Origin: Chrysomallon squamiferum
Taxonomy: Eukaryota; Mollusca; Gastropoda; Neomphalida; Peltospiridae
Assembly: GCA_012295275.1 (NCBI GenBank)
Contig: CM022665.1
Coordinates: 3,546,667-3,610,666 of the forward strand
Direction: 5' to 3'
DNA length: 64,000 bases
Under the pieces are notes generated by a model that was not told the DNA's origin, did not search any database, and saw only the letters and a list, made by a program, of their open reading frames with translations. The translations under genes and the position numbers were made by a program. Below are positions 1-64,000 of this stretch, piece by piece (positions within the stretch are counted from its first letter, which is position 1; every line of letters starts with the position of its first letter).

Positions 1-2402
<2,402 letters not shown>

Positions 2403-2455
2403 TTTGTGTTATTTACCTTGAATAGATTTCTTCTCGCATGAGAAAATGTTATCCG

Positions 2456-2463
2456 AATTTATA
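2456..2463 (-). promoter_or_regulatory. TATA box of the left BRICHOS gene
   Basis: On the minus strand TATAAATT lies 54 bp upstream of the Met-Lys exon. The plus-strand paralogue also has a TATA element (TATAAATA) upstream of its start. An additional CAAG|gtaaat donor-like site lies at about 2414, between the TATA box and the ATG, so an alternative 5'UTR splice is possible. Confidence 0.5.
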
Positions 2464-3179
2464 TCCAGCTGCACAAAAATAAAAAACAAAATAAAAAAAG
2501 GGGAGAATAAATTAATAATAATAATAATAATAATACATTATTTAAAAATAAATAAATAAATAAACAGTCCACACAGATATGGAATCCTGAATCTAATCTG
2601 ATTAATCATATCTTTGCTTCAAAGGTCCGTGCCAAATAAACAGTTCTCCTTCTCTCTCTTCATAAAATTCCTCCCAAAATGTAATTCAGTACCGTCACTG
2701 ACTTGAATTTTAATGGTTGTTTTAATAATGCCTGAAATAAATTGTAATTGTAAACGCTTCAGTTAATTTAAAAAGTCAAAATCTCCTTCGCTGTCAAAAA
2801 TTTATGTTTTTTTCTAAAAGAAAAAAAAAATTTCATTCGTCCGTGAATTATTTATGGATGTTTTCACTGATATGCTTAATTTTCTTTGAAATAAAGCACA
2901 CACATACACACCTGTGATTTTTTTTTGTTTTCATGTTCAACAATACTGATATTAAATTTAAATAAGTTGTTTTATTGTTAATTTTTCTTCTTTATTGTGA
3001 AGTTTTGTCTCTTTATATATTTATTTATTTATTTATTTGTTCGTTCGTTCGTTCTTTCGTTTGTTTGTTTATTATCAACATAATTATCATTATTGTTGTT
3101 ATTGCTGGTGTTGTTTGTCATATAATTTATAGCGTATTCGAGGGGTAAAATGTGGTGAAAATTACATATTAAAACAACA

Positions 3180-3234
<55 letters not shown>

Positions 3235-3727
3235 TATATGTGACGTAATTAAAGTAAATATATTTTATATACTTTGAAATGATTGTATTTAGTTAATACC
3301 AGTCTTTACTACTAATAAAGTTAGACAAGAATATTATAACCTCTTAAAGATCGTGATATTTCAAATTTCAGATTCAAATAAGGATCATGTTTGTCAAATA
3401 TTTTACTTAGCTTATATTATTTACTATTATTTTTATATCTTTCTATCTTTTCTATCGCTTTACGGTTCAGTCAACCATGAATTTATTTTTCAACTCATTT
3501 TTTCATGCTTTATTTAACCTGTGCTTTTAGTTTGTCGTCGTATCGACAATAAATAATTAATAGTTCATCCATTACGTACCACATGCTGGGTGAGTTTGAA
3601 ACACAGATTTAGTTTTCTGGGTAGTGGCAGGTTTACTGCGTTACTTTATAACACTGGCTTTATTTGTCTGATCTGTATTTTCTGATATAGCAAAAATACT
3701 GTATTACAATGTGACATGATGTGCTGC

Positions 3728-3728
<1 letters not shown>

Positions 3729-3786
<58 letters not shown>

Positions 3787-3790
3787 CAAC

Positions 3791-3823
<33 letters not shown>

Positions 3824-4078
3824 AATAATAATGATGACATAATAATAATAATAACAACATAATAATAATAATAACATAATAATAATAATAATAAAAATAA
3901 TAATAACAAATAATAAGAATAAGAATAAGAATAATAATAACAACAATATAATAAAATAATAATAATAGTAATAATAATAACAACAACAACAACATAATAA
4001 TAATAGTAATAATAATAACAACAACAACATAATAATAATAGTAATAATAATAACAACAACATAAAAAATAATAATAAC

Positions 4079-4111
<33 letters not shown>

Positions 4112-4112
4112 C
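3729..4112. repeat. AAT/AAC trinucleotide array, interrupted
   Basis: Almost 400 bp of AAT units are interspersed with AAC, GAT, AAG and ATAAC variants. The array has a pure core at the left and increasingly mixed units to the right, followed by a pentanucleotide-like AATACA/GCAAT stretch to about 4220. It is the longest trinucleotide array in the window. Confidence 0.95.
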
Positions 4113-5431
4113 AATATAATATAATGTAATGCAATGCAATACAGTACAATACAATACAACACATCACATAACTTAACACAAAAATGTAGCACAACGTACG
4201 CAACGCAATACAATACAATATAAAGTAATATAATTACAGGTATTAACTGTAACACAAAACACCACACCATAACATCATATAATATTAATCAGTCTTGACG
4301 CTCTGAACACCGCTGCGAATAACGGAAATGATTCGTGGTGTGATACGCATGCAGAACCTCGCTTCCACTGATAATATCAGAATAAATTATGATAAACAGA
4401 GTCTTCTGGCATGAATTAAATTAGCATAAGTAGCTTACACATCATCAACATACACCTACACAGACATTACTAATTCAGACGTTGCGATATTCGTATACAA
4501 ATGACCAAGTTAAATGAAAACTATCTTTGTAAAAAATATATTTTTTTAGACAATAAAATAGAATAAAATTCGTGTAACATTAAAGTATTATTTTTCTTGT
4601 ATCTGCCTTTCTTTTGCGAATCAGTTTGGACTTGCATTATGTTTTTGAAGATAACAACAACAGTAACAAATACAATAATAATATAATTAATATTACTGTT
4701 TAAATATTTGTGTGTAGATAGATAGATAGATAGATAGAAAATATAAAGATAGACAATGAGAAATATACCATGCAATATTATTTAGCCTTAGAAATAAACA
4801 AATTGTTTTATGGAGGAAAAACTGTACATGTGTGACCTATATTTTTAAAATTCAATTCTGTTTCATTTAAATGTTTTTTGTTTACAGTAAACAGTTAAAA
4901 CAAACAACCCAGTGTTTATAAAAATCATTTTTATTTTATTTGGTATCTGTTTACATAAGTTTGTAAAAACTGGTTTTAAAAATCGTTTTTATTTCGGTAA
5001 TAACAGGATATTACTACAACATTATTTTTAACTTTTCTTTGTAAAAGTTATTGCTCAATCGTTTAAACATCTGTACTGTGTTATATTTCAGTTTACAGGT
5101 AGAATGAGGGGAGGAAATATTATTATTATTTTTTTTTTTTTTTTTTTTTTTTGCCTAGTTAGGTAAATGTTAAATAACAGGTAACAAATAAAAATTAAAA
5201 AATGTTTCGTTTTTTATCATTTGGATGCTTTAATAAATGCTTTCACGGACTAACAGATGTATAATACAGTAATGTGATAATGAAAGAATATTATGAAGAC
5301 ATAAAAACAATGTAAACAAATGTCAAACAGTATATGTAAAGAAAAATGGTACAGTAGAAAAATGAAGGCTATTTTGCGTGAAGTTATTAGAAATGCGAGG
5401 TCCGTGAAATCGAGGGTCAACAGTATACTTT

Positions 5432-5492
5432 AAACATACATACATACATGCATACATACATACATATATACATACATACATAAATACATAAA

Positions 5493-5526
<34 letters not shown>

Positions 5527-5700
5527 AATACATACATACATGCATACATACATACATATATACATACATAAATACATAAATACATACATACATACATACA
5601 TATATACATACATACATACAAAATAATAATACATACATAATATACATATATAATACATACGACATATACATACATACATATTCATTGAACAAACATACAT
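5432..5700. repeat. TACA tetranucleotide array
   Basis: Tandem TACA units are broken by TATA, TAAA and TGCA variants. The reading frames here are Met-Tyr-Val-Cys repeats and are not coding. The array lies directly before the decayed retrotransposon fragment and may reflect its insertion region. Confidence 0.95.
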
Positions 5701-5789
5701 ACGTACAAAATAATAATAATAATATATAATAATAATAATAATAATATAGGACATACGAATTCCTTGAAGAAAACAAACTTCTACCACTT

Positions 5790-6300
5790 AGGCAGAAACT
5801 GATATAAGAGGCAGCTACGGGTGTAAAGATCGGCGGCTCATAAACAAGATGGTCATGGATTTTGTAGAATCAGAAGAAACAAACTAAGTACAGCATGGAT
5901 TGACTACCGGAAGACATTCAACAGTGTCCTCATACTTTGATTCTAAATGCCAGAGAAATTTACAAAGTGTCCTTCACACTGATCAATGTCATTAAATAAG
6001 AGCATGACCATGTGGAAAACAACAACGACCTTGAAGCACCCCACGCCTAATAAAACACAAGGAGTGGAATATTCCAAGGTGATTCACTGTCACCACTGCT
6101 CTTTTGCTTGCAGCATTCATGTACTGGAAACTCTACTAACACCACAATTTGCCAGCAGCACAGATCAGCCAGGAGAAGTGGAACACACGGGTTCACCCTG
6201 ACAAAAAGATCAAAACAAACTTACAGGACGTCTTTGTCAAGAACAAGAAAAACAAAGGTGTGCCTGCTCATAGATATATGTCCAGCAAGGAAGCTGTTCT
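5790..6300 (+). pseudogene. Decayed LINE reverse transcriptase fragment
   Basis: Conceptual translation across several frames gives GCKDRRLINKMVMDF, then LSTAWIDYRKTFNSV, then a stretch with EIYKVSFTLINVIK and KSMTMWKTTTTLK. These resemble the fingers/palm region of non-LTR retrotransposon reverse transcriptases, with the conserved AWIDYxKAFDSVPH block. The frames are split by stops and frameshifts and the last part (about 6060-6300) is barely recognisable, so it cannot be active. No catalytic YxDD box was found. The clade was not determined. Confidence 0.7.
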
Positions 6301-7262
6301 AAAACTCTTATGTATTTAAAATTCTTCTCAGTAAAAAAAAAAAAAAAAAATGTTGCCGCGATTTTTAATTCAAGAAGCAGCTAATTATTCTGTTGTAACA
6401 TTCTTAACTCACAGCCTAACACTCTGCACGTTACTGAGATCGAGCGAACGAACAAGAAAGGATCTGTTCAATGTTATCCACTTTTGTGAAAGGTGTAGCA
6501 CGTTGCGTTGGCCGACCGAGAAGCTACTTGTAATTCATAAACAGTTATTAATGTGATCTCTTATTAACATTCAATAACAGTTATGTTGACGAAGTTAGAC
6601 GAGATCTCAAAATACATTTGTACGTAATAAAAAAAAAAAAAAAGAAGAAAAACGAGTTTATTATTAAAAGGAATATTTGTACACATATGATATCGTCTGA
6701 TAGTATTAATAGTATTACTACACAACACACGTTACAAAATGTTTAAACAAAATAATAATTCAGAGCCAGTACCACGCACGCACGCACGCACGCACACAGA
6801 GCGTAGGGATTCAGCCGGTTCGTGTCGGTTCGTTCGAACTCTTTCTTGGAATTTTATGAGTTAGGCGACCGGGCAATTAAGAATGTTAGCTTAGTGTTCA
6901 TTGGCTTACCAAAGTGACTACTCACACTGATATGTTATATTACACAATCAATAACCATGTACAGTCCCCAGTAATGCTTTAACCACTGATTCAGTTATTT
7001 TCTAAATTGTAGAAACTATTTATAATTAATAATTTCAATTGGTAGAACGTGACAGCCTTAAAAATCAACTTTGAGTCAACATGGGGCCAACCTGACATTT
7101 TTTGTTTTTTAATCCTGCCATTGTGTGTGTGTGCGTGCGTGTGTGCGTGTGTGTGTCACTGTTAATTGTTAAAAGAAACTTTAGAGAGCAGTACTTTTTC
7201 AAACTCTAGTCCGCAGACCTTTGGTGTCCGAAACGTTCGAAACTTCATTAAAGAAGTAAAAA

Positions 7263-7296
<34 letters not shown>

Positions 7297-9984
7297 ATTA
7301 TTATTATTATTAATATTATTATTATTATTGTTATTGTTATTATTATTTTCATTATTATTATCATTATTATTATTATTATTATTATTACTATTTTTTTTTT
7401 ATTAAATACAACCATTTAAAAATAAAATAAAAACAATGTTCTAACTTTTTAAAAGGAGTCGTGTTAAATGTCATCACTTTCGTCTTTACATTTCCAACTA
7501 GAACATAAATCTCACTGGTTTTCTCCAGTGAAGTGACAACAGCCTAATTTATCATTATTTTTTTCAAAAATTAATTTGACCTCTGATAGTTTAAATCTAT
7601 AAAGATATTAATTTCAAAATTAACCAATGAAAATCAACATCCTGGTCCCTGAATTTATGACTCCCTTGAACAGCACTTATTGGTTTTAAGTATGAAATAA
7701 TATTAATAGCAAAATAACGAAAATTAACAATTCTCAGATCAAAGGGGTTTTTTTTAGTAAAAAAAAATTTATTAAAAGAAACCGACACTATGACATTAAA
7801 AAATTATTAGAAAAACAAATCAAAAACAACAACAAACAAACAAGCAAAAATCTTACAAACAAAAAAACGTATCGTATCACTTTAACAATATGCATTATCG
7901 GCTCAGAAAATGTTATTTATTAATAAATTGATAATCAGTGTTTTGTATGACCTTCTTTTAACGGAGCAAGCAGTAAACAAACAAACAAACAAACAATAAA
8001 TAAATAAATAAATAAATAAATAAAATGAAATAACAGAAAAGAAAAGAAAGAAAGAAAAAATATTTGAAAAATATTGAGTAATGCCTCTAATAATAAGGTG
8101 TAGATCTAATCTCAAAGATTACCAATTTAATATTAATTTAAGAAACGAAGATTCAAAACTTGAGCTATAATGACGTGTATGAATATTTTAAGTAAGGATG
8201 TTGTTTACGAATATCAGTATAAAACTGTTACACTGATGGCTGACACAAACCTTGTTTCTTTTCTTTCTTGCTTTCTTGCTTTCTTTTTCTTTCTTTTCTC
8301 TTAATGTTTTTTTTTTTTCTTTCTCTGGTATTTTTTTTTTTTTTATTTTTTTTTTTTTTTTTTTTTTTTTAAATAATAATAAATTATTAAAATAGGTACT
8401 TTTAACGTTCAGCAACTGCAGGACCAGAATGTTGCAATTCATTGGTTAATCTAAATACTCACAACTTTTTTAAAGATTTTCAACATCGCATGACAACTTA
8501 ATTCAAAATAGTGAAACATCTGGTTTTTGCCACTTCAGTAATACAGTGCAGTTAACCTGAGTAACAAAATAAAATAGCAAAACTCGAATAAAAACATGAC
8601 CGCACAAACAGAGCATTTCTAATTATTAAGTCGAAATTCATCATTGTGAATCCTGGTTGTATTTCACAGTTATTTACTAGGAGTTCACATATAGGAGAAT
8701 AAAATAAACAAATATAAAACAAAATATAGCAGTATGCGCAGCTTCGGCGCTAACTTCAACACAAAGAACAACAATAGTAACAAAAACAACGACACAAAAA
8801 CATTATTTAAAACAATATTAATAAACAAATTATTTTGAAAATAAATAAATTTTATAAGTATGTGAACATATAAATAAAAAGTCTTATACTACACGTTAAC
8901 AACAACAAGAGCAATATAGAAGCAACTCACAGAATGAAAACAATTGAAACCAACCACAGAACGAATATTTTAACGTAAGACTTTCAAATAAATTTTATCT
9001 TAAGTATATGTTTGTGATATGTACATTAAACATAGTTATTTAAAGTATACATCCATCCATCCATCCATGTATGCATACATGCCTACATACATACATACAT
9101 ACATACATACATACATACACACACACACATAAAAGCTAATTGTTAAAATGAAAAACTGAAAATATTTATGGCAACAGTCATGAATGCTAGAAAGATGAAA
9201 GCAATAACAATGAAGAGTCAGTATATATATATTTTTAATTTATCTGAAATTTTGTGTATTTGTATTAAAATTAATTTAAAAAAAAAAAAATGAAAAGAAA
9301 AAATAATTTAAAACATGAAATATTTCATTACTCTGTGTGAGTGATTTTTACACTTAGGCAATAGATCCACATTCGAGAGCCGTAAAAATACAAGAGGGGT
9401 CGTAAATTACTATATATTCATAAATTCTTATAACTTCACTGCCAAAATAATTGTACTTCTATGACCAGCTTAATACTTAACCTAGATTTTCAAGATTATT
9501 TCAAAACGGATACTAAAACAAATTAAAAAAACAAAAAAACACAAAAAAACACAAAAACAACCTAACATAATTAAGAACTATTGCTTCATTCAGTTCAGCT
9601 AAACATCAGTACGCTGTATGTTCCAAACTGAACACAATACAGCTTTCAGTACATGAAAAAACCCCACAAAAAACAAACACACCATGAGGTATTTTTCTTT
9701 AAAATTATATTCCAAATAAGGATGGAAAATTAACTGAAGAGTGTGTAAGGTCAAGGTTAAATTAAATTGTTTTAGCCAATCACAGAGAAGATCCTGATAT
9801 GCAAATAAGATCAGTTGCACAATCAGACTTAGAAATGAAGTGTTTCAAAATATAAACTGAACCAAACTTTTATTATATTCTCCACCCCCCGTTACCAGGA
9901 TCTTTTGAATTTTCGTCAATCAGGACTTGGTTATTTCGAAATACGGGTAGATTAAAAAATTTGCACTACATCCTGAAATTCGAC
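6301..9984. other. Intergenic between the two BRICHOS genes, no gene seen
   Basis: AT-rich DNA with CACG (6775-6795) and GT (7120-7157) repeats, an ATT array (7262-7390), ATAA runs (7995-8025), long T/A homopolymers with CTTT units (8249-8371) and a TACA run (9050-9130). I saw no third BRICHOS exon, although I searched by eye for the CEKYGGKGR-like and signal-peptide exons on both strands. Confidence 0.65.
7262..7402. repeat. (ATT)n array
   Basis: An ATT array of about 125 bp, with a few GTT, TTC and ATC substitutions, ends in a T run. It lies in the intergenic space between the two BRICHOS genes. Confidence 0.93.
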
Positions 9985-9999
9985 TATAAATATGAGTCA
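9985..9999 (+). promoter_or_regulatory. TATA box abutting an AP-1-like site
   Basis: TATAAATA (9985-9992) is followed immediately by TGAGTCA (9993-9999), a perfect AP-1 consensus. An Inr-like TCATTCT lies about 25 bp downstream (around 10015), giving a predicted 5'UTR of about 60 nt before the ATG at 10078. AP-1 control would fit an immune effector gene, but a 7-bp match alone is weak evidence. Confidence 0.55.
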
Positions 10000-10077
10000 G
10001 TGGAAGAACAAATCATCATTCTACAGACGTTTTCTCAAAGACCAAGAAACAAGAGAAAAACTGAAGAACCGACCATC

Positions 10078-10292
10078 ATGAAGGTAAATTTTTGTTTCAT
10101 TTTCTTAAATTCTTCTTTTTTATTATTTTATTTTATTTTATTTTATTTTTTTTTTCATATATATATGTATTTTAAATTTCAGATTTTTTATACATTTTTT
10201 TGTTTGGTATATGAATTTCTTTTAACTTCAGATAGTTTGTTTACACGTAATAAACACAATTGACCTGTTAGAAACAGATAAAGAAGAGTACG

Positions 10293-10323
<31 letters not shown>

Positions 10324-10602
10324 CAAAGACCATTTTAAATAGATGCTCGCTTTGCATTTCATTAAATATTTAAATATATGGCAAATGGTAAGAATGAATT
10401 AAATTTAAATAAAAATTAATTTAAATTTCAAAACTGTAAAATCAACCAAATGTTTTTGCTGCTTGTTTTTAAATATTTTATTTTATTGTTTTCTTTGAGA
10501 ATGCATGCTTTTATAGGCATAAATGACCTTCAAAAGTTTTCGATCTCCTATTTCTACCATTGATATATTTTCTCAACGGTGTTAAATTTAAATTTAAATT
10601 TA

Positions 10603-10633
<31 letters not shown>

Positions 10634-10661
10634 CTCCTCCCCAAAAAAAAAAAAAAACCGG

Positions 10662-10724
<63 letters not shown>

Positions 10725-10996
10725 ATAATAAAATAAAATAAAATAAAAATAAAAATAAAAATAGCAATACATCAAAAAAATACCAACAAAAAAAATGCAA
10801 TCGAACAGCCTGACATCATAAATACAAATGTATTTTATTTTATCAGAAAAACATGTAATAATAATAATAATAATTATTATTATTATTATTATTATTATTA
10901 TAACAACAACAACTGATAATAATAATCATAATCATAAGATGGAAAAAACGAAGTCTAAACTATCCGAAAAGTTATTAAATAAATGATTTGAACTAC

Positions 10997-11032
<36 letters not shown>

Positions 11033-12720
11033 TTATTTATTTTTTTTTATTTTGCAGGCTGCACTTTTCATTGTTACAGTTTTCCTGATACAGTTTATAA
11101 ATGCACGACCAGTAAGTAACGTTTGCAGCTTTCTGCTTAAATTATTAATGTGTGTTTATTATAATTTTTACAATTATTTTAATTACATATGCAATTAAAA
11201 TTAAGCTGTTTGTGTGTCCTATGAAATTAGTTTTTAGCTGTTTATTGTTGTTTTCTTGTTTTTGGTTTTATTTTATAGTTGTTGTTTTGTTTTTTTGGGG
11301 GGGTTATCGTGTTTTTTGTTTGTTACATTCTTTCTGTTTTTATCCTAACGTTAATACGTATTTATGTAAACAGAAAGTGATGGAATCGTTTGAAACTCCC
11401 GACGGACACATGTACAAAGTAGAGCTGGACAGAAACGGAAAAGAGATCATTTCAAGAGATGACGAAGACGGCGAAATTACTATTGCACTGCACGAACAGG
11501 TAAATGATATTTCAAAAGTTTAATTATTATTATTATTATTATATGTATATATGTATGTATGCATTTATCAGTTTAATAATAGCAGACGACAGATAAAAAA
11601 AAAATAATAATAATAATAAATTAAAAAATAAAAACAAACAAACAAACAAAAATTATAAAACAAAAACCTGCTATTTTATATTTGCAGCGCAAGTGGGTGA
11701 TGATTTTGCCAAGTGACAATGCCACATGTTACGTCATCGATATGACAGAGAAAGAAATCCAGGCAAAAGCTACGGTAAGTCAGTTTATAAATAAATTAAT
11801 AAAGAAAAAAAAAAAAAAACATTTTATTTAATGACGCACTCAACAAATTTAATCTACTTCTGTAAATCGCCGAACAAATAGAGATAAGAAGACAATTGCC
11901 GAGGCCAAACAGTGGTTATTTTGTTTTTTATCTACAAGGGACTTTTCAGAAGCACCTTCCATCAGACGTCAAAACTCAAATCACTGTTTCTAATAAATTC
12001 TTTCTGGGAAAGTGGCTCTAAATAAAGTAGCCAAGAAAATATGACCCAGTGACTAATACTGTGTCACCATGTTACATTTCTACGTCTTCTAAAGTAACAG
12101 TAAAAAATATCATTAACTTTCAGTATCGGTCTAATTATTATTTATTATTATTATTATTATTATGTTGACATTCAGGATCTGGACTTTGAGACAGAAGACT
12201 ATGAAATGAAGACTGTACAGGAAGAGGTTGAAACCGAAGTAAAAGCGACTTGTGAAAAATATGGCGGGAAAGGCAGAGACATAGTGCAACTGGGTCCGAA
12301 AGAACAAACCGACAATGTACCAGCCACATTCCAGGGTAAATTGTAAAATGATTATTTGACAATTATATTGTCATTGTACATTCAAACATTCAGTTAGAAC
12401 AGTCACATACTCATATAAATAAATAAATAGATAAATAAATATATACTCACAAAATAAAAATTAAAAAATTAAAAATAAAAATAAAACATAATAATCACAC
12501 TCGTGCGCACGCATAAATATAAACACAAATGAAAACAAAAATTAAAAATTACTGAAGAATTTTTGTGCAGATATATTTGTTTGATCTTACAGGTGGTAAA
12601 GCTGGACGAATTGTTAAACGTTCGTGGTGTATAGTAAGACGGTGTCGAATCTACAGGATCATAATTCGGGGACGAATCTACGTATACATCCGCTGCTGGT
12701 ACTACATTCGAAGGTGTTGA
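10078..12720 (+). CDS. BRICHOS-domain antimicrobial peptide precursor (arenicin-like)
   Basis: Exons 10078-10083, 11058-11111, 11374-11499, 11688-11774, 12176-12335 and 12593-12720 join into 186 codons plus TGA. The signal peptide ends FINA|RP (residues 1-18). The pro-region is residues 19-62. The BRICHOS-like core has D72, C76 and C117 (SDNATCYVID and ATCEKYGGKGR). A linker follows, then the dibasic RIVKR at 150-154. The predicted mature peptide is residues 155-186: it starts SWCIVRRC, has a central IIIRGRIYV turn and ends RCWYYIRRC. It has nine Arg, no acidic residue and Cys at 3, 8, 25 and 32, suggesting two nested disulfides in a hairpin. In annelid arenicin-type precursors the BRICHOS domain assists folding and secretion of a membrane-active peptide. 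Antimicrobial function is inferred; the splice model and architecture are read directly. All junctions are GT-AG. Confidence 0.9.
10596..10762. repeat. ATAA and poly-A block in intron 1
   Basis: ATAA tandem units are followed by more than 50 nearly pure A and then AAATA/AAAAT units, inside intron 1 of the right BRICHOS gene. Further AAT/ATT and TTTA arrays at 10856-10900 and 11000-11040 lead up to the exon 2 acceptor. Confidence 0.93.
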
Positions 12721-12861
12721 ATTTACCTTACCTCGTGTGACAAGTCTCTTCCATGATACAGACTTCGATTATATTCCAGGATTTAACGTAACCATTTGAA
12801 TTAATCCATTTCTGATCCTCTCTCGTTAAACATTGATAACTTTGATTGTAAGAGTAAATTA

Positions 12862-12867
12862 AATAAA
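12862..12867 (+). terminator. Poly(A) signal of the right BRICHOS gene
   Basis: AATAAA lies 142 bp after the TGA, followed by a T/G-rich stretch (gtttttgtttgttttatg) typical of the downstream element. It gives a short 3'UTR of about 160 nt. Confidence 0.6.
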
Positions 12868-12899
12868 GTTAATGAAACCGTTTTTGTTTGTTTTATGCG

Positions 12900-13492
12900 T
12901 ATTAGTTTTTAGATACTAATTTATATACGTTGTTTTGATTTTAGGTAAGACTCATTCGTTCTCATTTTGTTTCATTCTCTGCTTTCTGTTTATTTGTCCT
13001 GACGTATTTAACCCACCTGTTTTTTTGGCAGAGTATTAAGTAATTTAAATTTATCATTTCACTTTTTATTATCTTTTCATAATAATAGGGCAAGAAAAAA
13101 AAAAGTTTCTTTAAGCGAAATATATAAATCAAAGGTTGACGAAAAAATGTTTTGTTGATATTTTTCAAATGTTAACGATTTCGAAAATTATTTTAAAACT
13201 TAAAAGAGATGAATAATTGCTTAGATGACCTTTATTTTATTTTTTCTGACATTCTAAGAATGCTATATGGAAATATTTAATTATTATTATTATAAAGTAA
13301 ATTAAATTAAAAGTTAAATGGAATTAAAAATAAAATGAAATATATACCAAAAAGACACGATTTAAAATTAGTACTCCTTAAACATTACTTTTTAATACAG
13401 TTGAGTTTTCTTTAAGTAGAAATCAAATGTCATATAATTGTTAGACATTATAATTTAACCGTTAAATAAATAAACTAATTAATTAAATGAAA

Positions 13493-13545
<53 letters not shown>

Positions 13546-14776
13546 CAACAACAGCAACAACAACAATAATAAGCTAGTAAAAAGAAAAGTGAAACCAAAA
13601 AAAAAAAAAATTAAATAAAAAGAAGAAAGAAACAAAGTATTTTTTTTCATTCGAAAATATTTTCAGTACAGATGTATATTTAAACTTTTGAACATAATAC
13701 AAATAAAATGTATTTTAGTCAGTTGCAGAAAACAGCTTTTTTTATATTACACGATTAGGTGTTGCCATAGCAATGTTTTGATTTTAAAGAAACGTCAAAA
13801 ACATTAATTTACAATTTATGTTTTATATATATATATATATCTATATAATCATAATATATAAATATAGAAACTGATTTTAAATGTTTATTTATATATAGTA
13901 CATCAACTTTACTTAATTTTAAATCTACTCCAGGACGTGAAGGAAACTGCTTGTCATACACAAGATAAGTGATTGACTAATCAGAATTTAGTGATGGATC
14001 ACATTTTACATTTGATAAATTAAAAGGATATCTATATTTGATACATTAAATAGTTTGCAGTTGGTGTATTTAAAAAAATAATAAAAAAAAAAATAATGAA
14101 AGAAACATTGCTGTTTTTTTTTTTTTCTTGGATGTTTTTTTTTTTTTTTTTTTTTTTTTATATATATATATATATATATTCAGGACTTATAAACTGTACA
14201 TTATTAAATACTGTGCTAATATTAATATTGTTTGGATATATACAGATTGAGTCAAAAGTAGTGTTTTGGGTTTTTTTGGGGCTGTCACGTTCTTTCTGGA
14301 AATTCACGTTGATAATAATTATTTTGCAGATTATTAACTGAATAAATGGTTAGATAAATATATAATTCATTTTTATCTACCTTAGCCGTAACCAGACTCT
14401 TTTTGAAATGAGGCAAAAAGATTTAATAGCCGCGCGGAGCGGGGCAAAAAAAATTGGGCGAGAGGTTTAGGGGCTAAATGACAATATACATTGTATCAAG
14501 ACAAGTACCAGGCTAAAAGTGTGAAAAGGATGCTGTGTGCCTTAAATCATCAGTTGTTCGACAAACCTATTTGATGTCTGACGACATTGAAGTCAGTTAT
14601 ATCTTTCATCACAACCATCGGTAGACTTCAAACGATAACCATAAACATAAACGAATTTATTCAGTGGATATCGTTTCTATCGGAATAGAGTTTTATATTT
14701 TTTAAATAAAATCTTTGTATTAAAAAAAAAAAAAAAAAAAAAAAAAGATCCGCTTATAAAATAAATAAATAAATAA

Positions 14777-14819
<43 letters not shown>

Positions 14820-16115
14820 TAAATATTTAAATAAATAAATAAATAAACAAAAAAAAGTTAATTTACAGAAATCGGGCACTTCTTCTGACTCATCCTGTAT
14901 TTTTTAATTATTATTAGTGTTGTTGTTGTTCTTGCCCGTAAATGAATTTATATATTTGTTGCTACGAAAGAAACTACTAATAACTTCATTTATTACTACA
15001 GCTAAATAAAGTACGAGAATAAAATAAAATCAACAGAAATGTATAAAAACAGAATTTACTCCTTTCTTCGTTATTGTAGCTAAGACGTGTTTTTTTTTTT
15101 TTTTTTTTATAAGTCTGAGATCAGAAAAGTTTAATACCTTTTCATGTTAATTTTTATTTACCCAAGGGTGCATCAAGGACATTTTATTAGTGAGGCAAAT
15201 GATAGATGAAATAATTTTACATAAACAATGTATTTGAAAACTTATCTATTTATAAAAAAAATATATTTTCAGCTTCTTTTTGTTATAATTTGTTGACGAC
15301 AGGTAATTTTTGGCTCTGATGCTTCACAGCGAGATGGGACTGTAATTACATGTATTTGTATGAGCCATAATGATTTGTTTTTCTTAATTTATGTCTGAAG
15401 TGGTATTATTTGTATTGACTAAGCGACATATGAGTTTATTGTTTATATAAATTTCTTGAAAGATTTAAACTTGAACTTGTCTTAAGCAAGCAATAGTTTT
15501 GGAGGTAATAATTCTCATGAAGTTGCTGAGGTGTGGTGAATCGAATATATTCACGACGAGCAAAACGATGGCGGTGTATAATCGATAGACTGATACAAGT
15601 TACAACTAACACAAAGTGTTTTATTGCGGTAAGTAATACGTGCTCAGTCCACAAACAGAGATAGGTAATAACTAAGAGTGAAAGGTGTTAATTTATGCTC
15701 TTTTGGTTGTTATTAATTATAAATCTAATTTAAACAGAAACGTACCAAAGATATGTCAGTTTTAATTCATTAGTTCATTAATTTTTATTTTTATTGACCT
15801 ATCGGAACCAAAATAATTCCTCCCCCCAAACGATATCGATAATCACAATGTAAAATATTACAAATCACAAACTTTATCAAGCGTTACTGATGTCTTGTCG
15901 CTAATGCAAGGCTACAGGTCATTAACTAGACTTAATTAATTTGGATGTTTGTTCAGTGTCTCGAATATTAGTAAATAAAGAGATAATAATTGTATCATAT
16001 TTATACCGTATATACGTGTGTCAGAAAACTAATAAAGTTCATAATTTACAATTGTCTGGTCATAAAATTCACTAACAGTAACAAAACTGAAGTGATGAAG
16101 AAACCTGATGTTAGA

Positions 16116-16214
<99 letters not shown>

Positions 16215-16699
16215 TTTTAATATTTAATTTTGATTTAACGAGTTTGTACAGAATTCTTTTAATATAGTTATAGTCCATCAATTTCACATTTCATCTTAAT
16301 AAATTTAAAATGTTAATTTAATCTCCAAATAATGACTTTATATATGTACATATACCACTACTGACACCTTTTTAAATTTAAACATGTTCTTAGTCTTATT
16401 AATTTGCACTAGAAATTAATCTGCATTCGTGCTTTTAATATTTGTGGCTTTGACCTAAGTTAGGCAATACACTGATAATGTTTGTTATACCATCTGTTCA
16501 TTTATACTTGTTAAGCAGACATTCATTTCAATGTGTTTTAAATTTCAGATACTTCACCATTAATGCATCCTTCATTTGATGAATAATAATGATTATCGTA
16601 ACTGGATCTTGTAATTAATTTTCATGGCTCTCACAGCTGCAGCTGTATCAGTAACTACTTTTAGCAGTTCAAGCCTCTGTTTAGCATAGAGCTCACCAG
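12900..16699. other. Intergenic and 5' flank of the hydrolase gene
   Basis: Mostly AT-rich repeats: AAT at 13497-13572, a T run plus TA run at 14128-14180, poly-A at 14721-14746 and AAT/ATAA at 14759-14850. A GC-rich patch sits at 14430-14466. The stretch 15500-15628 has ordinary composition and ends in a good donor (TTGCG|gtaagt). It may be a 5'UTR exon spliced to the ATG exon at 16700, where CACCAG precedes the ATG. It would contain a six-codon upstream ORF (MAVYNR). That exon is a guess. Confidence 0.4.
16119..16214. repeat. (CT)n(CA)n microsatellite
   Basis: A pure CT run of about 84 bp passes into a short CA run. It creates Leu/Ser and Arg/Glu open frames that are not coding. Confidence 0.97.
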
Positions 16700-19679
16700 A
16701 TGACAATGGCTAGCAATTCCGGCAGTACTGAAAATAAAAAATCCTCACAGCAGAAAACTACTTCGATGATGTACAAATTCAGTCCATCGCAGATGCATCG
16801 ACCACAGCTACTTCCTCCAATTGTCTGTTCACGACGACTTTACATACAGATTTCATTCATTCTTACCCTTCTGCTTGTCTTCTTTCTTCTGAGGACATTA
16901 TCCAACATGCGTGTAGTGTTTGTTCATTTTCACATGGAGAGTGACACTGATGGTGAACTCGTTATTCTGCCAGAAAAATTTGCTCAAAACCACGGAGCAC
17001 TTTGTTTGGATGGGTCGCCCCCAGGATTCTATATGAGACATGGTAAGTTTAGCTGAGAATCAAAATATTTTGTGATTCTTTTTAATTTAATTACCTTTTT
17101 ATTTATTTATTTTTTAATCTATTTATTTTTAGGACATCTACAGATACACGATGGATTTTTCAGACTCGGATAAAATCAGGACTGGCGTTTGAACTTCATT
17201 TAAATTAAATGTATTGGTTTTTTTAGTTTGATAATCAGATTGTATTGATTCTGCCCATACTACTAATATTTGTCAATCATTCTGTGTTAATGTATTTCAT
17301 TTAATTTATATTTAATATTTGTTTAGGTTTCAAGCAGTGTATGATTCTTAGGGACATCAGACATGGATGTTTAGTCACTAGTCTGTTGGATTATTGTTAG
17401 GTAACCTCTACTGGTCCAGAAAAAACTGATATGGTTCTGGAAAATCAGTTGTATATCTATATTAAATGTTTGTTTTTTAAATAATTGCAAGAACTAAAAA
17501 CAAATATAGTTCACCACTGACCAAGAAAAAGTAGAAGAGAAGAAGAATGAAATAAATTTTAATAAGAAATAGGTACTTTAGCACTAATTATTGAGATTAC
17601 TGTTTGTCAGTGAATTAACGTAAATCATATTGTTCTGATGATATGGTGCTGTCTTTCTAAATTTTACACTGACCAAGTATTTTAAATTGCTATTATATAA
17701 TATACTAGGTAAGGAAATACATGCACTTTCTTTATTTTTTTAGTTAAGCTGATACTTAAAAAAAACAAAAAAAAACAAAAGAAGTAATAAATAATTATAT
17801 TCTATAATATGGTTACCTTGGCCTTGTATCAGAAATAATTACTTTAGCACTAATTATTGAGATTACTGTTTGTCAGTGAATTAACATGAATCATATTGTT
17901 CATATTGTGAAGTATATTTGTTTGTCACTTTGTATTTAATAAAAGAAACCTAACACATCTTATAGGACTTGCTGTTATTTCGTCCTTATTGCACTTCAGT
18001 TCAATTTCCTTGTAAAGTTGTACGTATGAATTTACAAAGTTGTCAAAGCATAATTATTATCAACAGTCAGTTTACTCATTTGTTTTAAAATACAGATTTT
18101 CTGGATGGGATCAAGGACTTTTATTACTATTTCCAATTTTAATGTAAATTTTAACTTTAGAATGTAACTGTTTTTATTTTATTTGGTTCAGGTTCTGTAT
18201 CTGCTAAAACCAGCTGGATAATTCACCTGCAGTCAGGAGGCTGGTGTATGACTGTTGAGGACTGTTACAGAAGGTAAACATGCATTTTATATTATATAAA
18301 TTTTAAAGTTGAAGAGAAGAAACATATATACCCATTGTCTAGTTACCTTTTTCAAACAACGAAGTATATTGTATATATTTCTGTGTGGTATGGTTTGATG
18401 TATTTTGTGTGCATGTGTCTATGTTTTTTTTTTTTTTTTTTTAAATTACTGCTGAGGATAATTTTGAAAGTTTTAAAAGATATAAATTTTGGCTCTATTG
18501 TCTGCATTTTTGTGTTTTCATTTTCTTTTAATCCGATTGGGATGATTTCTTTATCATTCATATTTGTTCAGACTAACATCTTCATCTTTGAGAAGAGTAG
18601 AAAGTATCTCAGGGTTAAAAACACAGAAATAAAGCATGACTGGATCACTACTCCCTAAGAGGGCTGAGTTATCCAAATGATTCATTAAAGGCTATTATAC
18701 GGCTTTGCTTTTTAAAGGGAAGCTCAAAATAAAATTATCTTGTTGCAAATAACTTAACAAGTAAGAATTGTCCATGGATTGTAAATACCTAGTTTCTTCT
18801 CTTGTTTCATTATTATACTTCATTATGGCCAAACAAAAGTGAATAAAATAGTAACCTAAGTAGCACTACGTCCCTTATGTTGTATGCTAATATTTGTTTT
18901 GTTAGGATCAAGTGGAGCATTATAAACCAATCAAAATATGATTGACACAATCCCCATAATTTATGCATTAAGAATATTTGAAATTGATACCAGTGTATCA
19001 TTTTATAAACCTGATGTGCCTGATGTAACATTACAAATTTAACTGAACAAAGCTAGATTATGGTGCTCTTAATAAATGTGTATCTTACAGTCTGGTTAAT
19101 TAAATTATAGAAGCTACACTTGCCTTGGATCTAGTCTGGCCTGTGAAACATCAGCCCCTTTTGAAGGTGTTCTGTCCAGCAACAGTGGAACAAATCCAGA
19201 CTTTTACACCTGGAATGTTGCCCAGTTTGTATACTGTGATGGAGGATCTTTTGCTGGTAATACACAAATTACTGTTGTCTTAGTACTTTTATTTATATAT
19301 TTCTGTTTATCTATTTATCTATTTATTTATTTATTAAAAATTAATGAGAAACATATTCAAGGAATATATTTTCTCTTTCCAAATTATGTGGTAAATTATT
19401 TTATTTTGAATTCCAGATATTCTTTTCATATTGTGTGTATGTGTGTCTATATACAGGGTGTCCCAGAAGTCACGCACCATGAAGATTTTTATTTAGATAC
19501 AAATGAATAAAATTTTTATTAATAATAATCATAACAAATGCTCAAATTGCTTGCCCTCTGCATTGATACATACTTCAATTCTCTTTATAAAACTGTTTTT
19601 TACTCTGTTGAGGGTTTCGCTACTAATTTATGTGTATCTAAATAAAAATCTTCATGGTGCGTGACTTCTGGGACACCCT

Positions 19680-19717
<38 letters not shown>

Positions 19718-20051
19718 CATTTTTACAGTTGAAATTTCAAGAGTTTTTTATGATTAATATAGATATTACTTTAATATATTTTTTTTAAGGATATAAATAA
19801 AAAGCAGTTTTTTTCAGAAAAAATCCTTAGTTTAATAAGAAGATAATCAAATAGTCATAGATTAAGTCATCTCTCAGTTACATACCTTTTTACCAAATCA
19901 TATCATTTTACTGCAATATTTTTTATACACACAACTCAGATATTTATGTGATAAATTGTTATTATTGGTTTTCTTAATTATTTCCCAAATTATTTTATTT
20001 TGTGTTTTGTTTTATTGTATTTTAATATATTATTAATTTTAAAAAAATGTA

Positions 20052-20109
<58 letters not shown>

Positions 20110-22473
20110 GTATTTATTAATTAATTAATTAATTAATTTATTTATTTATTCATTCAGGTAACAGGTCTGATGTGGTAACATACAGGGGAAAGAAACTGTA
20201 TATGAGAGGGGCACTTATTTTGGAAACTTTGATAGACTATCTGTTAAGGTACACAAACCTGTCAACAGCTGAGCAAGTTTTATTAGTGGGATCATCATGT
20301 GAGTATCACAGTGAGCAAGTGAGTGAAACATTAAGTGTTGTGAAATGCCTGGGACAGTTTAAATGTTAAGATTTGAAACAAAACCAAAACAAAAAATTAT
20401 TGACAGTCTTGCTAGTTGATAATCACCAGTTAAAAATATATGATACTTTATAGGGATAATGAAGATTTTTATTTAGATACAAAATAAAACCAAAAATAAA
20501 AATTATTGAAGTTTTGTACCCTTGGTTATAAAACTGTTTTTTAGTTGGGTTTCGCTATAGTTGATAAATCAAAAATTTCATGGTGCTCTTCTGGGACACC
20601 CTAAATATATATATATATTTTTTTTTTTTGAAATTTTTTTATATATATATCTTTGAACATTCCTTCACTACTAATACAGTGAAAATCTTGCATGTTTTTC
20701 TTTAAAGTTTTATTTTAAAAAATTATTACTTATAAAAGGTGAAAATTTGACATTTTATTACCATTTACATAGCATATGATTTGCTGTGAGAAATACAACT
20801 AATGTAGTAACAACTAGTTATTCACATGAGTGAAAACAAGAAGCTGATAGCAGTCTTTGGAGGGGTTTTGGTTGGGGATATTGACACTGCAGTTAAGGAG
20901 TCTATACGTTATCAAAGCTTTCTATGGGTCATGCATTCAGAATAATATCTTTACATTAATTAAATTCCAGTATATATAGGGTTCTTGACCAGAACATATA
21001 ATTATTAAATTATGTAGATCAAATATGCTAATTTCATTAACAAATCGAAGAAATTTATTTATTTATTCTTTTACATGTAAAACTGAAAAAGTTCTTACTT
21101 TAGAAAATATGAAGATATATTTTATAATGTAAGAAATGTTTACACTAATTAATTATTTTTTCTTTTATAGCTGGGGGTCTGGGTGCCCTGATTCATGCTG
21201 ACAGATTACGTCAAAAACTGCCACGCTCTGTGAAGACCTTGCACGTGCTGCTTGATGGGTCATTATTCTTGGACCAAACTGATGTCAAAGGTCAACACAC
21301 AATGGCTAGCACACTTAAGAATACATTTGATCTACATAGTATAACAGGTAAAGCCATGTTGTATAGAATAAGAAAGATTTAAATTATTATAATTATTATT
21401 ATTATTTTTTTTTATCCTTTTGGTTTTTTCATTATGCAATATTTTCTGAATGTAGATGTGAATACAATTATAGAAAGACTGAAATAGTTATATTTTATAA
21501 TCAATTTTTATAATTTTCAATCAGTAGTTAAATAATATATTTGTAAACAATTTCAAAAATCATTGTAACCTAAGTCAAACTGATGAACATTAGCACAGCA
21601 GTTCCAAGCCTGTTGTCCATGGACCCCTCCAGGTCCACAAAGTTAGTATTAGGTGGTCTCTGAGCTTACTTCAAAATTTTAAGTGTGAAATATATAATTA
21701 CTCACAATAAGACTGATAAAGATAAATTGTTAAAATTTTATATATTGTTAATGGCACATTCAGTTAAACATAAATTTCTGCTGAGAGATGAACCTGGGAA
21801 AAAAAAAAGAGTTTTTCATTAGTTAACAAAATTGTCTTGTCAAGAAGACAGACCTTTCAAAACCTGGAACACATTAGAAAATTAATTTAAATATCTGGGG
21901 TCCTTTGTAGTGGAAAGATGGGGGGAACTTGCATTTAGAAATGTCCTATTTTGTGTTTATCTGTTTAATTTACGAACCATTCATTTTGTAAACAGCTTTC
22001 TCTGTCTCTTGTTCACAGACTGCCAGAGTTTGACTGACTGTACAAAAGAGAAATCATCAAGTGAGAAGTGGAAATGTTTCTTCCCTGGTAACTATCACCG
22101 TCATGTCTTTGTCCCTGCACTATTCTTCAACTCTCTGTATGACACATGGTATGCAGAAAATGCACTGAAAATCTGGTGTGTTAGAAGCGGATCATGTACT
22201 AGTGATGACCTCGCTGCTGTGAATAGCATGAGAGACGCTGTTTTGAGAGAAGGACAGGAAATTGTGCTGTCTGGGAAACATGGAGTTTTCTTAACTTCTT
22301 GTCCTGTTCACACTATGTTGATAACATCAAAGTTTACTTATATAAAAGCAGGCGAGCTGACTCCCCAGAAAGCACTTTCCTTGTGGATTAGAGATAATAC
22401 GGCCGGGTACAACGTGACACAAGTACTGCCTTTAAATCTTTCATGGAATTTATGTAATGTGGAGCTAAAATAA
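16700..22473 (+). CDS. Pectinacetylesterase/Notum-family hydrolase, membrane-anchored
   Basis: Exons 16700-17042, 18192-18273, 19111-19256, 20158-20298, 21171-21347 and 22019-22473 give 447 aa. There is no cleavable signal peptide. Instead a hydrophobic segment at residues 47-64 follows a 46-residue basic/Ser-rich tail, suggesting a type II Golgi or surface protein. The catalytic fold then starts at CLDGSPPGFY. It continues through a GGWC block, LGSS, NPDFYTWN and FVYCDGGSF, with the nucleophile elbow GSSSGG (S237). Family-like Asp (D338 in NSLYDTWY) and His (H394 in SCPVHT) complete a Ser-Asp-His triad. The motif set is closer to plant-type pectinacetylesterases than to Wnt-deacylating Notum, so the substrate (an O-acylated glycan or protein) is unknown. 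Paired cysteines suggest an extracytoplasmic domain. The second Met (residue 3) could also start. Confidence 0.88.
17574..17900 (+). repeat. 61-bp direct duplication
   Basis: Copies at 17574-17634 and 17840-17900 in intron 1 of the hydrolase gene are identical over their first 46 bases and differ at only about two positions overall. It looks like a recent local duplication. No coding content. Confidence 0.85.
19454..19680 (-). mobile_element. Mariner-type MITE with 48-bp perfect inverted repeats
   Basis: A 227-bp element begins CAGGGTGTCCCAGAAGT and ends with its exact reverse complement. The terminal repeats (19454-19501 and 19633-19680) match over 48 bp, and TA lies on both sides, the Tc1/mariner target duplication. 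On the minus strand the interior keeps an open frame ending RIEVCINAEGKQFEHLL and a stop. This looks like the C-terminal tail of a transposase, so the MITE is an internal-deletion derivative of a full-length element. It sits in an intron of the hydrolase gene. Confidence 0.93.
20055..20110. repeat. (ATT)n array
   Basis: A pure ATT run lies about 50 bp upstream of the exon 4 acceptor of the hydrolase gene. AATT and TTTA units follow it and form the polypyrimidine side. Confidence 0.95.
20451..20602 (-). mobile_element. Degraded second copy of the mariner-type MITE
   Basis: In the next intron, a stretch with TAGGG..ATGAAGATTTTTATTT at the left, TATAAAACTGTTTTTTA in the middle and TCATGGTGC..CTTCTGGGACACCCT at the right follows the element at 19454-19680 in order. 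It has multiple deletions and no intact terminal repeat. It is an older relative of the first copy. Confidence 0.8.
21598..21937. mobile_element. Possible hAT-like MITE
   Basis: The left end reads CAGCAGTTCCAAGCC...GGACCCC. The right end reads GGGGTCC...GGGGGAACTTG, roughly inverted, and near-matching octamers (cattagca and catttaga) flank it. The layout resembles hAT termini, but the repeats are imperfect. The right end lies just before the last exon of the hydrolase gene. Confidence 0.3.
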
Positions 22474-25400
22474 AATCCTTTCTGGGTGGGGATTATAAAA
22501 AATATTTTATAAGTGCCAAAATTTATATTTTTGTTTGCAACTTAAAATGATTCTGTGATGAGAGAGAGGAATCAAAATTCCAAACTACCTTAATGATGAC
22601 TTTTTAAATTTAAATACATATAAAATATTTTTATTGTATTTTTTGTTTCATAAAATGTAAATTTTTTTTTACAGTCAATAGTTTGTACCACAATAAGTAT
22701 TATGGCTTACATAATAATATAGTTGGATACATTTGAAAGTAGAACTGAAAGAAAGAAAATGTATCAAATCTGTAATATAAAATTTGCTTTAATTACATTT
22801 TATTGACATGAAATCTAATGTTATTTTGAACCAGAACAGTCAGATACCATTGTGTAATTTCCAGTGATTAGAGAATGGTAATATAATTTTGCTTTGCAAA
22901 CAAAATATATTTTATATTGTGAAATTTTTCTTCACAGCCTAAATGTATTTTAGTATGAAATCTTCTTATCAACCTAATATATTTTGGTAATAATATATAT
23001 TTTGTTGAAGTATGAACTTGTTGCATTTATGATAAAATTATTTTATTTTCGTTTTATTATTATTATATTTTTTCTTCTGCTTACTTATTATTATTATTAT
23101 TTTTTTTTTTTTGAGGGTTGTGTTATTGATAAAAACTGAAACTCTGTACACAACATATATTTTTCACAGGTATTATTATACTTGACACTATACTCATTTT
23201 ATTGTTGCACATATATTATGAACTTTTTATCATCAATCAAAATGCACAGCTTTTATTATGTATGTTTGTTGTTTTTCTTTTTTACTATACACTGTGTACA
23301 TTCATGTAATATGGGATAAAAGCAAGAACAAGCAGTAAAGTGCCAAACAATTTAAAAATATTAAAAAAGATTTTTAAACACATCACTTATTATGTGATGT
23401 AAAATTAATTAAGCTGTTATACTTAACAGTTTTAGTAACAGAGGTTTACCAGATGACTGCAAGATCAGGTTTTAAATTCTTCCTGCTGTATTATTAGTTT
23501 TTTATTATCTTTTTATTTTTATTTTTTCTCCCAAACATATTTGTAAGAAGATGAACAAAAAGAAAAGTAAAATGTAAATAATACAGTATTATTTAAAAAA
23601 AAATAATTTTGAAATTCAATTCAGTGTTATGACAGTATTTACTGATCATTTCTTTAAATTAAAAAAGTAAACAGGTACATCTTTCAAAATGTGCACACTC
23701 ATTCTGAAATCCTTCATCTGTCCCTACATCAGAAACATCAGTAGCAAATATTACTTGTACACTTGGTGTTACTTGAAATATAAAACTGTTGTTACTATGT
23801 AATTACAAGTATTTTGCATATTTTTATGAACTGCAGTGTTTAAAAGGTTCACAGTTGCTAGTAGTATTATTGGTTAAACTGCAGAGTCCCATAATAAATT
23901 TTCCTCTTTAATTAAAATAAAGATTAATCACATGGCTTAAATTGATTATTCTTTCGCTTATTTAAGGCTAAATTTCATTCACTTAGGGAACTGTATGTGT
24001 AGATGTTTATAGATCCTATTATTCAAACAATATTTGGTCAAATCTTGAAAACAGTTTGTATTCTGATTTAGTTAGTTCATGGTTTTTTTAAACAGCTTTT
24101 CAAATAACTGCTGCTGTTTTGTTGTTAAATATAACTTAAAACATACTGCTATTTAATAAAGAGTTGTTACTTCATCATTAGAACTTTGAAATAATGCTAT
24201 TTTTCTTGTTGTTAAACCATACTGTTGTTTAATAAACAGTTATTATTTTGTTATTAATGTTTTTCAAAGACTTCATTATCTCTTTTTTTCTTTTGTCAAT
24301 TTTCCATAATGAGAATTAAGAATTATAAATTACTGTAATTATTTTGTTATAATGTTTTTAAAAAATATATATTTTTATGTTTTCCATTTGTACTTAATGA
24401 CTTTCTTTTTTTGTGCTCAGTCCACGATGATTTCTGAAGAAAGTTTATAAGTTTAGCTGAATATTTATTCTCTTATTGTCTGCTTCACATTTAAAGAAAG
24501 CATAACATGTTTGTTACCACTGAAATTAATCTTTAAAAAGTTTAAAAATTAATTTTGGGATATATACAACTACAGTATTTTGTCTGTAATTACCATATAT
24601 TTCGTTTTTATTATGAGTACAAATCTTTGTGTACACGTCTGTCTTTATGATAATCAAAATGAATTGCAGTCATTTTAAAATTTAAATTATCTCAGGTCAT
24701 GCTTTTAATAAAGAAATGATGCAAAAAAAGTCTTGTTTCATTTGTGATTTTGTTTTTCACATACAGAAGACATTAGATTTATTAAAGCTGTTTTAAAAAT
24801 AATGTCAATAATATTAATAATTCCACCTACAAAAAATATGAATTGGATAAAAAAATAGACAACTGACATCATCAATAATTTGATAAAATTGTATTGTCCC
24901 ATCAGACATAACAACATGCAACTGTGGTACTCAAATAAAAAAATCCATATAATAATGACAAATACAAAATGTTAAAGTACAAATGATATGGTGTCAATAA
25001 ACTTGAAAGTAAAGTAATAAAACATTTAAAAAATGTACAAAATATTAAAACTACTCTAAAAAGATGATAAAAATATTAAATGCAAAATAAAAATAGTAGA
25101 AAAATTACTGATTCAACAAGCATGTTCAGTAACTAATAACCTAATAAAAACAGGAAAAAAAAAAAATAAAAAATATTTTAAATATTTGCCCTATCAATCA
25201 AATATATTTTATTTATTATTTTGTTTTGTTGTGTATAATAATTAATTTGTTACAAAGCAAATAATAAGTAAATACATAAACTGAGTTTTGAACATTTTCT
25301 GTCATTCTTTTGTATGAAAGAATGATATTATATATGTGAGAATGCATATGGGTGACTTTTTTTTTTTCTTTCTGTTTTGGATACTATGAAATCTCAACAC

Positions 25401-26605
25401 ACAAAAAAAAAAATATAATAAAAAGATTATGTATGTGAAGATAACTTACGATTTTTTTTTTAAAAAATGAAAATTATCCCCATTTATTTAATTTAATTTT
25501 TAACAGTATAATTTAGGTTTAATCTATTTATCAATTAAAACAATCAATGTCAGATGTATGCAAAAAATGACAGACAATGCCTTTTTTTTTGTGGTCAGTT
25601 GATATGCTATGTAATAACTGAGACATTCCTTTATTCTTTTAAAAATTTATAATTACATTTCAGTTTCAACATAATTATTATTCTAATAGGACATTTTTTT
25701 TTTTAAAAGCGATTACAAAAATTAAAATTAAAATTTATAATATAAAATGTTTCAAAATAACAAACTAATGAAAGCTGTTTGTTAAGTGGTAATAAATGTA
25801 AAATGACAATGGTAGACAAACTGAAATAAAAACAGATGCTACAATGGATGTGAATGAATATTCTAAACTTTATGAAAGAAAAAACCCAAAGCAAAACAGT
25901 AAAAAAAAACCTGTGAAATATTAAAATAGAAATTTCTACATAAATTATTAAAAATGTAACAAAAGTTGAAATATACAAACAGAAAAATATGATAAAAGTT
26001 GTTAAAAATTATATTTTGAACATGTAGCTTTAAGTATAAAATTCAAAAATAAAAATTTGATTTTCAAAAATATACATAATAATAAAACAATTTGTAAAAA
26101 CATTTTTGGATTCAACTATTATAATCCTGAAACAAATCTTTACGGGCTAAAAACAGAAACATTATTAAGTTATATTTAAATGAACACAAACATAAATATT
26201 TGGTGGTGTTTTTGTTGTGGTTTCTGGGTATTTTTCAGAAAGCATTTTTTAATTCTTTATATATCAATTACTATATACTGTTATTTACATGTTCATATTT
26301 TTTTTCATATATATATATATATCTTTTTTTTTTTTTTAAATTTCACATTAATAAAAGCTGAAATAATAAACAAAGTGACAATTATGATTAAATATTTCTT
26401 TCTATTTTTTTCTCTAATAATGCTTCTCAAAAATTGACACTCTATAGCTTTTAATTATCTACACCAATTCCTTTTAACTTTTTGGTCATGAAGTAGACCC
26501 ACAAAGTTTTTTTCTTTATTTATCATAATTAAGATCAGAAAACATGCTAATTGTAAAATTCTAGTGCAAAATATTTTTTTCTGTTTTTTCAATTATTTAT
26601 TTTTT

Positions 26606-26680
<75 letters not shown>

Positions 26681-28328
26681 TTTTTTATTTTAATTTATTT
26701 TTTCATTTTAATTTATTATTTCATTTTTTAGAAAATGTTTTACTGCTTTCAGTTGCAAGAGTAGTCTTGTCCAACTTCTTAAACTGTGGTTCAGTACATT
26801 TTAACTTAATCTTAAATTAGTTTAATAAATCATATAAATAATCCACCTTTGACGTAAATTTAAAAAATCTATATATTAAAATTTAGAGCAATTAGCCTAC
26901 AATTTATACAAAAGCATACAAGAAAATGATTAATAGTCAATAAGAAGACCAAAAAAATTCATTTTTAAAGGCAAACAATAAATGTGGTTAACATTCAAAC
27001 TGCACCTTTGGCAATATAAAGAAATGGTCTTGTTATATTCTGTATACTTCCAAATTATGTTTTGTCTGGTTTTTGACATCTTTGTGTGGGACTTTGTAGT
27101 CATTGACATCTATGTGTACAGGTTGAACCAATTTGTACTAAAGTTTCTTGTCTCATCGTCAACAAAAATACTGCTACCAGTCTGCAGTGATACCATGTCT
27201 CCAGTTGTGAAATGGCGAAATGGTGTTGTTTAAATGTATTGTAACAGTATTATGTTAAACTCATGCTTTTTATTAAAAGTAATCCAAAACAATTTAAAAC
27301 AAGTAATTATTCCTAATATTATCAGACTATTTACTGCTATTGCCACAGGTACACTTTCAAGTTGGTGAATTTTTTTTCAGGTTAGTAAACTGACCTTCTC
27401 ACAATGCAACTGTCTACCCTGACTGGAAGTTGTGTAATGTTTATGTTATCAGTACATTTTTTAAATTTATCAGTGGAATTTCAATTCCATTTGGGTTAGC
27501 TACAAAATGCATAAGACAATTTACATAACTAGAACAGTTTTTAACAACGTAAGTTTTTCAGTAGAATTTAAATTCATTGTGGTTTAATTAGAAATAAATA
27601 ACACGAACTCATATAACCAGAACACTTTTTAGCAACTTAACATTTTCAAGAACACAACTCATATAACAACAACACTTTTTAACAACGCAACATTTTTAGT
27701 AGAACTTAAATGATAAGTCACAGAATTAAAAAAGAGTTTTTGTAACACAAGATGTTAAGTGAAATGTTAATTTACACAATACATGACTTTATTTAAGACA
27801 ATTCACATAATCAGAATGTCTTTAAAAAAGTTTAATGTATGAATACATTAATAAAATGTATTTATGTGCAGGTCAGAAACTAGACAACATAAAGCATGTG
27901 CAACAAGTCACATAATAAAACCATGAAATGTCAGATTTTTTAGTTAAATCTGTTTTTAAGTACAGCTAAGACAAAACAACTGCATTTAACACAATTCATA
28001 TATGTCATGTAATAGAAATTTTTCAAACTGAAATATTTTCAGTGAAATTTGTATTTATCTGAAGATTCAACACAATGGATCATGTAAGACAAGTCACATA
28101 AATAAAGAATGTCAGTAAAATGGGATTCACGTCATAATCCCTAAAATTAGAATCCCAAAAGCTAAAATCCACAAATTCTCACAATTAGTCACTTTCTTTT
28201 TAAAAACTAAAAAATGGAAGTTTTTAAAATGCTAACCATGAACTTTTCATGGCACTGCATTTTCAATATTTTTGGTATTCAGGATTATAATTTCCAGGAT
28301 TTTTTTTTTTGCTTAAAATTTAGCATTT
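22474..28328. other. 3'UTR and intergenic DNA, no gene seen
   Basis: The 3'UTR of the hydrolase probably ends at one of several AATAAA signals, for example 24707-24712. The rest is AT-rich with an ATT array at 26613-26681, TA runs near 26312 and a degenerate repeat block at about 27440-27800. Open frames up to 91 codons are of biased composition (Phe/Ile/Tyr-rich) and lack family features. Confidence 0.65.
27440..27800. repeat. Strongly diverged minisatellite-like block
   Basis: Recurring phrases such as CATATAACnAnAACACTTTTTA, followed by nnCAACnnAACATTTT and AGTAGAAnTTAAAT, appear about three times in irregular order. Fainter traces such as CACATAATcAGAATG continue to about 28100. The unit is roughly 60-90 bp and decayed. 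Confidence 0.45.
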
Positions 28329-31300
28329 TTAATGAAATCTGTATTTACGAGAAGGTTTCAGAGACACGTAAGTTTTCTTCATTTCCTCAGATTCAGTTTT
28401 CTTCAGTTCTGTGTAACGTTCACCTTTGGTGCTGACAATCTGATTGCCAAGGTAACGAACCATTTTCTTTGCATCCTTTTTAACAAAAAACAAAAACGTA
28501 AATAAATAAATAAAAACAACAAAAAAACAAAAAAAAAAACCCCAGAAACCTTTGAAAATTTTAAAATTTTTTCCTTTTTATACATGTGCAAACATATGGC
28601 ATAGGATTTTTTTTTTTTTTTTAAATGAAGGATATAAAGCCTTGAAAAATTTTAGATGGCAGAAATTTCATTTTAATGGGAAACAAAACCAAACACTGGT
28701 GACTACTGACTGACAAGGATATATAATACATATAAATACACTGGATAGGCATATTGTCTATATTTGTTTATTTGTTTTTATGTGTGTAAGCATATGATTC
28801 AAATACATTTTCCATCCATTCTGAACAATTTTTTAGATTTAAAAGTTAAACGAATTTTCTAATACATTTTGATGTAAACCATGTCTATACTTTCAATCAG
28901 TATACTGCTAAATTAAATTCTTATAAATGTTTGAAAACTACAAAATGGTCAGTTTAAACTGAAAAAATGTATACTACAATATTTATATTTTGAAAACTGT
29001 CACTCTTACTTGTTTCAGTGGTGGAGGAATGTGAGTTTTCTTGTCTTCGTCTGTGTCAACAAACCCATATCTGATAACAACAACAACAAAAATAAACAAA
29101 TAAATAAATAAATAAAACAGAAAAGAGAAGAAAAAAAATCAGAAAAAAAGAATAAGAATAAGAAGGAAATAATAAAGAAATAATAATTTTCTGTGTTGAA
29201 AAACAAAAAGTCAATACAAAAGTTATAATTATATTACAAACTAATGACCATTTCCAGTGTATTTTTAATTCAACTTTCATTCTAAGTCATAAATCTGAAT
29301 CTGGACACAAAATTAAAACCAACACATACACTAAATTAATTATAAACAAATGACTGGAAGAATGATTATGAATTTTTAGTTTTTTCACCAAATCACTATA
29401 TTTAAAGTTTACCTCTGACAGTTCTAATTAGAAGCCTAAATTCATTTAAAATATTTCTAAATGATTATTTTGTTACTGGAATCCAAACTTTTGTCAATGC
29501 ACTGCACTCATTTTATTTGTTATTTGAATCCAGCCTTTTCTAGTAATAATTTATGACAGTATTTGAACTAGCCTATGAAGGTTTCTTTTCTTCTCATAAT
29601 AAATATTTAATATCCTAGAAAGATGGAACCACTAGCTTTATCTGACACTTACTTGGGATTCTTTGTTAAGTGAGGCTATTTGTCAGCAAAATGACAGATA
29701 TATCTTAATGAATTTGCTCATAAATGTAACAAAAACCTGTGCAACATGAGTTCTTTCAATTTCTTGTCTTCAATCACTTTCAGCTGTGGAAATTCCTGTT
29801 ACAAAAAAAAGTAAAATAAAATAAAATAAAATAAAATAAAATAAAACACAATAATTTACCATAAATAAAACAATTTTTTTTTTTTTGATATTATAAAAAA
29901 ATTCATAACTATAATTTACTATACATATGTATAAATTGCAAAAGAAATACTGCTAAAAAAAAAAAAAATGATTGTATAAAAAATACAAAAATAATAATAA
30001 GATAAAAAGAGTATCAAAAAATTTCTCTGTTCTTGACACAAAACAATAAATTAATTTCAATATATAATTAAAAAGTATCTATACCTAAATAATAATAATA
30101 ATAATATTAACTAATAATAATAATGATGATGATAACATTAATGTTAATTATACTAATTTAAGTAACAATAACAAATAATAACAGAAATGACAATGGTAAT
30201 AAAAATGATAACTAGAATAAAATCAACAACAACAATTAATAATAATGATAATAATTACAATAATTTAATGATAATAATAATAATAAGAAGAAGAAGAATA
30301 AAAAGAAGAAGAAGAAGAAGAAGAAGAAGAAGAAGAATTAACAGAAAACAATAACAACAGTGAAAAAGTTTTAAAATGTTTAAAGGTAAAATACCTTTGC
30401 TGCTGCTCCTGGTGACTTAATACAAGTACCTGACTCTTGTCTGTGTAATACTAGCTGTGCAGCACTGTCCATATCTCCGTTTGTCATATGAAGACAATGC
30501 ATTATCTCCACAGTACACGAGTTTGGGAAAAGTTCCAGAAGCTGATCCATTTGCTCTCTGTACCTGTCAACATCTTGTTCTTTCTGGAAACAAAACACAA
30601 TCATTATATTTGTATTTTCAATAGATACAAATACTGCAATTTTGTTTTTGTTTTAGTGTTTACAATTATAATTAAACATTATATATATATACATATATAT
30701 AATGGTAAAATAAAAATACTCCCTCCAAAATTAAATATATTTTATAATAAATGAAACTGTTAGGAAAAAAATAATAATAATAAAAGAAAACAAATAAGTA
30801 AAAATAAAATGTTAGATAGTTAACTTGACTTTCTCTAATTCATTAATGTTTCTAAATGTATAACGAGGACCATAAATATACACTATTAAAATAGTAGTAA
30901 TAATAATAATAATAATAAACATTTCCTTTATAACTAAGAACTTCAAGATTTGTCTTGGAGACTGACAGACGATAGAATATTTGTAAATAACTAACTATAA
31001 ATGCATTTTTTATTAACAAATAATCACTTATTTTCTTTCTTTATTTCCACCACAAATCTTTTCTTTCAACCATATCATCATAATGCACTTATAAAACATT
31101 ACGCAGTATCGTAGACAATATTTTTACAGTTAATTATATCAGAAAATTAAAAATAATTAGTTAAAACTTACAAGAGTTTTCTTTGAATCTCTCTCTGAAT
31201 CTGACGAGGTCCTACGTCGAGAAGGTAGTTTACCGGGTACACTAATACTGAATTCTTTTTGTTCATGAGAAATACTTAGGTACTCTAGTGTAGATAAACC

Positions 31301-33848
31301 ATCAGCTCTGCCACTGTGTGTTGATTCTAAAAAAAAAAATGATGAAATATCCATTTATACACCAAGTGAATGCTATATATGAACGTTTTGAATAACTTTT
31401 GCTGTATATAAAATTTCATTGTCGCTTAAATAACATGTATTATTAATAGTTTGTAAAGACTGAATAATTAATAGTTTTGTTCTTATTTATCAATCAAATT
31501 TAAGTTTCTAATGAAAAAACAACTCAATCTGTTGTATGCAGGGCAGTGTTTATCTGCTCTAATACATAAAATTAAATAATTTGACACAACTGAGCACCTC
31601 CAGTGAACTTGGGCATTTTGTTTTGTTTTGTTTACATTATAGAATCACATATGTTTGAACTTCAGTTGCATTTTTATAATATTTAAAGCCATATTTTTTT
31701 TAAGGTGACTAAAACACAGGATGCCATTTAAAAACTGGTAGATAAAATATCTTTAAATTGCAAAGCACGTTCCTTCATTTATCTTTCTTGAGTATTTTAA
31801 ATAATTAGTGATACAAGTTAAAAAGAATATATTGTTATGTATACATATGTTACTTAAAAGTACTGTAAGCATTTGATGTTTAACCATAATCCTCTGCAAT
31901 ACACAAAGTTGGCCAATCCTTAGAGCCAACTCCAGAAAGGCGTTGCAGATACTAATTTGAATAAAATGACTGTAATCAATGAGACTAAAGGCAATTAAAG
32001 GCACAGGTGTAACAAGTTGGATATTTGAAACAGAAACATAAAAGAAGCATTCTTAGCTTTGTACTTGCTGTAATTTGACTACAAACAAAAGTTACCTATC
32101 ATTCGACCATTGTTCGTATTTTCTCTTTTAGCTAATCAACACTACAAGCAAAAATAAACCAAGTTTAAAAACATGTATGACATTTAAAAAAAATAATTTG
32201 TTTATTTATTCTTTCTCATGTCCAAATCAGTATTCAAGCATTAATACTGGTACTTGTATTTACAGAATGTATTGTACTGTTGTTCTGTATAGATTGCTAT
32301 GTGTATGATCCTAAAATTGAGTTTAATTCAGCATTTAATGCACAAAAACGTTGCAAACAAAATGATCACATTAATCTTAGAGCAGATCACATAGTAATTG
32401 AGAAAAATGAAAATATGTAGACTTGAAGGCTCCTCTCAGCCTGGTTATAGCAAATAAACTGCATTGTTTACATGCAAAGCATTATAGTATCCTACCTTTA
32501 ATTGACCAAAACTGCTACATAGTTAATTCAATATGAGGTAAAGAAAACAACATCATGACCATTCTTCTGGTATATGGCATATAGTGTCTATCCATGCTTG
32601 GTGTAATGATGATAACAGGAAAAAAAGCATCAATTTTGCTTTTGTTTTAGCTTAATTAACCAAGCTTTAAGAAGGTATGCTTCAGAAAAATATCAAAAGC
32701 ATTATATTCTACTACGGTTTATTAATTTTTGTTTCTTTGGGTGAAAGATAAGATACTTACTTGAGGGTTTTATACACAAATTCAAAAATCAATAAAAATA
32801 TACCTAATGCTATATTATCTCATTATTGGCCCATGCATAAAGCACCTACTTTTGTGGAGCAACTCATACAGAGTTATTTAAAAGAAATCTTAAGTTCTCT
32901 GTGTTAGTTATCAAAAACTAAAAAACTTTAATGGAAACAAGTACCTTGGTTTTCAGCTGCTGTTAGTTTTGAAGCCAGTGCAAACATCCAATCCAGAACT
33001 TCAGAACTTAAATTCAATATAAACACATTAGCAAATAAAGAAAATCTAAGAAAGAAGTTGAAAAAAAAATGAAAAGACTTAAAATAGATATATTTGTTAA
33101 TGCTGTTTTTAAAACAAATTAAAAGCTATGACATAATACTATATTAAAAAATGTTTTATAACTGAGCAATAAAAAAAAAAAAAATAATAATAATAATAGT
33201 GATAATAATAATTGTTTATGTCATTGTCAGCATCATCATGATCATCCTAATGTTATCAATGTTAATGGTAAAGATAATGATAAAAAATTGCAACTTTACA
33301 ATAATAACTTTTTCCAAAATGAACAGCAGATATTTAGAAGTGTTTTCAAATATAAAACTAAAGTGTATTAACAAACTAAACCTGCTAATATTTCTGAATC
33401 CTGGCAGATAAGCACTAATCATCTCCACAAGCTGATCAACATCAATGTCTTCAAAACATGAATCATGACCCAACTCTTCCAGAATACTCAGTATGTAACT
33501 TAGAACTATGTCATCCATTAAACTGAAAAGAAAATATTTTTTTCTTAAACATTAAATTATAACTTTAGAAAAATAGTGTAGGTCTACCAATAATCAGTGA
33601 CATCTGTATGTGGGATATAATATCTGTGTATATTGTGTGTGTGTGTGTGTGTATGTATGTTTGTGTCTGCATGCATATATCATTTATATGTGTGCCTTTA
33701 TAGAACTTATATATATATATATTATGGTATGTGCATAATGTAATATCTGCATGTCTCTTTCTGTGTTTTACCTCAGTGATTCACTAATCCCATGCTTCTG
33801 AAGAAGATCTGATAATGACAATTTAACAGTTTCCTCTTTATCTCCCAT
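28329..33848 (-). CDS. CUEDC2: CUE domain-containing protein 2
   Basis: Exons 33772-33848, 33382-33522, 32945-33006, 31172-31326, 30395-30583, 29737-29795, 29010-29070 and 28329-28475 join in phase to 296 aa, close to the roughly 287 aa of vertebrate CUEDC2. The N-terminal block ([16 protein letters not shown], ..AYLPGF) matches the family's helical start. The fifth exon carries the ubiquitin-binding CUE domain: [20 protein letters not shown], with the hydrophobic-Phe-Pro and the later [12 protein letters not shown]. The C-terminus ([29 protein letters not shown]) is the most conserved tail. In vertebrates the protein binds ubiquitinated partners and modulates NF-kB signalling and APC/C. Whether this holds here is inference. 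The last acceptor (aaaaag|GAT) has a weak pyrimidine tract, but the join is in frame. Confidence 0.95.
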
Positions 33849-34620
33849 TCTGATAAAAAAAAAAAAAAAAAAAAAAAATGTTTTTTAAAAGTTAAAAATA
33901 ATAAAAATTAATAATAATAATAAATGAATATAGAAATAAAAATAATTCTCATTAATGTCAGTAACATTTTTAACACAAATGTGATTACGATTTTGTTAAA
34001 TACAAAACAAAACAGCAAAATATTGGTGCCTATCTTTTTGAATAAAATGGAAAATATTTTGTAAAATGAAAGTACATTGATATTATTCAGGGAAGTGCAT
34101 TATAATTTAAATGTGTTCACTACAGTTGAAATAGTTTAAATTAATTAAATCAGTTATACCTCCCTATTTACCTGATAGCATTTTCACACAGCAATGATAA
34201 TTGTCGCTGTTAATTTTAGTATCATTTTCTGAAAAAGACAAATAAGTTGCTGACGTAAATATTGCATAATTGATTAATACGGTTTGACAACTTGAACCGA
34301 TTATTGTTCGTTGACAATCAAAGTCATTGGGAGTCACGTTTCATAATTAAATATTATTATTATGCATTGTTAATTGGTATCATAGCAAAGTCCATGAAAA
34401 GTCACACATTTTTGTAAATGATACAGTTACATGTAATTAATAACAGTTGTCTATCACAATTTACTCATTTTAATTTTGAATTCGCATTAGTCCAGAGTAC
34501 CTCTATGTTAATAGATATTGGCCGCTGCTAACAGTTTACCGGATGTAATATTATCTCCCTTATATAGTTCAGTAGACAAAAAGTTGGCGCTTGATATGAA
34601 ATTAAATATCTGTATTTGTG
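33849..34620. promoter_or_regulatory. Divergent promoter region of CUEDC2 and MEI4
   Basis: Only 772 bp separate the two start codons. On the minus strand a 5'UTR exon ends at 34172 (CTATCAG|gtaaat) and joins the acceptor just before the CUEDC2 ATG (a run of about 24 T then ATCAG|A). MEI4 starts at 34621 on the plus strand. That leaves a core of probably 300-400 bp for both promoters. No TATA box is obvious. Confidence 0.6.
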
Positions 34621-36982
34621 ATGGATAATGAATCAACTAGTGCATCAAAAATACAAGCAACTTATGGTGAGATTCCTGAAATATAAAATTTGCCAATAGT
34701 TTTGAATACTATACTTGCAATAGCATTAATTTATTTATGTTACAAAAATTGGATACGGCTAAGTCTGTTTTTAATTTAAGTTAAATTTTGTTTATTCTTA
34801 AATGATATAATATGATTTTAAAATATATTGTATATTTTAATATACCAATTTTTGTGTAAATCGTGGTTATATTTCTAGAACATATTATTTTTACTGTTAA
34901 ATTGTTTTACTTGCTTAGTTATGTGGATTGCAGAAATCAAATGTCATTATGTTGATTAACACCAAAACTTTGGTCGAAATTAATCTTTATTAGGTTAATT
35001 TATAAAATGTCTGAGAATACAGACATACTGGTGAATAAAAATATTATATTATAAATAAGTCCAATACCTTTTTATTTGATTTCTGAAGAAAATTTTGTTG
35101 CTTGGATGAAAATTGCTGTAGCTGTGGCAATGATTCGGGCTGCACCTCCTAACATGAAGGGGAGAGAATTTGCTGAAAAATTAGCATTTCTGTATCAACA
35201 CCAACAACAGCAGTGGAAATCCAAATATGAAAAAGCAGCAGAAGAAAACCTTTATCTGAGGCAGCAGATGGTTTTAAGAAATGTACAGGAACTGGCATCA
35301 ACAAGTTCTTCTTGTAAGAATTTGAAAGTTACTTAATTTACCCATATGAACTGATTAGTAAATACCAATAAACTTACAGAACTTTACAGTCTGGGTTTTC
35401 ATTAGATCAGTATCAGTAACGGTTGTTTATTTTTTGTTTTTTTCATATCATATTTCTCATGCAGTATCAAGTTGCAATTTTGGAGAAAAAAAATTGTACA
35501 GGTTCCAGTTTCCCATCTCATACGTCATTCATAAAAATTCCTATCATTGTACCAGTGAATATATTGAGGAAATATTGTCCAAATATTTTGCAAGTTTATT
35601 TACAATACTGGACAATATAAATACATTGAATCAATATTTGATTGCATGTGCAGTTACAGTCTTAAAAATATATTAACAAATGAAAATAGTTTCAAAGTGT
35701 TATTTATAAAAACTCAATAACTTTATATAGAACTTTTTTGTTTGTTTGTTTGTCCCAGGCACTGATTTTGGTGAAAGCCAGGCATTATTTCCAACACCTC
35801 CAAGTTCAGGTCAACCAGAAAGGTCTTCATCCACAGATGTGTTATTCTGTGATGAACTTTACAGAAACACAAAATTTCTCCAAGTTGTTATAAAAATCCA
35901 GAAAACTGCTGGCCAAAGTCATCAACACTCTCTGCTGTATAGTATTGCCTCAAAAACTCTTCACAGGTCTGTTAAAGTCATAAGAAAAATGCTTGTAGAT
36001 GATCAGTCATTCATCTCCATCACCAACATGAAGTTGTCAGTTCAGAGTATTGTTACTCTTGTGGAAGATGACAAGTTCAGTCAGGACACTCAGCTAAATA
36101 TTCAAATCTGTGGAATCGTCAAAGACCTGATTGAAAAGATTATGTCAACTGATGGCTTGGACAAGGTTTTATTTTATTATAAGAGATTTAGATCAAGTCC
36201 AGCCTGCTCATTCTTAGCAAACTATCCAAGTTTATGTCTTTTCAATTATTATTCATCATTAAATAATGTCTCAAGACTGAAAAATATATTTTGTGATCTA
36301 CTTAACAGTTTTAAAAAAATAACCATCAACTGCTTGTAACTTTCTTTTTCAAATACATATTAATACTAAAAAATAGTTTGTACTGGAATAAAGATAGTGA
36401 TTTTAAATTGGCTTTTCACTGATCAAAGACACCATCAGATCCAACATTTTTGTTTTACATTTTTACAGCATTGACTAAATTAATAGAAATTTTCTCTTAA
36501 AAACTATTTTCTGAACCTACATCTTACTATCTCCGTTAAATCAGATATTGTAATTTTTTTTTTAATAAATTAAACTCATATGTCATTTAATACAGGAACC
36601 ACTTCATGTGAAGAAAAATCTTGAAGAACTGCTAGTTTGTTTTGCTGTCACAAAGTCGTGCATTCTCCTGACCAACGTTTTCGAGCTTCTTTTGACCGAG
36701 ATAGAGAAGTTCTGTGGCTCAGTAAGAAAAAGCTGTATAGAAGGAGAACTAGTAGATCTGGAACAATATGAGAATGTGTATCACATCATTTCAGCCCTCC
36801 TAAGATGTGTGCAGGACAGCAAAACAGTGCTAACCACCAACTTTGGAAAGAATATTTGTGATGGTATAGAGGAAAGACTTGATGATGCTCTGCTTTACAT
36901 CTCAGATAAGTATCCACTACTAGCACATTCACTGTGGAGAATTGGGGCAGTGCTTCAAGCTTTCAAGTTAGAAGCATCTTAA
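34621..36982 (+). CDS. MEI4: Meiosis-specific DNA double-strand-break factor MEI4
   Basis: Exons 34621-34666, 35089-35313, 35759-36165 and 36596-36982 join to 354 aa; the human protein has about 385. The N-terminal block (WMKIAVAVAMIRAAPP, ..GREFAEKLAFLY) matches the conserved MEI4 start, followed by a charged helix (KWRS-like QWKSKYEKAAEENLYLRQQ). The middle is helical and diverged. The C-terminal signature YENVYHIISALLR and the ending HSLWRIGAVLQAF match the family's LWRVG tail. MEI4 works with REC114 and IHO1 on meiotic chromosome axes to enable SPO11 breaks. It evolves fast, so recognition rests on the two ends and on domain order. The start codon is the first in-frame Met before a clean donor. 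Confidence 0.88.
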
Positions 36983-38338
36983 TTTATATTATACACTGTT
37001 TTAACTTTTCAAAAAAGAATCAGATATGCTAACTACAATTCAGATATAATACGTAACTACAAAACAATGATTAATTCTGGCCATGTATATACGCAGCGGG
37101 CTGTATCTTAGTACTTAAAGATCACAGCTTCAGTCATCAGTGAACCAACTGAACTATTTCCCATTACAAATATTTTGGTTTATTAAATCAGACTGAGAAA
37201 GTGTTAAAGGTTTTATTTTGTTTATTACATTTTGTTGCAAATTATTATAAATTTAAGTATCCAGCATCTGTCCTTTTCCCAGTCATAAAACAAATGACAC
37301 TATATAAAGTTTAAAAATAATTCTACTTAAGATAATAAGTGATAAACAATGTAGCTTTCAAATACTTTCAAACATAAATGTTTGTTTTATTTGTCGATTG
37401 GAACAAATAGGTTTCAAGTCTAGTACTTTTATAAAGGAAAATAGTTTCTCATGTCCCTGTTTACATTCATTCATTAAATATGTCAGCAAGAGAAAAAAAA
37501 AATAATAAAAAAAAATAAAGAAAAAATATACTAATAAAAGATTACAATGGGGACAATATTTACAAACAATCTGCTTCAGAACTTGGATCATTATCTGTAT
37601 ATAAACAGTAATTTTTTCCAAGCTCCTCATAGAAGATTATAATTGAAAAAGCATCATTCTATTTGAGTATCGTAGAGATAATAATTTTTTTCCATTCCAT
37701 GCTCAATTTGCTCACTTATTCCTCGTGTTTATTTTTTGTTTCATGTTTTGATGTAATTGATTTTCTAGTGCACTTTTGCTGATCCACGATTGCAAACAAT
37801 CTTCAAAAAGCACACAAGGTCAACTTCCAATATAATACATGGACACTTGGGCATGTTTAGGATGCTCCAAGCCACTTATGTACAGGTGCAGAAACAAAAG
37901 AATCTAATTTCTGTCACCGATATTCAGCATATACATGTGTAACAAGAAATTATAACAGTATGTATTTAGATAAATGTCAGTATTGGTTTGTACTGTACAT
38001 AAAAATTCATTTAGGACAAAACCTAAGTTATTTATTCATTCCTTCTTTAGGTTGTACCAGCTGTTTATTTGAATTGTTATTTTAACTGTTCACAAATAGG
38101 GTCCACTAGCAGATAGTAAATAATTCAAATGTGGTGTTTTCATGTAAAAAGCTGTTTGTTTTAATGTGATGTAAATATTTCTGCTTATCATTAATGTTTC
38201 ATTTCAGTGCCTGTGTATAAAATTCAGATGTATGTTACATTTAATATGCCTGTTTATTTAAATAAATAACAGATCTAATTGTGTTTATTTTATTTTAATT
38301 AGAAATAAAAACTGACTCAAAGAAAACTGATCTGTCAC
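36983..38338. other. Tail-to-tail spacer between MEI4 and RPS4
   Basis: Convergent 3' ends: MEI4 stops at 36982 and RPS4 ends near 38320 from the other side. A plus-strand AATAAA near 38262 and ordinary AT-rich sequence are visible. There is no coding signal; the minus-strand frame at 37358-37630 is a Phe/Tyr low-complexity frame. Confidence 0.65.
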
Positions 38339-38344
38339 TTTATT
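38339..38344 (-). terminator. Poly(A) signal of RPS4
   Basis: On the minus strand AATAAA lies 40 bp after the TAG, giving the very short 3'UTR usual for ribosomal protein genes. Confidence 0.75.
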
Positions 38345-38383
38345 GTTTTTATTAGTTAGGTGTTAGCCATTTTATAAAAATGT

Positions 38384-39981
38384 CTATTGGTTTGCTCTTG
38401 CAGCGAGACGCCTATCTCTCTCCTCTGCAATAGTTAGCCGGACACCTTTACCACGTGGAAGTGAAATCCACGGCTTGTTGCCTTTCCCGATCACGAACAC
38501 GTAGTTCATTCTGGAAAACAGAGTTACTCTCCAATTCAAATGATTAAAATAACATCAAGTTAATAGATTCCATTTGATTTTCTCTCCCACATAATTTGTA
38601 ACTAAATTGTGAAAACAAGTTTGCAACGATTAATACTGTCGAAACCACTATGACTATTATGTTAGAATAATGTTATCTTTTAACTTAAGAAATTTTAGTT
38701 CCTCTTTCCTTTAAAGAATAATTTTTTTTTTTTTTTTAAATTATAATAAAACAGCAAGTTGTTATGCACACGAGATATATGGGGGGGGGGGGGCGAATAA
38801 ATAAAAAGTGTGTCAATCAGCTTACCGAGTGGCAAATGTATGTCCAAGAGCATCCTTGATGTGGACTATGTCAAATGAGCCAGGATGTCTTTCTCGAGAG
38901 GTGATGATGCCAACTCGTCCCAAGTTATGACCACCGGTCACCATGCACAAATTGCCTGCAAATAAACAAAACTCTCAATTGAATTCATTAGTGGTTTTGG
39001 GTTGTTTTTTTTGCACAATAACATTTTGAAACCATTTTTAAAAATGCCAGATAAAGTAGAAAATGTCAGGTATAAAAGAAAACAAACTTTTAGTTGGTGA
39101 AATATAAATGAAATACACATTAATTAGAATTTTGTTGTCACTTCAGTTGGTGATGCCAGATGTAGATGTATTCTCCATTCAGCGACCGTCTGATAGATAA
39201 TTATTTTGGCGTTCTTTTTGACCACACTAAGAAATAAATGTATAGCATGGCTTCGATACTGCCGTAACATCATCTGTCATTCTTGAAATAATTTCTGGTA
39301 TTCAAATAATTGGACTCCAACAGCAGAAGTTTTTGATGTACATGTTATCATTACCCGTTTTCATTAATGGAAGAAAAAAGAAAATTAAAAAAATGTTTTA
39401 AAAATAAACGAGCTGTTATTTTATCCAACTTATCAAAGACTGTTCAGAATCAAAACGATGACTAGTATTTGGTATTTTGTTCCATACAGCATAAATTGAA
39501 TTAATGACAAGACTATATATTAAATCATGTCACTTCAGTTGGTGATGCCAGATGTAGATGTATTCTCCATTCAGCGACCGTCTGATAGATAATTATTTTG
39601 GCATAATTTTTGACCACACAAGAAATGTAGCAAAAGCATGGCTTCGATACTGCCTGTTAACTTATGTAGGATCACATTTGTTGAATTAACTGTATTAATT
39701 TACATGCTGTGAAGACAATACACTCACTAAATTTTGTCATAAGCAAGAAAATATAAATATTTGGGGGTGGGTTGGGCAGTTTTGTTTTTCCCCATTTTTT
39801 TTTATCAATTTAATTTCTTGATTTGTTCATGTCATGGCAGATTTCATCTTCTATCGAGATAAAAAAAACTTTGTACAGACTCAACAACCCATTATTTTAA
39901 ATAAACACCAGTCTTACAATAATTTATTATGGTAAAGATATAAAACATAATATTTCAAGGCATTTTCCCCTGCAAATTTGA

Positions 39982-40015
<34 letters not shown>

Positions 40016-42155
40016 CATTCTATTAATAATAAAGTTGAATCCGATCATCTGTTTAAAAAAATTAATTTAAATATTATCCAATATCTAAACAAAATATTTT
40101 TTAATATGAACACTATCATAAAATACTTCCAGGAAAAAGTCATTCAGATTCAGTTTCTTGTCTCTAACAAGTGGTGATGCCGTTAGTTAACAGAAATACC
40201 AAACAGCGACCGTCTGAAAGATTTTTTTCTTGGCATTTTTTTGACCACACAAAGAAACAGATCTTAAGCATGGCTTCGATAATGCCAATCACTTCAGTAC
40301 CATATTAAATTCAAAAAACAAATGACAGACCTGAATCGAACTTGACAAAGTCTCTGATTTTGCCAGTTGCTATGTCAACCATGACAGTGTCATTGACTTT
40401 GATCAGAGGATCTGGGTAACGGATTGTACGGCCGTCACTGGTGTGGATCATGGGCACACCTTTGGGTCCTACATGCAGTTGTCTAACACGACTCAGTTTA
40501 TACTGTAAAATATAAAAATCACTTATTATCATCCACAATTCTATGTTTCAAAGGAATGTATTTGTTTTTAATATTTTGTAGAATATAGCCAATTGGCATA
40601 AACAGAAAACAAATAAAGATCTGACCAGTTATTTACTTTCTAGAAATAGAAACAATAAATGTGTACCTTTGCCTCCTCGGGTTTAATCCGATGCACAATA
40701 AATCGACCCTTGACATCATACAGGATGCGGAAATTCTCTGATGTTTTTTCAATCGTGATAACATCTACAAAAAAAAAATCCATTAGTTTGTAATCATTTG
40801 ATGCTTTTAGCAAAATGCCATAAATAATAAAACAGCTTCTAACATGTCTTGTTTTGCAAAACCAAAGGACCTGATAATTAACGGAAACATTTTCCTATAT
40901 GTTTTTTGTAACAAAAGATCACTCTCATAGATAAACAGTTCTGAACTTAAATAACATTAATTGAAACTACTTCTGTAAATGAATTACAAGCCAGAATGAA
41001 TCTAATGGTATTTTTTATTTTTAAAAATATATAGTACATCAATTTAATCATTGAATACTTAGCTTATATTACTATCTAATAATGCACAATACATATGTAC
41101 CCATAAATCCAGTTGGGTAAGTTTTGTCAGTCCTGATTTTGCCATCCACTTTTATGAGTCTCTGATTGACAATCTTTACTACTTCATCGTAAGTAAGAGC
41201 ATACTTCAAACGGTTTCTCAACAGAAGCATCAAGGGCAAACTCTCCCTTAGCTTATGTGGTCCAGTGCTTGGTCGAGGAGCCTTGCAAAACAGTATCATA
41301 ACAATATGAAATACCATTCTCAATTACTAGTCAGTACATAAACACAACTTTTGAAACATTTCTCTGTTAATTACTGAAAGTAAACAACAATTCTACAATG
41401 TGTTTATGGTGCTGATTGTTGCAAATAGTGATAAAAATAAATGAAATTAAAAATATTCTTATGATATAGCTTATTTAAATGGTACATTTGTAGTGATGAA
41501 ATTCCTTTACCAACTTGAAAATTACTTTGTCATTTGAAACATATGTTCCCAAAATGAATATCAAGACATTTTAAGTCTTTACTTAATCACGTTTTGTGTA
41601 AAACTGTTTCAAGTATGGGATCTTACCAGTATATCTTACAAAATGTTACTAATTATTTAGTTATCTGTACTTACAAACACTCCACCTAATTTGTCCAACA
41701 TCCATGACTTTGGTGCTGTTACTCTCTTCAGAATCTTTCGTCTACCTCGATAACCCTGAAATAATATTTGTTTTATTCAGTGCACTATCTTTAACAGACT
41801 TATTGCAGTCTTGCAACCGTAACCTAGCTTTTGCAGATCGTATGGCTAAAATCTTTCTGTAAATTAAATTATTTTAATAAATGTTTAATTATTAAATATC
41901 GGTCAGTACTTCACCAATTCTAAAAACTAACTCAATATCTAAACTATTTTTGTTTCGTAAAAGACAGCAGTCTTGACGTGCACACGTATAATAACTAAAT
42001 TCACTAATACAACACCTAAAAATTTAAAATAACTTCTCGTTTGAGTTCTTTATTATGTTTGTTATGATACTACACTGTTTTATTATTATACCATGTTGTA
42101 TATATTCCACGATCGCAAAAGATTACAAGCGTGCTTTATAAAATCAACGTACCAT
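38384..42155 (-). CDS. RPS4: 40S ribosomal protein S4 (eS4)
   Basis: Exons 42153-42155 (Met only), 41675-41755, 41101-41281, 40667-40764, 40331-40502, 38826-38955 and 38384-38510 join to 263 aa, the same length as human RPS4X. Recognised blocks run in order: [35 protein letters not shown], the S4 RNA-binding region ([13 protein letters not shown]), a KOW-like region, [33 protein letters not shown] and [14 protein letters not shown] near the end. It is a structural protein of the small ribosomal subunit. The first exon carries a single Met codon directly before the donor (ATG|gtacgt), which separates the TOP leader from the coding exons. The N-terminus ([13 protein letters not shown]) differs from the usual MARGPKKHLKRV and has one extra residue. 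The last-but-two intron houses snoRNA-like units. Confidence 0.97.
39133..39266 (-). ncRNA. H/ACA snoRNA-like copy 1 in RPS4 intron
   Basis: Read on the host strand. It starts near ACGGCAGTATCGAAGCCATGC. GCCATGCT pairs with AGTGTGGT as an upper stem, and an internal loop resembles a pseudouridylation pocket. An H box AAAATA follows the GCC closing the first hairpin. A second hairpin region contains CAGACGGTCGCTG and GGCATCACC, and GACAACA at the end places ACA three bases from the 3' end. Length is about 134 nt. The first hairpin's lower stem is short (GGC/GCC) here. The guide target is unknown. Confidence 0.7.
39525..39657 (-). ncRNA. H/ACA snoRNA-like copy 2 in RPS4 intron
   Basis: Nearly identical to copy 1 over the second hairpin (about 70 bp without change through the CTGAAGTGACA end) and diverged in the first. 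The lower stem is GGCA/TGCC, the upper stem GCCATGC/GTGTGGT, the H box AAAATA, and the end GACATGA puts ACA three bases from the 3' end. The similarity to copy 1 suggests recent duplication within the intron. Confidence 0.72.
40156..40289 (-). ncRNA. H/ACA snoRNA-like copy 3 in RPS4 intron
   Basis: The most diverged copy, but with the best hairpin: TTGGCAT pairs with ATGCCAA as a seven-bp lower stem around GAAGCCATGC/GTGTGGTC. The H box is AGAAAA. The second part keeps CAGACGGTCGCTG and GGCATCACC, and the end GACAAGA keeps ACA three bases from the 3' end. What stays constant across all three copies (TATCGAAGCCATGC, GTGTGGTCAAAAA, CAGACGGTCGCTG, GGCATCACC) is likely the functional core. It lies about 40 bp downstream of the exon 5 donor. 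Confidence 0.75.
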
Positions 42156-42170
42156 CTTGAACGACTACCG

Positions 42171-42180
42171 GAAAAGGAAG
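42171..42180 (-). promoter_or_regulatory. 5' TOP motif and RPS4 transcription start
   Basis: On the minus strand CTTCCTTTTC followed by CGG lies 16-25 nt before the ATG. It fits a terminal oligopyrimidine start at 42180 with a 25-nt 5'UTR, as expected for a ribosomal protein mRNA under growth-dependent (mTOR/LARP1) translational control. Confidence 0.75.
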
Positions 42181-42925
42181 ATGCTTGCTGAAAGCCGGTG
42201 TAAATACAAAATGTTCGTGTTGTCAATTTACTCCTCTGATTCTGTTTGTTTACAGCGTACTTATTTTAAGTTTTAAGCATTTTTAATTATTATAAATTAA
42301 AAGTGAAAAAAAGTTTTAAAAATCCAAATCATTTAATGAAAATGTATTGATAAGCAAAAATCCAAACGTATTATCAAGTACATTAAAAATATATATATTT
42401 ACGATAATATTTTCTAAATAATAATAATAACAATAATTTAAAATAAAACTTTCAAATTTAAATCATTACCAAAATCAAATATGTAAAACGTAAATATATT
42501 TCGAGATCATAATTTATTGCTCTTCTTAACGAAACAACATGGAACTGAAATCATATATTGTATCTGTTATGAGAAAGGAAGATATTTTAAACATAGATGA
42601 AACATAAAATAAACACTTTATTCGATTTGAATTTAAATCAACCAAATTTATTGTTTTTTTTTTTCTTTCTGTGATTGGATGCCCGGGGCCATTGACCCCC
42701 CCCGTCTTCACGCCACTGTGTATAGGTATATATATTTCTTGACAACAGTGATATCCATGTTGGTGTAATTTGATACACACTGAAATGAATGAATTTAAAC
42801 CCAAGCAAGTCATTAAATACACGCCAGTGCATGATTCAGCATTTAAGAAGTATGTACATGAATAGTGGTAATAACAACTGATTTTTTAATTTTTTATTTT
42901 TATTACTATGGATGTGAATTGTTGT

Positions 42926-42956
<31 letters not shown>

Positions 42957-43427
42957 CAATAAAAAGAGAGAAGAAACCATAACGTGATGAGTAGGTTAAA
43001 TAAAAAAAAAAAAAAAAGAGTGTTACATTACTGCGCTTCTGGGTTCCGTTTTCAGTTCAGGCATATCTTACATTTAGGCGGTATATTTGGAAAAGTGAAT
43101 ATAACAATTTGCGTCTAATGCATTTTTATTGTATAGGTAGATGCAGATAAAATGATATTATCAAAAAATTAAAACGAATTATTTATAATAATAATTCATT
43201 TATTCATTCATTAACAACGTACAGAAGTGTTATTTATCTGATCGCAGAAGTCTTACAATTTCCGGCAAGAAATGTTTTGGGAAGCATTAAACTCAACACC
43301 GTTTTAAAATTTCTTGGTTGTTAAATCGTAAGTTGTTGGTTATCTTCACCAGAGTTATCCTATCAAAAATTATGTTTCATGGTGCGAAATCGTAGAACTT
43401 CCTTGAGAAGTGTGTGTGACAAGAACT
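42181..43427. other. Divergent spacer between RPS4 and MTF1
   Basis: AT-rich spacer holding both promoters, a poly-T run (42930-42956) and a transposon end-like segment at about 42670-42718. No gene recognised. Confidence 0.6.
42670..42718 (-). mobile_element. Solo hAT-like transposon terminus
   Basis: On the minus strand CAGTGGCGTGAAGACGGGG continues into GGGGTCAATGGCCCCGGGC. This CAGTGGCG start with a G-run and a GGCCCCGGGC block is a common hAT terminal pattern in animals. No matching opposite end was found nearby, so it is a fragment. Confidence 0.45.
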
Positions 43428-53960
<10,533 letters not shown>

Positions 53961-56900
53961 GTTAACCACACGTTTGTTTGGTTTCCAGATCCATTTAGCC
54001 ATTCATTAATCCTGGTTTGGTGGATTTCAGTTCTGTATTTGTGAAAGACTGTTGTAAAGGCCACAAGCTCATTCACAAAGCCAGTGATTTTTTTTTTAAT
54101 TTCTGGTTAAAGTCATAACTGATTAGGCCAAGGCCAATGGATCTCTTACCTCCATGTTGATTCTTGTCATTATCACAAACAATCTGATTGGTTGTATTTG
54201 TAATCAGAATGTTTTAATTGGTTATACATTCAGTACATATACACAAACTGAGGCATGAAACTCTACTGCTGTTAGAGAGTTTATTAATGTTACTTCAGTG
54301 TGTGTTAGGGTGAAGGATGATAATTTGCAGTGCTAACAACTCAATATTTATCACTAACACCAGAAATACTGAAAAATTTAGTATTGGTCTGAAATGTCAG
54401 AGTTGGTTACCAGTTTTGTTGAATTTTTTTATTAAATTATTTCAGTGTAGTTCTAAAAAAAAAAATTATTTTACAAATAACTGTATGTTATATTCACAAA
54501 ATTTGATCTACTACAAATCCAGTTGTTATTATCATTTGATTAAAAAAAGAAAATTGAAAAACAGAATGTTTTTAATAAAGTACAACCAATTAACACTTTC
54601 AGTGTGTTTCACTGTCAATTTCTGTGATTGATGCAATCGTTTATGATGAAATTTTTTTAAAAGAAAACTGGCTGACTTTCATCCCAGTTGTTGTATTGGT
54701 GTTAGTCATACTGGTGATCTAGAGCAAATGTATTAATACAGTTACTAAAATGAGATGATCTTCTTAATGTTTGGTCATGTAATATATATCTTCAGTACTG
54801 TGCCTTTTGAAAAATGAAGTAACTGACAAATGTGTATTGAATTTTTAAGAAATTGATCACTGTGGTTATGTTTAGATAACTATCGGTTTATTGACCTGAA
54901 GTCTGATTCTATAGCTTGTCTGAAAATGTTTGATTCAAAGGTGAAAAGGAATTTTAAAATGAGGATCTGAAGACTGTGTTGAAAATGGAGAAAGCTGTAT
55001 GGAGATAGGAAAAATCTAGGTGGTTTGAGTACTTTCATGGTGCATACATGATTTACATCCATAGTGTATCCCTTCTTAGTTACAGTCTTGCCTTTCCCTC
55101 ATGATTATAATTATGATATTCATTGATAATCTAATCATAAATAAGAAATAAGGTTTTTTTCTATGATGCCAGCCTGTGTATAAAGAATTGGCTCTAGTTT
55201 TTCAATAAAACACTTGTAAGTTTGATCCAAGTTTACTGTTTTGTTATTATACTGTTTAAACTTGATTCTGTTGTACTTAGCATTTTCTGCGTTGGTAGCA
55301 GGCACTGAGTTACTAGCTGGGAGATTTCTAGCTAATTGACTCAATCTTATGATTAAAAACTGCAGGGTCTTGTTGTATTTAATGTTTTAATAAAGAATAA
55401 CAATTGTGACGAGCTGACATTTCAGGTTGTCATGGTTTGTATTATTAAAAAAAAATTTAAAATATTTTATTGTCTGTTTAAACAACTAAGACATAAGTGC
55501 TTGACAGTGCCAAATGAATTTGTCTTTGGGTTGGTTAACAGAGCCCTGGATTCTCATATTGATGATCCGAATTTGAACATCTCTTGTCAGTGGATATTGC
55601 ATGAGGTATTATGCATCATGAATACTTAACAGACTTAAAGACATTCAGTGTAAGTTATTCATGAGAAACTGTGAATGAAAACATTCTGTTGAAAGTGTTT
55701 AGCAGAGATAACATGTATCATACATTCTTATGGTACAACAGACTATTTAGTTTCATTGGATGAACAGTGAACATTTTCTACTTAGAAACTGAAATTAAAG
55801 AGATATACTTTGGCCTGTGGGAAACAGGCGTTAACTGATATAATTGTTATCCAAAGGAAAATGTGGCCAAAACTGAATCAACAAGAAGAATGTAAACTGA
55901 CAAATCGTGTATTGGAATCAATGAGCAGGATCACTGTTTTGAGTGATGGAATCATTCATGTGCAGTCAGTGAATCAGTTGTAGTATTATAAACTGAAATG
56001 ACAGATCAGTTTTGCATCATTGAAACACAGAACATGTTTCTGTAACATACACACTAAATACAAAATTAGCATATTTCAACTACACTGCATCTATATTATT
56101 GTAAATTTATTAATTTTTAAGCCGTTTTTATTTTAATTATTTATTTATTTATTAATTTTTAACCAATTTTTATTTTATTTATTTATTTATTTATTTTTAT
56201 TATTTATTTATTTATTTATTTTTTATTATTTATTTATTTTATTATTTATTTATTTATTTATTTAAATTATTGTGTTTTTTTAACATGTTTTGTATGCATT
56301 ATTGATAGAGTGGAAGACAGGAATTAAATGTACATATGTATGTAACTCCAGTTATACTATGTATGAGATTATCTATCACATATTTATTAAATACATTATC
56401 CTGTACAAGTATTGGTTACTTATTCAATCTTTAATATTCATACTGTATATTGTTTCTTTAATGTGAAAATGTACAAGCTGTTTTGTATTTACAGTCCATA
56501 AGTTTAATTAAAGTAAAAAACACAGAGAAAAAAATAACTCTTGCAATTTTTGAAAATCTGAAACATAATAATAAATTTTAATCACTTGGAATTTTCACTC
56601 GTGTTTAATTTTTGTTCAAACAATTGTGGTACCAGCCAGCAGTGATTTTTGAGAAAGAAAAAAATATTAATATTACCTTAGCAGTTAACCTTTTACCTAT
56701 AACATGACATTACAGACAGTAATGAAACTGTTAACTCAAAAGTTTGAAAGAATTCAGAGCTAAAATTAAATTTAGCATAATATGAATACCAGTGAAAATT
56801 TTTAAACTTTTGTCAACATTGTCTCAGTTTTTCTGTGAAGATGATCATCAGTCAGATGAAATTTGTTTCATTTCAACGAGTTTATACATATATGTAAATA

Positions 56901-59900
56901 TAAATGAATTAATGTTCCTTCTGAATTTTTATCTTGTCTTTTTTTTACTTTTATATTCCTTTGAAATTTTCTTTCTCATCATTTGCTTTGAAATGAATTT
57001 TAACTTACATTAACTTAATTCTGTTGTGCATCACTGATAAATATATATTTTTTTCAAATATATCATTGTATTTCATGAATAATATATATGAAAATGGCTT
57101 TTCTCATCATTTATAAATGTATATTTTTATTACTATGGAAAAAAGAAATGGCATTTTGTCTCACAATAAATTAAAATTATTTACTACAAAATTTTAGATG
57201 ATTAAAATTATAAATTTAAAATTCTTTACATTTTAAATGTAACTTTTTGATCTCCTTCCAGCAATGTTTTTAATAGTGCTATTAATAAAAACATACTTAC
57301 AGTATTTGCTTTAAACAAGATTTTAAAAAAAAAGGATATGAACCAGCCATATGAATTTTTATCTTTATCAATATATATATATATATATCTTGTATGTTAC
57401 AATAACTTTTTGTTTTTCTTTTCTTTTTTCAGTTTTAATGAATGAAAAATTGTTAAATAATAATAATAATAAGTATGAGTTTTAAATAGCATGAATATCA
57501 TTTGCGCAAATTTCAAATAATTAAAATATTGTTAATAGTTTTTTCATCAGTTTAAATTATTTCATTTCAGTTTATTCTATTTTATATATTAATAACTTTT
57601 TATTTATTTATTTATTTATTTATTTTTATTAATTTTTGTTCCTTTATATGTATCTAATCAAACTATTAAAAAAACAGTGCCTAGTCATTTTGGAAGTATT
57701 AAGTACAGTACTATCAAATCAGTTTATCTTGCTTCACAGTGAAATTATAATCAGTATTAGATTTTATTCATTTCCTTTATGAACAATATTCATACAGCTA
57801 CCTTTTTTATCCATTCTTTTCAGACGTCTTATGGTTTTAAAACCACCAAACATTGCCATTTATTTTGAAAATGAATTAATGATTTTGTCATGCAGAATTT
57901 CAAGAGCAATAATTATGAGAATGTTTTGTTTATGTTCTGAGTGAATTTGAAGAAACTGTAACCAAGAATTACAGTCATCAGAGCATTTGATTTCTTGAAC
58001 AGAGGAAACTGAACATTAATTTCTTACTATCATTATTATTATTATTATTATTATTATTTTTTATATATATATATATACATTTATTTTTATTCATTTATTT
58101 GTTTTTTCTTTTTGTGGGGGGTATTTTTATATGCACCGTGACATTTATGTGCAAGTATTAAGACTGCAGAATACTTTAGCTAGAATATGTATTATGGACA
58201 CAAGGTTCAGAATCCAATAATTTTAATATTAGAAAGTTAGACAGTTGGTTAGAAAGAAGATATGGAATAGTGGCTTTGCACTATCTGATTATCGCTGGGT
58301 GGAAGCCAGTATTAGAATTCAATCTTGGTGTAATTGTATCAGAAGTATTTTAATGGCTTAACCGTAGCAGGATCAAATTTAGTATTGCTGGACTTGTAGT
58401 TGGGTTATTTCATATTTGTGCCATAACTGAGGCTACTAAAGAAAACTTTGCAAGTTAAAATGTTTTCACTAAACATGTTCTTCATAAAATCAGTCAGTGA
58501 AGATTTTGTTTAGACAATCAATATGAATGAATGTTTAAATTTTCTCATTAGCTCACATTCTCTGTGATGCATAAACACACACACACATACACAGACACAG
58601 ACAGACACACACAAACACAAATGAAGGGAACATACCATGAGACAAGAAGTATCAATAGTGGACTGAATAGGGGAAGGGTGTAGCTTGGATAATTTTTTTA
58701 ATTATTATTTATATAGTTGTTGAGAAACTAACACTGAACTGTGTTATTTAAAATAATCTTAATTGCTGTTAACATACAGTGATGTGTGATGGATTTTTTT
58801 ATGGTAAAATAAATAACATCCAAATGGATTTCCCTGAGAAAGACTTGATATACTAGATGTTACCATTTGCATTTCTTGTTTAATTTTCTTTTATTACTGT
58901 TATCAGTTATTTTTATATTTTACATGTTGTTTTTTTTATATTTTTTGGAGGGTTTTTTGGGGGGGTGTTGTTGTTCACAGTTAGCTTGAAAACATGTTCT
59001 TAGCATTTCTGTTTTCTCAAGACAAGTTGGACGTTGGCAAATATAAGCTTATCTTTCCTGTTTATGATTACTGTTGTATTTTGAATGTAATAAGTTATAG
59101 ATTTATTTATAATATAAATGAAAATGTTGCCAGGATCCTGAGATTATATAAAAATAGAATTTGTTTAACATTGAGTGCAAAATAGAAAAATTGATTGTAC
59201 AAGTCATCAACCTTTTCATTTTGTATTACATTTTCATTTCTTGTTCTTTAATATACTATATGTTTTTAATAATTATAATCATGTTCTGTTTTGTTTGGGT
59301 TTTTTTCAATTTATTATTTTTTTTTTTTAGAATTACTACTATTAATATTATTATTATTATTATTATTATTCTCATTTTTATTATTATTATTATTATTGTC
59401 ATTATTATTATTATACATATTTTTTTATATTTTCATTACTGGATCTGTATTGAAAAGTATGGGTAAAAAAAAAGACAATTTGTTGTAGCACTGTGTGCAC
59501 ATTTACAAAACAATATATTATATATACACACATACATGTATGTGTATCATGTTGGGTCAAGTTGGTTGATATTATCTGATTATTACTGTATTACTTATAT
59601 ATAAGTATATATTATATATATATATTTGAAAATATGGTTGACAGTTATAATACTTCTATCTGGCAAATAAACAAAGATTACAAATTTCTGTGTGTTGCTT
59701 TCATTTATTTTAACGAGTGTTTAATATGCAGTATCAGAATGTTCGTCATATTTTCAATAATTTTTTATTTGTTTATTATTATTTTATTTTTTTTACATCA
59801 TTTTTGGCAGTCATGTATTCAGGTGTACAAGCATAAATAGTTAATACATTGGAATAGGAGTCATCAAGATTTAAAATTTTCGTAAATTATTTTAAAATAA

Positions 59901-60499
59901 CAAGATATGTCTATCCCATTCAAAAATGAATGGAGAATAGTAGCCTCCATCTTTTAACCACAGTCTTTGTAAGTTTAAACTTTACAAGGGAGTAGATCTA
60001 ATAATGACAAGATATATCTACTCAGTTTTAATAATGATGATAAATTAATAAATCAATTAATAACAACTTCTTGTAATACATAGCAGGAAAAAATAATAAT
60101 GATTATAATACATAACTATGACAATTTAACACACACACACACACACACACCAGTCCATAGTGTATTTAATATATTATATATGCTTATATTAGTTTTATAC
60201 TCTTTTAAAATGTGTAACACTGTAACCAATTCAAGGACACATATTCTATTTTAAAGCCTTATGTTAGATAATATTATCGTGCATGGCTTTAATTAAAAGT
60301 CAAGCTCAGTTCGTTTCTGTAACTAGCGACTGCACGATTCACATGATAAATGTGACCGAAATCAGACATGTCCATATCAGTTTTGTACCACTACTAGTAC
60401 TACTATTACACTTCAAATAAATACAATTTATATAAATTTAGAAATGGTCACAGTTAAATTTCATTTAAGGTCTAATGTTGTGGATTAAAACAGTTGCAT

Positions 60500-60553
<54 letters not shown>

Positions 60554-60929
60554 CTTTTAATTTCTTAACTCTTTTTTTTTTTGTCGTCTTTAACAACAAC
60601 AAGAAAAAATAATTAATGAACTTGAAATTTTTAAAAGCTATATTATAATCAAATATTAATAAAGTTTTTTGTTTTTTTAAGTGAAAGAAAAGAAAGAAAA
60701 GAAAAAGAAGGGGGAGGCAGTGTTATAAATGAATGTACTGTTATTCAGTATCATGCATTCATTGCCATCAATTTATATGACAATAATTCTTAAGTTCTAA
60801 TTACATACGCTTCGTGGTCAGACAATACATTCAAATTCTCAAATCAAATCGTTCCCTGATAACAGGGTGACAATAATTCAACCAATCCTAATATACGTGT
60901 TTGATTTTCAAATACACACCAGAAACATC

Positions 60930-60965
<36 letters not shown>

Positions 60966-61132
60966 TAATGTATCAAAATATAGACGTCATAGTTTAACAA
61001 GCAAATACAACTTTTTATTTACCCATTAATTAAATTTTCGAGTATAATATAATTAACAGTTGATTCACCTTCCCGCCAGATGGCGTTGCATCCAGGTAAA
61101 TTATAAGCGGAAATAGTTGCACCTACAACATC
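53961..61132. other. MTF1 3'UTR and intergenic DNA
   Basis: The 3'UTR probably extends at least to AATAAA at 55389-55394, and other AATAAA signals follow. The remainder holds TTTA/TTA arrays (56140-56265, 57600-57627, 59345-59410), a short CA-rich tract (58574-58615), an AC run (60130-60150), a TA run (60499-60550) and an AAT run (60930-60965). No gene recognised. Frames up to about 100 codons are Leu/Ile/Phe low complexity. Confidence 0.6.
60499..60550. repeat. (TA)n run
   Basis: Nearly pure TA dinucleotides, about 52 bp, in the intergenic region about 580 bp upstream of the last gene. Confidence 0.95.
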
Positions 61133-61442
61133 ATGGCGACATACGACAGAATATCTAACGGTGACAAAACTAACATTGTTGACGAAGATGGCTGTGCCAC
61201 AGACGAGTGGGGTGTCAGGTACCAAGGACATTCACGCCCCGATGGAGGCGGATTATTCGCAAAGGATTTCGGTTTAAAATCGAAATGCCAAAAGCTGCGT
61301 CAACGACGATGCCTCGTTGCAACGTTGTTCATAGTTGGAATTTGTGTGTTGACGATTATTTTGATAGTAGTCACGCATTCAAGAAACAGTAACAGCAACC
61401 CTCAGAAGCCACATTTCAGAAAGTGGTCTAACGCCACTGATG
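61133..61442 (+). CDS. First exon of a type II membrane protein, gene continues off window
   Basis: The ATG in good context (ACATCATGGCG) opens a 103-codon exon ending in phase 1 at a consensus donor (GATG|gtgagt). It has a hydrophilic N-terminus of about 58 residues and a basic stretch (KSKCQKLRQRR). One strongly hydrophobic segment follows (CLVATLFIVGICVLTIILIVV, about residues 60-80), then an Asn/Ser/Pro-rich stalk with an N-glycosylation site (NATD). This is the layout of signal-anchor ectoenzymes (peptidases, glycosyltransferases), but no catalytic domain is in the window, so I do not name it. The downstream exons were not found with confidence. Confidence 0.75.
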
Positions 61443-64000
61443 GTGAGTGATAAACTGATAAGTGATATATATAAACCGCCGGTGTATTTCTATCGCAAGC
61501 AGATGCTCACCTTTCCCTCGTTTAATAAGCTATGCTGTTACTACTTTTACTTAGCATAACGCTGACTTTTTTGCGAATTTCATATTTTAATTTCATGAAT
61601 TTACACCCTCATTACAGGTAAAAAAAAAAAATTTTTCACTGTTTACAGTTGATAAGTAAGTGATTAACCAGTATTTTATTTATTCCTGTTTTTGGTAAAG
61701 ATTCTGCCACAATGATAATATCTTTGGCAATATATAAATTTCATCAGTTAACGAGTTACATTTGTAACACAGCTGAAAACTTAAAATAAAAGAAACAATA
61801 TAAAAGAAACAATGAAAAATAAAGAATAAAGCTATATTTAACAGATATGAATTATTATACTCTTAATTTTTTTTTTTTAATCTATTTGATCTTTATTAAA
61901 ATACTTTTACAAAATACCAGATATCCTATTTTCATAAACAGGGTGAAAATTAAATCAAGGATAATAAGAAAGAACATAATTTTATTTAAAAGATAGGTAC
62001 AAATTAATAAACTTCTTAATACATTTAAATTTCTTAGAATACCACGTACAAAAAAAAAAAAAAAAAAAAAAATAAAGTACTATATGTTCAGTGTATATGT
62101 CACAGAAACCAGAATAACTTCCACTGAGTGGTGAGCTACAGTGCACAAAATTTAAAAGTAGTCAGTTTAAAAAGTAATAATAATAAATAATAAATAATAA
62201 AAGTCATTTTTCTTGATTTTCCTGATTGCTGGAACCCAGATAAATCATGTTACCTATATATGATAAATCATACAAAGACATTACTGATTTAGTTTTTAGA
62301 AAGAAATTTTCAGTATTTTTGAAGTGACAAAAACTTCAAGAATTCCTTTTTGTAGCCATATTTCTGTCCAGTATCTAATCTTAGGTTCAGGCATTCTTTT
62401 GTTTTTTGTTTTCATTTTACTTAAGAAGTTAAGTATAAAGTTATAAAATCATTTCGGCTGAAATCATTCTAAATCAGGCCATAGTGATCCCAACTTGGAA
62501 TTCAGTTTTGTTTTGTTTTTAATTTTATATATATATATATATATTTTTTTTTTTGTTCATTTTTTTGCTTTGTGATTACTCATCAAAGACTTAACATTTT
62601 AAAGTAGATATTACTAACACAGTTCCTTACATTAAGCATTTATAATGTATCTCTTATACTGTCAGTATTACATTTTTTATCTGTGTCATATTGTTTATAT
62701 CTCGTGACAAAATCTGCATTCCAGATCTTTCAGTCAGTGGTTCATTGAAATGTAAATATAACTTGGTTTGGTTTTAAAGCACATATCATGCACAAATACA
62801 TGTGTATATGTATATGTTCATGTCTGTGTGAAGCATATCATTTACACATAACATTAAGCAAAATAACAGATGAATGAATCATCGCTATCTTGATGAATTA
62901 TTGTATATTTTATTGTTAGCAAAGGTCAGCCTCTAAAAGCCAATAAAACATTTTCTTAGGAGTAATAATATATACGTTATGTTCATAACTATTTATCAAC
63001 TTTAACAATAACTTGTTTTGGTTTTAATTTTTAAATATGCCATTTAAAACAAAACAAAAACCAAACATAAACTTCACCAACAAACGTTTGGTTGACTTCA
63101 TGTTTAAGTAAATAAATATTCATTTATCTTGACATCTTATTTTTTTTTAAATTCTTTTTATAGATTTGAAACATTTTTATTACCACTCAGTGTTCAAATA
63201 TATATGTCCTGAGCATACCATCCCTCCAGACAGTTTGCACAAGAAGGTGTTGCTGAATATGAATTAGAAGGATTCGAAGTGTTCTTGTGTGTTACAGTTC
63301 TGGGTTGGAGCAAAATCTATATTTTTAGATTCATTGTAGTTTTCAGACAATTGCCTGATTTCGAATAGTGGCATTAAAAAAAGTGTTTTACTATTGTTGC
63401 TTAAGTTTCAGCATACGTTTAAACACAATTATTTTCAGGCAAATTTGTGAAATGGCTTTCTTATCAGACCTTTATGCAAACTAAAAAATATGATTTTTGA
63501 AAATAAAGAAAATTTATGAAAGAATATAAAAATCAGGGAAAATAAAGTAAAATTAAAAACTCTTATTTTAAATACTATTTTCTTTCTTTTACAGTTATTC
63601 ATCTTTGATTTTTTGGAAATAAAATAAAATCTGAAAAAAAGAATACCAAAAATCAAGTAAAAATAATATGTAATTAGAAACATTTTAAATGGCAATGATA
63701 CAGAAAATTTTCTTTCTTTTGTTTTGTGAAAAAAAAAAAAAAAGTTAAATAAAGAATACCTAAAATCAGAGAAAATAATTTAAACTTAAAATCTGATATA
63801 TTAAAAATCAGTAATAAGAAAAGTTACTGTTACACATCTTTGTTCTTTAAAAACAAAGAATATGAAAACAGAAATATAAAAAAATCATGGAAAATAATGC
63901 AAAATTAAACAGTTATTTTAAATAGTGAGCATAAGGCTGGTCAGGATACAGGATATTTTTGTATTTTTTAGTATTACATACCTGTGCTCTTTGAAAACAG
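61443..64000. other. Intron 1 of the last gene, no convincing exon
   Basis: AT-rich sequence with poly-A (62050-62072), a TA run (62528-62544) and near the right end several similar A-rich phrases (AATACCAAAAATCA, AATACCTAAAATCA). A splice-compatible frame at about 63166-63267 ends in a stop and was not accepted. Confidence 0.5.

Follow-up and report, generated by a model that had tools for sequence, protein, structure and literature searches.

A six-exon gene lies at positions 10078-12720 on the forward strand of the window, the whole stretch of 64,000 nucleotides that was analysed. Its coding sequence is 561 nt including the stop codon, and the product has 186 amino acids. All of the five introns are bounded by GT and AG, and their phases are 0,0,0,0,1. 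The precursor is laid out as a signal peptide, an acidic pro-region with one Cys pair, a Lys-Arg site and a 32-residue C-terminal peptide (Table 1). The first-pass annotation had called a complete six-exon gene for a 186-aa protein, and its coordinates and length were exact. The signal peptide, the dibasic site and the C-terminal stretch with nine Arg and four Cys that it described were confirmed by the spliced translation. The context of the two-codon exon 1, CCATCATGAAG/GTAAA, is identical in the five other full copies described below. The signal peptide is presumably cleaved after Ala18, at about position 11105, according to the -3,-1 rule. In the alignment, Ala18 is invariant in all eight family proteins. 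An Asn-Ala-Thr sequon stands just before Cys76. A pattern search found no Rel/NF-kB-like site within 600 bp upstream of the gene, and a tRNA scan returned none. Among positions 1-30000 of the window, 11 of the 12 families of direct repeats are low-complexity and the remaining one is a pair of 74-base copies.

Table 1. Positions of the features in the window.
Feature	Position	Strand	Remark
Paralogue Q, divergently transcribed, at the left window edge	125..2402	-	Read by eye
Exons of Q	2402-2397, 1763-1710, 1170-1045, 628-545, 278-125	-	
TATA box TATAAATA	9985..9992	+	Core-promoter block kept in 6/6 full copies (5' flank alignment)
Exon 1, codes for Met-Lys alone	10078..10083	+	Intron 1 of 974 bp, phase 0
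Exon 2, remainder of signal peptide	11058..11111	+	Next intron phase 0
Exon 3, first strands of BRICHOS-like domain	11374..11499	+	Next intron phase 0
Glu61 codon (exon 3)	11494-11496	+	
Exon 4, Cys1 exon	11688..11774	+	TCYVIDM; next intron phase 0
Cys76 codon (exon 4)	11727-11729	+	
Exon 5, Cys2 exon and linker	12176..12335	+	Next intron phase 1
Cys117 codon (exon 5)	12251-12253	+	
Exon 6: linker, Lys-Arg, mature peptide, stop	12593..12720	+	Lys-Arg at 12616-12621
Mature peptide, 32 aa, SWCIVRRCRIYRIIIRGRIYVYIRCWYYIRRC	12622..12717	+	C-x4-C-x16-C-x6-C, net charge +9, predicted hairpin with turn at R16-G17
AATAAA, candidate polyadenylation signal	12862..12867	+	

A protein search of the whole genome (404.6 Mb in 22 contigs) was carried out, and the copy number obtained is a lower bound. 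Twenty-seven exon matches appeared at E <= 10. They comprise the window gene, its neighbours Q and gB, five other full copies and one fragment. The five further copies (g28, g29, g30, g31 and g33) are intact and all lie on contig C9, four of them together with the fragment at 8.95-8.99 Mb and one at 9.17 Mb. The fragment (L032) is a piece of exon 6 only and diverges from the family after IRIKIR. All six full hairpin copies retain the splice sites, the open frames, the two-codon exon 1 and the TATA/5'UTR block. The six-exon plan with phases 0,0,0,0,1 is present in these six copies and also in gB, the second neighbour on contig C1. Intron 1 is the longest of the gene in five of the six copies, the exception being g33. 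In Q, the intron after the first exon begins with GC instead of GT, and the last exon falls outside the window, where the sequence reads N. The dibasic site is found in 7/7 members that have a readable full last exon. The family analysed below consists of eight proteins: the window copy, g28, g29, g30, g31, g33, Q and gB.

The pro-region gave dN/dS values of 0.24-0.29 when the window copy was compared with each of the five others, which indicates that the reading frame is under constraint. For the window-g33 pair, the single pair tested of the five, the Fisher p was 2e-7. Since the six exons and their splice sites recur in five other loci and purifying selection acts on the pro-region, the window gene is not a chance assembly of open frames. 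The mature part gave 0.50-0.92 in the same five comparisons, with a Fisher p of 0.16 for window-g33 as the single pair tested. Its dN/dS was 1.2-1.9 in the six comparisons of g28 and g29 with g30, g31 and g33, and 0.70, 1.49 and 1.82 among the last three. None of the three tested contrasts between mature part and pro-region was significant (p 0.17 to 0.40), nor was the mature part of the g28-g33 pair alone (p 0.33), and the pro-region of this pair was likewise without significant constraint (p 0.12). Therefore, positive selection on the peptide is not claimed. The 16 codons of the signal gave 1.06-1.46 between the window copy and the others, from few sites.

The identity of the host was examined through its ITM2B, the known BRICHOS protein of the genome. 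ITM2B spliced from locus L036 without the first exon has, over the part spliced, 83% identity with its counterpart in Gigantopelta aegis, a peltospirid gastropod, and 36-59% with the remaining 16 matches. The nine named proteins among these 16 are, as we take it from the genera, all from molluscs. This comparison makes it almost certain that the animal is a gastropod near Gigantopelta. An annelid host was ruled out by the same search. The GC content of the window is 27.6%; nine of ten other loci have 27-30% and one has 33%. Another assembly of Chrysomallon squamiferum, the presumed host, is given as 34.5% GC in the available part of PMC7736800, which is a mild mismatch with the loci here.

The pro-domain was compared with BRICHOS domains at several levels. 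The Pfam BRICHOS model (PF04089) matched none of the eight family proteins at E <= 10 with the HMMER filters on, although the same library matches the host ITM2B at 9.7e-14. In a genome-wide search with this model, ITM2B was the sole place over the cut-off and there was one weak place; no member of the family appeared. Other Pfam matches, such as DUF3332 and DUF3117, were below their own cut-offs and were judged to be chance. An hhalign comparison of the family with 17 ITM2 sequences gave a P of 0.051 and a probability of 1%. Scored with an HMM built from the BRICHOS region of ITM2, all eight pro-regions reached 5.9-8.7 bits. Shuffled pro-regions, which control for composition only, scored as high in 2 of 4000 cases (500 for each protein; 0, 0, 0, 1, 1, 0, 0 and 0 for the window copy, g28, g29, g30, g31, g33, Q and gB). 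With each Cys and the next residue held fixed, 8 of 4000 did so (0, 1, 1, 1, 3, 2, 0 and 0 in the same order). Reversed pro-regions reached at most 0.5 bits (6/8 reported), and 0/40 open reading frames of the window, 34 of which were scored, reached 5.7 bits. Because the copies are related, the eight tests are nearer to three independent ones, namely the hairpin copies, Q and gB.

The ITM2 HMM alignments place Cys1 on Cys1 in all eight proteins, and the Cys pair, Cys76 and Cys117 in the window copy, is invariant in the eight aligned proteins. The Asp that is strictly conserved in BRICHOS domains at the end of strand 2, according to the available parts of PMC6265681 and PMC9714404, is not found in the window protein, where Glu61 aligns at that place. 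D72, the Asp near the first Cys, sits away from it. The HMM alignments reach the position in four of eight rows, where the window copy and g33 have Glu, g30 has Tyr and Q has Asp; in the MAFFT column of Glu61, read by eye, the six hairpin copies have Glu and Q and gB have Asp. The gene structure points the same way as the Cys pair. The host ITM2B has the same number of introns and the same phases, 0,0,0,0,1, as the window gene. Both share one partition of exons: a first exon, a membrane or signal exon, an exon for the early strands, a Cys1 exon, a Cys2 exon, and a final exon that carries Lys-Arg and the C-terminal peptide. The distance from the intron ahead of the Cys1 exon to Cys1 itself is 13 residues in the window gene and 12 in ITM2B. 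As the Pfam match is lacking, distant BRICHOS membership rests on gene structure, on the order of the Cys residues and on a weak similarity to the ITM2 BRICHOS region. The most likely reading of the pro-domain on this basis is a BRICHOS domain that has diverged strongly and that lacks the Asp in the hairpin copies.

These results divide the claims of the first-pass annotation. Its Cys pair stands, but its Asp does not occupy the canonical place. The architecture it read as a BRICHOS precursor does resemble that of arenicin and alvinellacin; the profile model does not match, and the assignment depends on gene structure and sub-threshold similarity. It had proposed a profile search with the 186-aa product and had counted a missing hit as one part of a case against itself; the search was run and gave no match. 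For the other part, a transcript joining the exons, the retention of every exon and splice site in six copies serves as a substitute. Searches for relatives were also negative within their reach. Against 5.8 billion proteins, in searches that require sharing of short exact words, the single precursor gave 10 candidates and the eight-row family alignment 1454, none of them at E <= 10. A sequence search of the precursor against the PDB returned six matches with E values of 0.28-0.6, all unrelated proteins.

The window peptide contains 9 Arg, 4 Cys, 7 aromatic residues and 8 Ile in 32 residues, as counted by eye. The pattern C-x4-C-x16-C-x6-C is common to the peptides of all six hairpin copies. 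The inner Cys pair encloses C-x8-G-x7-C and is followed by Trp, and an outer Cys pair is added. This ring occurs in 6/6 copies, in 3/3 arenicins (letters from Table 4 of PMC6780910) and in 0/2 other worm peptides tested. The shuffle test against arenicin-1 gave p = 0.008 for the window copy (0.018 with Cys fixed), 0.0065 for g33 and 0.04 to 0.115 for the other four copies; the similarity to arenicin-3, alvinellacin or nicomicin-1 was not significant. For the window copy, AlphaFold2 with a six-row alignment predicted strands at residues 2-15 and 18-31 and a turn at residues 16-17, with a mean pLDDT of 92.5 and a pTM of 0.37. In the predicted register, counted from the turn, Cys8 is opposite Cys25, and Cys3 and Cys32 are two residues off register. 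An outer bridge Cys3-Cys32 is plausible from this model. Foldseek with the peptide model gave 295 matches at E <= 10 and none at E <= 0.001. Among the best 50 of the 295, a bacterial pore-forming toxin chain was at the top (E 1.4) and arenicin-1 was second (E 1.4, not significant). No PDB entry matched the peptide by sequence. The peptide had been described as unfamiliar; its core turned out to be an arenicin-type ring, while the extra outer Cys pair does set it apart.

The net charge of the peptide (K+R-D-E) is +9 in the window copy, +7 in g33, +6 in g30 and g31, and +1 in g28 and g29. The charge of the last two is atypical for a membrane-lytic peptide, which counts against an antimicrobial reading. 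The calculated charges of pro-region and mature part are -10.0/+8.4 for the window copy, -10.0/+6.4 for g33, -11.0/+5.4 for g30, -9.0/+5.4 for g31, -0.1/+0.5 for g28, -4.1/+0.4 for g29 and -2.2/-1.5 for gB. The pro-region is thus acidic in the window copy and almost neutral in g28. The two charges compensate each other (Pearson r -0.90, p 0.005, n=7; r -0.90, p 0.036, n=5 with three close copies merged; Spearman -0.73, p 0.064), with p values that are optimistic because the copies are related. Q was omitted since its peptide is unreadable. The compensation is consistent with an acidic, chaperone-like pro-domain that would shield the positively charged hairpin up to a furin-type cleavage after Lys-Arg. 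The neighbour gB ends in Lys-Lys-Arg and a 22-residue Cys-free peptide, and the prediction for its last-exon piece, made from one sequence, is a single helix (mean pLDDT 85.7).

Among known systems, arenicin-1 and -2 of Arenicola marina share the cationic hairpin with the 18-residue ring C-x8-G-x7-C followed by Trp, and their precursors share the signal, the acidic pro-region, the basic site and the C-terminal position of the peptide. They differ in having 21 residues against 32 here and lack the outer Cys pair that the window peptide adds. The host here is a gastropod and the pro-domain is without a Pfam BRICHOS match. The alvinellacin gene has six exons and five introns, all of phase 0 except the last, of phase 1, and the splice positions of capitellacin are nearly conserved with it (legend of Fig S6, PMC4002450). 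By this description, alvinellacin has the plan of the window gene. Alvinellacin and capitellacin likewise carry a four-Cys peptide at the C-terminus, but with another Cys spacing. Alvinellacin forms a tandem multigene family in which, as the available part of PMC5431198 describes, the peptide hardly varies while the BRICHOS domain diversifies. Here, in contrast, the peptide is more variable than the pro-region, a contrast that is not significant. Worm BRICHOS precursors bear either hairpins or helices, as stated in the available parts of PMC10745061 and PMC6265681. By the description in the former, the HfBRI precursors of Heteromastus filiformis are several per animal with hairpin and helical peptides, as here, and HfBRI-25 has an asymmetric Cys spacing with most probable C1-C4/C2-C3 pairing. 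They come from an annelid, and 5/13 of them are transmembrane. The host ITM2B (Bri2) agrees with the window gene in intron number, phases, the Cys1 block and the Lys-Arg ahead of a C-terminal peptide; it differs in being transmembrane and in its clear Pfam BRICHOS match.

BRICHOS antimicrobial peptides are called polychaete-only in the available parts of two reviews (PMC6780910, PMC9756803). This feature of such precursors is absent here, the host being a gastropod. Among the papers listed in searches of the open-licence literature, none reports a BRICHOS antimicrobial peptide in a mollusc in its title or the opening of its abstract, and neither BRICHOS nor antimicrobial occurs as a word in the main texts of three peltospirid genome papers, including PMC7736800 and PMC7142155. 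The first-pass annotation was right that the precursor resembles the arenicin and alvinellacin kind, but the animal is a gastropod near Gigantopelta and not an annelid. Therefore, the coelomocyte test that it suggested was aimed at the wrong animal.

We propose, with a probability of about 0.68, that the gene serves host defence in a vent gastropod and joins a BRICHOS-like pro-domain to an antimicrobial hairpin. The acidic pro-domain would keep the cationic, aggregation-prone hairpin soluble and charge-neutral during folding and disulfide formation. A furin-type protease would then cleave after Lys-Arg and release the 32-residue peptide. At the core of the released peptide, a Cys8-Cys25 bond would form an arenicin-type ring of 18 residues with the Arg16-Gly17 turn inside it, and a second bond, Cys3-Cys32, would close the hairpin at its outer end. 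The peptide would act on bacterial membranes; an antimicrobial function is probable. The family has expanded, and its copies differ in peptide charge, probably to target different bacteria and perhaps including symbionts.

Other explanations were weighed. That the six pieces derive from more than one transcript might be suspected from an exon 1 of merely two codons, and is very improbable given that six copies share the splice sites, the frames, this same exon and the promoter block, with purifying selection on the pro-region. The precursor could also be a secreted propeptide of unrelated origin, with an acidic pro-region and a hairpin that came to resemble the annelid layout by convergence. 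The failure of the Pfam model on a family whose host ITM2B it finds easily would fit this, all the more as Pfam is reported, in the part of PMC4002450 available, to find BRICHOS in the pro-regions compared with that of alvinellacin. The hhalign P of 0.051, the unconserved Asp and the absence of any scored relative among 5.8 billion proteins, in a search limited to short exact word sharing, would fit it too. However, convergence would have to produce the intron count and phase series of both alvinellacin and ITM2B, a Cys1 intron within one residue of that in ITM2B, ITM2 HMM scores above nearly all shuffles, and Cys1 in register in the hairpin copies, Q and gB. We regard it as unlikely.

Slightly less likely again is a BRICHOS-like precursor whose peptide is not mainly antimicrobial and serves, for example, in signalling, structure or biomineralisation, in the manner of the C-terminal peptide of Bri2/ITM2B. 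Two of the six copies release near-neutral peptides (+1), the helix-type gB is slightly anionic (-1.5), and the presumed host, Chrysomallon squamiferum, is known for mineralised scales (available part of PMC7142155). On the other hand, the +9 of the window peptide, the +6 to +7 of three others and the four-Cys hairpin are the profile of the annelid peptides, and the pro-region charge tracks the mature charge. The host-defence reading can also be put more strongly, with an orthologous arenicin-like ring and a hairpin gene that annelids and molluscs inherited from their common ancestor. The ring geometry with its turn and the alvinellacin gene plan speak for such an origin. Against it, the peptides resemble each other weakly (p about 0.01 to 0.1), a ring of this geometry could arise by convergence, and the protein database search scored no homologue from other molluscs. 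We consider this stronger version rather doubtful, though less so than the two preceding alternatives. A wider reading is tentative and falls somewhat short of an even chance. Here BRICHOS-type antimicrobial precursors, rather than having arisen in annelids, would belong to a defence system that is old in lophotrochozoans or even more widely, and would share their descent from one six-exon gene with ITM2B. In fast-evolving lineages, this vent snail among them, the chaperone domain would have diverged beyond the reach of profiles and lost the invariant Asp, and the acidity of the pro-domain would co-evolve with the charge of the client peptide.

The host-defence reading would extend to a mollusc a family so far called polychaete-only. 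Like Alvinella, the presumed host lives at hydrothermal vents and depends on symbiotic bacteria. The peptide, an arenicin ring extended by an outer Cys pair, is directly synthesisable and testable. A standard profile can miss genes of this kind, and intron phases may aid their discovery. The six copies, which keep one Cys pattern but vary in the charge of the peptide and, to match, of the pro-region, together with a neighbour that carries a predicted helix, offer a natural test of chaperone-client co-evolution. If the old-system reading is true, many unannotated genes of this type would exist in molluscs and could be found by exon phase and Cys pattern.

An Asn-X-Thr sequon lies immediately N-terminal to the first cysteine of the pro-region pair. 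The alignment showed that it is kept in all six hairpin copies (the window gene and its five full paralogues on contig C9) and is absent from both Q, the divergently transcribed paralogue at the left window edge, and the neighbour gene gB. The six-exon plan is common to gB and the window gene. The C-terminal peptide of gB consists of 22 residues without cysteine, SIFDMTDKIFIKMGDLINVISF, and its calculated charge is –1.5. A helix was predicted for the last-exon piece by structure prediction. Exon 1 of Q encodes Met-Lys and is followed by GCAAGT. Read from the sequence, this would make intron 1 a GC-AG intron, the rarer kind, unless Q starts elsewhere.

Coordinates of the features in the window and at the fetched loci
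Feature	Location	Strand	Remark
Sequon	window 11718-11726		Asn-X-Thr
Q exon 1	window 2402-2397	-	
gB	L034:5795-8382; C1 about 3537.3-3539.9 kb	-	about 17 kb left of window gene
Exons matching pectinacetylesterase	window 16685-22470	+	Pfam PF03283; first match slightly below its cut-off
Exons matching meiosis-specific protein Mei4	window 35055-36979	+	Pfam PF13971
SNORA16-family H/ACA small nucleolar RNA	window 40156-40290	-	Rfam RF00190, 37.7 bits
L028, L029	C9 8.948 and 8.959 Mb		full hairpin copies
L032	C9 about 8.986 Mb	-	exon-6 fragment; locus partly N in assembly
L037	C13:605891-606076		Pfam BRICHOS, 16.7 bits, under cut-off

The pectinacetylesterase-matching exons are presumably Notum. 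The locus on contig C13 may be another BRICHOS gene, judged from a weak match near the letters KTCFVMPKL with two internal stops.

On C9, the exon-6 fragment diverges from the family past SWCLGRRCYIYRIKIR and is an apparent pseudo-copy. All of the cysteines are kept in the L028 and L029 copies, their peptides are nearly neutral (+1) and their pro-regions are less acidic. A change of function inside the hairpin-peptide family is possible for these two copies.
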